Assembly (NCBI RefSeq): GCF_017349355.1 | Contig: NZ_JAFMPM010000005.1 | Location: 248,001-312,000 of the forward strand | Direction: 5' to 3' | Length of the DNA stretch: 64,000 nucleotides | Source: Thiothrix fructosivorans | GTDB lineage: Bacteria; Pseudomonadota; Gammaproteobacteria; Thiotrichales; Thiotrichaceae | Shown: positions 1 to 64,000 of the stretch, one piece after another | How positions within the stretch are numbered: position 1 is the first letter of the stretch | Layout: each line of letters opens with the position of its first letter | Made by a program: the position numbers and the translations under genes | The notes under the pieces: generated by a model | What the model was told of the DNA's origin: nothing | The model's input: only the letters and a program-made list of their open reading frames with translations | The model's database searches: none

Positions 1-555
1 ATTCGGCGTATCGAGGCGGTGACAGGCGCAAACGCGCTGGCATGGCTGAGTGATGTCACCAGTCGTTTGGATAATGTGGCGCGTTTACTCAAGTCCAATC
101 CCGTGGAAGTGGCGGACAAGCTCGACACCATGCTGCAAAAGAACCGTGCGTTGGAAAAGGAACTGGAACAGCTCAAAGGCAAAATGGCATCGCAAGCGGG
201 TTCTAGCCTTGCTGATCAAGCGGTAGAAATCGGTGGAATACGCGTGTTGGCGGCGAATCTGGAAGGTGCCGATCCCAAATCATTGCGTGACACCGTTGAC
301 CAGTTGAAAAACAAGTTGGGGAAAGCGGTAGTGATTCTCGCGGCGGTGGCTGATGGTAAAGTGAGCTTGGTCGCGGGTGTTACTAAAGACGAAACGGCTA
401 AAGTTAAAGCTGGTGATTTGCTGGGCTTTGTGGCGGGTAAAATCGGCGGTAAAGGCGGTGGTCGCCCTGACATGGCACAAGGCGGCGGCACAGACGTGGC
501 GGCATTGCCCGCAGCACTGGCAGCGGTAGCTGCTTGGGTTGCCGAGCGGGTTTAA
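1..555 (+). CDS. alaS: Alanyl-tRNA synthetase, C-terminal part (5' truncated by window)
   Basis: The reading frame is open from base 1, so the gene starts before the window; about 184 C-terminal residues are visible. They contain a heptad-like linker (KNRALEKELEQLKGK) and the C-terminal DHHA1-type domain with the glycine-rich motif GGGRPDMAQGGG close to the stop. This domain helps bind tRNA-Ala and supports dimerisation and editing. The catalytic and editing domains lie outside the window. It is followed 33 bases later by lysC, the order seen in many gammaproteobacteria. Confidence 0.96.
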   Translation: MRRIEAVTGANALAWLSDVTSRLDNVARLLKSNPVEVADKLDTMLQKNRALEKELEQLKGKMASQAGSSLADQAVEIGGIRVLAANLEGADPKSLRDTVDQLKNKLGKAVVILAAVADGKVSLVAGVTKDETAKVKAGDLLGFVAGKIGGKGGGRPDMAQGGGTDVAALPAALAAVAAWVAERV

Positions 556-588
556 TTTTTAAAGTGTTTTGAAGGTAAACAGTAAACA

Positions 589-1818
589 ATGGCACTGATC
601 GTACAGAAATACGGCGGTACATCGGTTGGCACACCTGAGCGTATCGAAGCGGTGGCTGATCGGGTAATCCGATGGAAACAACAGGGCAATGATGTCATCG
701 TGGTGGTTTCCGCGATGTCGGGTGAAACCAATAAGCTGGTGGCGCTCATCAATGCGATTAACCCCCAAGGTTCAGAGCGTGAAAAAGACGCGATTCTGTC
801 CACGGGCGAACAGGTCACGATTGGTCTGTTGGCGATGGCGTTGGAGAAGAAAGGTCAACCCGCACGTTCTTATACGGGGGCGCAAGTCCGCATTCTGACC
901 GATGACGCGCACACTAAAGCGCGTATCCGTGACATTGATGCTGAACCGATTCGCAAAGATTTGGCAGAAGGTCGTGTGGTTGTGGTGGCGGGTTTCCAAG
1001 GCGTGACCGCAGACGGCAGCATTACCACCTTAGGGCGTGGTGGTTCGGATACCACTGGCGTAGCACTTGCCGTTGCGCTGAAGGCGGACGAATGCCAGAT
1101 TTACACTGACGTGGACGGGGTGTATACCACCGACCCGCGTGTTGAACCCAAAGCCCGCCACATTCCGCGCCTGACGCTGGAAGAAATGCTGGAAATGGCT
1201 AGCCAAGGCTCGAAGGTGCTACAAATTCGTTCGGTTGAATTTGCTTATAAATATGATATGCCTATCCGCGTGTTGTCCAGTTTCGATGAATTTGGTCAAG
1301 GTAAAAGCACGCTGGTCACTCGTGAGGAAGAAGTAATGGAAGAAGTATCCGTCCGTGGTATTGCGTTCAACCGCGACGAAGCCCAATTAACAGTCACTGG
1401 CGTACCGGATCGCCCGGGCGTGGCGTACCAGATTCTGGGGCCGATTTCCGATGCCAATATCGAAGTCGACATGATCGTGCAGAACATTGGTTCGGATAGC
1501 ACCACTGATTTCACGTTCACCGTTCACAAGAACGATTACACCAAGGCCAAAGCGATTCTGTGTAAAACAGGCGAGGCTTTGGGTGCAAAGCAATGCACGG
1601 GCGATGAAAACATTGCCAAGGTCGCTATTGTGGGCGCGGGAATGCGTTCTCATGCAGGTGTTGCGAGCAAAATGTTTAAGACGCTAGCAGATGAAGGCAT
1701 CAATATCCGCATGATTTCCACCTCAGAAATCAAAGTGGCGGTAGTGGTCGATGAAAAATATCTGGAATTGGCGGTGCGCGTATTGCATCAATCCTTCGGA
1801 TTAGCACAAATAGCTTAA
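589..1818 (+). CDS. lysC: Aspartate kinase, lysine/threonine-pathway entry enzyme
   Basis: A 409-residue aspartokinase that phosphorylates L-aspartate, the first step towards lysine, threonine, methionine and diaminopimelate. The N-terminal kinase domain begins with VQKYGGTSVG and includes GRGGSDTT and DVDGVYTTDPR. The last ~160 residues form two ACT domains, the usual site of amino-acid feedback inhibition. The length fits the alpha/beta type of the family. An internal ATG at 1336, preceded by a purine-rich AGGAAG, sits where a separate regulatory beta subunit could start; that is an inference. A strong terminator follows. Confidence 0.97.
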   Translation: MALIVQKYGGTSVGTPERIEAVADRVIRWKQQGNDVIVVVSAMSGETNKLVALINAINPQGSEREKDAILSTGEQVTIGLLAMALEKKGQPARSYTGAQVRILTDDAHTKARIRDIDAEPIRKDLAEGRVVVVAGFQGVTADGSITTLGRGGSDTTGVALAVALKADECQIYTDVDGVYTTDPRVEPKARHIPRLTLEEMLEMASQGSKVLQIRSVEFAYKYDMPIRVLSSFDEFGQGKSTLVTREEEVMEEVSVRGIAFNRDEAQLTVTGVPDRPGVAYQILGPISDANIEVDMIVQNIGSDSTTDFTFTVHKNDYTKAKAILCKTGEALGAKQCTGDENIAKVAIVGAGMRSHAGVASKMFKTLADEGINIRMISTSEIKVAVVVDEKYLELAVRVLHQSFGLAQIA

Positions 1819-1839
1819 TCATTCCACACCTTTTTGGTG

Positions 1840-1880
1840 AAAAAACCCACTGCGCAGAGTCTGTTGCAGTGGGTTTTTTT
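1840..1880 (+). terminator. Rho-independent terminator of lysC
   Basis: A 14-base stem (1840-1853 with 1866-1879, core AACCCACTGC/GCAGTGGGTT) closes a 12-base loop and runs into a T tract, just after the lysC stop codon. Confidence 0.9.
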
Positions 1881-2090
1881 TATCCAAATATGAACATGTT
1901 AGGTTGGTTTGTTAATCCTTGTTGTGTAAATCATACATTGGTAAAAATACAACGAAGGTCAAAAATAGGTTAAGTTTCAGTTAAGTGCCAATATGGGATT
2001 GTTGACGCTACCAACGACTGTCGATGATGCTTTAGGGGTATCACGGGGATTTTGGGATACATAAATGCAGCAATATGGAGATTATGCGAT

Positions 2091-2291
2091 ATGTTGATTC
2101 TGACACGGAGAGTGGGAGAAACTCTCATGATTGGGGATAATATCAGTGTGACGGTCTTAGGGGTAAAGGGCAACCAAGTGCGCTTGGGTATTAATGCACC
2201 GAAAGACGTTGCAGTACACCGTGAAGAAATCTTTGAACGCATCCGTCATGAACACCTTGATACGGTGACGATCGAAGAAAATGTGAATTAG
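2091..2291 (+). CDS. csrA: Carbon storage regulator CsrA
   Basis: A 66-residue RNA-binding global regulator that binds GGA motifs in mRNA leaders and controls translation and stability. The ATG at 2091 is chosen because it gives the canonical N terminus [17 protein letters not shown]; a more upstream in-frame ATG at 2052 would add 13 atypical residues. GGAG at 2077-2080 is a fitting ribosome site. The conserved [21 protein letters not shown] core is complete, including R44-type and VHREE residues. The 270 bases between the lysC terminator and csrA hold no other gene and presumably its promoter. A serine tRNA gene follows, a common arrangement. Confidence 0.97.
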
Positions 2292-2352
2292 GGCTTTACG
2301 TAAACACGAATTGAAGGTATTCTTCGCGCCTTCATTCACTGAATGATCTATT

Positions 2353-2443
2353 GGAGAGGTGGCCGAGAGGCCGAAGGCGCTCCCCTGCTAAGGGAGTATG
2401 GGCCAAAAGCCCATCGCGGGTTCGAATCCCGCCCTCTCCGCCA
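2353..2443 (+). tRNA. tRNA-Ser (anticodon GCU)
   Basis: A 91-base class II tRNA with acceptor stem GGAGAGG/CCTCTCC, encoded CCA end, T-arm GCGGGTTCGAATCCCGC and a long variable arm. The anticodon loop CTGCTAA sits between CTCCC and GGGAG and gives anticodon GCT, which reads AGC/AGU serine codons. Confidence 0.97.
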
Positions 2444-2450
2444 TATTTTA

Positions 2451-2488
2451 AAAAGCCCTGACAGGTTAAGTTCTGTGAGGGCTTTTTT
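2451..2488 (+). terminator. Terminator after tRNA-Ser
   Basis: The stem AAAAGCCCTGACAG pairs with CTGTGAGGGCTTTTTT (one mismatch) and ends in a T tract, directly downstream of the tRNA. Confidence 0.85.
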
Positions 2489-2522
2489 GTATTAATTTAC
2501 ATCATCGCACTAATCAAGCCCC

Positions 2523-4157
2523 ATGATACGTATTACCGAATTGCGCCTGCCTCTGGAATACCCTGCTGATTTCTTGCCGATTGCCATTGCTGAACGCTTG
2601 GGCATTACGACCGCTGAGTTGCTGGATTTTACCGTATTCAAACGGGGTTACGATGCGCGTAAGCGTGATGGCATTGTGTTGGTCTATACCATCGACGCGA
2701 CGGTGCGGGATGATGCCGCGATACTGGCGAAGTTTCCGGTTGATCCGCATGTCAAAATTGCCCCCGATACCACGTACCGTTTTGTGGCACATCTGCAAGA
2801 AGCACCTGATTTACGCCCTGTGATTGTCGGGTTTGGGCCGTGCGGTTTAATGGCGGGTTTGGTGTTGGCACAAATGGGTTTCCGCCCGATTATTTTGGAA
2901 CGTGGCAAAAAAGTCCGCGAACGCACCAAAGATACGTGGGCATTGTGGCGCAAGAACCAGCTTGACCCCGAATCCAACGTGCAATTCGGCGAAGGTGGCG
3001 CGGGGACATTTTCTGACGGCAAGCTCTACAGCCAAATCAAAGACCCGAAACATTACGGGCGCAAAGTCCTCAACGAATTCGTCAAAGCAGGCGCACCCGA
3101 AGAAATTCTCTACGTCAGCAAGCCGCACATCGGCACGTTCCGCTTGGTGAAAATGGTAGAAAACATGCGTGCCCAAATCGAAGCCTTGGGCGGCGAAATC
3201 CGTTTCCAGCAACAAGTCACCAATGTATTGATCGAAGACGGACACATACGCGGCCTTACGCTGGCAACGGGTCAACAACTGCGCACTGATCACGTTATCC
3301 TCGCATTGGGGCATAGTGCCCGCGATACTTTCAAAATGTTGCACGAACGCGGTGTGTTCATGGAACAAAAGCCGTTTTCAATCGGTTTCCGCATCGAGCA
3401 CCCGCAAGCGCTGATTGATCAGGCACGTTTCGGCAAACACGCAGGCAACCCCTTGCTGGGCGCGGCAGATTACAAACTGGTGCATCACGCCAAAAACGGA
3501 CGTGACGTGTACAGCTTTTGCATGTGTCCGGGCGGGCAAGTCGTGGCCGCCACCTCCGAAGTAGGGCGCGTCGTCACCAATGGCATGAGCCAATATTCCC
3601 GCGCCGAACGTAATGCCAATGCGGGCATCGTGGTTGGCATCACCCCGTCAGATTACCCCGGCAATCCGCTGGCAGGTATGGAGTTCCAGCGCCAATGGGA
3701 ATCCCGCGCGTATGAATTGGGTGGCGGGGATTATTCAGCACCGGGGCAATTGGTTGGCGACTTCATCAAAGGCATTGCCTCCACGCAATTAGGTTCGGTC
3801 GAGCCATCCTACCAACCCGGTGTACACCTGACCGATTTGGCTACTAGCTTGCCGACGTATGCGATTGAAGCGATTCGCGAAGCGCTGCCTGCATTCGAGC
3901 GCCAAATCAAAGGTTTCTCGATGTACGACGCAGTGCTGACGGGCGTGGAAACGCGCACCTCGTCGCCGTTGCGCATGACGCGTGGTGAAGATTTGCAAAG
4001 CCTAAACGTTAAAGGGCTTTTTCCGGCTGGTGAAGGTGCGGGGTATGCTGGGGGTATTCTCTCGGCGGGCGTGGATGGTATCCGTGTCGCTGAGGCACTG
4101 GCTACCCAAATGATGGAGGCTCAGCATGACCGGAATCATCCGCACCACTTGGCATAA
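2523..4157 (+). CDS. FAD-dependent dehydrogenase of the COG2509 family
   Basis: A 544-residue predicted flavoprotein. After an N-terminal ~95-residue domain comes a Rossmann dinucleotide-binding motif (GFGPCGLMAGLVLAQMGF) followed by ERG, then QFGEGGAGTFSDGKL and a C-terminal AGEGAGYAGGILSAGVDGI that closes the FAD site. This matches the widespread uncharacterised COG2509 oxidoreductases, whose substrate is unknown. Its 3' end overlaps the start of a ferredoxin-NADP reductase gene by 32 bases, suggesting translational coupling and possibly linked redox function (inference). Confidence 0.85.
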   Translation: MIRITELRLPLEYPADFLPIAIAERLGITTAELLDFTVFKRGYDARKRDGIVLVYTIDATVRDDAAILAKFPVDPHVKIAPDTTYRFVAHLQEAPDLRPVIVGFGPCGLMAGLVLAQMGFRPIILERGKKVRERTKDTWALWRKNQLDPESNVQFGEGGAGTFSDGKLYSQIKDPKHYGRKVLNEFVKAGAPEEILYVSKPHIGTFRLVKMVENMRAQIEALGGEIRFQQQVTNVLIEDGHIRGLTLATGQQLRTDHVILALGHSARDTFKMLHERGVFMEQKPFSIGFRIEHPQALIDQARFGKHAGNPLLGAADYKLVHHAKNGRDVYSFCMCPGGQVVAATSEVGRVVTNGMSQYSRAERNANAGIVVGITPSDYPGNPLAGMEFQRQWESRAYELGGGDYSAPGQLVGDFIKGIASTQLGSVEPSYQPGVHLTDLATSLPTYAIEAIREALPAFERQIKGFSMYDAVLTGVETRTSSPLRMTRGEDLQSLNVKGLFPAGEGAGYAGGILSAGVDGIRVAEALATQMMEAQHDRNHPHHLA

Positions 4158-4896
4158 CGCCGAGGTATTAAGTAATCAGCATTGGACTGATCGCCTACTA
4201 ACGTTGCACATCAAAACCGCGCCAATGCCGTTCGTGGCGGGTCAGTTTGTCACCTTGCGTTTGCCCGTCACTACCGAGGGTGTAACTGAGTTGGTGGCAA
4301 AATCCTATTCCTTGATCAATGCGCCGGACGAAGCCGCGCTGGAAATTTTCTACAATATCGTTCCCAACGGTAAACTGTCCAATGCATTGGCACGCTTGCA
4401 GCCGGGCGATAGCCTTGAAATTTCCCAGCCTGCTAAAGGCTTTTTCGTGCTGGATGAAATCCCCGCCGTACCCAATCTGTGGATGATTGCTACCGGAACG
4501 GGATTGGGTCCGTATCTTTCCATCCTCCAAACCGCACAACCGTGGCAACGTTTCCAGAAAATCGTGCTGGTACATGGCACGCCATTGGTGAACGAACTCG
4601 CTTATGCCGAGCTGATTCAAACACTCGCCGCCGCTCACCCTGAGCAATTCCGCTTCATTTCGTGTGTTACCCGCGAAGTTAATCCGCACGGCTTGGAAGG
4701 GCGTATTACCACTAGCCTCGAATCCGGCGCGTTGGAACAAGTGGCGGGTACGAGTATCAGTGCCACTGACACGCATGTGATGCTGTGCGGCAATCACAAT
4801 ATGCTCAATGATATGAAAGCATTGCTGGGAAAACGGGGAATGCAGCGTCATTTGCGCCACAAGCCGGGGCATATCACCACCGAGCAGTATTTTTAA
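4126..4896 (+). CDS. fpr: Ferredoxin/flavodoxin-NADP(+) reductase
   Basis: A 256-residue FNR-family enzyme that moves electrons between NADPH and ferredoxin or flavodoxin through FAD. The FAD domain has the AKSYSLINAP motif (serine in place of the usual arginine before YS) and the NADP domain has the GTGLGPYLSIL loop and CGNHNMLND. It ends in an aromatic residue (EQYF), as bacterial-type FNRs often do, where the ring can stack on the flavin. It overlaps the upstream flavoprotein gene by 32 bases. Confidence 0.9.
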   Translation: MTGIIRTTWHNAEVLSNQHWTDRLLTLHIKTAPMPFVAGQFVTLRLPVTTEGVTELVAKSYSLINAPDEAALEIFYNIVPNGKLSNALARLQPGDSLEISQPAKGFFVLDEIPAVPNLWMIATGTGLGPYLSILQTAQPWQRFQKIVLVHGTPLVNELAYAELIQTLAAAHPEQFRFISCVTREVNPHGLEGRITTSLESGALEQVAGTSISATDTHVMLCGNHNMLNDMKALLGKRGMQRHLRHKPGHITTEQYF

Positions 4897-4967
4897 AGTC
4901 GTAATCTGTCAGCAAGCACTGTAAAATCAGCCGCTTCTATGGTTGGGGTTACGGACAAACAACAGAT

Positions 4968-5921
4968 ATGAACCCAGATTTTCTTGATTTTGAACAGCCT
5001 ATCGCCGAATTACAGGCGAAAATTGAAGAACTGCGTTACGTGGGTGACGCGGAAATTAACCTGAGCGAAGAAATTGGCAAGCTGGAAGAAAAAGCCGCTT
5101 CGTTGACGCGTTCGATCTTTTCTAAACTGACACCGCGCCAGATTTCGCAGCTTGCACGTCACCCTAAACGTCCGTATACGCTCGACTTGATCCGCTATTT
5201 GTTTACGGATTTCAAGGAATTGCATGGTGATCGTGCCTTTGCGGATGACAAGGCGATTATCGGCGGCATGGCACGTTTCCGTGGTCAATCGGTGATGGTG
5301 ATCGGTCATCAGAAAGGGCGTGATACCAACGAAAACATCAAGCGCAATTTCGGGATGCCGCGCCCAGAAGGGTATCGCAAAGCACTGCGCCTGATGCACA
5401 TGGCGGAAAAATTCCAACTGCCGATTATTACGTTTATCGACACGCCGGGCGCATACCCCGGTATCGGTGCGGAAGAGCGCGGGCAAAGCGAGGCGATTGC
5501 GCGTAATTTGTACGAAATGGCGAAATTGCGTACCCCGATTATTTGTACTGTCGTCGGCGAAGGCGGTTCGGGTGGCGCGTTAGCGATTGGCGTAGGCGAC
5601 CGCGTGATGATGCTGCAATACGCCACGTACTCGGTGATTTCACCGGAAGGTTGCGCGTCCATCTTGTGGAAAAGCGCGGATAAAGCGGCAGATGCGGCGG
5701 ATGCGATGGGCATTACTGCTGATCGTTTGAAATCGCTGGGGTTGATTGAGCAGATTATTCCTGAGCCGTTGGGCGGAGCGCATCGCGATATGGAAGCGGC
5801 AGCGCATAATATCGGCGAAGCGCTTGATACCAATTTGCGTAACTTGAAAGCCATGCCGCTCGATAAGCTGCTGGATAAGCGTTACCAGCGCATTATGGCG
5901 TTTGGGCAGTTCGAGGAGTAG
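4968..5921 (+). CDS. accA: Acetyl-CoA carboxylase carboxyltransferase subunit alpha
   Basis: A 317-residue alpha subunit of the carboxyltransferase that, with AccD, moves the carboxyl group from carboxybiotin to acetyl-CoA to form malonyl-CoA for fatty acid synthesis. The length matches E. coli AccA (319). Recognisable are the N-terminal helix region ([17 protein letters not shown]), [30 protein letters not shown] and the oxyanion glycine stretch [12 protein letters not shown]. tilS follows after 9 bases, and accA-tilS adjacency is common in gammaproteobacteria. Confidence 0.97.
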
Positions 5922-5930
5922 GGAAGGCGT

Positions 5931-7178
5931 ATGTCCTGCGCCCCTACGGATCATTTATTACGATTTTTCCAGCAACAGTCTGCCACTGCTTACCTGATTG
6001 GCTTCAGTGGCGGGCTGGATTCGCACGTTTTACTTCATGCTTGCGCGGGTCTGCGTGAGCACTATCCACACTTAGCGTTTCGCGCCCTGCACATTGATCA
6101 TGGTTTGCAGGCGGTGGCGGCTGCGTGGGTGGAACATTGCCGTGCGGTGTGTGCGCGTCTGGCGATTCCTTTTGCGGTGGCGCATTTGCAGTTGCAGATT
6201 CCGGCGGGGGAAAGTCTGGAGGCGGTGGCGCGAACGGCGCGTTATGCGGCTTTCAGCCAGCATTTGCAGGCGGGGGAAATGCTGCTGACGGCGCATCACC
6301 AAAACGATCAAGCGGAAACGTTGTTGCTGCATTTGCTACGCGGTAGTGGGGTGAACGGGTTGGCGGCGATGCCGGAGGTGCGTCCGTTAGCGCGTGGCTA
6401 TTTGGGTCGTCCGTTATTGGCGTGTAGTCGTGCGGAATTAGCGACGTATGCCAAACAGCATGGGCTGAATGTCATTGATGATCCTAGTAATCAAGACAGC
6501 CGTTTTGACCGTAATTTTTTGCGCAATGAGGTCATGCCGTTGTTGGAACAGCGTTGGCCTGCGGCGAGTAAAACGTTGGCACGAGCAGCACGTTTGCAAG
6601 GCGAAAGCCGTCAGGTGTTGACAGCGTTGTTGCGCGAGAAGTTGCCGCATTTACACGGTTCTAAGCCTGACACGCTCGCGGTTAGCAAGCTGTTGGCTGA
6701 GGATGTGGCGATGCAAAAAGCCTTGTTGCGGGAATGGCTGACGTTACGTGGCTTCCGTTTACCGGAAGAGAAAAAGCTGCTGCAAGTATTGCGTGATGTA
6801 TTGCTAGCCCGTCCTGATGCAACGCCGTGTGTGCGTTGGGAGGGCTGCGAAATGCGCCGTTATCGGGATGATGTGTATGCTATGTCGCCTTTATCTGTGC
6901 ATGATCCTAAGCAGGTGTTGGTGTGGGAGACGCGCCAGCCCTTAGTGATTGCATCGTTGGGACGCACGTTGGTGGCGGAGGCGGGGTATCCTGCCAGTGT
7001 GATCGTGCGCTTTCGGCAAGGTGGGGAAAGCGTGTATTTGCCGCAGCGCGGCGGGCATCATAGCCTTAAGCATTTGTTGCAAGAGTGGGGTGTGCCGCCG
7101 TGGGAGCGGGAGCGTTTGCCGTTGGTGTATGTGGGGGAGCGGTTGATGTGGGTGGTGGGTCTACCCGTTCAGCCATGA
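5931..7178 (+). CDS. tilS: tRNA(Ile)-lysidine synthase
   Basis: A 415-residue enzyme that attaches lysine to C34 of tRNA-Ile(CAU), so that it reads AUA and is charged with isoleucine. The N-type ATP pyrophosphatase P-loop is present as SGGLDSH (residues ~24-30), followed by HIDHGL and HHQNDQAETLLLHLLRGSG. The C-terminal substrate-binding domains reach a normal end (LVYVGERLMWVVGL). The 3' end overlaps, on the other strand, a relic of a VapB-type antitoxin. Confidence 0.95.
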   Translation: MSCAPTDHLLRFFQQQSATAYLIGFSGGLDSHVLLHACAGLREHYPHLAFRALHIDHGLQAVAAAWVEHCRAVCARLAIPFAVAHLQLQIPAGESLEAVARTARYAAFSQHLQAGEMLLTAHHQNDQAETLLLHLLRGSGVNGLAAMPEVRPLARGYLGRPLLACSRAELATYAKQHGLNVIDDPSNQDSRFDRNFLRNEVMPLLEQRWPAASKTLARAARLQGESRQVLTALLREKLPHLHGSKPDTLAVSKLLAEDVAMQKALLREWLTLRGFRLPEEKKLLQVLRDVLLARPDATPCVRWEGCEMRRYRDDVYAMSPLSVHDPKQVLVWETRQPLVIASLGRTLVAEAGYPASVIVRFRQGGESVYLPQRGGHHSLKHLLQEWGVPPWERERLPLVYVGERLMWVVGLPVQP

Positions 7179-7257
7179 AGTCGGCGGTAGGACGCTGCGT
7201 GTCGTTGAAAAAGTCATCCCAATTCGTGGGTTTTGGTGAGAGGGTTGTCTGTGGCAT
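7130..7257 (-). pseudogene. Relic of a VapB-type antitoxin C terminus
   Basis: Read on the minus strand, this stretch encodes NWDDFFNDTQRPTADFMAER at about 7162-7224, followed by VDPPP. That closely resembles the toxin-binding tail of AbrB-fold VapB antitoxins (E. coli-type tail: WDEWFDG..SADFM.NREQP). The N-terminal DNA-binding half is absent, no VapC follows, and the end runs antisense into tilS. I read it as debris of an old toxin-antitoxin locus at the left edge of the retroelement. A chance match in an open frame cannot be excluded. Confidence 0.4.
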
Positions 7258-7372
7258 GGGTTTACTCCATGTTAGCGATGATGGTTCATGGTATATCGCA
7301 GCGTTAGGGCTTTCAAATTCTGTTTGCAAATCTGTCAAATATCCGCCACATTCGCAGGCGGGTTGGGGCAAC

Positions 7373-7494
7373 TCGCGGGGGTTCTTGGAACAATTCTACC
7401 GACAATGTGCGGTGCGCGATTCGTAACAGGAATCATCCTAACAATCGCAACAACAATCTGGGTTTTCGGTTGTTGTTAGAGAGTTGAGTTCTCC
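7373..7494 (+). repeat. DGR template repeat (TR)
   Basis: This 122-base stretch aligns without gaps to 10492-10613, the 3' end of the NACHT-FGE gene (offset 3119). Up to 7457 it contains 25 adenines; 17 are replaced in the variable copy, while only one other base differs (T at 7406 is C at 10525). Read in the target frame the template is full of AAC/AAT codons, the usual TR signature because randomising the A positions avoids stop codons. A 21-base block identical in both copies (7458-7478) is the candidate initiation-of-homology site. It is followed by a short divergent patch (GAGAGT here, GGTTGT in the target) that could be the IMH*/IMH distinction. Confidence 0.95.
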
Positions 7495-7660
7495 ATAGTC
7501 AACGGCTTGTACCCGGCAGAGCGGTGTATCCACGGATAGCCGCCGGTGGTGCAATGCCAACAGCCAGCTTGTCCCTGCCCAGATCGCGACGGTTTGCCCT
7601 CCGGTCAAATAGCGAAACTTTCCCGCATCCTGCCTTGGTTGGCACGGTGCGGGAATCCCT
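7495..7660 (+). ncRNA. Structured 3' part of the DGR template RNA / leader of the target gene
   Basis: The gap between TR and the target gene holds no plausible gene but has strong inverted repeats. One is an irregular hairpin at 7620-7655 (TTCCCGCA with TGCGGGAA, inner TGCC/GGCA, loop TTGGTT). A second is at about 7521-7543 (GCGG with CCGC, enclosing TATC/GATA), with an alternative outer pairing from CCGGC at 7513. Known DGR template RNAs extend past TR into a structured spacer needed to prime cDNA synthesis; by position this could serve that role. It also precedes the ribosome site of the target gene, so it could act as a leader. RNA boundaries are unknown. Confidence 0.5.
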
Positions 7661-7681
7661 TTCTGGAAAGGAGTTGGGCTT

Positions 7682-10606
7682 GTGTCGAAACGTACTTGGA
7701 TGTGGATAGGATTGGGATGCGTAGTTCTTGGCGTATTGCTGTGGAGCTTCCCAGATACTATTGTCGGTTGGATAGTCGGTGTTTTGGATTGGTGGCTCGG
7801 TTTTGACCCCGCACGTCGTGCTAGCGCTGAACAAATGGGTAGAACGATTGGTGGTTTTGTAGCGCCGATTAGTGCGATTGGAGGCGTGTTTACGGTATTG
7901 AATTTCTTTAAATCCCAAAAAGATGAGTCGAAAGATAGCGCCTTTCTGCTTAAGGCTTACTACGAAGCCTTGCATAAATCTTGCGAAAACATTGATTTGG
8001 CTCTGGTTAATGTGCGAATTACGGAATACGCCCGCAATGCTTCTAACAGTATTAATCTGCCCAAAGTCTATCAGGAAATGGATGTCGTCCCCTGCACTGC
8101 AAAACGACATGGTGTGGATGATACAGAGGGTGAGGAAGACGTAGAAGCAACGGGTAATATGCGTTTCCGTGGGCAGGAGCGTAAAGCCTTGATGCAAGCA
8201 AGTGCCGAAGAAGATTATCGGCGCGTGATTGTCTTGGGTGACGCTGGTTCAGGCAAAAGTATGTTCATGGATAATCTGGCGTGGCATATCGCTGGTTCTC
8301 ATATTGGCAAAACGGATAAACGTTTACCCGCTGAATTCAAGCGTCTGCCATTGATGCGCCTGCGTTTACGTTCGGTTGCATGGTGGTGTAAGAAAAATGG
8401 TTTTAGCGATGATACATTGCTGGATGCAATGCAACGTGAGATGCCTTTGCTGATGGGTGATGATGTCGGTAAACAAACATGGCAAGCACTTCAACCGTCG
8501 TTGTTAGCGGAAGGGATTATTCTGCTGGATGGTTTGGATGAAGTCCCTGAAACGGATGGAATGCGTCGGAATATGCTGGATGCAATAGATCGTCTTATTA
8601 GCATATTAGCCCCACAAGCGCGTTTGATTATTACCAGTCGTCCCTATGTGTTTGCAAGTGATGATTGTGCTTATTGGTTGGAGGCATTTCGTTGCCTTGA
8701 GCTTCAAGAAATGACAGATGATCAGGTGGAGAGCTTTGTTAATCATTGGTTTTTGTTGTTGCGTGAGGCAAAACAGCGTACCAAAGAAATGGCTGCAAAA
8801 CAGGCGCATCAGCTTTTTGTCGATTTGTCGGACAGGGAATATTTACTAACACCAGCCCGTCGTCCACTGATTTTGACGTTATTGGCTACGCTGCATTTTG
8901 CATATGAAATTTTGCCGCATTCTCGTGCTGAATTATACCGCGAGGCGATTGCGCTGATGTTAGAGCGCTGGACAATGCGAGCGTATCGAGAAAATGCGGA
9001 TTATCCATTAGAGGATTTTGAGAGAAAAGCCCTGACAGAAACGGAAGGAACGCGGATGGCTGCGTTGCAAGCCGTGGCATGGGATGCTCATAAGAATAAA
9101 ACCTTGCAAATAGCTGATACTGCAATCAGAGGGTTATTTTCAAAACATATTACCCGCAATAATAATCCAGCTAATTTATTGGATTTTATCCGTTTCCGCA
9201 GCGGCATTCTTAAACCGGGGCAGGGCGATAGTTTTGAGTTTTACCACCGTTCTTTTCAAGATTACTTGGTGGCGTTGGCTATTACGGAGATGGATAACTG
9301 GCAGGATGTCATTAATGATTTGTTACGAAAAGAGGGGAAAGATTGGTGGGGTGAAGTATTTTTGTTATTGATCAGTGCGAAGATGTCCGGCACTGATAAG
9401 CCGGGTGCTGTTTCGTTTTTATTGACGTATTACATCTATCCAGAAGTATTGGATTATGCGAATTATCCTGAAGATGAATGGCAGTATTTTTTCCTCGCCG
9501 CTCGTGCCACGGTTGAGCAGAAAAAGCCACTACAAAGCTATGCGAGTCCACAATATGAGAAGCTCAATAAGTGGTTGATACGGCATCTATTGCACTTGGT
9601 TGAAGGCGAATACCAATTGCCTGTGGAGGTGAGGGCTGAAGCAGGGCGTTTATTGGGCGACCTTGGTGATCCCCGTAGTGGTGTTGGTGTTATCCGTGAG
9701 GGTGAGCACAAGGGGCTGCCTGATATTAAATGGGAGTCTATTCCGGCTGGAAAATGCCAGATGGGGTTTGCGGCTGATGATGTTAAACGTTCATGGGATA
9801 AGCATTCAACCCCGCAACATTGGGTTGAAGTGTCTGCTTTTCAGATGAGCCGTTACCCTGTTACTAATGCTCAGTTCGCTTGTTTTGTGGAAGCTGGTGG
9901 CTATGAGAATGAGCGTTACTGGCATACCTGCGAAGCAGCTTATCAGTGGTGGAAAGGTGGAAAAGCAGATTTATCATTGTTGGATGATAATCCCAGTTTG
10001 AAAAAGAATTATGCAGAGGCATTGGCGGAAGAAAAGACACGCCGCCAGCCGTGGTACTGGGAACAACGCAAATGGAATAATGCGAATCATCCTGTCATTG
10101 GCGTGAGTTGGTATGAGGCATTGGCATTTTGTGAGTGGCTCAATATCACTAATGTTTATCAAGGTAAAGTGCGTTTACCGACAGAAGCAGAATGGGAATA
10201 TGCGGCTCGTGGTGAGGCAGGTTCGCGTTACGCTTGGGGAGATGAAGCTGATCCTGCGAAAGGTAATTACGAGGATACAGGGTTAGGTAGGACGTCGGCG
10301 GTAGGTTTATTTCCTGCTGGAGGTGCTTTCGAGAAACAACATGCTCAACTGTATGATTTGACAGGTAACGTTTGGGAGTGGACAAGCAGTCAGTGGGGTA
10401 AAAAAAGCGGTTCACCAGATTTCACCTATGATCAGTGGGCTGTTCAGGAAAAACAGCGAAATAACCTGAACGAACATGCCTTGCGAATAATTCGCGGGGG
10501 TTCTTGGGACGATTCTTCCGTCGGCGTGCGGTGCGCGGTTCGTGACTGGCTTCATCCTGACGATCGCGACCCCATTCTGGGTTTTCGGTTGTTGTTAGGT
10601 TGTTGA
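7682..10606 (+). CDS. NACHT NTPase with C-terminal FGE/C-type-lectin domain, DGR target protein
   Basis: A 974-residue protein starting at a GTG with the ribosome site AAAGGAG at 7667-7673. The N terminus has hydrophobic segments at about residues 6-24, 25-41 and 55-76, so membrane anchoring is likely. A NACHT-type NTPase follows, with Walker A GDAGSGKS (186-193) and Walker B LLDGLDEVP (281-289). From about residue 680 to the end is a formylglycine-generating-enzyme/C-type-lectin fold (RYPVTNAQF, HPVIGVSWYEA, RLPTEAEWEYAARG, LYDLTGNVWEW, IRGGSWDD, GFRLLL). The last 37 residues are encoded by the DGR variable repeat; altered codons include residues 943, 944, 946-948, 953, 955-957, 960, 961 and 963-965. 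In DGR targets this fold is a ligand-binding scaffold. I infer a sensor whose diversified lectin face controls the NTPase, as in bacterial conflict or cell-death systems; the ligand is unknown. Confidence 0.93.
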   Translation: MSKRTWMWIGLGCVVLGVLLWSFPDTIVGWIVGVLDWWLGFDPARRASAEQMGRTIGGFVAPISAIGGVFTVLNFFKSQKDESKDSAFLLKAYYEALHKSCENIDLALVNVRITEYARNASNSINLPKVYQEMDVVPCTAKRHGVDDTEGEEDVEATGNMRFRGQERKALMQASAEEDYRRVIVLGDAGSGKSMFMDNLAWHIAGSHIGKTDKRLPAEFKRLPLMRLRLRSVAWWCKKNGFSDDTLLDAMQREMPLLMGDDVGKQTWQALQPSLLAEGIILLDGLDEVPETDGMRRNMLDAIDRLISILAPQARLIITSRPYVFASDDCAYWLEAFRCLELQEMTDDQVESFVNHWFLLLREAKQRTKEMAAKQAHQLFVDLSDREYLLTPARRPLILTLLATLHFAYEILPHSRAELYREAIALMLERWTMRAYRENADYPLEDFERKALTETEGTRMAALQAVAWDAHKNKTLQIADTAIRGLFSKHITRNNNPANLLDFIRFRSGILKPGQGDSFEFYHRSFQDYLVALAITEMDNWQDVINDLLRKEGKDWWGEVFLLLISAKMSGTDKPGAVSFLLTYYIYPEVLDYANYPEDEWQYFFLAARATVEQKKPLQSYASPQYEKLNKWLIRHLLHLVEGEYQLPVEVRAEAGRLLGDLGDPRSGVGVIREGEHKGLPDIKWESIPAGKCQMGFAADDVKRSWDKHSTPQHWVEVSAFQMSRYPVTNAQFACFVEAGGYENERYWHTCEAAYQWWKGGKADLSLLDDNPSLKKNYAEALAEEKTRRQPWYWEQRKWNNANHPVIGVSWYEALAFCEWLNITNVYQGKVRLPTEAEWEYAARGEAGSRYAWGDEADPAKGNYEDTGLGRTSAVGLFPAGGAFEKQHAQLYDLTGNVWEWTSSQWGKKSGSPDFTYDQWAVQEKQRNNLNEHALRIIRGGSWDDSSVGVRCAVRDWLHPDDRDPILGFRLLLGC

Positions 10607-10613
10607 GTTCTCC
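10492..10613 (+). repeat. DGR variable repeat (VR)
   Basis: This is the diversified copy of the template at 7373-7494. It covers the last codons of the NACHT-FGE gene, its stop codon and seven bases beyond. Differences from the template are almost all at template adenines (A to G, T or C, 17 sites in the core), plus T to C at 10525 and a short difference at 10599-10604 around the last two codons. The block 10577-10597 is identical to the template and is the candidate IMH where cDNA integration would begin. Confidence 0.94.
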
Positions 10614-10765
10614 CTGGCTATGCTGGGATGCTGTGGACTGGTATGCTGGTTTCTGATTCCTGTTCTTCTGAATACTAAAACGTTCAGCTTGGCAGGCTGC
10701 TAGAATAAGTGAGATAACGGTGAAGTTACGCAAAGAACGCCGCGTAGCGGCGACGCGCAAAAGTT

Positions 10766-11860
10766 ATGGCAAAGGTATTCGATAATTTGTATCCACAGTT
10801 GCTGGAATTCAGCAATCTTTACGAAGCGTGGCAAAAAGCCGCGAAGGGCAAGCGTGGCTGCCCCGCTGCCGCCAGCTTTGAGATGAACCTTGCCGATGAA
10901 TTGATCCGCCTGCAACGTGAATTGACCGACCAAACATGGCAACCGGGCGAATACTATTCCTTCTACATCCGTGACCCCAAAAAACGGTTGGTATCCGCCG
11001 CGCCGTTCCGTGATCGTGTGGTACATCACGCCCTACATAACATCACCGAAGCCATTTACGACAACACCTTCATAGGCGACTCCTACGCCAACCGCAAGGG
11101 CAAAGGCACACACGCCGCCATCGACAAGGCTCAACGCCTGATGCGTCGCTACCCCTACGTGCTGCAATGCGACCTGCGCCAATTTTTCCCCAGTATCGAC
11201 CACGCGGTGATGGAATCGCTGCTCTACCGCAAAATCACCGACGAAAAAATCCGTTGGCTGATGCGCCAAATTGTCAAAAGCGGGGAAGGCATCCTCACGG
11301 GTGAATACCAGATGGTGTATTTCCCCGGCGATGATCTGTTCGCCGTCAACCGACCGCGTGGGCTGCCTATCGGTAATCTCACCAGCCAATTCTGGGCGAA
11401 TGTCTACCTCAACGAACTTGACCAGTTTGTGAAGCGCGAACTGGGTTGTCGGGGTTATGTCCGTTACGTTGATGATTTTCTGCTGTTTGCCGATAGCAAA
11501 GCGCAATTGTGGCAATGGAAAACCGCTATCCGCGAATTCCTGTTTGGTTTACGCCTTGCGCTGCATGAAAAATCCAGCACGGTTTACCCCATCACCAGTG
11601 GCATTCCGTTTCTCGGTTTCCGTCTTTACACCGATCACCGCCGCCTCAAACGCAAAAATGGGGTGAATTTCCAACGGCGTTTACAGCGTTATTACCGTGA
11701 ATATGCACGGGGTGAATTAAGCCATGAGGATTTGAACCAGCGCATTCAGGGTTGGGTGGCACATGTGAAACGCGCCGATACGTGGGGTTTGCGGCGTAAT
11801 TTGTTTGCCAAATCCGTGCCCGTGCGCAAGGTAACGGGAAGAGGGCGCAAAGTTGCATGA
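10766..11860 (+). CDS. DGR-type reverse transcriptase
   Basis: A 364-residue reverse transcriptase of the group II intron/DGR lineage. Visible motifs are the catalytic aspartate in CDLRQFFPSID (D136), LPIGNLTSQ at 200-208 (the form characteristic of DGR enzymes) and the active-site YVDD at 234-237, followed by LGFRL and a basic C terminus. No maturase or endonuclease domain is present. It would copy the template RNA with errors at adenines, giving cDNA that replaces the variable repeat. A GC-rich hairpin (CGCCGC-GTA-GCGGCG, 10738-10752) sits just before the ATG, where no strong ribosome site is seen, hinting at low or controlled translation. Confidence 0.95.
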   Translation: MAKVFDNLYPQLLEFSNLYEAWQKAAKGKRGCPAAASFEMNLADELIRLQRELTDQTWQPGEYYSFYIRDPKKRLVSAAPFRDRVVHHALHNITEAIYDNTFIGDSYANRKGKGTHAAIDKAQRLMRRYPYVLQCDLRQFFPSIDHAVMESLLYRKITDEKIRWLMRQIVKSGEGILTGEYQMVYFPGDDLFAVNRPRGLPIGNLTSQFWANVYLNELDQFVKRELGCRGYVRYVDDFLLFADSKAQLWQWKTAIREFLFGLRLALHEKSSTVYPITSGIPFLGFRLYTDHRRLKRKNGVNFQRRLQRYYREYARGELSHEDLNQRIQGWVAHVKRADTWGLRRNLFAKSVPVRKVTGRGRKVA

Positions 11861-12189
11861 AAGAATCCCCCTTATTTGCCAAAAGCTACGATTTTATCCG
11901 CTGGCTGATCCCCCAAACCGTCAAGTTCCCCCGCAACCAACGTTTTGTTGTCACCGAACGTCTGCAAACGACGGCGATGGATTTCATGGAATGCCTGTAT
12001 CAGGCAACCGACAAGGCGCAACAAACTACCGCACTCAAACAGGCTGACGTAAAACTCAAACAGCTACGTTTTTACTTACGCCTCAGTCACGACCTAACAC
12101 TCCTAGACACGCGCCGTTTTGAACATGCTAGCCTTTTGTTGGAAGAAGTCGGGCGCTTGTTGGGTGGGTGGTGTAAATCCACTGTATAG
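11857..12189 (+). CDS. avd: Avd-like four-helix-bundle DGR accessory protein
   Basis: A 110-residue, helix-rich basic protein whose ATG overlaps the reverse transcriptase stop (ATGA), indicating coupled translation. Size, helical pattern (FIRWLIPQTVKFPRNQRF ... LQTTAMDFMECLYQA ... KLKQLRFYLRLSHDL ... LLLEEVGRLLGGWCK) and position match Avd and the related four-helix-bundle (23S rRNA intervening sequence) family. Known Avd proteins form basic pentamers that bind the reverse transcriptase and template RNA and are needed for diversification. Here avd lies after the RT gene rather than between target and TR as in the Bordetella phage prototype. Confidence 0.88.
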   Translation: MKESPLFAKSYDFIRWLIPQTVKFPRNQRFVVTERLQTTAMDFMECLYQATDKAQQTTALKQADVKLKQLRFYLRLSHDLTLLDTRRFEHASLLLEEVGRLLGGWCKSTV

Positions 12190-12201
12190 AGTAACTCGCC
12201 A

Positions 12202-12708
12202 ATGCATACCTCATCAGACGAACACTGGATGCGCCACGCCCTAACCCTTGCCCAAAACGCATGGCAACAAGGTGAAGTTCCCGTCGGTGCTGTCATCATT
12301 CGCGACGGCGCAATCCTCGCCGAAGGCTGGAATCAGCCGATCACGTTGCACGACCCTTCCGCCCATGCCGAAATGCTTGCCATGCGTGCCGCCGGTATTG
12401 CTGCCGAAAATTACCGCCTGCCGAATACAACGCTCTACATCACGCTTGAACCGTGCCTAATGTGCGTCGGCGCAATGCTACACGCCCGTATCGAACGTGT
12501 TGTCTTCGGTGCGTATGACCACAAAACTGGCGCGGCTGGCAGTGCGTTCAATCTGCTGCAAGACCCGCGTCATTATCACAAAATCGTGGCAGTGCAAGGT
12601 GGGGTATTGCAGGAAGAATGCGCTGCGTTATTACAGGCATTCTTCCGAGAACGGCGAGCGGCTGCCGCCTTAGCCAAACCAGCGGCGCAGCGTGCGACTC
12701 AGCCATGA
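12202..12708 (+). CDS. tadA: tRNA-specific adenosine deaminase
   Basis: A 168-residue zinc deaminase converting A34 to inosine in tRNA-Arg(ACG). The zinc and catalytic motifs are HAE (residues 55-57) and PCLMC (84-88), with the typical GEVPVGAVIIRDG start. The 3' end overlaps the convergent downstream gene by 39 bases, so the alanine-rich tail (RRAAAALAKPAAQRATQP) is encoded opposite that gene's C terminus. It starts 12 bases after the Avd-like gene and so may be transcribed with the retroelement, but functionally it is housekeeping. Confidence 0.95.
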   Translation: MHTSSDEHWMRHALTLAQNAWQQGEVPVGAVIIRDGAILAEGWNQPITLHDPSAHAEMLAMRAAGIAAENYRLPNTTLYITLEPCLMCVGAMLHARIERVVFGAYDHKTGAAGSAFNLLQDPRHYHKIVAVQGGVLQEECAALLQAFFRERRAAAALAKPAAQRATQP

Positions 12709-14301
12709 ATCGGTTGGTGCTGGCGTAGGGGTGGGTGTCGGCGCAGGCGTAACAGGCGTCGGAGTGGGTGTCGGCGTAACTGGCGTGGGTGTTGGAGTCG
12801 GCGCAGGTGTAACCGCTGTCGGGCTGGAAGCCGTTTGCGTGCCATTCGCGAACTTAATTAATTGCTCCACAATTGCTGCTAAGGGTGAGCCTTGCTGGGT
12901 GGAAGCGGATTTCGCGGCGGTGCGCCACGCACTCGGTACAGCCGTACCCGCCGCCCATGTACCGGTCGCTTGCGCATCATAAGCCGTTTTTGCGCGTAAG
13001 CCCTTGCCCGGTGTCCACAGGAAATCAGGGTGCTTGTTGGTATACCATTCGCCACCGATCACTGTTCCCGCTGCATCCAGCTCCAGATCGTAGTAATAGG
13101 TGACTTTTTGAATCGCGTCTTGTGCCGCGCTGTCGCTTTCACGCTGGCTAGGATTGGTTTCGACCACGTAGGAAACATCCATGCGGATACCGACCATCGA
13201 ATGCGCTTGCGTGCTGCGATACGCCTTGAATTTATCGTTGGTGTACGCCGCTTTGGTGACGGTTGCTCCGGCTAAGGTGCTGGCGTATTGATTACTTTGC
13301 GGATTGAAATAGCGGTATTCGTAAGCGTGGAGCGGCTGATTCCAGACTTCGTAATCGAAGGTCACGTCCAGCACCGTGCTGCGCTTGCTCACGCCAATCT
13401 GGTTCACGATAGCCAAATGCCATGAGCCGGGATTCGTATCGAAGCAATCCGCCGATTTAACGCGCCCCGTGATGGCATCAGCAGCGGGATCTTTGTCATT
13501 GCAACGCCCACCGATAAAGCGTGTCGCACTCGCCGCGTTTGCCCACAGCAACGACGACAATGCTTTAATGTCAGACGGGTAAAACTTGATGGCAACGCCG
13601 CTAGGGGTTTTCAGCGTCACGCTCTTGGTCGGACGCGCCAGCATATACGCAGCGGGTGCCCAGCCGTGACAGATACCCATCCACGTTTCGACCGAACCAT
13701 TGGTGTCGTAATAGGATTTACCTTCCGCCCACATGTTTTTGGTCAGGGATTCATTGGTATCGCCGACCAGCGCATCGTATTTTTCAGACGGGGAAAGCTG
13801 GTTGATTTTGGTGGCATTGCCGCTGGCTAGAATCGTCGCAGCCGGTGCATTACGCACGTAATCAAAATTCTTTTTCCAATCGCTGGATTTAGGGAAATTC
13901 GGGTCGGCATAACGTGCGCCCAAAATTCCTTTATAAATCGCCCAGTAATCGTCTGACCACGGGGATTCCGCCAAGGATTTCTTTTTAAGCCCTGCCGTTT
14001 CCATATCACTGAGCTTGCTGTACGTCAGCGCATCCACGAGGTTAGCGGGTTTATCGTTGGAAGCAATCGCTGCCCGCGTTGAGGCTTCACCACTGCCGGG
14101 TTGTAAGACGTGCATCCGCTGCGTATCGCGTGCGTCAATGTAGTCCAGGCTGTCAATGTCAGCTTGTGAAAACAGCGTCATACCGCGCACGGGGTTGCCT
14201 GCGGCATCCGTTTTTGGCGGTTGACGGTTCATGAAGGTTTTGGGGTCTTGTGCAAAGGCAGCAAGATCAGCATTGATTTGCTGTTCGATTGTGTTAGGCA
14301 T
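12670..14301 (-). CDS. Transglutaminase-elicitor-like protein with Pro/Thr-rich tail
   Basis: A 543-residue protein preceded by a clear AAGGAG ribosome site. Features such as SPWSDDYWAIYKGILGARY (~113-131), LSPSEKYDALVGDT, WMGICHGWAPAAYM (207-220, candidate catalytic C211) and NPGSWHLAIVN (candidate H295) resemble the transglutaminase-elicitor family first known from Phytophthora and also seen in bacteria. A Cys-His-Asp transglutaminase or protease-like activity is an inference. No signal peptide is evident. The C terminus is a low-complexity linker of TPTPTP and TPAP repeats followed by a short basic-aromatic tail (DSWLSRTLRRWFG). Confidence 0.6.
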   Translation of the reverse strand: MPNTIEQQINADLAAFAQDPKTFMNRQPPKTDAAGNPVRGMTLFSQADIDSLDYIDARDTQRMHVLQPGSGEASTRAAIASNDKPANLVDALTYSKLSDMETAGLKKKSLAESPWSDDYWAIYKGILGARYADPNFPKSSDWKKNFDYVRNAPAATILASGNATKINQLSPSEKYDALVGDTNESLTKNMWAEGKSYYDTNGSVETWMGICHGWAPAAYMLARPTKSVTLKTPSGVAIKFYPSDIKALSSLLWANAASATRFIGGRCNDKDPAADAITGRVKSADCFDTNPGSWHLAIVNQIGVSKRSTVLDVTFDYEVWNQPLHAYEYRYFNPQSNQYASTLAGATVTKAAYTNDKFKAYRSTQAHSMVGIRMDVSYVVETNPSQRESDSAAQDAIQKVTYYYDLELDAAGTVIGGEWYTNKHPDFLWTPGKGLRAKTAYDAQATGTWAAGTAVPSAWRTAAKSASTQQGSPLAAIVEQLIKFANGTQTASSPTAVTPAPTPTPTPVTPTPTPTPVTPAPTPTPTPAPTDSWLSRTLRRWFG

Positions 14302-14392
14302 GTAACGTCTCCTTATCCGCCGTCTGGCGGGTTGCCCTGTACTGATGAAGTTCAGCTTAGATGATTATTCGCTTCCCTGACTATAGCCTGTT

Positions 14393-16782
<2,390 letters not shown>

Positions 16783-16795
16783 TCAAAATAGCGGG

Positions 16796-18157
16796 TTAGG
16801 GCGACTTCGTAAAGGGTTTGAAACGCTCTGCTGCCCACGCTAGCTGCAAACTGCGCATAATCAACGGGATATTGAAATGACGCGGATACAGCCAACCTTT
16901 CCCCAAGAACGTGGCAGTGTTCACAACTTCCACAGGTACGACGGGCGGCGTGGGGGGCACGGGCGGTGGCGTGCTAGTTTTCGCCGCCGTTTCAGCGCTA
17001 TCACTCAACGGATTTTTGTCATGCCAGTCACGCGGAATCAGGCTAATGTGCGACCAATGCGCATCCATACGCGGCGCGTCTTCGGCACGCGGCATGTGGT
17101 AAAACGTCGTCGATGCCCACACCACCACGTCTTGCCCCTCAATGTTTTCGCCATTGGCAAAGGTACTCAAGTCTTCGGCACAGCCATTGGTGCTGGGGTT
17201 GTGGGAAGCAAACAACTCGCAGCTTTTTTGCTTGGTAATGTAAATATCGTGCTCAGTGAACGGCTCAAAGCTAGGACCTGCGTCGCGCTGCCCTGATTCC
17301 GGCAATTGGATGTCGTAAGAAATCGGCAGGTTTTTGCTATTCGTCAGTTGTGTATCCAAGATTCGCCATGAACGCAATTGCACAGGGTCAACCGAACGCG
17401 CCGCTTCGGTCGTAAAACGGGTATTGTTGCGTAAGGTTTTACCATCGCTTTGGGTGTAATTAATTTCTTCCACCGCATCATCGTTAGGCGTGCCGCCCAG
17501 CTCAAAGTCGAGTTTCCAAAAGAAATTGTGCAAGTGTGCAATGCCTACTTTGTAGTCGGTCAACGGCCAGCCGTGCGGCATCAGGCTGTTGTAACCGAAC
17601 CGCTGTAATGCGCCCGTCGCGCCCATGCCCGGTTGAATCGTCCCGTCATCGAAAAAACGCCATTCAGGAATGTAGTTATACGAGCCGATCACCGACACGC
17701 TGAACAGGCTGAGGGCATCGCCTTGCTGACGTTCATTGTCCACGCTGTAGGCATCATCGCGGGGTTGCACTTGCTGGCAGAGAATATTTTTGCCGAAATA
17801 ATTCAACAGTTTGCCGCTGATGCATTCTTCGGGCTTTAACGCGCTGATGTATTTATCACCTAAGCCATAATCGGTCACGTCATGAAAGCGTGAGCTATTG
17901 TTGTCGTAGGGGACGTGGATTTGTGCCACTGCTGCTTGATACAACACCATGCGACGCGTGCCGTTGGCGGGGGTGTAATGGATGTGGTGCAAGAGAACGC
18001 CTTCGCGGGCGCGGTGTTCCCAACACATATCCCAGCGGGCTTGGTTGGGTAATGTGGTATCGACGTAATACGCATCGTCACAAAATTCCGCCGCTTGCAA
18101 GCTAGGAATAAAGCCGCTGCAAAGCAGAATAGCGTAAAGGTAATAGCTGATGTTCAT
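16796..18157 (-). CDS. Secreted copper amine oxidase-like protein with altered cofactor site
   Basis: About 453 residues from the ATG at 18157, chosen because it begins a signal peptide (MNISYYLYAILLCSGFIPSLQAAE); a TTG 12 codons upstream is less likely. It resembles the catalytic domain of copper amine oxidases. SVIGSYNYIPEWRF aligns with the topaquinone motif, where the family has Asn-Tyr-Asp/Glu; here the tyrosine is kept but flanked by Ser and Asn. IAHLHNFFWKLDF gives the HxH copper ligands, and FYHMPRAEDAPRMDAHW the third histidine region. The C terminus adds a proline-rich linker and ~45 extra residues. Whether it oxidises amines is uncertain. Confidence 0.7.
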   Translation of the reverse strand: MNISYYLYAILLCSGFIPSLQAAEFCDDAYYVDTTLPNQARWDMCWEHRAREGVLLHHIHYTPANGTRRMVLYQAAVAQIHVPYDNNSSRFHDVTDYGLGDKYISALKPEECISGKLLNYFGKNILCQQVQPRDDAYSVDNERQQGDALSLFSVSVIGSYNYIPEWRFFDDGTIQPGMGATGALQRFGYNSLMPHGWPLTDYKVGIAHLHNFFWKLDFELGGTPNDDAVEEINYTQSDGKTLRNNTRFTTEAARSVDPVQLRSWRILDTQLTNSKNLPISYDIQLPESGQRDAGPSFEPFTEHDIYITKQKSCELFASHNPSTNGCAEDLSTFANGENIEGQDVVVWASTTFYHMPRAEDAPRMDAHWSHISLIPRDWHDKNPLSDSAETAAKTSTPPPVPPTPPVVPVEVVNTATFLGKGWLYPRHFNIPLIMRSLQLAWAAERFKPFTKSP

Positions 18158-18168
18158 GGTAGGGCTGC

Positions 18169-19332
18169 TCAGAAGGGATTGGTCGCGTGCCAATCACGCG
18201 GCAGTAATTGGAAACTGCTCCAGACAGTGCCAATACGGTTACTGTCTTCGCTGCGGGGCAGGTGGTGGTAGCTTTGTTTGTACCACACCACTACGTCTTG
18301 CTGGTCGAGGCTTTCCCCGTTGGCGAATTGGCTGACATTAGCACCGCAATCGGTGGTGGCGTTGTGCGCGGCGTGTTGTTCGCAAGCCTTGTAACGGGTG
18401 AAAAACACATCATGCGCCAGACAATCTTCGTTGCTGCTATTGGCGCGGCTGTGATCATAGCGATTCGGCACAAGTTCATAGGAGAGTTGCCCGACGCTGC
18501 CATTGGTGAGCACGCCATCACGTATTCGCCAGAAGCGTTTGATGTCAGGGTCGAAGCTGCGTCCGGTTTCGGTATCCAGCGTGGTGATCGCTTTGGTTTT
18601 GCGGATACGGTCGGCGGTGGGTGTGCTGGTAATTTCTTCGACGACATCATTGGCAGGCGTGGTATCAAGGTCGAAATCCAGCCGCCACAGGGCATGATCG
18701 GTGAAACCCGTGGCAATCTTGCCGCTTTGCATGACTGCCCAACCGTAGGCGGAGTCGGTGGCATCGACAATAGGCAATTCCCCGCTCAAACCGAGGCTGG
18801 GTTCAAGCGTGCCGTTTTCGTAAAAACGCCAGCGTAGGCTGTAGTTGCGTGCGCCGATTTGCGAGTGGCTGGCAAGTTCCAATAATTGCCCTTGGCGTTG
18901 CGTGACGTATTTGTAGGAATAGCCGCTGTCACGGGTGGTTTCGCACAAGACATTGCGTCCCTCAGCGGCGTGGAGTGTGCCGTTGCTGCAATCTTGCGCG
19001 GTGAGGGTTTGCAGATTATTGCCACCAAAGCCTGCTTCAGTGCTCAGAAATAAGGGTGTCACTGAACCGTCATCGAAAGCGGTTTCAAGTTGCGAGAGCG
19101 AGGCTTGACCGAGGATGCGCCGTTCTGGTTGATGGGGGGCTTGGTAGTGAATTTGCGAAAGAACAATGCCTTCAGCGGGTTGGCTTGCCCAGCATAAGCG
19201 CCATTTCGCGCCCGATGCGAAGGTTTTGCTAAAGGATTGCCCGTTGCAAGTGTCGTCGGGGGTGGCATGAGCGGCTGCTTGCCATAGCGTCAAGATAGCG
19301 AGTAGGCATAACGTTGTTGAACGGTATTTCAT
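18169..19332 (-). CDS. Secreted copper amine oxidase-like paralogue, probably inactive
   Basis: A 387-residue paralogue of the neighbouring downstream gene, with its own signal peptide (MKYRSTTLCLLAILTLWQAAAHA). The segment aligned with the topaquinone site reads IGARNYSLRWRF, placing arginine where the cofactor tyrosine should be. The HxH copper pair is reduced to TDH before ALWRLDF. The YHHLPRSEDSNR region and LLPRDWHATNPF end are kept. The fold is therefore likely conserved and the chemistry lost; a binding or partner role beside the other paralogue is an inference. Confidence 0.65.
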   Translation of the reverse strand: MKYRSTTLCLLAILTLWQAAAHATPDDTCNGQSFSKTFASGAKWRLCWASQPAEGIVLSQIHYQAPHQPERRILGQASLSQLETAFDDGSVTPLFLSTEAGFGGNNLQTLTAQDCSNGTLHAAEGRNVLCETTRDSGYSYKYVTQRQGQLLELASHSQIGARNYSLRWRFYENGTLEPSLGLSGELPIVDATDSAYGWAVMQSGKIATGFTDHALWRLDFDLDTTPANDVVEEITSTPTADRIRKTKAITTLDTETGRSFDPDIKRFWRIRDGVLTNGSVGQLSYELVPNRYDHSRANSSNEDCLAHDVFFTRYKACEQHAAHNATTDCGANVSQFANGESLDQQDVVVWYKQSYHHLPRSEDSNRIGTVWSSFQLLPRDWHATNPF

Positions 19333-19343
19333 GGTGGGATTCC

Positions 19344-20024
19344 TTAAAAACCAATGTTCTGGGTCACAACGTTGGCAGATAGGTTGACGATAGGGCTGAC
19401 TTCAAATACCACGGAATCGACGGTGTAGAGCAGTACTTGGGCGCAACGTTGCACGCCGCACTCTTGCGAGGCTGCATTAAGTTGTTCCGGCAAACTGGAG
19501 GCGTGGAACACGAAGGCTTTGACGTGCAATTGTTTGGGGTCGCTGAGGGTTTTGCCCGTGATGCGCTTGAATTCGGCGTTGAGCAGGGGGCGTTGCTCAT
19601 CATCGTTAAAAATCAGTTCGGCAGCGCGTTTGAGTTCTTTGTCGGTGAGCGGCAATTGCACGTTTTGCTGGTAGTGCTTGGCAAGCGTGGTATTGGTGTC
19701 GAGATTCACCACAGTAATGATGGTTTGATTGGTGTGGTAATCATAGGTGTATACGTCCGCTAACCGCTCTGTGTTGCCCTTGTTGTTGATGTGGCGTTCG
19801 ATTAATAGCACTTCATTAGCGGGGGCGGTGCTGGTGGTGCTGGCTTGGCGGCGGGTTGAGGTGGTAGTAGGTGTGGCACTTAAGGTAGCTTGGCTGGCGG
19901 CACGCGCCATTTCGTTGGGGGCGAGTGGGTCTAAATTACCTGCATGACTGGCTGGGCTTGCCAGTGCCCACAATAGAACAATGCCACGCATGACAAGCTG
20001 CATGGTTGGTGAATGATTTGTCAC
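19344..20024 (-). CDS. Secreted protein resembling amine oxidase N-terminal domains
   Basis: A 226-residue protein with a signal peptide ending near SHA, then a Thr/Ser-rich spacer and a ~150-residue alpha/beta domain. The passage LPLTDKELKRAAELIFNDDE resembles the small N2/N3 domains that precede the catalytic domain in copper amine oxidases. It is the first gene of a same-strand set with the two catalytic-domain-like genes, 11 and 11 bases apart. This suggests an amine oxidase split into separate polypeptides. The domain match is from pattern recognition only. Confidence 0.5.
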   Translation of the reverse strand: MTNHSPTMQLVMRGIVLLWALASPASHAGNLDPLAPNEMARAASQATLSATPTTTSTRRQASTTSTAPANEVLLIERHINNKGNTERLADVYTYDYHTNQTIITVVNLDTNTTLAKHYQQNVQLPLTDKELKRAAELIFNDDEQRPLLNAEFKRITGKTLSDPKQLHVKAFVFHASSLPEQLNAASQECGVQRCAQVLLYTVDSVVFEVSPIVNLSANVVTQNIGF

Positions 20025-20114
20025 GGAAGCCCCCGATTATTGTGCGTGTTTATCCGCTAACCAATAGCACGTTGGTTACGGGGGCGCAAAATAAGCAGAC
20101 GAGCTGTATAAAAA

Positions 20115-20363
20115 TCAGTGCACCACAGTATGCAGCACTTTACTACGCTCAAAATACACCGAAAACGTGCCATAATGCCACACGGTAATTTTAGGCCAGC
20201 GTTTTTTGACCGGATTTGCCGACTGCTTTACCGATTGTGGTGCGCCATACTGGGCTTTGACGCTATTCATGCTCATGCCACGGTTGGGGTAGTCCGCAAA
20301 GGCGACGCTGGCGAAAAAAGGGATAGCCAGCAATAAAGCACTAAACCATTTAGACAAACGCAT
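20115..20363 (-). CDS. Small secreted protein of unknown function
   Basis: An 82-residue protein with a clear signal peptide (MRLSKWFSALLLAIPFFASVAFA). The short mature part has GMSMNSVKAQYGAPQSVK and ITVWHYGTFSVYFERSKVLHTVV. The pattern of a helix with a YGxP turn followed by strands resembles small SmpA/BamE-like periplasmic domains, but no lipobox is present. It is divergent from lolC with a 59-base gap. Function unknown. Confidence 0.7.
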   Translation of the reverse strand: MRLSKWFSALLLAIPFFASVAFADYPNRGMSMNSVKAQYGAPQSVKQSANPVKKRWPKITVWHYGTFSVYFERSKVLHTVVH

Positions 20364-20422
20364 GTCTGATCTCCCGATACTTCACTATTAAACGACACTC
20401 ATCATCTGTACAATCGCCACCC

Positions 20423-21670
20423 ATGTTTACACCACTCGAATTATTCATCGGACAGCGGTACACGCATTCACGGCGGCGTAACCGTTTCATCTCGTTCATT
20501 TCGTTCGCTTCGATGCTCGGCATTCTGCTGGGGGTCACAGTGCTGATCACGGTTTTGTCGATCATGAACGGGTTTGAAAAGGAACTCAGGGACAAAATAC
20601 TGGGAGTCGTTGCCCATGTCACGGTTTCGGGGACAAATGGGCAGCTTTCGGATTGGACGGCGAAATTGGACGACTTAAAAGCCGAAAAACACGTCATCGG
20701 CGCAGCCCCTTACGTACAAAAACAAGTCATGCTGACCAACGGCAATTTGATGCGTGGCGTGGTGTTGCAGGGCATTGATCCGGCGCGGCAAAGTCAGGTC
20801 AGCGACGTGAATTTCAAAATGCTGGAAGGCAGTTTCAGCAATCTGAAACCGCGTGAATACGGCATTGTGCTGGGTGTGGAGGTGGCTGCAAATCTCGGCG
20901 TTATCCCTGGCGACAAGGTGACGGTAATCGTGCCGCAGGTGCAAGTCACGCCCGCAGGCGTTTTGCCGCGCTTGAAACGTTTTACCGTGGTCGGCATTTA
21001 TCAGATTGGGCATCCCGAATACGACGGCATGACCGGCTTTATTGAGTTGGGCGATGCGTCGCGGCTGTTCCGGCTGGGTGAGAATGTGGGCGGTGTGCGT
21101 TTGAAGCTGGATGATATGTTTGCCGCGCAAGCTGTTGGGTACGACTTACAAGCCAAACTCGGCAAAGACTTTGCGGTGGTGGATTGGAGTCAGGAACACG
21201 GTAGCTTTTTCCGTGCGGTCAAAACCGAGCGCATTGCCATGAGCTTGATTCTTGGCTTGGTGGTATTGGTGGCGTTGTTCAATCTGGTGGCATCGTTGGT
21301 GATGACCGTGAATGACAAGGCGGCGGATATTGCCATTTTGCGCACGTTTGGGATGGATGCGAACCGTATCCTGCGCATCTTTATGATTCAAGGCAGCATT
21401 ATCGGCATTTTCGGCACAATCGTTGGTGTGGCGTTAGGCGTGTGGCTGTCGCTGAATATTGGCACGGTGATTCCGTTTTTGGAAAACCTGTTCGGGTTTA
21501 AGATTTTCTCGGCTGACGTGTTCTACATCAGTGAAATTCCTTCCGATTTGCGTTGGAGCAATGTGATTTGGATTGGTGTTGCCTCGCTGATTGCGTCGGT
21601 ATTGGCGACGATTTATCCGGCGTGGCGTGCCTCACAAATCCAGCCTGCGGAGTCCTTGCGCTATGAGTAA
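20423..21670 (+). CDS. lolC: Lipoprotein-releasing ABC transporter permease (LolC/LolE family)
   Basis: A 415-residue inner-membrane permease with one N-terminal transmembrane helix (ISFASMLGILLGVTVLITVLSIMNGF), a large periplasmic MacB-like domain and three C-terminal helices. With LolD it extracts mature lipoproteins from the inner membrane and passes them to LolA. The order lolC-lolE-lolD differs from the E. coli order C-D-E. Its 3' end (ESLRYE) overlaps the next permease by eight bases. Assignment as LolC rather than LolE is arbitrary. Confidence 0.9.
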   Translation: MFTPLELFIGQRYTHSRRRNRFISFISFASMLGILLGVTVLITVLSIMNGFEKELRDKILGVVAHVTVSGTNGQLSDWTAKLDDLKAEKHVIGAAPYVQKQVMLTNGNLMRGVVLQGIDPARQSQVSDVNFKMLEGSFSNLKPREYGIVLGVEVAANLGVIPGDKVTVIVPQVQVTPAGVLPRLKRFTVVGIYQIGHPEYDGMTGFIELGDASRLFRLGENVGGVRLKLDDMFAAQAVGYDLQAKLGKDFAVVDWSQEHGSFFRAVKTERIAMSLILGLVVLVALFNLVASLVMTVNDKAADIAILRTFGMDANRILRIFMIQGSIIGIFGTIVGVALGVWLSLNIGTVIPFLENLFGFKIFSADVFYISEIPSDLRWSNVIWIGVASLIASVLATIYPAWRASQIQPAESLRYE

Positions 21671-22928
21671 TATGTTTCAACCGATGGAGCTGTTTGTCGG
21701 CTTGCGCTATACCCGTGCGCGGCGTGATAAGCATTTCATCTCGTTTATCTCGCTTGCGTCGATGATCGGGATTGCGATTGGCGTGTTGGTGCTAATCACG
21801 GTGCTTTCCGTCATGAACGGTTTCGAGCAAACCATGCGCGAACGTATTATGGGTATGTTGGCGCACATTACGGTTTCTGAAAACGATTTGGCGGTGTCTG
21901 ACTGGCAAAAAGTGCAGAAAGAGCTGCTGGATTTTCCGCACGTCAAAGCGGTTTCGCCATTTATTGAAAAGCCCGCGATGTTGAATCAGGGCGATGAAGC
22001 GCGTGCTGCGGTGTTGCAAGGTATCCTGCCCGATCAAGAGCGGCAGGTGAGCAAAGTGTTTGAGCATGTGGTGAAAGGCGATATGCAAAAACTGCAAGCG
22101 GGTACTTTCAACATTGCGATTGGCGCGACGATGGCGAAAGAGCTGAAAGTCGATGTCGGCGATGCGCTTACCCTCGTTAGCCCTAGCGAAAATTCACTGG
22201 AAACGGGAGAGATGCCTGCGTTGCAACGTTTCACGATTGTGGCTATTTTCCGCGTGGATATGCAGCAATTTGATACCACCTCGGCTTACGTGAATCTTGA
22301 AGATGCGGCTACTACCTTCAATTTAGGCGCAGATGTCACGGGCTTGCGTATGACGCTGGATGATTTGTATCGTGCACCACAAACCGCGCAAACGATTTTG
22401 CAACGCATGGGGCAAACTTGGCCGGATATGTGGGCGAACGATTGGACGAATTTGAACAAAAATCAGTTTAAAGCGATTCAAGCGCAGAAGTCGGTAATGT
22501 TCATTATCCTAATGTTAATCATTGCCGTGGCGGCGTTTAATCTGGTGTCCACGTTGGTGATGGTGGTGACGGATAAGGAAGGCGATATTGCGATATTGCG
22601 TACCTTGGGGCTGTCGTCGGGGCGAGTGATGAAGATTTTTATGGTGCAAGGCACGCTGATTGGGGTGTTCGGTACTTTGATTGGGGTGGTGTTGGGCTTG
22701 TTGCTGGCAACTAATCTGGATGTGATTGTGCCGTTTCTGGAACGTCTGTTTGATACTCATTTCATCAATGCCGATGTTTATTTTATTAGCGAACTCGAAT
22801 CACGCGTGAATCCGGGCGATGTCATTGTAATTGCCTTGAGTGCGCTGTTTATGTCTATTCTGGCGACGCTGTATCCTGCGTGGCGTGCGTCCAAAGTCCA
22901 GCCTGCGGAGGCGCTGCGTTATGAGTAA
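21663..22928 (+). CDS. lolE: Second lipoprotein-releasing ABC permease (LolC/LolE family)
   Basis: A 421-residue paralogue of the previous gene with the same topology ([27 protein letters not shown] near the start, three helices near the end, ALRYE terminus). The ATG at 21663 is chosen because GGAG lies ten bases upstream; it gives [21 protein letters not shown]. The two permeases would form the LolCE heterodimer. Both this start and the lolD start lie in an ATGAGTAA overlap, so the junctions look like products of tandem duplication and the three proteins are translationally coupled. Confidence 0.9.
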
Positions 22929-23601
22929 GGTCATTATTTCCTGCCAACAATTGAGCAAGCGTTTCACCGAGGGACGGCTGGATGTGCATGTGTTGCGCGG
23001 GGTCGATTTGCAGATTCATGCCGGTGAAAAAGTCGCGATTTTGGGGAGTTCCGGTAGCGGTAAAAGCACCTTGCTGCACTTAATGGGTGGGTTGGATTTG
23101 CCGTCTTCTGGGCATGTCGAGGTGCTGGGCAAGCGCATGGATCAGTTATCCGATACTGAACGGGGTGCATTGCGTAACCAGTCGATGGGTTTTATTTACC
23201 AGTTTCACCATTTGCTGCCGGAATTTACGGCGTTGGAAAACGTGGCAATGCCGTTGCTGATTCGTGGCGTGAAAGTGGCTGATGCCAGTGCGCAAGCCGT
23301 CGATATGTTGACAAAGGTCGGTTTGAAAGAACGTGTGGATCATAAACCCGCGCAGCTTTCCGGTGGGGAACGTCAACGTGCCGCTATTGCCCGCGCTTTG
23401 GTATCCCGCCCACAAGCGGTGTTGGCGGATGAGCCAACGGGCAACCTTGACCATCATACCGCTGACAATGTGTTTAACTTGATGCAGAGTTTGAACGATT
23501 CCTTGGGAACGGCATTTGTGGTGGTGACGCATGACCTGCAATTGGCGGCGAAAATGGATACGGTGTATCGGCTGACGGATGGGGTGTTAGGGGCGGCTTG
23601 A
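22921..23601 (+). CDS. lolD: Lipoprotein-releasing system ATP-binding protein
   Basis: A 226-residue ABC ATPase powering lipoprotein release. The ATG at 22921 overlaps the upstream permease stop by eight bases. Motifs are Walker [12 protein letters not shown]-loop [17 protein letters not shown], signature [15 protein letters not shown] and Walker [13 protein letters not shown]. The [10 protein letters not shown] wording is typical of LolD. The gene converges on the DUF2062 gene with a 15-base overlap of coding ends. Confidence 0.95.
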
Positions 23602-24114
23602 CTTACGGGCAGCACGGCGCTCTTTGATGCGTCGCAGCAAATGTAAACGCCATAACAGGTGTACGCCGTAATAGCCTGCTATGCCTGACAAGGTTGCCAT
23701 CATAAAGATACCCAGCAAAAAGGGTTTCCAGATTAGGATCAAGCCATTCATTAACCAATCCAAACTGGGTTCAAAGTTAAAACCTGCCGTTGGAGCACCG
23801 AGAATGGCTGTGCCTAATAAGTAGGCGGCGTACAGCATGGGCGGTGTGGTCACGGGGTTAGTGACGAATACCAAAACCACCGCAATCGGCAAATTGGCGC
23901 GAAAAAAAACAGCGAGTAACGCCGCTAAGACGGCTTGAAATGGGATGGGCAGCCACATGCTGAACAGCCCGATAGCAAACGCGGTTGCCACATTACGCCG
24001 ATTCAAATGCCACAGGCAAGGTAGATGCAAGGTATCCCCCAAAAATTGGAGGTGCTTGTGTTCCTTGAGTTTGGCGGGGTCTGGCGACCATTTCCGTAAA
24101 AACTTGCGTGGCAT
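23587..24114 (-). CDS. DUF2062 membrane protein
   Basis: A 175-residue protein from the ATG at 24114; a longer open frame upstream crosses the comEC start and is not credible. It begins [20 protein letters not shown] and has the family core [21 protein letters not shown] and [19 protein letters not shown], with three to four hydrophobic segments and a basic C terminus. The family is common beside lolCDE/comEC in proteobacteria. Its biochemical role is unknown. Confidence 0.85.
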
Positions 24115-24167
24115 GAAGTCCAATATCAGAACAATAAGAAGGCAATAGTATCTATGGTTTCCTCCTA

Positions 24168-26468
24168 ATGCGCACCTTTTCAGTGAGTTTTTTTGTCGGC
24201 ACGTTGGTGCTGTGGGTGTTGCCGCGCCTGCCTGTGCTGGATACGCTCTTTTGGGGCGGAATGTTGTGCGTATTGGGTGGCATCGGTTTGCTAGTGGCAT
24301 ATCGGCGCTGGCGGCTGGCGACGGTTTTTCTTGGCGTATTACTGGGTAGTAGTTACGCGTTGTGGACGGCGCAGCAAGTGCGGAGCGACTGGTTACCTGC
24401 CGCATGGGAAGGCGAGGACATACTGCTCACGGGTACTATTGCGGATGTGCCGGAATATCGGTTGGATGGTTTACATTTTGTGCTGGAGGCGGATACGCCC
24501 ACGTACAGCGGACGCTTGCGCATGGCGTGGTATGACGAGCCGTTGCCTGCGATGCGGGCAGGTGAGCGCTGGCAATTGTTGGTGCGTGGCAAGCGTCCGA
24601 ATGGTTTCATGAATCCCAACGGTTTTGACTACGAACAATGGTTGTTTGCGCAACGTATTGGTGGCAGTGGTTATGTGCGCCAGTCGGTGGATAATCAGTG
24701 CCTCACTGCTGCTGCGTGGTGGTTGCCGAATAATCTACGCCAACATATCAAAGAACAGATCGCAACAACGTTGCAGGGTTCTGCCATGATCGGTTTGGTG
24801 CAGGGCTTGGCGGTGGCGTATACCGAAGCCATTGCTCAGGATCAGTGGGCAATCTTGCGCAATACGGGCACGATTCATTTGCTGGCAATTTCGGGGCTGC
24901 ACATCACGATGGTGGCGGGTTTGGGGATTCTGCCGGTGTGGGGTATCTGGCGGCTGTTTCCGGTGTTGTATTTGTGGTTGCCGTTGCGCATTGCGGCAGG
25001 GTTGTCGGGTGGAGTATTGGCAACGGGGTATGCGTTGCTGGCGGGGTTTAATATTCCCACGCAGCGCACGCTGATTATGTTGCTGGTGATGTTGGCGGGC
25101 TTGGTGTGGCGGCGGCAAGTGCCGTTCAGTGTGACGCTGACTATGGCGTTGTTACTGGTGTTGCTGCTTGACCCGTTAGCGAGTCTATCCGTGGGGTTTT
25201 GGCTGTCGTTTGTGACGGTGGCGCTGCTGGTGTTTCTGGGAATGCGGCAACGTAAGGTGGGTAAGTCGGCAGTGGTGTGGATGCAGTGGGTGTTGTCATT
25301 GGGGACGATTCCGCTGGCGGCGGGTTTTTTCGGGATGGTGTCGTTGAGTTCGCCTGTGGCTAATATGCTGGCGATTCCGCTGGTAACGTTTGTGGTGACA
25401 CCGCTAGTCTTGCTGGGGATGGTCTTGGCAGGGTGGTGGTCAACAGGGGCGGCTTGGTTCTGGTGGTTGGCGGCGGGATTGTTGGATGGCTTGATGTGGG
25501 TGTTGGCGTGGCTGGCGACGTTGCCATTTGCGGCGGTGTATGTGTCGTTGCTGCCGTTGCCGTGGTTGGTGTTAGCAGGCTTGGGTTTTGTGTTGCTGTG
25601 GTTGCCACGCGGGATGGTGGGGCGCTGGTTGGGGGCATTGTTGATGTTGCCTTTGTTGTTGTACCAGCCGCCTAAGGTGGCTGAGGGGGCGTTTCGCTTG
25701 AGTGTGTTGGATGTGGGGCAGGGCTTGGCAAGCGTGGTGCAAACGGCGAACCATACCTTGGTATTTGATACGGGACCAAAAGTATCGGATAGCTTTGATA
25801 CGGGGGAATTGGTGGTTTTGCCGTGGTTGCGTGGGCAAGGCATTACGCATATCGACACGTTGATGGTTTCTCATGCGGATAATGACCACAGTGGTGGGGC
25901 AGAAGCACTCTTGGCGGCGTTGCCAGTGGATACGCTATGGGTGAGTAGCCGCGATACGTTGCCGAGCCATCATTCGAATTTATGCGAAGCGGGTCAGTCA
26001 TGGCTGTGGGATGGGGTGAAATTCAGCGTATTGCACCCTAGTATGGATTTTTCTGATCAGCAGGAGAATAACCGTTCCTGCGTTTTAAAAATAGCAAATG
26101 CTTATCACAGCGCTTTATTGACGGCGGATATTGAGCGTCCAGCTGAGCATTGGTTGAGCAAATCAGGGGATGATGTGGCGGCGGAAGTGTTATTGCTGCC
26201 CCATCACGGTAGCAAGACTTCTTCTAGCCCGGCATTTATTAACGCGGTTGCACCGACGCTGGGGATAGTGACCAGCGGTTATCGTAACCGTTTTCACCAT
26301 CCGCACCCAAGTGTGGTGGAGCGTTATATTGCTCGCGATATAAAATTATTGAACACGACAGCAACGGGTGAATTGCGTTTGGATTTTCCGGCGACGGGTG
26401 AGAACTTGCGCTTACGCCAATGGCGCGAGGTACAGAATCACGGGTGGCATCGTTACCCTGAAAAGTAA
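24168..26468 (+). CDS. comEC: ComEC/Rec2 DNA uptake channel protein
   Basis: A 766-residue inner-membrane protein for uptake of single-stranded DNA in natural competence. The order is an N-terminal DUF4131-like OB region, a polytopic competence domain (LLAISGLHITMVAGLGILP, then many helices) and a C-terminal metallo-beta-lactamase-like domain with VLDVGQGLASVVQ, FDTGP, SHADNDHSGG and LPHHGSKTSSS. This length and domain set indicate an intact gene. It is divergent from the DUF2062 gene. Confidence 0.95.
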   Translation: MRTFSVSFFVGTLVLWVLPRLPVLDTLFWGGMLCVLGGIGLLVAYRRWRLATVFLGVLLGSSYALWTAQQVRSDWLPAAWEGEDILLTGTIADVPEYRLDGLHFVLEADTPTYSGRLRMAWYDEPLPAMRAGERWQLLVRGKRPNGFMNPNGFDYEQWLFAQRIGGSGYVRQSVDNQCLTAAAWWLPNNLRQHIKEQIATTLQGSAMIGLVQGLAVAYTEAIAQDQWAILRNTGTIHLLAISGLHITMVAGLGILPVWGIWRLFPVLYLWLPLRIAAGLSGGVLATGYALLAGFNIPTQRTLIMLLVMLAGLVWRRQVPFSVTLTMALLLVLLLDPLASLSVGFWLSFVTVALLVFLGMRQRKVGKSAVVWMQWVLSLGTIPLAAGFFGMVSLSSPVANMLAIPLVTFVVTPLVLLGMVLAGWWSTGAAWFWWLAAGLLDGLMWVLAWLATLPFAAVYVSLLPLPWLVLAGLGFVLLWLPRGMVGRWLGALLMLPLLLYQPPKVAEGAFRLSVLDVGQGLASVVQTANHTLVFDTGPKVSDSFDTGELVVLPWLRGQGITHIDTLMVSHADNDHSGGAEALLAALPVDTLWVSSRDTLPSHHSNLCEAGQSWLWDGVKFSVLHPSMDFSDQQENNRSCVLKIANAYHSALLTADIERPAEHWLSKSGDDVAAEVLLLPHHGSKTSSSPAFINAVAPTLGIVTSGYRNRFHHPHPSVVERYIARDIKLLNTTATGELRLDFPATGENLRLRQWREVQNHGWHRYPEK

Positions 26469-26582
26469 CGTGGCGAAACATTATTATTTATGCCAGAATC
26501 TAGGCAATTTCCCAACGGGTTTGCGTACTGAAGAGGCGATTTCTGCGCGTGCTTCAGGCTAGTAGTGTTCAGGAACGAGTGT

Positions 26583-28907
26583 ATGAAACTGGAAGAAAAG
26601 GATCTCGACATTTTCAAAAAGCTGGATTCCAATGTTTATCTCACCCTCAATGATAAGCAAGCGTTGAAAGTCAGTGTCGATGAATTAGCGTTGCGTTTGG
26701 TTGAACGCGATAGGCGTTTGCAGGAAATGTCGGGGTTGCTGCTGGAAAAGGATGGTCATATTCGAGTACGCGATGCCCGCATTGATGAACGCGACAAGCG
26801 CATGGAAACCTTGGCACGTTTGCTGGGCGAAAAAGAAAAGCTTTTGACTCAGCAAAACCAGTTGTTGGAAGACAAAGAAAAAACCCTGCGCACCCGCGAC
26901 GAAGGGGTGATTGCCAGAGATCGTGCGGTACAACAGCGCGATACTATGTTGAGTGACCGCGAATCCCGCTTGAGCAGTCTAGAACAAAACCTCGCTCACT
27001 ACGAAAAGCTGCTTCAGGAAAAAGAGCTGCAAATCCAAATGCGTGACCGCAGTTTGGAAGATAAAGACCGTTCCTTATCCCGCATCGATCAAGCCATCCA
27101 AAGCAAAGATAAGCTGCTGCAAAGCCGTGATGACAGCATTATCAAGAAAGACCAGCAGTTGGTGGATCGCGAAACACTGTTGCAGGAACGCACCCGCCAG
27201 ACACTTGAGCAGGAAAAAATGCTCAAGGAACGTGATAAGCATCTCAGCGACCGTGATAACCATGTGTCGGAACGGGATCGTCAACTGGCGGCGCGTGATG
27301 GGCATATCGACCTTGCCAACCAGCATTTGCAATCCCGTGATCGCACCATTGCGGAGCGTGATCAGCAAATTCAAACACGGGAAGTATTGCTCAAGGAAAA
27401 AGCGAGTTTGTTGCAAGAGCGCGACCAGCGCATTGGCATTCAACAGCAGCAAGTCGAAAAACGCGATACCACGCTGAGTCAACGTGACCGCGAACTGAGC
27501 GAACGTGACCGTACCATTGGTGAGCGCGATGACGAATTGCGCTTGCGCGAGGAGGCGATTCGCGCTCGTGACCAGCAAGGGCTGGATTTCTTGCAAACGA
27601 TTCGTGAACTCGAAGACCATTTGCAGGAACGTGATGCCAATCTCACGGAACGTGATCGCCAATTGGCGATGCGTGATGAGCGTATTAATAAAGCAGACGA
27701 CGATTTGCGTGACCGTGATACACGTTTATCGAGCCGTGATCGCACGGTGGAAGAGCGTGATGTGCAAATCACCGAGCGTGATCGACGCGTCAAGGAGCGC
27801 GATATTTCGCTGCGTGATCGTGATACGCGTATCAGTGGGCAAGATTTGCAATTGCGCGAGCGCGATAAGCAGTTGCAGTTGCGTGATGCCCAGTTGCAAA
27901 GCCGTGATGTCACCATCGGCGAACGCGACCACGGCATTAAGCAACGTGATGCGCACGTTTCCCAGTTAAACACGCAGATGCAGGAACGCGATGAAACCAT
28001 TCATGCGCGTGATTCGTTGTTGACGGAGCGCAATGCGGCGATTCAGCAGCGTGACGATACAGTGCGGGAGCGTGATTTCCAGCTTACCGAGCGTGATCAG
28101 AGTATTCTTCAGCGCGATACCTCGCTGCATGAACGTGATTTGCACATCCAAACGTTGGGCGAGTTCATTACCGAGCGCGATACCAGTTTGCAAGCGCGAG
28201 ATACCGAAATTTCGGCACGGGATGAGCAAGTGCGTCACTTGCAATTGGATGTGCACCTACGTGATCAAAGCATTGCGGAGCGCGATGTGCAGTTACAGTT
28301 GCGTGATCAAACCGTGCAGGATCGCGACGAATTTTTGTCAGAACGCGAAGAAACGATTGCCGAACGTGATGCAACAGTGGCGGAGCGTGATGCACAGCTT
28401 GAACAGCGTGATTTGCACCTTCAGCTCAAAGAGGAGGCACTGCAAGCGCGGGATCAGCAGATTCACTTGCGTGATGCCACGGTGGCGGAGCGTGATAGCA
28501 GCTTGCATGAACGCCATATTACGCTGGGGTTACGTGATGCGCAGCTTCAAGCGCGGGATGATCAGCTCAATAAGCGTGATAGCAGCCTGCATGAGCGTGA
28601 TCAGACGATTATTGCTAAGGAAGCACACATTCGTCGTCGGGATGAACGCCTTCAGGAATTGACCTTGCGGATTCAGCATCTGGAGAATGCGTTGAAAGAG
28701 CATCTCCAGCAATTGCAGAACCGTGATGAATCTTTGCATCAGCGTGATTTGATCATTGCCCAGCGCGATCGCCAAGTGGATAAATTGGATAAAAGCGTGG
28801 TCAAGTATGCAGCGGGGGCGCAAAGCGTGTTTATTAAAGGTGCGGTGACGGGCTTGATGGCGGCATTGGTATTTGTGCTGGGATTGCGCCTGATGGCTAT
28901 TTTCTAA
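26583..28907 (+). CDS. Giant heptad-repeat coiled-coil protein with C-terminal membrane anchor
   Basis: A 774-residue protein from the ATG at 26583 (AGGAACGAG upstream); a GTG six codons earlier is possible. From about residue 70 to 740 nearly every seven residues repeat the pattern x-x-L/I-x-x-R-D (for example LTERDRQLAMRDERI and LQERDETIHARD), roughly 95 heptads. A charged Arg-Asp pair recurs at a fixed position. The last ~22 residues (GAVTGLMAALVFVLGLRLMAIF) form a transmembrane helix, so it is probably tail-anchored with a rod of the order of 100 nm. No known domain was recognised. The short N-terminal ~65 residues are less regular. Confidence 0.85.
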   Translation: MKLEEKDLDIFKKLDSNVYLTLNDKQALKVSVDELALRLVERDRRLQEMSGLLLEKDGHIRVRDARIDERDKRMETLARLLGEKEKLLTQQNQLLEDKEKTLRTRDEGVIARDRAVQQRDTMLSDRESRLSSLEQNLAHYEKLLQEKELQIQMRDRSLEDKDRSLSRIDQAIQSKDKLLQSRDDSIIKKDQQLVDRETLLQERTRQTLEQEKMLKERDKHLSDRDNHVSERDRQLAARDGHIDLANQHLQSRDRTIAERDQQIQTREVLLKEKASLLQERDQRIGIQQQQVEKRDTTLSQRDRELSERDRTIGERDDELRLREEAIRARDQQGLDFLQTIRELEDHLQERDANLTERDRQLAMRDERINKADDDLRDRDTRLSSRDRTVEERDVQITERDRRVKERDISLRDRDTRISGQDLQLRERDKQLQLRDAQLQSRDVTIGERDHGIKQRDAHVSQLNTQMQERDETIHARDSLLTERNAAIQQRDDTVRERDFQLTERDQSILQRDTSLHERDLHIQTLGEFITERDTSLQARDTEISARDEQVRHLQLDVHLRDQSIAERDVQLQLRDQTVQDRDEFLSEREETIAERDATVAERDAQLEQRDLHLQLKEEALQARDQQIHLRDATVAERDSSLHERHITLGLRDAQLQARDDQLNKRDSSLHERDQTIIAKEAHIRRRDERLQELTLRIQHLENALKEHLQQLQNRDESLHQRDLIIAQRDRQVDKLDKSVVKYAAGAQSVFIKGAVTGLMAALVFVLGLRLMAIF

Positions 28908-28936
28908 GGTTGGCGGTATTTTCCTTGAAAAGGGGA

Positions 28937-28965
28937 TTGACAGTTCGTTCTACTGTCGTTAATAT
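28937..28965 (+). promoter_or_regulatory. Consensus sigma70 promoter for tRNA-Met
   Basis: A perfect -35 TTGACA (28937-28942) and -10 TAATAT (28960-28965) are separated by exactly 17 bases. A GC-rich stretch (GCGCC) follows the -10, as in stringently controlled stable-RNA promoters. The tRNA begins 12 bases after the -10. Confidence 0.85.
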
Positions 28966-28977
28966 TTGCGCCTCTAC

Positions 28978-29054
28978 GGCTACATAGCTCAGTTGGTTAG
29001 AGCACATCACTCATAATGATGGGGTCCCTAGTTCGAATCTAGGTGTAGCCACCA
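28978..29054 (+). tRNA. tRNA-Met (anticodon CAU), integration site
   Basis: A 77-base cloverleaf with acceptor GGCTACA/TGTAGCC, D-arm GCTCAGTTGGTTAGAGC, anticodon loop CTCATAA (CAT) and T-arm CCTAGTTCGAATCTAGG, with encoded CCA. The acceptor begins with a G-C pair, as expected of an elongator. Its 3' 51 bases are repeated at 43250-43300, so the gene carries the left attachment site of the integrated element and remains intact. Confidence 0.95.
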
Positions 29055-29055
29055 A
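29004..29055 (+). repeat. attL (left attachment site)
   Basis: 52 bases of the tRNA-Met anticodon arm, T-arm and 3' end, identical to 43250-43301. Identity stops on the left at 29003 (C against T) and on the right at 29056 (C against A). Confidence 0.93.
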
Positions 29056-29062
29056 CAAATTC

Positions 29063-29100
29063 AAAGGGTTGTATCTTAACGGATGCAACCCTTTTTGTTT
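29063..29100 (+). terminator. Terminator downstream of tRNA-Met, inside the element's left end
   Basis: The stem AAAGGGTTG/CAACCCTTT closes a 14-base loop and is followed by T-rich sequence. It lies just inside attL, so the element supplies the tRNA gene with a terminator replacing the one now beyond attR. Confidence 0.8.
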
Positions 29101-29120
29101 TTGGCTATTTTTACGGCTTT

Positions 29121-29162
29121 CTTAGTCACGGGTTTAGTCACGCAATTTGTTTGCTAGGATTG
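29121..29162 (+). repeat. Left copy of a ~42-bp subterminal direct repeat
   Basis: This copy contains two TTAGTCACG units followed by ATTTG and TAGGATTG. It matches 43092-43133 with a few mismatches in the same orientation. The pair lies just inside the two attachment sites, as arm-type integrase or excisionase sites do (inference). Confidence 0.65.
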
Positions 29163-29177
29163 GACAACCCTCTCCCC

Positions 29178-29465
29178 CTATCGCCACAGTGACATAAACA
29201 AGGCGATACCCCAGACGAATCCGCCGATCATGAATTGATACCAGTCACTACCCCATTCTTCAAAGTGTTTCGCCTTCGGAAATATCAAACCCGCTGCAAT
29301 GGTAAAGAGCGATACTTGCAACCAGCCTAGCCATTCAGGAAGATCATTCATGAATTGCCAGTTAGCCAATTGAACAAGCTGTTTTGCGTCGATTAGCCAA
29401 CTCACCAATAACAGGGTTAGCAGTGCGAATACTGCACGCCCCCATTGCTTCCAATCCTGATACAT
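29178..29465 (-). CDS. Small membrane protein of the element
   Basis: A 95-residue protein with an AAGGTGA ribosome site and three hydrophobic segments (VFALLTLLLVSWLI, WLGWLQVSLFTIAAGLIF, FMIGGFVWGIALFMSL). It is the last gene of the minus-strand replication/membrane operon. No family was recognised. A structural or secretion role in a phage-like element is only a possibility. Confidence 0.65.
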   Translation of the reverse strand: MYQDWKQWGRAVFALLTLLLVSWLIDAKQLVQLANWQFMNDLPEWLGWLQVSLFTIAAGLIFPKAKHFEEWGSDWYQFMIGGFVWGIALFMSLWR

Positions 29466-29556
29466 CGCATCACCTTAGGTTTGTATTGAAGCCGCGCATC
29501 ATGCCACAAATGCAAAAAGCCGGAACTAGTCCGGCTCTTGGTGAATGAATCGCGGG

Positions 29557-31653
29557 TTACGCTAACAGGTATTTAGGAAAAGGCGGTTTTCCGGTGTATC
29601 GAGGATTCAGCAGCAATACGCCCTCTTTTGCCGCCCGTGCTTGCCAGATGACAATGAGCGCGTTCATTCCTTCGGGGGTGATCGTGCGTTTTTTGCCTTG
29701 GCACAAATGAGCGTTAACGAATGAACGTCCATCGCGGGTAGTCAGTTTTGTTTCACCTGACAGAATCGCGGCTTTCCATTGTTCATACAGCCCGTAGCCC
29801 TCTTTCAGAATGTCGGCTTCGATCTTGCTTTGAGCATCCTTCATTGCTTCCAGTAGCTCTTTTTCCGCATCATGCGAATGAGCGCGTTCATTGGTTGAAT
29901 GAGTAGGTTCATTGCAGACAGTACGTTCATTGGTTGAATGAGCGCGTTCATTGGTTGGAATGATTTTTTCCGCGATGCGCTCAAGGATGACATCGTTCAG
30001 CGGGGCGGGGTTTGCCATGCCTGCATAAGCATCAAACACCGCCGCCTGAATCGCTTCTGGTGAGTTCGCGCCTGATTGCTTTACGTTGGCATGGATGCGC
30101 TTCACCGTTTCCTCTACGGACAAACGCGGAACGTTTACGCTGGATGTTGGGGAAGGTGAGTCCGTTTCTTTTGGCGCTAAATACTTAATAGTATTTTCAC
30201 CAGATAAGCCGGAATGTGTAGCGCGTTCATGTTCTGCCAATTGCTCTTCATATAAGCGTTGCACGGTGGCGCGTTGTTCTGGCGATTGCTTAAAGCCGCT
30301 AGACTCTTTAATAAATGGCGCATCACTAGCCCACCGTTCAGCCAATTGGTATTCATTGCCGCGTTTCACTAGAACATTGTCTTTGGTGGACAAATGCATC
30401 AGTAAATTTTCTGCCAACTTCATGACAGTTTTCTTAGGCGTTTCATAGCCAGCGTCGTGCAGGGTTTTCTCAATAGCAGGGTAGAGTGCTTTAACAGTGG
30501 GTTCTAACTCACTATTCAGCAATTGCGTCCTGATTGATTTCAGCATTTCGTTCATAACGTCCTGATCGGGTTTACCCGCTAGTTCGTCCAGTTTGTCGCC
30601 AACTTTGCCCGCTACGTTTTGAACATCGCCCATCATTTGATTATGTGCGTAGTTTGCGCGTGCGTATTCGGTGGCGATAACCTCAGGTGAGGCTTTTAAC
30701 CCGGCTTCGACTTTTTGGGCATATTCGCCCACGGTTTGACGGGCAGAGTTCGCGCCATTGGTAAAGGCCGACAGTGGGGCGGTTTCGTTGGCGTTGCTGT
30801 AGGTGGTAACACTGCCGTCATGTTTGCGCGGTGGTTGGCGTAATTTGCGGGTCACGTCGTAACCATGTGCCATCAGGTATTCTCTGGATTGTGCGAATTG
30901 ACCGCCCAAATAGTGAAACGCATATTCAAAGAAGCTTATCAATGTCAGGCTTAAAAGAAAGCTGGCAACAGTTCCGCCCGCTCCAAACACCTCACGAATG
31001 AAGTTTACCAATGGGTGATAGTTGTTTTCATCACGTTCCATCGTTTTAGCCGTGCCAGCGAGTGCAATAGCTTTGGCCTGATTGCTTGCGTTTCCGTTGG
31101 CAATCATTTTGTTTACGGCTTCAACACGCGCTTTAGCACCTTCACAATGTTTTTCCTTTCCACGGGATAGACGTTCCTCGCATTGCGCCAGTTTCATTTC
31201 AGCGTTTTGCAGGTCAGCAGAGTAGGGGTTGTAGCTTCCAGTCGTGGCTCCACCAATGGCTGCAATCACCGCTTTGTAGGTTGGGGATTCTTGGCTTTTG
31301 GTTTCCATGCGGATAGCGTCCCGTTCCATGCCTTGTCCGATCTCCGATAGCAGGGAGAACCCGACCGCTACACACACAGCAATGATGGTGGCCTTTTTGC
31401 CGCCTTCGGTATCGCCCTGCGAGTACAGAAAGAACTGATAGGCAGTCATGACCGCTACCAGCCCCAAAGAGGGGATAGCTTGCGCCCATTGGGAACCGTC
31501 CCATTCCATGATTCGCAGATGACCGGCAAAGTAGCCCACCACGAAGTAAGCCGACATTAGGTAGGCAGTGATAGCCGCGATGATGTAAGCAAGTTGACGT
31601 TGCTTGTATTCGGCATAAGCCAGACCTGCATTAAAGGGTTTTTTGTTGTTCAT
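29557..31653 (-). CDS. Large membrane protein of the element, four TM segments and long cytoplasmic tail
   Basis: A 698-residue protein with a GAGGTAA ribosome site. Hydrophobic segments lie at about residues 21-43, 60-77, 88-105 and 227-249. Between the third and fourth is a Cys-containing region (CEERLSRGKEKHC). The last 450 residues are soluble and helix-rich, with a repeated NERAHSTNER/NEPTHSTNERAHS stretch encoded by a DNA repeat. The C terminus (LTTRDGRSFVNAHLCQGKKR) looks like a small folded domain. It is unlike the Zot ATPases of filamentous phages, as no Walker motif is visible. Function unknown. Confidence 0.7.
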   Translation of the reverse strand: MNNKKPFNAGLAYAEYKQRQLAYIIAAITAYLMSAYFVVGYFAGHLRIMEWDGSQWAQAIPSLGLVAVMTAYQFFLYSQGDTEGGKKATIIAVCVAVGFSLLSEIGQGMERDAIRMETKSQESPTYKAVIAAIGGATTGSYNPYSADLQNAEMKLAQCEERLSRGKEKHCEGAKARVEAVNKMIANGNASNQAKAIALAGTAKTMERDENNYHPLVNFIREVFGAGGTVASFLLSLTLISFFEYAFHYLGGQFAQSREYLMAHGYDVTRKLRQPPRKHDGSVTTYSNANETAPLSAFTNGANSARQTVGEYAQKVEAGLKASPEVIATEYARANYAHNQMMGDVQNVAGKVGDKLDELAGKPDQDVMNEMLKSIRTQLLNSELEPTVKALYPAIEKTLHDAGYETPKKTVMKLAENLLMHLSTKDNVLVKRGNEYQLAERWASDAPFIKESSGFKQSPEQRATVQRLYEEQLAEHERATHSGLSGENTIKYLAPKETDSPSPTSSVNVPRLSVEETVKRIHANVKQSGANSPEAIQAAVFDAYAGMANPAPLNDVILERIAEKIIPTNERAHSTNERTVCNEPTHSTNERAHSHDAEKELLEAMKDAQSKIEADILKEGYGLYEQWKAAILSGETKLTTRDGRSFVNAHLCQGKKRTITPEGMNALIVIWQARAAKEGVLLLNPRYTGKPPFPKYLLA

Positions 31654-31664
31654 GATTGTTTACC

Positions 31665-32009
31665 TCAAAACCAGTAAGCGAGAAGGAGAACTGAGAACGT
31701 AAAGGCAATTGCTCTTACGCCGTGCTGTGATTGCGCCGCGATAGTTGCCGCTAGACACAAAGTCAGCCCCATCATGGTGTAAGCCGCGTTATTCATCGCT
31801 GGCATCATCCCTGCATAGTGCAGGCCGAATACCGACGGGATTAGCAGGAAGAATGCCCACCACAACCACGCCACGAAGGCAGAGAACCACGGTATCAGGG
31901 CATGGATAACGCGCCAGTCGATACCGTTGTCGGTGGTGCGGATAGCGCCCGCGTTGCGAATCGCTGCCAGTTCCGCATTCTGTGAGGCGGTCAAGAGTGG
32001 GTTGCTCAT
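31665..32009 (-). CDS. Membrane protein of the element
   Basis: A 114-residue protein from the ATG at 32009, chosen because GGGAGGGG precedes it; it overlaps the upstream 74-residue gene by four bases (ATGA). It has a short polar N terminus, then three hydrophobic segments (ALIPWFSAFVAWLWWAFFLL, AAYTMMGLTLCLAATIAAQ, AIAFTFSVLLLAYWF). No family recognised. It sits between the replication gene and the large membrane protein. Confidence 0.65.
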   Translation of the reverse strand: MSNPLLTASQNAELAAIRNAGAIRTTDNGIDWRVIHALIPWFSAFVAWLWWAFFLLIPSVFGLHYAGMMPAMNNAAYTMMGLTLCLAATIAAQSQHGVRAIAFTFSVLLLAYWF

Positions 32010-32230
32010 GCTTCGCCCCTCCCGACACGTAACAAGTGAGTTAATGCCAGATGTCCCAAAAAGGCATATTCGCGCCGCTCTTCGTCGGTCGGTGCGCATA
32101 CTTCAAGGATATTCAGGGCATTTTCTAGGTGATTCCATTGGTATTCAGAATCATCCTTTAATGCGGCTTTCCAGTTGCGGGTTAGCCACTTTTGAGCGTT
32201 GGAGTTCATGACGATGTGCTGCTGGTTCAT
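32006..32230 (-). CDS. Small hypothetical protein coupled to the replication gene
   Basis: A 74-residue soluble, helical protein (for example KWLTRNWKAALKDDSEY and EERREYAFLGHLALTHLLRVG). Both ends overlap neighbours by four bases (ATGA), so it is translated as part of the rep operon. No family recognised. Size and position would fit a single-strand binding or replication helper protein, but nothing in the sequence proves this. Confidence 0.6.
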   Translation of the reverse strand: MNQQHIVMNSNAQKWLTRNWKAALKDDSEYQWNHLENALNILEVCAPTDEERREYAFLGHLALTHLLRVGRGEA

Positions 32231-33918
32231 GCTGCCACCTCATATCTACAATTATTTTCCAGAACTCCAAGGGGCGAATTTTCAGCGATTGCCAGAAATT
32301 CAAAGCGGTCAACATCATCACTCTCTGATTCTTCAACACGTCGAACGACTTCCCATGTATGGGTGTGCGTGATGACTTCGATAGAATCAGGTGCGTATTC
32401 CAGACCGATTACGCGGCTTGTGATTTCGCCGTAAAGGTTGGGCTTAGGGTTGTCTATCCTGATTGTGGAAAGTGGCTGTAATGCCTTTTGTGATTGGATT
32501 GTGAGGAATGCCAGATAGTCGGAATGGTCAGCAGCAACACGCGCTAGTTCTACAATGCCGTCTTGACCGTCTTTGATGCGCCGTAGTTCGCGCCAGATGC
32601 CCACTTGACCGAATCCACGGGAGAATTGAAACGCACGGATAACGTGTGTTGTTCGCCATGCGTGAACCCGTGCTGAGGATTCAGCCGCATCAAGCCCACT
32701 TTCAAAGTCTTCGGTAACAGATGCGCCGTCGATGTTCTTTGAAATGTATTTTGCAATGTAAGACGCTGCCCGTCCTTTTTTCGGGTCAATTCGCACGATG
32801 TCAACACGGTATTTCTTTGCGCCCGCTTCGTCTGCATCTTCACGCAACCATTTTGACCATAGCAGTTTGGTGAATGCTGGCACGCTGGATTCAGCAACAA
32901 AGGCGATGCAATGCCAATGTGTAGCACCATCATGGTGAGGCTCAGTAACGCGCATAAAATCGCACTGAATCGCCTTGTGTTTGAGTGCAGCGCGTAACCT
33001 TGCCCAACTCACTGATAGCCATTCATGCCCCAAACGCGGGGTATTGATGCGGTTTTCAATGGTGGCGGATTTGCCCCGACCACGCCGCCATTCAATCACC
33101 TCTTGATACTTCGGATTCTGGACAATTTGACCGCCGATCGTGTGCTTAACGCCCATTGAATCGGTTTTGATGTAACCCGCTTTACGGGTGAATTGATGGA
33201 ACTTTGATGGTGCAGTCAGGGTAAGGAATAGGGCGATTTTGCCTTGTGCTGCAAAGAACTTTTCGCCATCGCTGATGCGTAACATCATTTCGTTGCGACG
33301 GTTGTTAGGGTTGGATATGCCAGCATCAACGGCTTGCATCATGGGCATGACTTCGCCGGTATCCACGTCAATTAGATCGCAGGATTCTAGCCATTCACGA
33401 TTACGCTCTTGACGCATCAAAGCGCGGCTCAGTGAGTGATTGCTGATATAAACTTGCTTTCCAGCATTCACAAAGCCTAAGCGGATAGCCTGCAATTCCT
33501 GTTGTTGCGCCTGTTGATTGCGCAATTTACGCAACCACCATTTTTCAGAACAGAGACGCGCTCTAATGCCTTCGGTAACGGCTTTTTCGCCCGTTGTGCC
33601 ATCGTGACGGATTGTCTGCTTAGAAACGATTGGCGGGGCGATATTACGGCTTTTCAGGTAGTCGAATGCGCGTTTTAGTGGTGTTCCCTCTGGTGCAAGC
33701 TGTTTGCATTTTGACGCTGCCAACATCGCAGAGAAGCGCAAGCCGTCTTCGTCTTTGTCGCTGGCAGGTGAACGGCTGGCAATGGCTTGTTGCTGGTGCA
33801 AATAGTTTTCACCATTCGCGGATTCAGCATGATGCTGTTGCCATTCGGCTTCAATATCTTTAACAAAAGCGGGGTTGAAGCTGGAATACGCGGGGTTAGT
33901 TTGGGCGACGTGCATCAT
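32227..33918 (-). CDS. Rolling-circle replication initiation endonuclease (phage GPA-like, two tyrosines)
   Basis: A 563-residue protein with hallmarks of the bacteriophage replication gene A family. An HUH motif HWHCIAF occurs near residue 333, and the catalytic pair YIAKYISKN near residue 388 shows two tyrosines three residues apart, as in P2 A protein. Such enzymes nick the double-strand origin, attach to the 5' end and start rolling-circle copying. Start and stop overlap neighbours by four bases. This implies that the excised element replicates through single-stranded DNA. Confidence 0.88.
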   Translation of the reverse strand: MMHVAQTNPAYSSFNPAFVKDIEAEWQQHHAESANGENYLHQQQAIASRSPASDKDEDGLRFSAMLAASKCKQLAPEGTPLKRAFDYLKSRNIAPPIVSKQTIRHDGTTGEKAVTEGIRARLCSEKWWLRKLRNQQAQQQELQAIRLGFVNAGKQVYISNHSLSRALMRQERNREWLESCDLIDVDTGEVMPMMQAVDAGISNPNNRRNEMMLRISDGEKFFAAQGKIALFLTLTAPSKFHQFTRKAGYIKTDSMGVKHTIGGQIVQNPKYQEVIEWRRGRGKSATIENRINTPRLGHEWLSVSWARLRAALKHKAIQCDFMRVTEPHHDGATHWHCIAFVAESSVPAFTKLLWSKWLREDADEAGAKKYRVDIVRIDPKKGRAASYIAKYISKNIDGASVTEDFESGLDAAESSARVHAWRTTHVIRAFQFSRGFGQVGIWRELRRIKDGQDGIVELARVAADHSDYLAFLTIQSQKALQPLSTIRIDNPKPNLYGEITSRVIGLEYAPDSIEVITHTHTWEVVRRVEESESDDVDRFEFLAIAENSPLGVLENNCRYEVAA

Positions 33919-34331
33919 GATTGCACCTCTAAATCAGCTTTCACCAATTCCCAAAGAACCAGCATGTTGGATATTTCTGTATCCATGCCAGCGATTGCGG
34001 TTTTCTTTGTCGTAGGTCTAACGAAGAATTGCCCCAAAATGGCGGCATGGCTTTTCATTCGGGTTGTGATGCTGAAAAGCTCTTGCAGCCTTTGGGCAGG
34101 GGTGAGAAGTGAGAATTTGCCCGTGGTTGCCCGACTTGCCGCCGTGTTTGCGTTTTGCATGGCGACATTGTGCAAGTCCATTAAAGCGGGGGCGGGATTA
34201 CGGGAAATTTCACCGCCGATCATGCCAGCGACATAAGCCCATTCAGTTGGGGTGTCTTCGCGTTGCGCGGTTTTCCATTGTGTGAGAATTGCGTAGGGTA
34301 ATTGTTCGATGATTTTGGTATGATCTTCCAT
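33915..34331 (-). CDS. Hypothetical protein upstream of rep
   Basis: A 138-residue soluble, mostly helical protein with an AAGGAA ribosome site; its stop overlaps the rep start. It has no recognisable domain; LTPAQRLQELFSITTRMKSHA and NMLVLWELVKADLE are helix-like. It is the first gene of the operon running down to 29178. Confidence 0.6.
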   Translation of the reverse strand: MEDHTKIIEQLPYAILTQWKTAQREDTPTEWAYVAGMIGGEISRNPAPALMDLHNVAMQNANTAASRATTGKFSLLTPAQRLQELFSITTRMKSHAAILGQFFVRPTTKKTAIAGMDTEISNMLVLWELVKADLEVQS

Positions 34332-34410
34332 TACTGGATTCCTTCTAAATTAACGGTTTAGTGGTCAGTAAATGGCTGAAAGGGTGGCTCAATACCCGAT
34401 TAGCCCTTGA

Positions 34411-34440
34411 GCGCCTCACCAACACGGTGGGGCGTTTTCG
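34411..34440 (+). terminator. Strong hairpin with T-rich tail
   Basis: The stem CGCCTCACC/GGTGGGGCG (nine pairs, one G-T) with loop AACAC is followed by TTTTCGTTT on the plus strand. The flanking genes are both on the minus strand, so a plus-strand terminator here would stop antisense transcription, or the hairpin may serve another purpose such as a replication signal. Confidence 0.55.
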
Positions 34441-34441
34441 T

Positions 34442-34606
34442 TTATGCCGTTTGTTTCTGTTCCGATGCCTCCTTTACCTGTTCGAGCATTTTATTTACGA
34501 CGTAGTTAATACTGCGGTCTTGCACCTTTGCTTGTTCACGCACCCAATCACCAACACCCTCAGTAAATCGAATGGGATACGGCTTTACGTGTTGCTTTTT
34601 TTCCAT
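34442..34606 (-). CDS. Arc-like ribbon-helix-helix regulator
   Basis: A 54-residue protein from the ATG at 34606; a longer frame to 34642 lacks support. The sequence KPYPIRFTEGVGDWVREQAK followed by DRSINYVVNKMLEQV fits the ribbon-helix-helix pattern: one strand, then two helices. It is divergently transcribed from another RHH gene with only 120 bases between, and the shared region is full of AGAGTC motifs. It is likely a repressor of its own or the divergent gene. Confidence 0.75.
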   Translation of the reverse strand: MEKKQHVKPYPIRFTEGVGDWVREQAKVQDRSINYVVNKMLEQVKEASEQKQTA

Positions 34607-34632
34607 GTTAATAATCCTTATGAAGTCTAAAA

Positions 34633-34713
34633 AGAGTCTCAATAAGAGTCCATGATAGATAGAGTCTAATATAGAGTCAACTATAGAAACATTGATAGAG
34701 TCTTAACAGAGTC
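34633..34713. promoter_or_regulatory. Array of six AGAGTC motifs between divergent RHH genes
   Basis: AGAGTC occurs at 34633, 34645, 34661, 34673, 34697 and 34708, all in the same orientation, with spacings of 12, 16, 12, 24 and 11 bases, close to one or two helical turns. Several are preceded by AT or TA. This looks like a cooperative operator for one or both flanking Arc-like proteins. Confidence 0.75.
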
Positions 34714-34726
34714 ACATAATTAGCGC

Positions 34727-35014
34727 ATGAACAAAGAAAAGCAGATCACACCTTACCCGTTACGCCTTGAGTCTGACCTCAGAAAGCGCCTTGAAGAAGT
34801 TGCGGCTCAAAACGGTCGGTCTTTGCACGCTGAAATAATTGCGTGTCTATCCGTTGCGTCTGGACACAAAAGCGATGCTGAAAAAGCTGATGAAGAACGT
34901 ATTCGAGCGATAGCATTAGAAGTTGTTCGAGAAGAGCTTAAGAAGTCCGGTGTAGCGCCAGCACCAGAACACGAAACGGGTTTTTCCATACCCATGCAAA
35001 AGCGCCACTACTGA
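34727..35014 (+). CDS. Arc-family ribbon-helix-helix DNA-binding protein
   Basis: A 95-residue protein. The N-terminal ~45 residues (TPYPLRLESDLRKRLEEVA, then NGRSLHAEIIACL) match the Arc/Mnt ribbon-helix-helix fold. A charged helix (ADEERIRAIALEVVREELKK) and a flexible tail follow. It is the plus-strand partner of the divergent RHH gene and faces the AGAGTC array. A short palindrome (CGTGAGA/TCTCACG, 35033-35053) lies just after it. Confidence 0.8.
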   Translation: MNKEKQITPYPLRLESDLRKRLEEVAAQNGRSLHAEIIACLSVASGHKSDAEKADEERIRAIALEVVREELKKSGVAPAPEHETGFSIPMQKRHY

Positions 35015-35172
35015 GAAAGTATTTCAGCGTATCGTGAGAGAAGAATTCTCACGTTCAAAAAAACTGACTAGAGATTACGCTGTGTAATCATTTTTCTTGT
35101 TGGGATTTTAGGTGGTTGATGATAGGTTCTCCATAGCTGATAAATTTAACGAATCTTGGAGTAGTAGAGCAA

Positions 35173-35946
35173 ATGAGTAATGGGACTGATGAGGCAGAGC
35201 TGCTGACAGGGAAAGCACTGCTTCTTGCTGAATTCTATGGGCTTTCGTATCCGGCGCGACTGGTGATGGGCGCATCAATACCATCATATTACGGCGCGTT
35301 TATTATTGATGTTCCCGAATCTCTTGCGCAAGTAATCATTAGCAAAGACTTGGTTGGAAGCGATTCTATTGCTGTGATTGAGAGTCGCAGCATCAGCCGG
35401 AATGATATTGACGATGATGACTTTGTGGGGATGTTGCGATGGGTTGCCTTGTACATCAGACAATCGACCACAAATACATGGTTCAGAATTACCTTGATGG
35501 CAAAATCCGGGATGCTCTTGGAGAAATACCAGAAAAACCTTGATGGCGATGATGACGGCGAATATGAAGAGAGTGACGCGGATAGCGACAACTCTGAATA
35601 TGAAGCCAAACGGCTTGCAGCCATCGTCGCATCAGCAGCCGGATATGGGGATTTGAGGAACAACGAACAGCGCCATCTGTTTCTTAGGGATATGTGCAAG
35701 AATGGCGGATATTGGGAAAATTGGGATGCCTACAGCGGAAGAATACTGACTTACGCGGACTATATTTACGAGCATGGCGTTCTACATCCCCTGTGCAAAA
35801 GGCTACAGGAAGAAGGTATGACTATTAGTGCCATTGCCAAGAAAATAGGAAAGTCTAAAGGAAAGGTGGAGAAGGCACTTGCCCTAGTGCCTTCGGATTT
35901 TGTTTTTGAGTGCCTGCAATTGGCTTCCGATACGACCAATGATTAA
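35173..35946 (+). CDS. Hypothetical protein with C-terminal helix-turn-helix
   Basis: A 257-residue acidic protein. The middle holds a strongly acidic low-complexity stretch (NLDGDDDGEYEESDADSDNS). Near the C terminus MTISAIAKKIGKSKGKVEKAL reads as a helix-turn-helix of the resolvase/sigma-like type. No enzyme motif is seen. It may be a regulator of the element. The ~190 bases after it up to the next gene are AT-rich with no recognisable gene. Confidence 0.6.
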   Translation: MSNGTDEAELLTGKALLLAEFYGLSYPARLVMGASIPSYYGAFIIDVPESLAQVIISKDLVGSDSIAVIESRSISRNDIDDDDFVGMLRWVALYIRQSTTNTWFRITLMAKSGMLLEKYQKNLDGDDDGEYEESDADSDNSEYEAKRLAAIVASAAGYGDLRNNEQRHLFLRDMCKNGGYWENWDAYSGRILTYADYIYEHGVLHPLCKRLQEEGMTISAIAKKIGKSKGKVEKALALVPSDFVFECLQLASDTTND

Positions 35947-36136
35947 TTGATTAACCCGCGTCAAGGTATTACTTATCTCTTGTATTTTTTCGCATTCTAG
36001 CTGTGTTACACCAGTCAGAATCTCCCACGATCCGATCAATATCAAAAGATGCTTTTTCATGTGAAATTTTTTATGGATGGTGTGTGATTATTGATGTGTG
36101 CTAAATTTCCCCAACACAACAACTCAAGGAATCTCC

Positions 36137-36769
36137 ATGAAGCACGCCTTACTAATCTCCCTATCCCTACTTTCCGCCCCAGCATTCGCCGCTGATCCCA
36201 TCCAAGAGGCATTTGACGGGCATATCCAGCTACTCATGGATGCGGGCAACAAGCGCGATACGCTGCTGGCACAAGAGCGTTTTGCACAATTCCGAAGCCT
36301 GTTCTGTGGCACGATGAAGAACCCGCAAGAGGCTGAATACTGCAAGTCGGGCATGAATGAAGGTGTGGGTACACTGATTAAGCAGATGTCAGAAATGATG
36401 GATTCACCGCCGGAAGATGAAGCCGCGCAGGAACAGCCTTGGCAGAATGCGGGGGCGCTGGCGGATGAAGGGGAGTTAGCCGGGGATGGATTGCTATCAG
36501 CTTCCAGTACTTGCGCCGATCAAGCCGTTATTGATGAAGCCTTACGGGTTGGTAATGCCAACATCAAGCCAGAACGCGCCAACGGTTTGAAGATCACCCG
36601 CATGGAAAAGCCTGAATCTATCCCGGATATGGTGCAGGAGGGGGTTAAGTATTGCCGTATGACTGCCGTATTCAACAATGGTATGACTGACGGGGCATTA
36701 GTGGGTATCGCTACACCGAAGGGCGCGAAGACTCAGATTGTGGTTTTGCCGAATGATGGCGGTTATTAA
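36137..36769 (+). CDS. Secreted hypothetical protein of the element
   Basis: A 210-residue protein from the ATG at 36137, which starts a clear signal peptide (MKHALLISLSLLSAPAFAADP); a purine-rich GGAA lies upstream. The mature part is acidic with three cysteines (RSLFCGT, AEYCKSG, SSTCADQ) and a fourth (VKYCRM), which could form disulfides in the periplasm. No family recognised. It is the only exported soluble protein in the element. Confidence 0.65.
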   Translation: MKHALLISLSLLSAPAFAADPIQEAFDGHIQLLMDAGNKRDTLLAQERFAQFRSLFCGTMKNPQEAEYCKSGMNEGVGTLIKQMSEMMDSPPEDEAAQEQPWQNAGALADEGELAGDGLLSASSTCADQAVIDEALRVGNANIKPERANGLKITRMEKPESIPDMVQEGVKYCRMTAVFNNGMTDGALVGIATPKGAKTQIVVLPNDGGY

Positions 36770-37067
36770 GTCAAGAATGCGCCCCCTCCAATTGTGAGCT
36801 TTGCCCACATTTGCAGCGTGAACGCACCAGAACCGCCCACAAGCCCACGAATGCCGAAACCTCCATTTCAAATGCGGGAAAAAGGGTGTTTTCCTAGCCG
36901 CGCATCTTCACCGCTGGGGTACTTCAATCGGCATTGCATCTGCACAAAAACGCGCTCCGAAATCGTTCCGTTTTATACCGGTGAAAACCTCTAGTTTTCT
37001 CTAGTAGCTGGGATGCGGTTTTATCGGCAAATAATGCAACTTTCACCATTAAAAACAATTGCTTATT

Positions 37068-37163
37068 AGTGGTAAATCGGGTGGCAAATCGGCGGTAGGT
37101 TTTCCGGTAGGTTTGGGGTCAAATTAGCGGTAAAACTCGCGGTAGATTTGCCGGTAGGTTTGA
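37068..37163 (+). repeat. Iteron-like array
   Basis: Six to seven degenerate units of the form GGTAGGTTT / GGTAAATCG / GGTAGATTT follow each other at roughly 10-14 base steps, with the three best copies reading CGGTAGGTTT (37093, 37105, 37152). The array is bracketed by the two 56-base direct repeats. Confidence 0.6.
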
Positions 37164-37686
37164 CTTGACTTTTCTTAACACCTAAAACGGCAAATAATGA
37201 CAATTTAACCATTAAAAACAATAGCTTATTAGTGGAAAATCGGCGGAAGGTTTTCACCAAATAAGTGAAGTTTTATGAAGTGGTTAGACTAACGTTTTTA
37301 CCTTGCGTTTTCTTACGGTCATTTACCAGCCAAAACGGTAATTGTCAGGCTGCATCACAATAATGCCTTCGGCGATGTTCGCCACATGGCAGAGGGGCAG
37401 GCGGCGAATAGCCTTTGCCCCTCATGCCGAGCTTATTTTTTAATCTGCCGTATTGATCTTCTACAGCCGCGCCCGTTGGTTGCGGGGAACTATCGTGGCA
37501 ACAAGGGTACGCTACGCCAAATCCTCACCCGTTCAGACTCCCGCCGCTTCGCTCTGGTCGCTTAGCTGCGGCTTCCGGTTTGCCCTTGACGGGTTTAAGT
37601 GTTTTTACTCATACGGTCACGCACCTGTCACAGTGACAAGATGCGGATGTCCCACGGGACAGAAGCGGGACAGCCACGGGACATTT

Positions 37687-37734
37687 GCATTGCACTTGCA
37701 TTGCACTTGCATTGCACTTGCATTGCACTTGCAT
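37687..37734 (+). repeat. Tandem 11-bp repeat, 4.4 copies
   Basis: Four perfect head-to-tail copies of GCATTGCACTT plus a partial fifth. Eleven bases is close to one helical turn, so the motif is presented on one DNA face. Confidence 0.9.
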
Positions 37735-37847
37735 AAAAGCCACGGGTTTTCCGCTGCTTTACCACGGGTTTATTGAACAGTACCGAAAACGGAACAGTAC
37801 CGTTTTTCCGTGCCACTGGGATTCCCTAATGCTTCCCAGTGGGATTC

Positions 37848-38057
37848 CTACCGGAAGTCATCCAGAAACAGAACTTGTGGTGATTTCTGTTCAGTGTTCG
37901 CAAGAAATTCAGCATCAACAGTTACGCTCAGGTTGCGCTCTAGTTGCTTACTCAGGCGTAACAGTGTTTTTTCCACGCCTTCCATAAAAGCTTCTCCGGT
38001 TGCCTGAATCCAAGCGTCTTTCAACTCTGTCGGTAGGCTTTTCGGTGGTTCGATCAT
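37848..38057 (-). CDS. Small hypothetical protein
   Basis: A 69-residue protein with a good ribosome site (GAGGTG, eight bases before the ATG). It is helical and charged (LPTELKDAWIQATGEAFMEGV, TLLRLSKQLERNLSV). It ends directly at a nine-pair hairpin. No family recognised. Downstream of it on the same strand is the candidate origin region. Confidence 0.5.
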   Translation of the reverse strand: MIEPPKSLPTELKDAWIQATGEAFMEGVEKTLLRLSKQLERNLSVTVDAEFLANTEQKSPQVLFLDDFR

Positions 38058-38159
38058 TGGTTTTCACCTCGTTAAGTTTTGGCGCAATTACGGTTTCACC
38101 CTTTCAATAACTGCTTAAACACTGGGATTCTATAGCTGCACCATTGGTAATTATATGTA

Positions 38160-38323
38160 CCCCTGTTTTTTTAGCAGAGGCACATACGCTGCATAGGATG
38201 GAATCAATCACTTAGCTATTTTCTGCCCTTGTTTTTTTAGCAGAGAAACCAGTGATTAGCCTACTGAAACCCTCCTCTGCTCAAAATTCATGGGCAACAC
38301 TGCCCCTGTTTTTTTAGTCGAGG
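38160..38323. repeat. Three copies of a poly-T-centred 20-bp repeat
   Basis: CCCCTGTTTTTTTAGCAGAGG-like copies occur at 38160-38180, 38226-38245 and 38303-38323, spaced 66 and 77 bases. The third lies inside the 3' end of the following minus-strand gene. The A/T run flanked by CTG and AGCAGAG would be intrinsically bent DNA and may be a binding site. The rest of the 200-base gap holds nothing recognisable. Confidence 0.75.
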
Positions 38324-38717
38324 ATTTTTTTTGCTTCGTCGGCAATGGGCAGAGATTCGCGCCCTGTTCCCATTTCATCCAATCATTGCGCGGCTCGTGG
38401 TTGTTGACTGCCAGCATGGTTAATTCCCATTCACGCGCTTTACGTTCCATCCAGTTTTCATGATTCTTCAAGCGGATAAAGCCATGCGTTGCCAATTCCT
38501 CAAATGCTTTTATGGCTGTTGGTTCTGAGACATTGATACGCACCATTGCATCACGGGTTGAGATGGACAAACGCCCATTTCTGCTAGGTCTATGGATTCG
38601 CAAGAACTCAATTAGCAAAGCCCGTGCTGGTGGCTTTAAATCCAGATATGCCGCGCTATCCAGCAAGGAATCATGCAAGCGGATGTGATGCTCTTTGGAT
38701 GCTTGTTTAGCTGCCAT
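38256..38717 (-). CDS. Winged-helix replication/regulatory-type protein
   Basis: A 153-residue protein from the ATG at 38717 (MAAKQASKEHHIRLHDSLL); an upstream GTG-type start would extend it into the previous gene. The centre (LKPPARALLIEFLRIH, STRDAMVRINVSEPTAIKAFEELATHGFI) reads as a winged helix like those in plasmid and phage replication or MarR-like proteins. The C-terminal tail is basic (KQKKSSTKKTG). It overlaps the upstream gene by 11 bases. Confidence 0.6.
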   Translation of the reverse strand: MAAKQASKEHHIRLHDSLLDSAAYLDLKPPARALLIEFLRIHRPSRNGRLSISTRDAMVRINVSEPTAIKAFEELATHGFIRLKNHENWMERKAREWELTMLAVNNHEPRNDWMKWEQGANLCPLPTKQKKSSTKKTGAVLPMNFEQRRVSVG

Positions 38718-38961
38718 GTGCCGCCTTCGTGAGTTTTGACACCTCACGTTTTGGGACGTAACGACCACCAAAAACCCAACGACCGCCGGTTTTGTCTACA
38801 TCGGCAATAACACGCGCATCCTCTGCGGGTCGAGCCTTGATGATAGCAATTACTGATTCAGGGCTTTTTGCAATGCGGTTAAATGCCCATTGCAGGCAGG
38901 CATTAAGCCCGCCCGACATAATTAACCCGCTAGTTTTGTCTTGTGCAAAATAACTAACCAT
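38707..38961 (-). CDS. Small hypothetical protein
   Basis: An 84-residue protein overlapping the upstream gene by eight bases and the downstream one by 11. It has helix ACLQWAFNRIAKSPESVIAII and strand-like GGRWVFGGRYVPKREV. No family recognised. It belongs to a minus-strand set of small regulators starting at 39528. Confidence 0.5.
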   Translation of the reverse strand: MVSYFAQDKTSGLIMSGGLNACLQWAFNRIAKSPESVIAIIKARPAEDARVIADVDKTGGRWVFGGRYVPKREVSKLTKAAHGS

Positions 38962-39286
38962 TGGTTACTCCCAGCGATTTACGCACGCGGTCATAATCAT
39001 CAGGTAGCAGATAATATGCACCATGCCTTATCTTTTTGCCGTCGCGATTAATTGCGGGTATCCACTCCATTGCAATATTTAAGCCACGGTCACGTAACCG
39101 ACTGACATACTCCGGTGTATTGGTTGTCCCAATAATCCCATCTAATATTTTGCGGCTTGTTTGACCTCGCAAAAGTTGCGACAACAGGCGATGCTCGTAT
39201 GGGCAAGCAATACGGATTTTGGTATTATCGGTTTGTGCATTAACTGGAGTCGACTCTGTAGCGGGGTCGGCTTTTTTATTGTCCAT
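38954..39286 (-). CDS. Winged-helix phage-type regulatory protein
   Basis: A 110-residue protein from the ATG at 39286, picked because AAGGAGGG lies just upstream. A low-complexity N terminus is followed by YEHRLLSQLLRGQTSRKILDG and NTPEYVSRLRDRGLNIAMEW, resembling a helix-turn-helix domain found in phage-like elements, with a beta wing (GKKIRHGAYYLLP). It begins two bases after the AlpA-like gene stop, so the two are co-transcribed. Confidence 0.65.
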   Translation of the reverse strand: MDNKKADPATESTPVNAQTDNTKIRIACPYEHRLLSQLLRGQTSRKILDGIIGTTNTPEYVSRLRDRGLNIAMEWIPAINRDGKKIRHGAYYLLPDDYDRVRKSLGVTNG

Positions 39287-39288
39287 TA

Positions 39289-39528
39289 TTAGCCCTCCTT
39301 GGCGGTCAAATTGTCCGACCATGCGTATAGATCGCTCCACAGCCAGCCGACACGCCCACTACCCAAACTCACGCGCTTAGGAAATCGCCCCTCACGCTCC
39401 CACTTAATCAGCGTGGTGCGACTGGTTACGCCAGCGTGTGCTAGTGTCTGATTGATATTTGCCACGCCCGTTTTTTTGGGCGGTTGCCCGTTGACGGTGT
39501 AATGATAGATAACTGCCTGATTGTCCAT
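39289..39528 (-). CDS. AlpA-like MerR-fold regulator/excisionase
   Basis: A 79-residue protein whose core TSRTTLIKWEREGRFPKRVSLGSGRVGWLWSDLY matches the AlpA/prophage regulatory family, a winged-helix fold related to MerR and excisionases. In P4-type elements AlpA activates the integrase gene or aids excision. It is the probable first gene of the small minus-strand regulatory operon and a candidate excision factor for this element. Confidence 0.8.
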   Translation of the reverse strand: MDNQAVIYHYTVNGQPPKKTGVANINQTLAHAGVTSRTTLIKWEREGRFPKRVSLGSGRVGWLWSDLYAWSDNLTAKEG

Positions 39529-39602
39529 AACTAATCCTGTGTGATTGACTATGGACGTAGTGTTACAGGTCTTATAGGCTAGTTGTACGCGGATAATTTA
39601 TC

Positions 39603-40322
39603 TTACGATTTTTCCGCGATTTTACATTCTAACTCATTGATTTTTTTCATGCGATACCATGCCTTAATGCTTTCACGAATCAATATTGCTGCATCCTTAA
39701 GCAGATATTCTCGTATGGGATTATTTTCATCAAAATGGTAGCAAATCCACATTCTCTTAAAAAGAAGATCAAAGAAGTAATCAAATAAGCTATTTTTACT
39801 AAATGGATGCAGCGTACACAAAACTGCATTCTCCTCACATTTACAAGTAGAATATTGCAATTCTTTAAAACCCTCCGAAGATGCCCAATTAAAAAACGAA
39901 TAGAAGTCTCCTATCTCCTTTCGTATGAATATACGATTGCTATCATTGCTTTCTAATTCTAATAAATTAGATATGATTTCCCCCCACTCTCTTCTTTCAA
40001 AAGAATTGCATATTTCCAAATACTCCTCAATTCTACGCCTTCCTATTTGACCTGAGCCAAGATTAGTATTGTGCTCAATAAAATTCTTGCTAAAATCTTT
40101 TAGCTTGAACTTCTTTTGAAGTTTATGAAATGGACAATATGTACGAATATAAAGATATAAAACGTCATATGCCTTTTCTTTTTTTATTGGTTGTCGCCCC
40201 CGCTTTCTAGGTGGCTTTTTTTCTTTGATGGTAAAAAGCTCACTAAACTGCTCTATGGATATTTCACCTTTACTCAAAGCAGTTAAAGCATCATCTTTAT
40301 TCATACTGACAATTTGAGACAC
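39603..40322 (-). CDS. AT-rich hypothetical protein
   Basis: A 239-residue basic and aromatic protein of clearly lower GC than all neighbours, with codons such as AAA, TTT and ATA dominating. A basic stretch PPRKRGRQPIKKEKAYD occurs near residue 40. Further on CKCEENAVLCTLH contains three cysteines and a histidine that could bind metal. No family recognised. Base composition and position in a mobile element suggest recent acquisition; such cargo is often defensive, but no motif shows it. Confidence 0.6.
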   Translation of the reverse strand: MSQIVSMNKDDALTALSKGEISIEQFSELFTIKEKKPPRKRGRQPIKKEKAYDVLYLYIRTYCPFHKLQKKFKLKDFSKNFIEHNTNLGSGQIGRRRIEEYLEICNSFERREWGEIISNLLELESNDSNRIFIRKEIGDFYSFFNWASSEGFKELQYSTCKCEENAVLCTLHPFSKNSLFDYFFDLLFKRMWICYHFDENNPIREYLLKDAAILIRESIKAWYRMKKINELECKIAEKS

Positions 40323-40421
40323 AACACACCTTCACCGCGCAACCCTCAAAGAAGAATCCAGCATCAGGCGGTTGAAGGTCGCCGCTTTTCGCCCCGTCGA
40401 GCTAGATGCTGGAAGAAACGA

Positions 40422-40583
40422 TTATGCCGCCGCCGCTTCTGCTTGTGTGCTGAAACGTGACTGCAAAACTTTAATCAGTTCATCCAGCAATTGCGCACGG
40501 ATAAGCAGGTTTGCCGCTTGTGCAGCCGGAAATAGATCATAAAAAACGCTTTGCCCCGCTGGGGTAGTGTGTTCAAGTACCAT
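40422..40583 (-). CDS. Small protein after the PIN toxin gene
   Basis: A 53-residue frame starting two bases after the PIN-domain gene stop and reading MVLEHTTPAGQSVFYDLFPA, then a helix AANLLIRAQLLDELIKVLQ and an alanine-rich end. Tight spacing suggests co-translation. No family recognised. The 99 bases between its stop and the AT-rich gene contain only a weak inverted repeat. Confidence 0.45.
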   Translation of the reverse strand: MVLEHTTPAGQSVFYDLFPAAQAANLLIRAQLLDELIKVLQSRFSTQAEAAAA

Positions 40584-40585
40584 GC

Positions 40586-41164
40586 TTAAATCAAATCCTT
40601 GCGTTGCTTCAAAAATGCCACGGTACGGGGTAACTGTTGGCGTAATAGCGTATCCAAAAACTCTTCAACTGTTCGAGGTGGATTTTTCAGGCTTAGCCGT
40701 TGCTGCCTTGCCACCAGCAACACGGTTTCAGGCGACAGGTCTATCAGATGACTAATAAATTCATCAGGGTGTTGCGCCCAAATGTCGAACGGCTTTAGAT
40801 GTGACTGAGGGAAGTCTTTCAGGTTGAACGTCACAATAACTTCAGCTTGCCCTTTAATCGCAGCAGCCAATACATGCCTATCGTTCGTATCTGGCAATTC
40901 TAGCCCCGCTATAAGTGGCTCATAATTCGTTACCAGTGAATCCATAACTGCTTCATTCATCTTGTTAGCAGTCGCCCCCAGCCGTTCACGGGTCAGCTTT
41001 GGATTGTTCTTTAGGGCATTGCGTATCCATTCTTCGTGAATTTGGTGTGTCCATTTCGCTTGAAAAACATCCATTCGCGCCAGCCTCACCAGCAAGTCAC
41101 GCAAAGGCGCTGGATAAAGCACACAAGCATCATACAAAACCGTAAAATTATGCCCTGCAATCAT
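40586..41164 (-). CDS. PIN-domain toxin
   Basis: A 192-residue protein of the PIN_3 type. Acidic active-site residues are visible as VLYDACVLYPAPLRDLL (first Asp), an acidic EEW, LPDTNDRHVLAAA and IVTFNLKDFP. The extra C-terminal ~55 residues are typical of the longer PIN toxins paired with HTH antitoxins. It would cleave RNA unless neutralised. Its start overlaps the antitoxin gene stop by one base. Confidence 0.8.
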   Translation of the reverse strand: MIAGHNFTVLYDACVLYPAPLRDLLVRLARMDVFQAKWTHQIHEEWIRNALKNNPKLTRERLGATANKMNEAVMDSLVTNYEPLIAGLELPDTNDRHVLAAAIKGQAEVIVTFNLKDFPQSHLKPFDIWAQHPDEFISHLIDLSPETVLLVARQQRLSLKNPPRTVEEFLDTLLRQQLPRTVAFLKQRKDLI

Positions 41165-41610
41165 CAGTAACCCATATCCAGTTCTTGCGCTTCTGCCGTC
41201 AGTTCATCCAGCAAAACCATGCTTTCCCGATCACGTTTTTGCTTGTATTCCATCAAATCCTTGAACAGCACTTTCCGCCTAACCCCATTTTTGTGAAATG
41301 GAATCTCACCGCTTTCTATCAGCTTCACTAAGTAAGGACGTGACACATTCAGGATATTAGCGGCTTCTTGGGTAGTCAGTTCCCGATGTATGGGAATCAG
41401 AGAAACCGCATCACCACGCGCCATAGCATCAAGAATTTCAACCAACAGGCGTATAGCCTTGACTGGCACTTGCATTACGTCATTGCCATCATGGAGGCGC
41501 AAACAGGCACTTTCCCCTTTACCGATACAAGCCGCTAACAAGCGACTGCTCTCCACTGCTAATGCAGCATCCTCTTGTGTCGGGATTTGGTAACTCATTA
41601 AGGCGGTCAT
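41164..41610 (-). CDS. HTH antitoxin partnered with the PIN toxin
   Basis: A 148-residue protein from the ATG at 41610, which has GAGGAA upstream; a start at 41652 is less likely. Residues around LTTQEAANILNVSRPYLVKLIESGEIPFHKNGVRRKV form an excisionase-type helix-turn-helix, as in the antitoxins of PIN_3 toxins. The C terminus (LLDELTAEAQELDMGY) probably covers the toxin. The pair may stabilise the element in its host. Confidence 0.8.
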   Translation of the reverse strand: MTALMSYQIPTQEDAALAVESSRLLAACIGKGESACLRLHDGNDVMQVPVKAIRLLVEILDAMARGDAVSLIPIHRELTTQEAANILNVSRPYLVKLIESGEIPFHKNGVRRKVLFKDLMEYKQKRDRESMVLLDELTAEAQELDMGY

Positions 41611-41700
41611 ATCATTAATTTCCTCACAAACGTATTCCCCTTGAGCTTTCAAGTATAGGCGACTTCGAGAAGAAACGAAATGAACGAAACGCGGGAAAAT

Positions 41701-43047
41701 CTACCCACCAACTACCCGCAACTGCACCACGTTTGCTTGTGGTGAACCTGCAAGGATGTTTTGCAAATACGCATCCCATACCGCGCTAGTGCGCCGTTTT
41801 TCGGCAAGGTACGAATAGCGGTCATAGTGTTTGGTGGATACGTCGGTGAGTGCGTGATTTTGAAAGCGGTCTCGATCTTCCTTGCTGATACCCGCCTCGC
41901 CCATGAGCGTCTTGACGGTGCGTCGAATATCTTTAGGGACAAACGGATTCATTCCCGTGCGCTTGCAAATGCGATTAATTGCCCGACTAAGGGTGTGATA
42001 GCCCATATCCTCGCTGGCATTGCCTTTGATCTTGCCAAACAATGCCCCGCTGGTGCTGGTATCACACAAGCGCTCTTGCAGCAGAGGAATGGCAACTTCC
42101 CCAAACGGCACAACGTGAGTGCTTCCATTCTTCGTATCTAGCAAGGTCACGTATTGATTTTGCATATCCACATCATCAGCATGAAGTCCTAATATTTCTT
42201 CGACACGTTGACCGCCCAAAGCAAACAATAGCCGTATTGCCACCGCTGTTTTGGGATGCAAGCCGCAATCATCAAGCAAATCCCAAAGGTGTTTCACTTC
42301 TTCACCGGATAACGCCCTATCCCGTGCGTGAGTGCGTTTGTCAGGCTTCGGCACATCGCGCACGGGGTTAGTGCTGATACCGAAGCGTAACGCCTCAAAA
42401 TGCCGTTTAGCGTCGTTATCCCATTCGATACCGAAAGCAAACGCCGCGCTTAGGTATGCCCGTACTTTGTTTGCCATCGTCATTTTTTCGCGCTTGATGA
42501 TTGCCGCCAATACCGCCCTAATGTCAGTGGGTAAAACGTCTTTGGCTTTGGTGGTGGCTGGAATGGCGGCATAGACGTTGCTGTTTAGGCATTGCTCTAC
42601 ATCGAACCAAGAGCGCTTTCCCTGTAGCTTCATATCGGCAACATAGGCATTGAGTAATTGCTGAATACTGCCCATAGAAGATTCACGCCTAAGCCGTTCG
42701 AGTTCGGCACGTCGAGCCGCATTTTCTTGCACTAGCTTTTCATCACGGATTATTTGCGGGTCTCTACCCTCTTCGTGGATGCGCTTTGCATCAGCATACG
42801 CGGCATAGGCTTCTTTCAGCGATAAGCCGCCGTTCTTGGCTTGTCCGTCACGATCTACGCCGTAATAGCCACCTAATGTCATGACGCGCTGCTTATTGGC
42901 TATCGGCTCACGGTACAAAAAAATGAAAGTGATTTTGCCACCGGATGATACTTGCACCCCAAAGCCCGCCCGCTGCTTGCCTTCAAATTTCCGATAGGGT
43001 TTTGCTTGTGGAGTGAGTGAATCGAGCAATTTGATAGTGAATGCCAT
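41701..43047 (-). CDS. int: Tyrosine integrase of the P4-like family
   Basis: A 448-residue site-specific recombinase. The N terminus (GFGVQVSSGGKITFIFLYR) matches the DUF4102-type arm-binding domain, followed by a core-binding domain. Catalytic elements are an arginine in LFALGGQRVEEILGL, RRT in PKDIRRTVKTLM and the nucleophile in KHYDRYSY. The usual His before RR appears as Lys (VPKDIRR) and the LGH motif as QNH. It lies 200 bases from attR, as expected, and would integrate the element at tRNA-Met. Confidence 0.92.
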   Translation of the reverse strand: MAFTIKLLDSLTPQAKPYRKFEGKQRAGFGVQVSSGGKITFIFLYREPIANKQRVMTLGGYYGVDRDGQAKNGGLSLKEAYAAYADAKRIHEEGRDPQIIRDEKLVQENAARRAELERLRRESSMGSIQQLLNAYVADMKLQGKRSWFDVEQCLNSNVYAAIPATTKAKDVLPTDIRAVLAAIIKREKMTMANKVRAYLSAAFAFGIEWDNDAKRHFEALRFGISTNPVRDVPKPDKRTHARDRALSGEEVKHLWDLLDDCGLHPKTAVAIRLLFALGGQRVEEILGLHADDVDMQNQYVTLLDTKNGSTHVVPFGEVAIPLLQERLCDTSTSGALFGKIKGNASEDMGYHTLSRAINRICKRTGMNPFVPKDIRRTVKTLMGEAGISKEDRDRFQNHALTDVSTKHYDRYSYLAEKRRTSAVWDAYLQNILAGSPQANVVQLRVVGG

Positions 43048-43091
43048 GTGACTAAACCGCCGTTTTTTGCCTAGTTCACATCATTGTATTT

Positions 43092-43133
43092 CTTAGTCAC
43101 GCGCTTAGTCACGCGATTTGCTGGTTAGGATTG
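43092..43133 (+). repeat. Right copy of the subterminal direct repeat
   Basis: It contains TTAGTCACGCGCTTAGTCAC and then ATTTG and TAGGATTG, and matches 29121-29162 in the same orientation. It lies between the integrase start and attR, where arm-type sites are expected. Confidence 0.65.
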
Positions 43134-43249
43134 ATGCGGATTGAGCAAAAATGAACGGTGATTTTTCTCTAAATACTCTGTAACCCGCATTTTTACGTGA
43201 CTTGGCTTGTTCAGTCCTGTTCAATGTAAGTCATTGATTTAGTCAATTT

Positions 43250-43301
43250 ACATCACTCATAATGATGGGGTCCCTAGTTCGAATCTAGGTGTAGCCACCA
43301 A
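43250..43301 (+). repeat. attR (right attachment site, tRNA-Met 3' duplicate)
   Basis: 52 bases identical to 29004-29055, covering the anticodon arm to the CCA of tRNA-Met. The 5' half of the tRNA is absent, so this is not a functional tRNA gene. Confidence 0.93.
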
Positions 43302-43308
43302 ATATAAG

Positions 43309-43336
43309 AAGCCACGTCATGCAACGTGGCTTTTTT
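43309..43336 (+). terminator. Original tRNA-Met terminator, now beyond attR
   Basis: The stem AAGCCACGT/ACGTGGCTT with loop CATGCA is followed by T6. It was presumably next to the tRNA before the element inserted. The ~120 bases from here to ilvB have AT-rich promoter-like sequence but no clear consensus. Confidence 0.85.
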
Positions 43337-43458
43337 GTCTCCGCAGTTTGCTTTCTTAAAAAATCAATACTCGCACACTTTTTGGGGTGTAATCCCTAAT
43401 CCATTCGTATTATGATGCGAGTCTTTTCCTTCGCCATTAGCGATTTACGGAGTTTACA

Positions 43459-45159
43459 GTGGAACTAACAGGTGCTGAGATATTCGTCGAGTGTCTTAAG
43501 GAAGAAGGGGTTGATACCATCTTCGGTTATCCTGGTGGGGCTGTCTTGTTTTTGTACGATGAATTGTACAAACAGCATGACAAAATCAACCACATTCTGG
43601 TAAGACATGAGCAGGGGGCTGTACACGCAGCCGAAGGCTATGCAAAAGCAACCAACAAGCCAGGGGTGGCGCTGGTGACATCCGGCCCCGGTGCAACCAA
43701 TGCCGTCACCGGCATTGCGGATGCTTACTTGGACTCTGTGCCGTTGGTGGTCTTTACTGGGCAAGTGCCACGTGCACTGATCGGTAATGATGCGTTTCAA
43801 GAGGTTGACATCGTGGGCATTACCCGCCCGTGCGTCAAACACAACTTCTTGGTGACAGATGTCAACGATCTGGCAACGACCATTAAGAAAGCCTTCTATA
43901 TCGCCAGCACGGGTCGTCCCGGTCCTGTCTTGGTGGATATTCCTAAGGACATTACCACGGCACGTTGTGAGTTCCATTACCCGAAAGAAATCACCATGCG
44001 TTCCTACAATCCCACGGTCAAGGGCAATAAGCGCCAAGTACGCCGCGCTCTGGATCTGATGTTGGAAGCGAAAAAACCCGTGCTGTATACCGGTGGTGGT
44101 GTGGTGTTGTCGGGTGCAGCGCATCAACTGACTGAACTGGCGCATGAATTGGGCTTTCCGATTACCAATACCCTGATGGGTTTAGGCGGTTTCCCATCAA
44201 TGGACAAGCAGTTCATTGGTATGTTGGGAATGCACGGTACGTATGAAGCCAACAACGCCATGCACCATGCGGATTTAGTGATTGCGATTGGCGCACGTTT
44301 TGATGACCGTGTAACTGGCAATATTGAAAAATTCTGCCCTTACGCCAAAATCATTCACGTTGACATTGACCCTGCATCCATCTCCAAAAACGTCAAAGTG
44401 GATGTGCCGATTGTTGGTGATGTTAAAAGCGTCATTATTGACATGCTGGAAGAACTCCGTAGCCGTTCTGAACGCCCCGATGCGGCTGCACTGGCAGCGT
44501 GGTGGCAGCAAATCAAGGAATGGCAGGGTGCGGATTGCCTGAAATACAATCAGGATGTGAATGCTGCCATCAAAGCGCAATTCGTTGTCGAAAAATGGTG
44601 GGAAGTCACCAATGGCGATGCGTACATTTGTTCTGATGTAGGTCAGCACCAAATGTGGGCAGCGCAATACTACAAATTCAGCAAGCCGAATCGTTGGATC
44701 AACTCCGGTGGTTTAGGCACAATGGGCTTTGGTTTGCCAGCAGCAATGGGTGTGCAAATGGCATTCCCTGAAGAAACCGTGGCGTGTATCACGGGTGATG
44801 GCAGTATCCAGATGTGTATTCAGGAACTAGCAACGTGCTTACAATATCACCTACCGATTAAGGTAATTTCCTTGAACAACGGCTACCTCGGTATGGTGCG
44901 TCAGTGGCAAGAATTCTTCTACCAGAAACGTTACGCCATGTCCTATATGGAAGCCCTGCCTGATTTCGTGAAACTCGCGGAAGCCTACGGGCATGTCGGG
45001 ATGCGTATCGAAAAGGTGAGCGACGTGGAAGGTGCATTGAAAGAAGCGTTGGCGTTGAAAGACCGTTTAGTGTTCATGGACTTCATCACCGAACGCGAAA
45101 ACAATGTATTCCCGATGGTGCCTGCTGGTGCAGGTCAAAATGAAATGATTCTGGTATAG
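43459..45159 (+). CDS. ilvB: Acetolactate synthase large subunit
   Basis: A 566-residue thiamine diphosphate enzyme, first common step of valine, leucine and isoleucine synthesis. It starts at GTG with GGAG nearby. Motifs include EEGVDTIFGYPGGAVL, HEQGAVHAAEGYAKA (catalytic Glu), ITGDGSIQMCIQEL and NNGYLGMVRQWQE (ThDP-Mg binding). It heads the ilvB-ilvH-ilvC set. No leader peptide rich in branched-chain codons was noticed upstream. Confidence 0.96.
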   Translation: MELTGAEIFVECLKEEGVDTIFGYPGGAVLFLYDELYKQHDKINHILVRHEQGAVHAAEGYAKATNKPGVALVTSGPGATNAVTGIADAYLDSVPLVVFTGQVPRALIGNDAFQEVDIVGITRPCVKHNFLVTDVNDLATTIKKAFYIASTGRPGPVLVDIPKDITTARCEFHYPKEITMRSYNPTVKGNKRQVRRALDLMLEAKKPVLYTGGGVVLSGAAHQLTELAHELGFPITNTLMGLGGFPSMDKQFIGMLGMHGTYEANNAMHHADLVIAIGARFDDRVTGNIEKFCPYAKIIHVDIDPASISKNVKVDVPIVGDVKSVIIDMLEELRSRSERPDAAALAAWWQQIKEWQGADCLKYNQDVNAAIKAQFVVEKWWEVTNGDAYICSDVGQHQMWAAQYYKFSKPNRWINSGGLGTMGFGLPAAMGVQMAFPEETVACITGDGSIQMCIQELATCLQYHLPIKVISLNNGYLGMVRQWQEFFYQKRYAMSYMEALPDFVKLAEAYGHVGMRIEKVSDVEGALKEALALKDRLVFMDFITERENNVFPMVPAGAGQNEMILV

Positions 45160-45167
45160 GTGACAAA

Positions 45168-45662
45168 ATGCGGCATGTAATTTCCATTTTGATGGAGAAT
45201 GAAGCGGGCGCGTTGTCGCGTGTTGCCGGATTATTCTCTGCGCGGGGCTACAATATTGAGTCCCTAACGGTTGCCCCGACCGATGATGCAACCCTGTCGC
45301 GTTTGACTGTGGTCACACGCGGCAGCGACGAGATTGTGGAACAAATCGTCAAGCAACTGAACAAGCTGATTGACGTGGTGAAGGTCATGGATCTTTCCCA
45401 ATATTCCCACATGGAACGTGAAATGATGTTCATCAAAGTGGGCGTCGAGAAGAATACTGCTTGTGAAGCGGTCAAACGCTTAGCGGATATTTTCCGTGGC
45501 AACATCATTGATGTAAGTGATAAAACGTACACCATTGAGCTGACGGGTGACCGCAGCAAATTGGATGCGTTCGTGAATGCATTGAAAGACTACCGCATTA
45601 TCGAAGTGGTACGTTCTGGCAGCATGGGCATTGCCCGTGGCGAAGCATCCCTACATATTTAA
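45168..45662 (+). CDS. ilvH: Acetolactate synthase regulatory small subunit
   Basis: A 164-residue regulatory subunit with the N-terminal ACT domain MRHVISILMENEAGALSRV and GLFSARGYNIESL, which binds valine for feedback inhibition, and the usual second domain (MMFIKVGVEKNTACEAVKR). It lies eight bases after ilvB, and the length is typical. Confidence 0.96.
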   Translation: MRHVISILMENEAGALSRVAGLFSARGYNIESLTVAPTDDATLSRLTVVTRGSDEIVEQIVKQLNKLIDVVKVMDLSQYSHMEREMMFIKVGVEKNTACEAVKRLADIFRGNIIDVSDKTYTIELTGDRSKLDAFVNALKDYRIIEVVRSGSMGIARGEASLHI

Positions 45663-45675
45663 TTGATTCTGATAG

Positions 45676-46716
<1,041 letters not shown>

Positions 46717-46752
46717 GATTCACTTGCTGCTTTCTAAGCCTTCCTCTCCCGT

Positions 46753-46765
46753 GGGGGGGGGGGGG
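46753..46765 (+). repeat. 13-base poly-G tract at the start of the DUF1624 gene
   Basis: Thirteen consecutive G follow a potential GTG start at 46751. With 13 G that GTG is out of frame with the gene; 11 or 14 G would place it in frame. The tract also lies 11 bases before an in-frame TTG at 46777 and could act as a ribosome site. It may be a phase-variable switch or an assembly error. Confidence 0.8.
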
Positions 46766-46776
46766 CCCGCCTTGAG

Positions 46777-47481
46777 TTGCCGGACGCACTACGCGGTTTG
46801 GCTGTCTTACTGATGTTGGTCTTCCATAGTGCGTATGACCTGAATCATTTCAATCTTCTCCAACTCGATTTATTGCACAGTGATTTCTGGCCTGCGTTCC
46901 AGCGCGTCATTGTGACGCTGTTTGTGGGCGTTGCAGGCATGAGTTTGGCTTTGGCGAGTCGGCAGGGGTTGCATTGGCAACGCTTTTGGCGACGTGAAGG
47001 TTTATTGTTGGCAAGTGCCGCGCTGGTCAGTGCAGGCAGTTATGCGCTGTTTCCGACAAGCTGGATATTTTTTGGCGTGCTGCATTTCATGGTCGTGGCT
47101 AGTTTGCTGGCTGTGCCGTTTTTGCGGTTGGGTGGGTTGAATGTGTTGCTGGGCGTGTTGTGTATTGCGTTACCGTGGTGGGCCGATCCTTTTTTCAATG
47201 CTGCCTGGTTGCAATGGTTGGGGTTGGGAACGGTGGTTAGCAGCACCAAAGACTACACGCCTTTATTGCCGTGGTTTGGAGTGATGTTGCTGGGTGTCTA
47301 TGTGGGCAACAATCTTGGGATTTGCCGTTGGTATTTGCATCCCTTGCCACGCTGGGGATGGACGCAAGGGTTAGCATGGCTGGGTAAGCACAGTTTGGCG
47401 GTTTACTTGTTGCACCAGCCGTTGCTCATGGCATTGTTTTGGCTGGTGGCAAGCGTTATGTCTGGCGCAACTGGAACATAA
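46777..47481 (+). CDS. DUF1624 membrane protein, heparan-glucosaminide acetyltransferase-like
   Basis: At least 234 residues, with six to seven membrane helices. The core DALRGLAVLLMLVFHSAYDLNHF is the hallmark of the DUF1624/YeiB-like acyltransferase family, and the end has GKHSLAVYLLHQPLLMALF. Translation upstream of the TTG continues the family pattern (ARLELP before DALRG), so the real N terminus reaches back into the poly-G tract and no in-frame ATG or GTG is available there. Family members are thought to acylate sugars or envelope components. Confidence 0.75.
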   Translation: MPDALRGLAVLLMLVFHSAYDLNHFNLLQLDLLHSDFWPAFQRVIVTLFVGVAGMSLALASRQGLHWQRFWRREGLLLASAALVSAGSYALFPTSWIFFGVLHFMVVASLLAVPFLRLGGLNVLLGVLCIALPWWADPFFNAAWLQWLGLGTVVSSTKDYTPLLPWFGVMLLGVYVGNNLGICRWYLHPLPRWGWTQGLAWLGKHSLAVYLLHQPLLMALFWLVASVMSGATGT

Positions 47482-47950
47482 TGTCATCCGTGGGGGTGAG
47501 TAAGCTGTGTTGGATTAACCAAGCACGAGCGTCTTCCGCATCTTCCTGAAACCAGCGTTTTGCTGAGCCGAGGCGGAAGGTGTAACCCCATGTATCCATG
47601 TCTTGCCATGCACGTTCCCGCCCAAACCCTGCGACACAATCCGCCAATAAAATTTGCAGGTAACACACGGCATCTTCTTCGCTGTATTCCCCGCACGCAT
47701 CCGTGTGCAGCACGGCGCGGCGTGTTTCATCCATACAAATGGTGTGACAGCTTTCGTGCAAGAGCGAATGCAGTGGCGTGTCTTGACGCACGAAAACGCT
47801 CAGACCAATAATGCCTGCTTCGTCTTCATGCCAATAGCTGCCGGGAATGGGTTGTGCATCGGGTACGATGTCCAGTTGCAAACCGTAACGGGAGAGTAGG
47901 GAGGCGACACTGTTCACCCCCACGTCCTGTAAACGTAAGACATCATTCAT
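47456..47950 (-). CDS. Predicted metallopeptidase-like protein (HExxH)
   Basis: A 164-residue soluble protein with LHSLLHESCHTICMD, an HExxH zinc-binding motif, followed later by EYSEEDAVCYLQILLAD where an acidic third ligand could lie. No signal peptide. It overlaps the DUF1624 gene convergently by 26 bases and the CopD-like gene by four bases, so it is translated after the latter. It resembles small uncharacterised proteobacterial proteins; protease activity is not shown. Confidence 0.65.
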   Translation of the reverse strand: MNDVLRLQDVGVNSVASLLSRYGLQLDIVPDAQPIPGSYWHEDEAGIIGLSVFVRQDTPLHSLLHESCHTICMDETRRAVLHTDACGEYSEEDAVCYLQILLADCVAGFGRERAWQDMDTWGYTFRLGSAKRWFQEDAEDARAWLIQHSLLTPTDDIMFQLRQT

Positions 47951-48405
47951 AGAAAATAGCGACCGCCCGCCGCAACCAGCACGGTGGTTACGCCAATAAT
48001 CGTATTGATACCTACCATGACACGGATTTGCGCGAGTGCTTTGCCACCATCAGACCAGCTTTGTGCGGCGACGGCTTTGCGTAATTTCGGGTACGGAGCA
48101 AAATAAACATGCATGAAAATCAGCATCATGATCAGCCCTAGCCCATTCATGATATGCACGAATACCGGTGCATTCGCGAAACCGCCGAACGGTCCTAATA
48201 GCATCCAATAACCGGATACTAGAATGGTAATAATTGCACCCCAGACCCATGGGAAAAAGCGCCCAAATACGCCTGACCACAAAGTAAGGCGTTGCGGTGG
48301 TTCGAGAACAGTCGCCGCCACTGGGCGTAACGCCATGTAAGCAAAGAACATACCGCCAACCCAAATGACGACTGATAAAACATGTAAGGCTAATGCAACG
48401 GGCAC
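47947..48405 (-). CDS. CopD-family membrane protein
   Basis: A 152-residue membrane protein with four hydrophobic segments. The start ALALHVLSVVIWVGGMFFAYMALRP (His in the first helix, WxGG) and HIMNGLGLIMMLIFMHVYF are typical of the CopD/DUF2269-like group, which may bind copper or haem through helix histidines. It is coupled to the downstream HExxH gene by an ATGA overlap. Confidence 0.75.
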   Translation of the reverse strand: MPVALALHVLSVVIWVGGMFFAYMALRPVAATVLEPPQRLTLWSGVFGRFFPWVWGAIITILVSGYWMLLGPFGGFANAPVFVHIMNGLGLIMMLIFMHVYFAPYPKLRKAVAAQSWSDGGKALAQIRVMVGINTIIGVTTVLVAAGGRYFL

Positions 48406-48458
48406 TACGTGATCTCCTCGTGATTCAATTGCACCATTTTACCTGTGGTCGGCGGGAA

Positions 48459-50648
48459 TTACAGTTTTTTCAATGCAGCGAGCCATTTGCCGCCGGTACT
48501 GGGTTTGGTTTGATGGTCTTCCGCCTGATAGACGTAACCGCCATAGTCGTTGCCATAGCCATTATCAAGGTCCACGCGGTTGAGCAAAATGCCCGTGAGC
48601 GGTGCATTGGCGCGACGTAAGCGGGTTAGGGCATTTTGCAACGTTGCCATGCGGGTATATTCCGCCCGTACTGTGAGCAATGTTGCGGATGATAATTCCG
48701 CGAGAATTAGTGCATCCGCCAAGCCCAATACGGGTGGACTGTCGATGATAATCTGATCAAAGTCACGTTTCACACTATCCAGCAAGGTTTGCATGTGTGG
48801 AGATGACAACAATTCGGCAGGGTCATCGGGCAGTGTGCCTGCGGGCAAGAGGTATAAATTGGGGATGTCCGTCATTTGGATCAGATCTCGACTATCCAAT
48901 GCACCCGATAAATAATTCGCCAGCCCCTTGCTGGCGTGAATCCCTAAGGTTTTGTGCAGGGATGGATTACGCAGATCCGCATCCACCAGCAAAACCCGAT
49001 TACCTGCTGAAGCATATGCACAGGCAAGGTTGCTAGCCGTAGTGGTTTTACCTTCGTTCGGGCTGGCACTGGTGACGACAATCAAGGGTGTCGTATCGGT
49101 TTGCTGCAAGAAGCGCAGGCTAGTGCGCAGCGAGCGGAAGGCTTCGGCGATGGCGGAACGGGGTTTGCTGAGGGTACTGGTGGCAAGTTGTGCTGCCGTT
49201 GTGCCTGCTGTTTCTGCCATCACCCCTAGCACGGGTAGTTGGGTGGTGCGTTCCAACTCATTAATGTCTTTCACGGTATCGTCAAGGAATTCGCGCATGA
49301 ATGCGGCGGAGATTCCCAGTAACAAACCCAGCAACGTACCGAAGAGCAAGTTGCTGCTAAGGTTCGGCTTGAATTTCTTCAGGGGCGTTTGTGCGGGATC
49401 AATCACCGCAATATTGTTTGCTGCGACACCACCCGCAATATTGACCTCTTTTAAGCGTTGTTGCAGGTTTTGGTAGAGTTCTTGGTTGGTGGTGACTTCG
49501 CGCTTGAGGGTGCTGTAAGCGATGGTTGTGTCCTGCTCTTGCATGGCTTCGGTTTTGGCTTTGGAAATACCTTCGCGGATCAAATCTTCTTTGCGTTTGG
49601 CGGCTTCCAACTCACCTTTGAGGGAATCACCTTTCGCGGCGACTTCGATTTCGATGTCGGTTTCGAGCTTTTTGATTTGTTCGGCGATATTAGCAATCGG
49701 TTGTTTTTCTTGTTGTGCTTTGAGCTTGTCGAGTTTTTGCCCCAATGCTTGCAGGTAGGGGGCATCCTTATCCAATACCCCGACCCGATCGGCGAGTGGA
49801 CGGTTCTTGTCAGCCAGAATGTCGTGTTTACTTTCTTGTTCAATGCGTTGCTTTTGGACTTGAATGAGTTCTTCGGAAAGTTCTTTGAGAGCTTTGGATG
49901 AAGTAGTCGATTCTTCGTCATCCAGTTGGAAGATTTCGTGGTCACGCGCGTATTGGTTTAAGCGTTGTTCGGATTTATCCAAGCGTGCTTTGGTTTCTTG
50001 TACCGTTTTGTCGAGGTAGTTTTCGGCATCGGTGGTGGCAGAAAGACGGCGGTCAGTATTCATGTTTTTGAAGGTGCTAACCACGGCATTGGCAATTTCT
50101 GCGGCTTGTGTTGCATCGGATGAGGTATAGCTAACAGCAACTAAACGCGAGTTTTTAACGGGTTCGACGGTGAGATTTTCCAGCAATAAGTCTTCGATGG
50201 CTGTTTGCTTATTACTGGCATCGGTAGTACTGAACCATGCTTTGAATTGGCTTAGTAGGGAGGTGCTGGCAAGTTTTTCTTCTAACTTCAGGCTAGTGAT
50301 CACTTGTGAAGCCAGTGCGCGGCTACGAATTAGCTCAAATTGGGTTTGATAGAAGTCGCGGGTATCGCGGATGTCACCTGCGCCAAGAAAGTCAATATTC
50401 ACGACTTTGGTGGATTCGCGTTCAATTTGCAGCGTAGCAGTGGCGCGGTAAACCGGTTTACTAAACAAGGTGATCAGCAAAGCCAATAGAATAATAATGC
50501 TTGTGACCAGTAAAATCATGCGTCTACGGCGAAACAGTGTGCGCCCAAATTCGCGTAAATCGAGGGTATCCGCAGCTTTTAGCAAATCAGGTGCGTAAGC
50601 AGGGCTGCGCTGAGCCTGTTGGCTAGTAGGACGCTTGTCGTTTTGCAT
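48459..50648 (-). CDS. wzc: Wzc-like polysaccharide co-polymerase and tyrosine autokinase
   Basis: A 729-residue inner-membrane BY-kinase controlling exopolysaccharide chain length and export. The N-terminal Wzz domain has a first helix (MILLVTSIIILLALLITLF), then long periplasmic coiled coils, then a second helix (LLFGTLLGLLLGISAAFMREF). The kinase has Walker A SASPNEGKTTTASNLA, A' LLVDADLRNPS and Walker B IIIDSPPVLGLADAL. The C-terminal tyrosine cluster NGYGNDYGGYVYQ is the phosphorylation region. No Wza or Wzb gene is in the window. Confidence 0.92.
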   Translation of the reverse strand: MQNDKRPTSQQAQRSPAYAPDLLKAADTLDLREFGRTLFRRRRMILLVTSIIILLALLITLFSKPVYRATATLQIERESTKVVNIDFLGAGDIRDTRDFYQTQFELIRSRALASQVITSLKLEEKLASTSLLSQFKAWFSTTDASNKQTAIEDLLLENLTVEPVKNSRLVAVSYTSSDATQAAEIANAVVSTFKNMNTDRRLSATTDAENYLDKTVQETKARLDKSEQRLNQYARDHEIFQLDDEESTTSSKALKELSEELIQVQKQRIEQESKHDILADKNRPLADRVGVLDKDAPYLQALGQKLDKLKAQQEKQPIANIAEQIKKLETDIEIEVAAKGDSLKGELEAAKRKEDLIREGISKAKTEAMQEQDTTIAYSTLKREVTTNQELYQNLQQRLKEVNIAGGVAANNIAVIDPAQTPLKKFKPNLSSNLLFGTLLGLLLGISAAFMREFLDDTVKDINELERTTQLPVLGVMAETAGTTAAQLATSTLSKPRSAIAEAFRSLRTSLRFLQQTDTTPLIVVTSASPNEGKTTTASNLACAYASAGNRVLLVDADLRNPSLHKTLGIHASKGLANYLSGALDSRDLIQMTDIPNLYLLPAGTLPDDPAELLSSPHMQTLLDSVKRDFDQIIIDSPPVLGLADALILAELSSATLLTVRAEYTRMATLQNALTRLRRANAPLTGILLNRVDLDNGYGNDYGGYVYQAEDHQTKPSTGGKWLAALKKL

Positions 50649-50703
50649 GATAGTGATTGATCTGTTGTGTCAGTTGAAATTGAGCGCCCGATTGTAGCAA
50701 TTC

Positions 50704-51792
50704 TTACGGGGAGCGGTTAACAAAGTTGTTGATGAAGCGGCGTAGCGGTGTTTCAAAAAACCAGTACGAAAACAATGCGCTACTCGTTAATAGGATAAGA
50801 AATAGGTAAAAGTGCAGTGCGCCCTGTGGGTCAATGCTGGCGGGCATGAGTTTTTCATAAATACCGTGTACGGGTTTTTGCAAGATATACAACGAAAAAC
50901 TGGCTTCGCCGAGGAGTACCAGCCACGGATGTTGTAAGGTGCGGCGCGTTTTCCCTGTATTTAATGCCAATAAGATAATCAATAGCAGAAAGAGCGGCGC
51001 GATCAAACCATTGGTGTAATCAAACTGGATACCGCTGTAAGTCATGAGTGGTGGACGCATAATCAGTACGCCAGCCGTCAGCAGGGTAGTACCCATTAAC
51101 GCTAGTCGATTGAGGAGTGGTGCACTTAGGAATTGTAGTTTGCCTTCCAGCAACCATGCGCCCGCGACAAAACCGATGAGAAAGGTGTTTAAATGCAGCA
51201 GTGGGTTGTAAAAAATGAAGTCGTGCAGCAACCCATGCGGCGTGTAGTACGCTGTATTGAGCAGGAAAGTATGCGCAACTTGTGTGCTTAACCACAATAT
51301 CACGGCGGCAAGGCTCAAGTGGCTTAAATGATGGTGTTGCACCCACAAGACCAAGAGCGGGAAGCACAGATAGAAAAAGGCTTCTACCGAGAGTGACCAA
51401 CCCGGTGCATTCAGGCTTAGCGGATAACCTGGAATCCATGCCTGTAACATGCTGAAACTGAGGATGACGGTTACAGGATCGCTGCCGCTGCTATGGTATT
51501 TGGCAGCAATCATCAGTAACAGGGCTAAGAGGTAGACGGGGTAAATACGGGCGACCCGCGCCCACCAATAGCGCTGGGCATTCAGAGGGCGAGCCTGTTT
51601 ATCAGGGCGATAATAGGCAATCGCCATAATAAAACCTGACAATACGTAAAAGTAACTGACGGCAATTGGCCCCGCTGCTAACAACGGCGTGAGCCATGGT
51701 ACGTTTGCGGGAAAAACGGTGATGCCATAGTGAAAAAACACCACCGTGAGCGCAGCAATGTAGCGCGTAAACGTAAGCTGTTCGATTCTCAC
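50704..51792 (-). CDS. Acyltransferase family 3 (OafA/YrhL-like)
   Basis: A 362-residue protein with about ten membrane helices. The start RIEQLTFTRYIAALTVVFFHYG and the motifs SYFYVLSGFIMAIAY and SVEAFFYLCFPLLVLW are typical of acyltransferase-3 enzymes that O-acetylate polysaccharides. It lies between the Wzc and WcaJ-like genes, so it probably decorates the exopolysaccharide. Confidence 0.88.
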   Translation of the reverse strand: MRIEQLTFTRYIAALTVVFFHYGITVFPANVPWLTPLLAAGPIAVSYFYVLSGFIMAIAYYRPDKQARPLNAQRYWWARVARIYPVYLLALLLMIAAKYHSSGSDPVTVILSFSMLQAWIPGYPLSLNAPGWSLSVEAFFYLCFPLLVLWVQHHHLSHLSLAAVILWLSTQVAHTFLLNTAYYTPHGLLHDFIFYNPLLHLNTFLIGFVAGAWLLEGKLQFLSAPLLNRLALMGTTLLTAGVLIMRPPLMTYSGIQFDYTNGLIAPLFLLLIILLALNTGKTRRTLQHPWLVLLGEASFSLYILQKPVHGIYEKLMPASIDPQGALHFYLFLILLTSSALFSYWFFETPLRRFINNFVNRSP

Positions 51793-51801
51793 GGCTGCGT
51801 C

Positions 51802-53202
51802 TTAGTAGGCATTTTTATCGTGCAGGGTTTTGAAGGCTGTCACCAAAATAATTCTAAGATCCAACGTCAGACTCCAGCTACGGATGTATTCCATATCCAA
51901 TTCCACTCGCTTTTCCATTTTGAACAGCGTATCGGTTTCGCCGCGCCAGCCGTTGACTTGCGCCCAGCCCGTAATGCCGGGTTTCATCAAATGACGGCGC
52001 ATATAACCGGGGATGAGTTGGCGGTATTCTTCGTTGTGGGCGACGGCGTGTGGGCGTGGTCCTACAATCGACATGTGACCTTGCAAGACATTTAAAAATT
52101 GGGGCAGTTCATCTAAGGAAGTTTTGCGCAGGAATGCGCCTACACGCGTAATACGACAATCATTACGGGTGGCTTGACGGATACTGCCACCATTTTCACA
52201 TACGCTCATGGTGCGGAATTTTAATACTTGGAATTTTTCCCCTCGGAAGCCGTGGCGGGTTTGTTTGAATAGAATCGGACCACGCGAGGTCAGTTTGATG
52301 GCAAGGGCAATGCCAATCATCAGGGGCGATACCAACAATAGCAGGAACATACCCAGCAATAAATCTTCGATACGTTTGATCAGGGCACGTTGTGCCGACA
52401 TCGGTGCATCGTAAATACGCAAAATAGGGGTTTCAGCAATTTCCATGTAGCGGCTGTGTAAGAGTGAGTTGGTAAAATTATCCGGTATCAGGCGGATAGG
52501 GGTAATGGTGTCGGCTAATTCGTTGATGAGATGCATGGACGCTTCTGATTGTCCAGACGTTGGGGCAAGGTAAATCTGATCCCATTCCCCTGTGCGAGCC
52601 GCTTCGATCATAGCGGCTTTATTACCGAGATGTGCGTATTGGCTGGGTAATTCGATAGCCTTGCCGTCTTCTTCAGTGCTGTAAAATCCTGCAATATGGA
52701 AGCCTGAGTCGGGTTGGCTGTCGATCATTTCCGCAAACCGTAAACCTTGTTCGGTAATGCCTGCAATCACAATCGTATGATTGTTGAGGCCAATACGTTT
52801 GAGTGAGGCTTGTAGGCTACGTAGCGCATAGCGGCTCGCGATGAGTAAGATGGGGGTGGTGATTAACCAGCTTATTAAAACGAATCGTGAAAAATCTTCT
52901 GATGTTTTTACCGAAAAAATAATGAAAATGAGGAACAAAAACGTCACTAACCAGGTCACAATGATACGGATAACTTCATCGCGGAAAAAGGGTCGCCCAC
53001 TCCACGAGGTATAAATATCGGTAAAACGCCCGACCAAACCGAACAATAGCGCTGCACCCAAGCCGACTATTAAATAGCCTTGGATGTTGTAATTGCTAGA
53101 ATGCAAAGAGGCAAGAACTAGGATACCTAGAATAACGAGCGTATCTGCGCTACGGTAGATCAGTTCTGAGCTGATTTTATTGTTTGCCTTCAAATTTTTC
53201 AT
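51802..53202 (-). CDS. wcaJ: Undecaprenyl-phosphate sugar phosphotransferase (WcaJ-like)
   Basis: A 466-residue polyisoprenyl-phosphate hexose-1-phosphate transferase that starts repeat-unit synthesis on the lipid carrier. There are four N-terminal helices, a CoA-binding-like middle (HTIVIAGITEQGLRFAEMI), then the catalytic domain with KRIEDLLLGMFLLLLVSPLM, FKQTRHGFRGEKFQVLKFRT and SLDELPQFLNVLQGHMSIVGPRPH. The 236-base gap before the next gene upstream is AT-rich, has no gene and probably contains this gene's own promoter. Confidence 0.92.
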   Translation of the reverse strand: MKNLKANNKISSELIYRSADTLVILGILVLASLHSSNYNIQGYLIVGLGAALLFGLVGRFTDIYTSWSGRPFFRDEVIRIIVTWLVTFLFLIFIIFSVKTSEDFSRFVLISWLITTPILLIASRYALRSLQASLKRIGLNNHTIVIAGITEQGLRFAEMIDSQPDSGFHIAGFYSTEEDGKAIELPSQYAHLGNKAAMIEAARTGEWDQIYLAPTSGQSEASMHLINELADTITPIRLIPDNFTNSLLHSRYMEIAETPILRIYDAPMSAQRALIKRIEDLLLGMFLLLLVSPLMIGIALAIKLTSRGPILFKQTRHGFRGEKFQVLKFRTMSVCENGGSIRQATRNDCRITRVGAFLRKTSLDELPQFLNVLQGHMSIVGPRPHAVAHNEEYRQLIPGYMRRHLMKPGITGWAQVNGWRGETDTLFKMEKRVELDMEYIRSWSLTLDLRIILVTAFKTLHDKNAY

Positions 53203-53438
53203 TCAACCGTTATCCTCTGACGATGGGGGCACCAGAAACCATCATGGAGTTTATTGTCAACAAGCAGGCTTGGTAGCCTACACGAAAATCTTAGCGTGAT
53301 GTATAAAAACAACACGTCATCTGCTGAGACACTCAAGGGCTAACTAAACTGCCCCTTAATATAGCTTACATTGCTGAGTTTTGTCGTAAAAAAAATACAA
53401 ACGGTGGCTTGTTTCGCACATTCGGTGGGTTCCTAAGG
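53203..53438. other. Intergenic region splitting the polysaccharide locus
   Basis: 236 bases without a gene. It is AT-rich, with a run of eight A at 53389-53396. It separates the upstream minus-strand operon (ending with the GT2 gene) from the wcaJ-acyltransferase-wzc set and likely holds the promoter of the latter. No clear palindrome or consensus promoter was found by eye. Confidence 0.5.
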
Positions 53439-54275
53439 TCAGTTGGTTTGGCGTGAAGATTGATCTTTTTCCCACGTATAAGTTTGCAGGTGGTGATACT
53501 GTCGACCTGCACGCCAACGGATGAAACTTGCAATGGACAGGTATACCAGTGTAGGCAGAAATTCCCGGCTGAGTAATTTGTTGAGTAAAATACTAGAGTA
53601 AGGTTTCTTATCAGCTTTAGTACACAGTTTTTCTGCGGTTAACTGCATATTGCCTAAGCGTGCTCTCGTCTTGATTTTTATTAATGAATTTAAATCTTGT
53701 GGAGCACTTATAAATATTTTTGCGCCACTGATATTGCCGCGTTCTTGCCGTTCAAATTGACAGCGTACAAAGCCATCGTCATTAATAACCGCCGGAAATG
53801 CATCAAAACGTTGGCGTCCTGCTTGTGTAATGACGTAGCTACAGGTGGCAACCACGCCATCCTGAATGTAAGGCAATTGCAACCACACACGGTAATACTG
53901 TTTCACCAGCCAAGAGGAACGCGAGGTATCAATTTCCGGTTCAGGTGCTGCCAACAAGAATCCCTGATCAGCCGCTAAGGCTTGCGTCACGGTTTGAATG
54001 GCATGGGTTGATAAGTGTGTGTCTGCATCAATATAAAAGACTGGCCATGTCGTGACGTGTTTTTCTGCCTCATTTAATGCATTCACTTTGGAAGGTGTGG
54101 CAATATCAAGGCAGATTGCTTGCGGGTATTCATTGCGTACAATTTCGGCGGTATTATCGGTACATCCGTTGCAAGCAACAATCAGGCTATCCAAGCCCGC
54201 TTGTCCCTGCAAACTATCCAGACAGCGGCGGATGACACTAGCCTCATTGTGGGCGGGAACAATCACACTCGCCAT
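53439..54275 (-). CDS. Glycosyltransferase family 2
   Basis: A 278-residue GT2 enzyme from the ATG at 54275, which overlaps the upstream stop by one base (TAATG). Motifs are MASVIVPAHNEASVIRRCLD, CNGCTDNT and the DXD-type YIDADTHL. The C terminus has a short hydrophobic/amphipathic stretch. It is a cytoplasmic transferase of the repeat-unit assembly line; the sugar is unknown. Confidence 0.85.
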   Translation of the reverse strand: MASVIVPAHNEASVIRRCLDSLQGQAGLDSLIVACNGCTDNTAEIVRNEYPQAICLDIATPSKVNALNEAEKHVTTWPVFYIDADTHLSTHAIQTVTQALAADQGFLLAAPEPEIDTSRSSWLVKQYYRVWLQLPYIQDGVVATCSYVITQAGRQRFDAFPAVINDDGFVRCQFERQERGNISGAKIFISAPQDLNSLIKIKTRARLGNMQLTAEKLCTKADKKPYSSILLNKLLSREFLPTLVYLSIASFIRWRAGRQYHHLQTYTWEKDQSSRQTN

Positions 54276-55207
54276 TAACGATACCCCTGCAACCAATCGT
54301 GGCGTTGCGCGAAGACCACTTGCCATTCACGGCATTGTTCTGAACGCGGTTTCAATAAGCTATGCAGTGCGTATTTGTTGAAGACATAGAGGTACAGCAA
54401 GCCTTTGTAGAGCGGGCGTTGCCAGTCAGTAATGTGGCGATTAACTAATTCCACTTTGCCTTTTAAAAGCTTGATTTGCTTGCCTGAAAAGTGGCTGTGG
54501 CTGACGCCGCCATGATGGACAATGCGTGCATCGGGGCTAACAATGGGTTGGTATCCCAAGGCTTTGGCGCGTAAGCAATAATCGGCTTCTTCGGCATACA
54601 TGAAGAATGTGGCATCCAAGCCGCCGAGTGTGTCCCACAATTCGCGAGTAGTGAGGAAGAAGCAACCAGACACGATGTCGACTTCCTTAATGCTGTCACG
54701 TTCCCAGCAACCGTAATTGGCATGATTGAAAAAGCAGCTCTTGTTAAAGAGTTTGCTTAAACCTGTTGCGCTATAGAATAAGTCGGATAAATTCGGTTTA
54801 TGCCACGCGTGTTGCGTATTCAAGCTCATATCGTTATTGAGTGTGACTCCGCTCCAAATGCCATTGGCGGGGTAGAGTCTGGCAAAATGCAGTAAATGGT
54901 CAACCGCATCATTCAAAATAACGGTATCTGGGTTCAGTAATAACAAATAGTTGCCGGTGGCTTGTTGTGCACCCAGTTGCACGCCGCCTGCAAAGCCAAT
55001 GTTTGCACCGGATTCAATCAAGGTAACTTGCGGGAAAAACTGGCGAATCATCGCGACCGACCCATCGCTAGAGGCGTTATCCACCACGATGACTTCAAAC
55101 GTGGTCAGATGGGTTTCGCGAAATAGCGATTCCAAAGCTCGCCGGATATAGCTTGAGGTGTTGTAGGAAACCAGAATAATGCTGACTTCCGGTGTGGCGG
55201 TACTCAT
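54275..55207 (-). CDS. Glycosyltransferase family 2, rhamnosyltransferase-like
   Basis: A 310-residue GT2 enzyme with EVSIILVSYNTSSYIRRALE, VVDNASSDGSV, NIGFAGGVQLGAQ and LLLNPDTVIL, then FMYAEEADYCLRAKALGY. The wording is that of the WcaA/RfbN-like rhamnosyltransferase group, which fits the dTDP-rhamnose genes upstream. It overlaps the acetyltransferase gene by four bases. Confidence 0.87.
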   Translation of the reverse strand: MSTATPEVSIILVSYNTSSYIRRALESLFRETHLTTFEVIVVDNASSDGSVAMIRQFFPQVTLIESGANIGFAGGVQLGAQQATGNYLLLLNPDTVILNDAVDHLLHFARLYPANGIWSGVTLNNDMSLNTQHAWHKPNLSDLFYSATGLSKLFNKSCFFNHANYGCWERDSIKEVDIVSGCFFLTTRELWDTLGGLDATFFMYAEEADYCLRAKALGYQPIVSPDARIVHHGGVSHSHFSGKQIKLLKGKVELVNRHITDWQRPLYKGLLYLYVFNKYALHSLLKPRSEQCREWQVVFAQRHDWLQGYR

Positions 55208-55662
55208 ACCAATCTCCCGTAAGCAATGGTCTGGATGCCGGAACGCACCACTTTTGCTGGATTACCCGCCACAATGGACTGTGCCGGAACGTCTTTAGTG
55301 ACAACACTGCCCGCACCGACAATGACCTGATCGCCGATGCTGACACCGGGTAAAATAATAGCACCGCAACCGATAAAACAGTTAGCACCAATGCGAGTTT
55401 TTTGCTCGAATTGTCCGCCATGCCGTCGCGTGGCGTAATCATGCGCAAGAATAATCGTATCAAATGCGATGTAGGTTTTTTCCCTGATCTCCACGCAACG
55501 TGGATTGGTTTTATCCAAGCGGGCTTTGAAAGAAATGCGTACATCGGGCGCAATGTTCATGCCATACAGCTTGCGGAAATACCAAGTGCGCAACCACAGC
55601 AACCCATCGCGGAAACCCACGAGCCACATAAAAACTCTTTGATTGATGAAACGTAATCTCAT
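55204..55662 (-). CDS. Hexapeptide-repeat acetyltransferase
   Basis: A 152-residue left-handed beta-helix acyltransferase of the WcaF/maltose O-acetyltransferase type. Hexapeptide repeats are seen in RIGANCFIGCGAIILPGVSIGDQVIVGAGSV (residues split here as one region), with the catalytic His in ILAHDYATRRHGG. It probably acetylates a sugar of the polymer. It has four-base overlaps at both ends, so it is part of a tight operon. Confidence 0.85.
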   Translation of the reverse strand: MRLRFINQRVFMWLVGFRDGLLWLRTWYFRKLYGMNIAPDVRISFKARLDKTNPRCVEIREKTYIAFDTIILAHDYATRRHGGQFEQKTRIGANCFIGCGAIILPGVSIGDQVIVGAGSVVTKDVPAQSIVAGNPAKVVRSGIQTIAYGRLV

Positions 55663-56969
55663 GGTGTACCGCCATTGCTGTGCTTGTCAGGTGCGCTAGT
55701 ATTCACGGAGTTATCCTCCGATGCCAATTCTTCTGCCTGACGGTTCGATAAAGGATAGTAGTGCGCCCAACCGATTGCGCCGAGCATAAAGAAGAACATC
55801 GGTTGCAATTTTCCGAAATAGTCCACCGTAAAGCCAACCAAAATCAGTGACATGAACGACATGATCCACGCGGATACCATCCAGCGGTGTTGCTCACAAT
55901 GGTGGTGCGCCAGATTCAGAGTATTAAAAATCGCGTATAGACAGGCGAGTAACAGCAGCGTTAACGCGAATACGCCATGCTGCAAAATCAGCAATAACCA
56001 GAAGCTGTCAATACTATTGCCCATCCATTCCATCCAATAGGGGCGCGTCCAATCGTGATGCGCGATCCCTAAAATCAGATTGTCACGAATGTCGTCGGCG
56101 GTGTATTCCCATTGCAAAATGCGGAAGTAGCCCGTATTCGGGTTGAAGGTCAGGTAAGAAATGAGGATGCCGAAAAAGCCTCGATTGGAAAAAGCTTCGA
56201 TCAATAATGCTGTTGCCAGCCCACCAAAAAACATCGACAGCCAAAATTGCCGTGCGTTTTGCCAGAATTTCACCAAAATGGCGGTAAATCCTTGAAAGAT
56301 AATTGCCAGTAAGGGGGCGGAGGAGAGTGTCAGTATCATCGAAAGGGTTAAGCCGCCTAACTTTAGGACATGCTCCGTACCCCGATAACGCAGTACTAAT
56401 AGGATGGCGAAAGGGAAAAATAACGCCATCAGTGTTCCGTATAGAATCGGGTGCTCAAATAGGCTGGTCGCCCGCATGATGCCGTTGCGAACATAATCTT
56501 GGGTGTATAAGCGCGGGTCGAGCGCGTGGTGTCCAGTAATTTTTTCGGCTATTTCATGCAGAATACGGTGTTGAGTGAAGGCTTCATAAAACGCGAGAAG
56601 CGTCAGCACCGCTAGCAATGTGATAAACGTTTGGTTGACCCAGTAAAAGCGTTGCGGCGTGGTAATAAATAGGCGTGCTAGATAAAAAGCCCCCAAGGTT
56701 TCAATAGCGAAAATCCCCGTGGATTCCACCGCTTTTTGCAGCCCGTGGTTGTGCCAGAAACTTGCAAACACCATGACTGTTAAAGCGATAAGTAGAATAT
56801 CGACCAGATCCGCTCGTTGCAGGGCTTGGCGGAAATTGAACACGGCATACAGCAAGCCTAATCCTAGCACGATGCGGTAGGCTTCAATCCGCACTGACCC
56901 CGCCATGACATAAAATTCAAAGGGGATAAACAGCGAGACGATAAACAGGATGGCGATGAGTCTTAGCAT
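55659..56969 (-). CDS. wzy: O-antigen polymerase/ligase-like membrane protein (Wzy)
   Basis: A 436-residue protein with about ten to twelve hydrophobic helices and a long periplasmic loop (FYEAFTQHRILHEIAEKITG ... RATSLFEHPILYGTLMALF), the pattern of the O-antigen ligase/polymerase superfamily. In this locus it most likely polymerises repeat units at the periplasmic face. The family has low sequence conservation, so the role comes from topology and context. Confidence 0.78.
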   Translation of the reverse strand: MLRLIAILFIVSLFIPFEFYVMAGSVRIEAYRIVLGLGLLYAVFNFRQALQRADLVDILLIALTVMVFASFWHNHGLQKAVESTGIFAIETLGAFYLARLFITTPQRFYWVNQTFITLLAVLTLLAFYEAFTQHRILHEIAEKITGHHALDPRLYTQDYVRNGIMRATSLFEHPILYGTLMALFFPFAILLVLRYRGTEHVLKLGGLTLSMILTLSSAPLLAIIFQGFTAILVKFWQNARQFWLSMFFGGLATALLIEAFSNRGFFGILISYLTFNPNTGYFRILQWEYTADDIRDNLILGIAHHDWTRPYWMEWMGNSIDSFWLLLILQHGVFALTLLLLACLYAIFNTLNLAHHHCEQHRWMVSAWIMSFMSLILVGFTVDYFGKLQPMFFFMLGAIGWAHYYPLSNRQAEELASEDNSVNTSAPDKHSNGGTP

Positions 56970-56988
56970 GGTCTTCCTAGTGTAGTCG

Positions 56989-58257
56989 TCAATGTCTTGT
57001 TAGCAGGTGATTTTTGAAAAATAGCACCACTACGCCACCCGTTAGCACCAGATTTGCCAACAGTGTAGCCGATGCCGCACCCGCAATACCGTATGGCGGA
57101 ATCAGCAGCAGATTCGCTGCAATATCCACGCCTAATGCCGTGCCGAGCAGGATGTTCAGATAACGCACTTGTTCTTTAATAATGAACATGAACGAGAACG
57201 TCAAACTCAATGCTCTGATCAGTTGCGCGAGCAGGAGAATGCTTAATGCCGTACCCGCTTGCAGGTATTCGGGTTTAAACAATGCCAATAACACATCACT
57301 TAACAGCAAGAGCAGCAAGGTTACACTCCCTAAAATACCGGCTACTAACGCGGTCGCTTTCCAGAAGAAACCTTGCACGCGCTCTGGTTGTTGCTGGTGA
57401 ATGCGCAATAAACGCGGGTAAATCGTGGCATCCATTGCTCCCAGAAAGAACAAGCTGACAAACGATAAACGTGCTGCGACGCTGTACAACGCGACATCAT
57501 GGTTATTGAGCAACCAACCGGTCAGTAACGTATCTGCCCATAACAGCAAAAACGCCAAGAGGGAAACGGGTGCGAGTGGAAGTGAGTGTTGCCATACTTC
57601 ACGCACCGACCAACGCGAATTTTGGCGCACGAATAAATCCCGCCACCACGGACGCAACCACCAAAACGACAACAGCCCTGCGAGCAAGAGTGAGCCGCTA
57701 TACAACAATAGGTGGGTTTGATTTACCGTCAGCAATTGCCAGAACAGCCCGATTAATACCAAAAACGTCACCGCTGGCAAACTGTTTTGCACCAGCAGCG
57801 ACGGTGAAGTGTGATGCACGGCTTTCAGAAAAGCCGCATTCATCATGACCACGTTAAACAATAAAATACCGACAGCCGCCAACCACAACGGCACGGTGTG
57901 AATAGCATTATCAAACAGCCGCTGTTGGATGGCAGGAATGCACACCAACCAGAGCGCAATGAAAATACCGCTGCTCAATAACACCAGCTTGTAGGCATCA
58001 CGCAAATACGCCGCCTGCAAGCGTGTATCCGTTGCTGGCAAACGTGCCACATCGCGGACAAGCCACTGTTCCACTCCTAAACGGCTAAACAAGGCTGCTG
58101 CCGGAATCAACACCATCAACAACAAAACCATGCCTGATTCATCGGTACTCAAGGTATTGGTGAGTATCAGAATGACGGTATAGTTAAGCCCCACGCCCAA
58201 GAAACGGCTAACGGTGGAGTGGATGCTGGTATGCAATAATGAGCGTGTCTTGCTCAT
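56989..58257 (-). CDS. wzx: Polysaccharide flippase (Wzx, MATE/MOP family)
   Basis: A 422-residue protein with 12 predicted helices. The start TVSRFLGVGLNYTVILILTN and the middle LFFLGAMDATIYPRLLRIHQ are typical of polysaccharide transporters that flip undecaprenyl-linked repeat units. The start overlaps the PssE-like gene by four bases. Confidence 0.85.
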   Translation of the reverse strand: MSKTRSLLHTSIHSTVSRFLGVGLNYTVILILTNTLSTDESGMVLLLMVLIPAAALFSRLGVEQWLVRDVARLPATDTRLQAAYLRDAYKLVLLSSGIFIALWLVCIPAIQQRLFDNAIHTVPLWLAAVGILLFNVVMMNAAFLKAVHHTSPSLLVQNSLPAVTFLVLIGLFWQLLTVNQTHLLLYSGSLLLAGLLSFWWLRPWWRDLFVRQNSRWSVREVWQHSLPLAPVSLLAFLLLWADTLLTGWLLNNHDVALYSVAARLSFVSLFFLGAMDATIYPRLLRIHQQQPERVQGFFWKATALVAGILGSVTLLLLLLSDVLLALFKPEYLQAGTALSILLLAQLIRALSLTFSFMFIIKEQVRYLNILLGTALGVDIAANLLLIPPYGIAGAASATLLANLVLTGGVVVLFFKNHLLTRH

Positions 58258-58727
58258 CTGCGAATAGCTTGGTCGATGAAATCTACCAATGCTTGTCGTC
58301 GCGCATCAGCAGCGAGTGGAGTAACCTGCAACTCATGCCGTCGTGCCAGTAGCGCATACAATTCGTCTTGTGTGGAAGCGGTATACACACCCGGCAATTG
58401 CCCCATCCACGCTAGTCCGTCGAGTTGGTGATCGTTGCGGTGTTCGCCCAGTGCGTGTTGACGGTTCATGACAATAATGGGTTTGCGGTGTTCGAGGGCA
58501 GTAATAATATTGCCCATCCCTGCATGGGAAATAATCAAATCCGCCGCTTGCAAGTGCTGATTGAACACGGCAGTGGTCATGAAACGTTCCCATTGCAAAC
58601 GTTGCGGCAAATATTCACCGCCTGCAATTTGCGCCATGCCCGCGACTTCGTGTTGTGCCGCCCATTCATCCACCACGCGGATTAGGCGATCAAACGGAAA
58701 CTGCGTCCCGACGGCGACGAAAATCAC
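58254..58727 (-). CDS. Glycosyltransferase catalytic half (PssE/Alg13-like)
   Basis: A 157-residue protein resembling the C-terminal donor-binding half of a GT-B enzyme. It starts MIFVAVGTQFPFDRLIRVVD and contains ADLIISHAGMGNIITALEHRKPIIVMNR, the UDP-sugar-binding signature of Alg13/PssE. It acts with the membrane-associated PssD/Alg14-like partner encoded next to it, with a four-base overlap. Confidence 0.9.
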   Translation of the reverse strand: MIFVAVGTQFPFDRLIRVVDEWAAQHEVAGMAQIAGGEYLPQRLQWERFMTTAVFNQHLQAADLIISHAGMGNIITALEHRKPIIVMNRQHALGEHRNDHQLDGLAWMGQLPGVYTASTQDELYALLARRHELQVTPLAADARRQALVDFIDQAIRR

Positions 58728-59185
58728 AGCACGGCTCCTTTGAACAGAATATCCTCACCATTGCTCAAGTGTTCCCATTGCGTCAAGAACACGTCGGCAC
58801 GTTTTTTTGCCAAGCGCCCTGCGCGGGAAATTTGCTTCACATTCGCAATGCTATCCACCCATATAGTGCGAATACCGAGCAAACTACCCAACCAAATAGC
58901 GACCGCACCAGGTGCTGCGCCTGTGGAAAGAATCGCTTTTGGACGTTCTTTCACGAGGATATACAACACCTGTAACGCGCATGGGATCAAGCGCCACTTA
59001 TCATCCGCACTCACATCCGTTACCGCATACACCTTCCGTTCACTGAGCGAAGTCGAAGTGAACAACGCCGCAGGCATCGCATAGACCACCTGATAACGAT
59101 TTTCCAGCTCTGCACTCAGCCGATTAAGCTGAATCCAATGCCCACCCGGTGAGGAAATAGCAAGCAGTTTCGGTTTGTCACTCAT
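58724..59185 (-). CDS. Glycosyltransferase acceptor half (PssD/Alg14-like)
   Basis: A 153-residue partner of the PssE-like protein. KLLAISSPGGHWIQLNRL at the start and KAILSTGAAPGAVAIWLGSLLGIRTIWVDS match PssD/Alg14, which anchors the catalytic subunit and binds the lipid-linked acceptor. A 26-base palindromic repeat (59038-59063) lies inside the coding region and encodes FTSTSLSER. Confidence 0.9.
   Translation of the reverse strand: MSDKPKLLAISSPGGHWIQLNRLSAELENRYQVVYAMPAALFTSTSLSERKVYAVTDVSADDKWRLIPCALQVLYILVKERPKAILSTGAAPGAVAIWLGSLLGIRTIWVDSIANVKQISRAGRLAKKRADVFLTQWEHLSNGEDILFKGAVL
59038..59063 (+). repeat. REP-like palindrome inside the PssD-like gene
   Basis: An imperfect inverted repeat with arms GTTCACT/AGTGAAC around GAGCGAAGTCGA. 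It shares the TGAGCG-A-GTCGAAG core with the copy at 60149-60168, so it looks like a dispersed repeat family member tolerated within coding DNA. Confidence 0.7.
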
Positions 59186-60138
59186 GCAGGCTTTCTCAAG
59201 TAAAACGCTGCCTGATCCCCTTGGTTAATCGCATTCAATTCGCGGGAACGTTGCTCAAATTCACGCATTTCTTTGGCGGTAAACAGCAAATGTTCCGGTG
59301 ATTCTGCCCATGAACGTGGGTCACGCAGTGGAATGTCTTGCTCGTACTGCTTGCTGCCCCAAAATTGCAGTGCATTCGAGTCGAACACCACTTTTTCGGT
59401 AATGAAGCCTGCCTGTTCCGCCAATGCTTGCATACTTTTCACCGAATGCAGGTACAAATGGCGTGGTGCATCCAATTGCACCCAATTCACGCCGTATTCT
59501 TGCCACACATACGATGACACCGTAGGAATACGTACCAACGCCATACCGCCCGGTTTGAGAATATTGAATGCCTGCCCCAGATTGGTACGTTGATTCGGCA
59601 AATGCTCAAACGAATGGTGAAACATCACTGCATCCCATTGCCCTTGCTCGCTGAAAATATCGCGCTTCTCAACCCGCAAACCGTTGGGGTAGGCAATATC
59701 CGCTTGATTGAACGGATCGATGCCCAACAGGTTGTGAAAACCCAACTCACGCAACGAATGCAGCAAGTGCCCCGCGCCACAGCCCACATCCAGCACTTGC
59801 GATGCTTGAGTTAAGTGGAGTGGGCGCAAGGTTGCCAGTTTGGCATTCGGCATCCAGAAGTGCATCACCCGCCCAATCAAGCACTTACCCGTGACTTCGT
59901 AACGATCCCGTAATTTGGTCAATGCTTGTTTAACCGGATTGCCCGCCTTGGTTGCATCGCTGTAGGAATAGTAATTGTCGGGGTAATAGTCCGCAATATT
60001 GGCAGGAATATGCTCGATTTGCAGGCAGTCACAACCCGCACACTGAAAATAACGGTGTTCATCGCGCAAGCCCAGCATCATTTCCTTGGCGACATAGTGG
60101 CGGTGTGCGCCGTTACTGCCACAAATACGGCATTGCAT
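59182..60138 (-). CDS. SAM-dependent methyltransferase with N-terminal zinc-ribbon-like motif
   Basis: A 318-residue class I methyltransferase from the ATG at 60138, which overlaps the rmlB stop (TAATG). The N terminus has CRICGSN and CAGCDCLQ, a likely zinc knuckle. Motif I is VLDVGCGAGHLLHSLRELG, followed by MFHHSFEHLPNQRTNL. Proteins of this form methylate sugars in surface polysaccharide loci, sometimes as hydroxyl or C-methyl transferases; the target is unknown. Confidence 0.85.
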   Translation of the reverse strand: MQCRICGSNGAHRHYVAKEMMLGLRDEHRYFQCAGCDCLQIEHIPANIADYYPDNYYSYSDATKAGNPVKQALTKLRDRYEVTGKCLIGRVMHFWMPNAKLATLRPLHLTQASQVLDVGCGAGHLLHSLRELGFHNLLGIDPFNQADIAYPNGLRVEKRDIFSEQGQWDAVMFHHSFEHLPNQRTNLGQAFNILKPGGMALVRIPTVSSYVWQEYGVNWVQLDAPRHLYLHSVKSMQALAEQAGFITEKVVFDSNALQFWGSKQYEQDIPLRDPRSWAESPEHLLFTAKEMREFEQRSRELNAINQGDQAAFYLRKPA

Positions 60139-61223
60139 TAAGCCTGCTCCCTGAGCGTAGTCGAAGGGGCGTGTGTACCAAACAGCTTGACATCGCCTTG
60201 CCAGAAATCGGGGTGACTCAAATACCAATCCAGCGTTTTCGCCAAGCCACTTTGGAAGGTTTCAGCAGGGACATAACCTAATTCGCTGCAAATCTTGCTG
60301 TTATCAATGGCGTAACGGCGGTCATGCCCCGGACGGTCGGTCACGTACACAATGTGTTGATTGTGCGGTACGTGTGGCGAATCTGGGAAACGTACATCCA
60401 GCAACGCGCATAATTCGTGGATCAGACTCAGATTAGCCTGTTCATTATTACCACCGATATTGTAGGTTTCGCCGATACGTCCGGTGCGGATAATCAGGTC
60501 AATACCACGGTTATGATCGTCGACGTATAACCAGTCGCGAATTTGTTGCCCATCGCCATAAATCGGCACGGGTTTGCCTTGCAATAGGTTGGAAATCGCC
60601 AGCGGAATCAGCTTTTCGGGGTACTGATACGGCCCGTAATTGTTGGAGCAATTGCTGGTCGTGGTCTGCAAACCGTAGGTGTGCTGGTAGGCGCGTACTA
60701 CGTGATCAGACGCGGCTTTGCTGGCAGCATAAGGTGAATTTGGTGCGTAGGGCGTGATTTCGGTGAAGGCAGGATCGGTGGCGGACAACGTGCCATACAC
60801 TTCATCGGTGGAAACGTGATGGAAACGGTGTACAAACCCCGGTTTCTCATCCAACCACACGGTTTTCGCCGCTTTCAGCAAGCTGTGCGTGCCGTCGATA
60901 TTGGTTTTCAGGAACGCATCGGGGCCGTAAATCGAGCGGTCAACGTGAGATTCGGCGGCGAAATGCACAATCGTGTCGATGGTTTCCTCGCGCAGCAATT
61001 GTTCTACCAGCGGTTGATCCAAAATATCGCCATGCACGAAGCGAAAATTGGCTTGTCCTTCCAACGGTTGCAGATTTTCGTAGCGTCCGGCGTAGGTCAG
61101 CGCATCCAAAATCACCAAGCGGGTGTCTGGGTATTGTTGCAACCAAAAATGCACAAAATTTGTGCCGATAAAGCCCGCGCCGCCAGTGACGAGCACGTGA
61201 TGAGGTGTGTATGTCGTTGTCAT
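60138..61223 (-). CDS. rmlB: dTDP-glucose 4,6-dehydratase
   Basis: A 361-residue SDR enzyme, second step of dTDP-L-rhamnose synthesis. NAD binding: VTGGAGFIGTNFVHFW. Catalytic: FHHVSTDEVYG, then YAASKAASDH (YxxxK). Its last ~11 residues (HAPSTTLREQA) are encoded by the REP-like repeat at 60149-60168, which appears to have replaced or extended the normal C terminus. It overlaps rmlD by four bases. Confidence 0.95.
   Translation of the reverse strand: MTTTYTPHHVLVTGGAGFIGTNFVHFWLQQYPDTRLVILDALTYAGRYENLQPLEGQANFRFVHGDILDQPLVEQLLREETIDTIVHFAAESHVDRSIYGPDAFLKTNIDGTHSLLKAAKTVWLDEKPGFVHRFHHVSTDEVYGTLSATDPAFTEITPYAPNSPYAASKAASDHVVRAYQHTYGLQTTTSNCSNNYGPYQYPEKLIPLAISNLLQGKPVPIYGDGQQIRDWLYVDDHNRGIDLIIRTGRIGETYNIGGNNEQANLSLIHELCALLDVRFPDSPHVPHNQHIVYVTDRPGHDRRYAIDNSKICSELGYVPAETFQSGLAKTLDWYLSHPDFWQGDVKLFGTHAPSTTLREQA
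60149..60168 (+). repeat. REP-like palindrome at the 3' end of rmlB
   Basis: CCCTGAGCGTAGTCGAAGGG, an imperfect inverted repeat sharing its core with 59038-59063. It encodes part of the RmlB C-terminal tail and sits next to the methyltransferase start. Confidence 0.72.
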
Positions 61224-62095
61224 GCTGTTACGTTTTGTTGTTTCAATTGAGTAAGCATCTGCCGCAAGCTAGTGCGCCAATGCGGTAGAGTGTAGCCCAG
61301 TAATGTTTCGGTTGCGCGTCTATCCATCACGCTGAAGGCGGGGCGACGGGCTGGCGTTGGGTATTCATCGGTACGCAGCGGCTTGATGGGAATGGCTTTG
61401 TCGAGCAAGCCAAGCGCCAGTGCTTCTTCCTGAATGGCAACAGTGAAATCGTACCAGCTTGCCACACCATTATCGGCGCAGTGCAAGATGCCCTGTGGTT
61501 TTTGCGCGACGAATGACCACAGCGTTGCCGCGAGTGTACCTGTCCACGTCGGTGTGCCGACTTGATCGGCGACCACGCCAAGGGCATCGCGTTCGCGCAT
61601 CAGGCGCAACATGGTTTTGACGAAATTATTGCCGTAAGCCGAATACAGCCATGAGGTGCGCACAATAGCCGCGCTGGGACAGGCGGATTGTACAGCTTGT
61701 TCGCCTGCTAGCTTGCTTGCACCGTAAACCCCTAATGGTTTGGCGATGGCATTCGGCAGGTAAGGCGTGGATTGCAGCCCATCAAACACAAAATCGGTCG
61801 AGATTTGCAGCAGGTAATAATCAAACAAGGCTGCTTGTGCTGCAAAAACGTGCGCGGCGGCGTGGTTGATCAGGTAGGCGTTGGCGCTGTCCGTTTCTGC
61901 TTTATCGACGGCGGTATAAGCAGCACCGTTGATGACGACATCTGGGCGATGTTGTTCCAGTGCATTGATAACCTGTTGCGGATCGGTAATATCCAGCGTA
62001 TCCCGATCCGTCGCGATCAGGGTGATACCCGCAGGGCAGGTGGCTTGCAATTCCGAACCGAGTTGTCCGTGTGCGCCAGTGAGTAATATTTTCAT
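61220..62095 (-). CDS. rmlD: dTDP-4-dehydrorhamnose reductase
   Basis: A 291-residue SDR enzyme, last step to dTDP-L-rhamnose. The start [19 protein letters not shown] is the NADPH motif. ISTDFVFDG and YGASKLAGEQAV carry the catalytic Thr/Ser and YxxxK residues. It is overlapped by four bases at both ends. Confidence 0.95.
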   Translation of the reverse strand: MKILLTGAHGQLGSELQATCPAGITLIATDRDTLDITDPQQVINALEQHRPDVVINGAAYTAVDKAETDSANAYLINHAAAHVFAAQAALFDYYLLQISTDFVFDGLQSTPYLPNAIAKPLGVYGASKLAGEQAVQSACPSAAIVRTSWLYSAYGNNFVKTMLRLMRERDALGVVADQVGTPTWTGTLAATLWSFVAQKPQGILHCADNGVASWYDFTVAIQEEALALGLLDKAIPIKPLRTDEYPTPARRPAFSVMDRRATETLLGYTLPHWRTSLRQMLTQLKQQNVTA

Positions 62096-62640
62096 GCGAA
62101 TTTGTCCGCCTCTTGCCAGTTTTTACCCGCTTCATCTTTGGCAGAAATCGTGGGCTGTGCGCTGTTGACCAGCGGCCATTCGATGCCCACGGTTGGGTCA
62201 TCCCAGCGCAAACTGCGGTCGTAAGCAGGGGCATAAAAGTCGGTGCATTTGTACAAAAAATCTGCCGATTGGCTCATCACGTAAAAGCCGTGCGCAAAAC
62301 CGGGCGGAATCCATAACATGCGGTGATTGTCGGCGGACAGTTCTGCGCCAGCCCATTGCCCGAAGGTCGGTGAGGATTGGCGTAAATCCACCGCCACATC
62401 AAACACTTTGCCGCTGGTGACACGCACGAGCTTGCCTTGCGGGTTTTGGATTTGGTAGTGCATTCCGCGCAAAATGCCTTGACCGGAGCGGCTGTGATTG
62501 TCTTGCACGAAGTTCAGGTTTAAACCCGCATCCGCAAACGTTTTGCTATTCCAGGTTTCCAGAAAAAAGCCGCGTGCATCACCAAACACCTGCGGTTCGA
62601 GAATGAGTACGTCGGGAATGGTGGTGGGGATAATCTTCAT
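62092..62640 (-). CDS. rmlC: dTDP-4-dehydrorhamnose 3,5-epimerase
   Basis: A 182-residue cupin enzyme. [37 protein letters not shown] (catalytic His) and the C-terminal [20 protein letters not shown] (catalytic Tyr region) are diagnostic. The length is typical. Confidence 0.95.
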
Positions 62641-63521
62641 TTCAGCAATTCCGTGAGGTATACGCCGTAACCACTCTTTTTCAAGGGTTCAGCGAGTTGT
62701 AGTAATTGTTCGTCACCGATATAACCCATGCGCCACGCGACTTCTTCGGGGCAGGCAATTTTCAGCCCTTGGCGTTCCTCGATGACGCGGATGTAGTTGG
62801 AAGCATCCAGCAGGGAAGCGTGTGTGCCGGTATCTAGCCATGCTGTGCCGCGTTTGAGCATTTCCACTTGCAACTGCCCGCGTTCCAGATACATTTGGTT
62901 GACGGTGGTGATTTCTAATTCGCCACGGGGGGAAGGACGAACTTCACGTGCCACATCCACAATCTGATTATCGTAGAAATACAAGCCCGTTACTGCGTAA
63001 TTAGAACGTGGATTAGTAGGCTTTTCTTCAATGCTGAGCGCTTTGCCGTTAGCATCGAATTCGGCGACACCGTAGCGTTCGGGGTCTTTGACATAGTAAG
63101 CGAATACGGTTGCGCCAGTGATTTGTTGAGCAACGGTTTGCAGGCGGCTGGATAAGCCTTCACCGTAGTAAATGTTGTCACCCAGAATCAGCGTCGCAGG
63201 TGAATTGCCAAGAAAATCCGCACCGATGATAAAGGCTTGCGCCAAACCATCGGGTGAGGGTTGCACCGCGTATTCAATGTTCAGTCCCCATTGTGCTCCA
63301 TCGTCCAGCAAGTATTGGAATTGTGCCGAATCTTCAGGGGTGGTGATGATCAGAATATCGCGGATACCGGCGAGCATTAACACGGTCAGCGGGTAATAGA
63401 TCATCGGTTTGTCATAGATTGGCATCAGTTGTTTGCTGACGGCGCGAGTGAGCGGATAGAGGCGTGTGCCACTGCCGCCTGCGAGGATAATGCCCTTGCG
63501 ATGACTATTGTTATGTTGCAT
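62637..63521 (-). CDS. rmlA: Glucose-1-phosphate thymidylyltransferase
   Basis: A 294-residue nucleotidyltransferase that makes dTDP-glucose. The start [17 protein letters not shown] is the nucleotide loop. [28 protein letters not shown] and [14 protein letters not shown] are diagnostic. It is the first gene of the polysaccharide operon, so the promoter should lie in the 129-base gap before the divergent metallohydrolase gene. Confidence 0.96.
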
Positions 63522-63650
63522 GTATAAAGCCTACCAGCGTGCTGACTCAATAAAGCCGCCTATTGTAGACAAACCCACAGAAATTTCAGCTAATTCCGGT
63601 AATCGGATACACTCACCCTGACCAAAAACACCGTTGAGAGGAGAATCGTC

Positions 63651-64000
63651 ATGAAAAAATTACCTAAGAGCGCGGTCGTGTTATCAACCAGCTTGTTATT
63701 GAGTCTCGGCTTCAATGCGGGGGCGGATAGCAAACCCGTACACCAAGATTTGTTGGATAAGCACAAACCAGAAAAAATCTCCGAACACGTTTATGTGATT
63801 CAGGGGCCTACGGGCTATCCGAACAAAGAAAATCAAGGCTTTATGAATAACCCTGGTTTCATTGTTACCGATAAAGAAGTCGCGGTGATTGACCCCGGTT
63901 CGAGTGCTGCCATCGGTCGCGCCGTGTTAGCTCACATTCGTAAGGTGACTGACAAGCCGATTACGCAAGTATTTACCACGCACGTACACGGTGATCATTG
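63651..64000 (+). CDS. Secreted metallo-beta-lactamase-fold hydrolase (3' truncated by window)
   Basis: About 116 residues are visible from the ATG at 63651, preceded by GAGAGGAG. A signal peptide (MKKLPKSAVVLSTSLLLSLG, ending near NAGA) leads into VYVIQGPTGYPNKENQGF, NPGFIVTDKEVAVIDPGSS and FTTHVHGDH, the zinc-binding HxHxDH motif. In sulfur oxidisers similar secreted proteins are found as SoxH-like or quinoprotein-associated hydrolases; the exact class needs the rest of the gene. Confidence 0.85.
   Translation, partial: MKKLPKSAVVLSTSLLLSLGFNAGADSKPVHQDLLDKHKPEKISEHVYVIQGPTGYPNKENQGFMNNPGFIVTDKEVAVIDPGSSAAIGRAVLAHIRKVTDKPITQVFTTHVHGDH

Follow-up and report, generated by a model that had tools for sequence, protein, structure and literature searches.

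The window, that is, the whole 64,000-nucleotide stretch of Thiothrix DNA analysed here, covers C5:248001-312000 of a 4.36-Mb genome in eight contigs (label G000). Its plus strand carries a template repeat (TR, 7373-7494), which is preceded by a conserved 5' flank (7322-7372, from about GTTTGCAAA onward) and followed by a structured 3' spacer (7495-7656) that ends with a terminator-like hairpin (7622-7653). Next comes a target gene encoding 974 aa (7682-10606), and the variable repeat (VR, 10492-10613) lies at the end of its open reading frame, so that the VR codons run to the stop codon. A conserved CTG-rich element (10614-10680) and a short inverted repeat (10739-10758), the latter immediately 5' of the reverse transcriptase (RT) start, lead to the RT gene (10766-11860, 364 aa) and the accessory gene avd (11857-12189). 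The reading frames of target, RT and avd are uninterrupted from start to stop, and the last two overlap by four bases. Judged from its sequence, the locus is a real and intact Avd-type diversity-generating retroelement (DGR). The initial annotation had described a complete DGR with adenine-directed change, and this is backed by the statistics of the two repeats, the Avd models, the RT motif and the RT tree; we add that the conserved RNA does not end with the TR but continues to about 7656, and that the target combines a NACHT and an FGE domain. Relatives were sought in 63 genomes of the order. Five cassettes belong to the same genus, those of the window and of genomes G004, G014, G002 and G007, and both the 5' flank and the CTG-rich element align in all five. 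The inverted repeat is also present in G004 and G014 and is altered in G007. Next to the DGR, on the minus strand, lies a reading frame with a Pro/Thr-rich repeat tail (12670-14301), which is encoded by imperfect repeats at 12720-12827.

RTs of DGRs carry the motif [LIV]GxxxSQ instead of QGxxxSP. The window RT, a PF00078 protein, contains both LPIGNLTSQ and YVDD, as had been noted before, and QG is found in the six RTs of our tree that lie outside the DGR group. This tree comprises 20 rows, 14 of which, the window RT and the BPP-1, BalMu-1, ANMV-1 and HRDC-type DGR RTs among them, form that group (support 95/98). All six other RTs lie outside, two of them as long branches, and one (G001_2620k) adjoins the group on a weak fork. 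The RT phylogeny suggested by the initial annotation thus places the window RT among the DGR RTs and not outside their clade. The closest solved RT is BPP-1 bRT (8ub7, E 1.5e-45). The Avd-like protein, also predicted before, scores 104 bits against NF033474 (cut-off 80) and matches PF22296 (E 3e-21) as well as 4dwl and chain B of 8ub7.

TR and VR align without gaps over 122 bases at a spacing of 3119, in agreement with the initial annotation. The VR differs from the TR at 19 of 29 adenines and at two of 93 other bases (0/26 C, 1/32 G, 1/35 T; Fisher p=4.2e-13). The earlier count of 17 changed among 25 core adenines corresponds to 17 of 26, plus one T, within 7390-7480, the gap being a matter of where the core is taken to end. 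The same bias is seen in 5/5 genus cassettes, where 83/148 adenines and 4/462 other bases differ. Since direct repeats occur near many genes, one might explain the pair by duplication followed by ordinary mutation or gene conversion; we regard this as practically out of the question, given the adenine bias, the RT and Avd adjoining the pair, and non-adenine letters that follow the local template. The TRs of G014 and G007 differ from each other at 13 positions, and at 13/13 of these each VR has the letter of its own TR.

The same behaviour is found between close relatives. Within the genus, the TRs match that of the window at 95% (G004), 88% (G014), 85% (G002) and 83% (G007). The VRs of the orthologous DGRs of G004 and the window differ at 17 positions, 15 of which are adenines in both TRs; the identical or randomly differing VRs that would have spoken against the initial annotation are thus not seen. 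The two non-adenine differences (positions 76 and 97 of the repeat) are sites where the TRs themselves differ. At position 97 each VR has the letter of its own TR (G in the window, T in G004), and at position 76 both repeats of the window carry C, the TR of G004 carrying A and its VR G. We dropped the idea that the A at 76 was gained in the TR of G004, because G014 and G007 have it too; the window TR may therefore be the changed one. As the two VRs differ at TR adenines and follow their own TR, mutagenic homing has likely taken place in at least one of the two lineages since they split. VRs that follow their own TR are an indirect sign of mutagenic retrohoming, and the element is presumed to be active at present.

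Ten codons of the TR are of the AAY type, each of which can give 15 outcomes, and none of the codons ahead of the stop can itself turn into a stop. A codon tally gives an encoded diversity of about 10^14.6-10^14.7 protein variants. Elsewhere in the same genome, a remote VR candidate at C8:1458095 (30 nt, 87%, E 0.01) and six weaker TR matches (E 0.9-5.6) were treated as chance. A conserved hairpin 3' of the VR was not found, as the one in the window is weak and unconserved in the genus cassettes; the CTG-rich element, which has no clear hairpin, may be a stand-in for the cruciform of BPP-1.

The TR is the 5' part of a larger conserved element of approximately 335 nt (about 7322-7656), whose 3' part is the structured spacer. 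In the five genus cassettes, about 50 bases 5' of the TR and 162 bases 3' of it are conserved, and the target bodies are not. We built a covariance model of 183 positions (7474-7656, ending at the hairpin), which matches 9 of the 63 genomes of the order. Five of them are of this genus, and the remaining four come from four different genera; owing to strict filters, this is a lower bound. For the covariation test, the nine sequences were realigned with MAFFT (A5) and folded afresh. In the resulting fold 96.3% of cells pair, and double changes occur at 17/40 pairs. The covariation reached 0.359 vs 0.213 in shuffles; on four of five measures 0/500 shuffles, and on the fifth 5/500, matched the real value. 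Sliding the alignment by 1-3 columns lowers the pairing to 30-47%. These values are to be read with the caveat that four of the nine rows were found by a model already holding the structure and that the five genus rows are closely related. The spacer is a covarying structured RNA. Its end hairpin, which the alignments define and which is helix 6 of the covariation test, is followed by a T-run in G004, G014, G002 and G007 and by a weaker one in the window. Our terminator scan did not list this hairpin and gave no excess over chance, and neither did the promoter scan (5 found, 6.3 expected). A search of 7000-12800 against Rfam returned a single match (E 0.39), located outside the TR RNA. As to cassettes on phages, an exact 24-nt spacer pattern hit 0 stretches in viral_contigs, and the spacer model had no match above noise in BPP-1, in the Leucothrix and Anaerolineales elements discussed below, or in the second DGR of the genome. 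In BPP-1, the spacer adopts a fold, brings in RT-Avd and carries the adenine used for priming (PMC12875486). By analogy, docking of RT-Avd and priming is the likely role of the window spacer. A remnant of the 5' flank and the first half of the TR (81% over 117 nt) is found in G003 (L048 7836-7952), where the spacer model has no match.

The target carries a NACHT ATPase domain (8219-8752, PF05729, E 1.3e-13) with the Walker motifs GDAGSGKS at aa 186 and LLDGLDEV at aa 281, and a C-terminal FGE/C-type-lectin (CLec) domain (9737-10594, aa 686-971, PF03781, E 1.7e-51). The latter was assigned by sequence, an AlphaFold2 model from four sequences (pLDDT 44.6) having been discarded. The N-terminus is hydrophobic, with hydropathy peaks within the first 80 aa. 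NACHT and FGE domains are also present in the targets of G004, G014, G002 and G007. A padloc search gave no match for the target. The protein is a NACHT protein of the STAND type and, judging from its family, probably an immune-type receptor.

The bodies of the target proteins, i.e., the parts outside the FGE domain, vary strongly behind one and the same RNA and fall into two NACHT classes and one KAP-like type. The window body shares 22-23% identity with those of G004, G014 and G007, 24% with G052, 30% with G002 and 26% with G070. The bodies of class B, which are those of G004, G014, G007 and, from another genus, G052, share 66-90% with one another. G004 nevertheless has in common with the window the DGR site between the same genes, the RT (97%), the Avd (95%) and the TR RNA. 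Identity between the two is 92-96% over TR and spacer, drops to about 44% over most of the body, climbs to 67% through the FGE part, and is at least 85% from the VR onward. G004 vs G014, by comparison, gives mostly 61-86% through the body and 51% at its start. On this profile, the exchange falls within the stretch from the 3' end of the TR RNA to the VR, and its exact 3' limit cannot be seen, as the VR is rewritten by homing. The receptor body thus appears to have been exchanged between these two boundaries at least once at the site shared by the window and G004, which is the one site that gives a direct view of such an event. In G041, from another genus, the order TR-target-RT-avd is the same as in the window (RT 73%, avd 80%), and 19/19 differences between the repeats are at adenines. 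Here, a predicted KAP-like NTPase reading frame followed by an FGE reading frame replaces the NACHT protein; the two may be one split gene.

An intact RT adjoins the cassette in three of the nine RNA-bearing genomes (window, G004 and G041). G052 has an RT fragment with a stop, four genomes (G014, G007, G002 and G070) have no RT beside the cassette, and in G069, whose assembly is 83% complete, the cassette reaches the contig end before any RT. In G014, no RVT_1 match was obtained in the whole genome, and in G070 there was no match to the window RT at 1e-8. G002 has partial RT matches (36%; aa 12-155 and 265-345), and among its other RTs the one on C45, the only one placed in the tree, lies outside the DGR group. 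G007 has RT fragments at C16 and C125 (43-55% identical) and two intact RTs beside HRDC genes. The repeats nevertheless differ mainly at adenines, with 16/17 differences in G014, 20/21 in G002, 15/15 in G007 and 14/15 in G052. In G070, 7/10 over 113 nt and 11/16 over 122 nt (p 4e-4) are at adenines, and this cassette is decaying.

It could be argued that the RT-less relatives are artefacts of assembly or come from incomplete genomes, and that the picture of two separable units is false. G014, G002, G007 and G070 are indeed drafts of about 40-130 contigs, and G069 is the incomplete assembly whose cassette runs into the contig end. On the other hand, the four drafts are rated 99-100% complete, and their cassettes lie well within contigs. 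G014 and G007 share a common chromosomal site without an RT, at which the target is followed by a BrnT gene in G014 and by a DUF559 gene in G007. Moreover, G004 is a single contig, and the contrast between its receptor body and that of the window is independent of the RT-less drafts. We therefore consider an artefact rather unlikely. The targets of G014 and G007 have diverged to a dS of about 1.0, with a dN/dS of 0.064 (last 60 codons left out), and their spacers differ at just 12/162 bases; five of the 13 TR differences fall in the last 16 bases. Since each VR has the letters of its own TR at these 13 positions and the spacers are close, the machinery has worked in at least one of the lineages after their parting, and the RNA has remained constrained. 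G014 also retains the short inverted repeat found 5' of the RT start in the window. This, together with the different downstream genes, fits separate recent losses of the adjacent RT and counts against supply in trans. In general, RT-less cassettes may reflect loss of the RT, supply in trans, or an RT kept by some cells of the population. Apart from these cassettes, the C16 contig of G007 carries another DGR (L123 6961-8495) with a reversed avd and an RT in separate fragments; its TR and VR differ at 18/29 adenines and 0/104 other bases, so that a fresh-looking VR stands beside a broken RT. A degraded second Avd-type DGR was observed in G004 (L029 7207-8723; G004:C1:2112000-2127000), whose RT is split in two, with avd on the other strand and an FGE-like reading frame nearby.

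For the history of the site, the joined flanks tilS-tadA were matched against other genomes. The pair matches without interruption in G006, G012, G011 and G013 and with one of about 0.1 kb in G005, and the two genes are separated by about 0.9 kb in G001 and G009. They lie far apart or on different contigs in G002, G007, G010 and G014; G003 matched in the tadA part only, and G008 gave no match. In G015 (L121 950-6490; G015:C1:809000-816500), 5.7 kb between tilS and tadA hold transposase-like reading frames along with remnants of RT (aa 1-30) and avd, and a DGR engine has decayed in place. One may ask whether the window DGR, too, is a recently silenced relic with intact RT and Avd and a frozen VR. 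At position 34 the window TR has a T in place of the C that is present in its VR and in the other four TRs of the genus. As this TR-specific letter is absent from the VR, the VR was probably not rewritten across position 34 since the TR changed. Similarly, at TR positions 108 and 110, which account for two of the 19 adenine differences, the changed base may be in the window TR and not in the VR, because the TR of G004 carries the VR letters there. TR letters missing from the VR at position 34 and probably at 108-110, six of nine related cassettes that are without an intact adjacent RT or stop at a contig end, and the insertion elements with RT/avd remnants at the G015 site would all be in line with a relic. 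However, RT and avd are open and under strong purifying selection (dN/dS vs the same-genus G004 of 0.033 and 0.032, respectively), and 19 of the 21 TR/VR differences are at adenines. We thus judge a silenced relic to be distinctly unlikely.

The window element resembles BPP-1 in its RT (33.6% identity, same tree group), the presence of Avd, the similar TR/VR length and a spacer after the TR. The BPP-1 order is mtd(VR)-bbp7(avd)-TR-brt; here the spacer separates the TR from brt, and bbp7 is the Avd-like chain 4dwl. In the window, TR and spacer lie 5' of the target and 3.1 kb away from the RT, and the target is a NACHT-FGE protein instead of a tail protein. The initial annotation was right that the order TR-target-RT-avd is unlike that of BPP-1, but it gave the order too much weight, since it is not new in kind. 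According to the available text of PMC6642488, 948 DGRs fall into 122 arrangements, and DiGReF, as far as its account is accessible (PMC3521204), lists the BPP-1 pattern for 56.6% of DGRs and no strict order. Given these arrangements, we rejected the TR-first order as a novelty. The nearest named RTs (50-55% identity) are those of Leucothrix pacifica (L054) and of Anaerolineales (L052, L053 and L055), a fifth one, L056, having been left aside. Avd adjoins each of the four, and NACHT/FGE-like targets occur in L053 and L054. The gene order of L053 is that of BPP-1; in L054 the TR follows directly on the target and avd is reversed; and in L055 the sole target-like segment found is 3' of RT and avd.

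The window genome has a second DGR outside the window (L009 3972-10601; G000:C5:403000-420000), with FGE-type targets and a DGR RT. It differs from the window DGR in having an HRDC accessory gene rather than Avd, a MoxR-type AAA gene, and the TR after the RT. Its VR1 is adenine-biased (10/11 differences), and in a second FGE reading frame the VR is shifted by one base relative to the TR.

In its target class, the window DGR resembles the DGRs of Thiohalocapsa PB-PSB1 and the clade 5D STAND-CLec targets, with which it shares a NACHT-CLec target and RT-less relatives. The part of PMC10907252 available to us reports, for Thiohalocapsa PB-PSB1, targets of the NACHT-CLec type, several DGRs in one genome, RT-less loci termed "degenerate", diversification in trans, shuffling that gives targets different N-terminal parts, and population cells retaining the RT. 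We therefore do not claim RT-less loci as a first report. The same part of this account describes neither a TR RNA with a structure that lies 5' of the target nor an exchange limited by TR RNA and VR. Our literature search likewise yielded no covariance-supported TR RNA family ahead of a target, no body exchange bounded by TR RNA and VR, and no DGR report for Thiothrix, which is not proof of absence. The DGR mechanism and the target class were already known; what is new is the structured RNA, along with the set of bodies exchanged behind it.

Taking all facts together, the best explanation, in which we have high confidence, is a cellular DGR of the Avd type by which the binding tip of a STAND (NACHT) receptor is varied. 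In this process the TR RNA (about 7322-7656) would be transcribed, and its 3' spacer would fold and recruit RT-Avd. A cDNA copied from the TR, its adenine positions filled with random bases, would then take the place of the VR in the target gene. In the FGE/CLec domain this would alter as many as ten AAY codons and a small number of further ones, with no stop reachable within the VR. The receptor probably acts as a sensor, and binding of a ligand by the tip would make the NACHT part trigger an N-terminal, probably membrane-linked, effector. TR RNA and target would belong together as one unit that can part from the RT-avd unit, an engine that is missing or broken in most related cassettes.

More tentatively, and as a possibility rather than an expectation, we suggest a two-part adaptive receptor system. 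The RT-avd engine might be kept or lost independently, and receptor cartridges, each consisting of the structured TR RNA and a STAND/CLec gene, might be swapped among loci and genera, with TR and VR, which in the TR-first order flank the body as direct repeats, providing the points of exchange. The tip of an arriving body would soon be overwritten by the resident TR, which would make the body compatible; cartridges without an engine would be served in trans or by an engine that arrives in a hit-and-run manner. The known DGR mechanism is not overturned. The work provides a sequence-defined template RNA for the whole family, whose covariance model finds DGR cassettes that would escape an RT-based search, and a set of natural cases in which similar engines go with different receptors. 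These make testable the modularity of DGR receptors in this family, as well as the fate of receptor and template after the loss of the engine.
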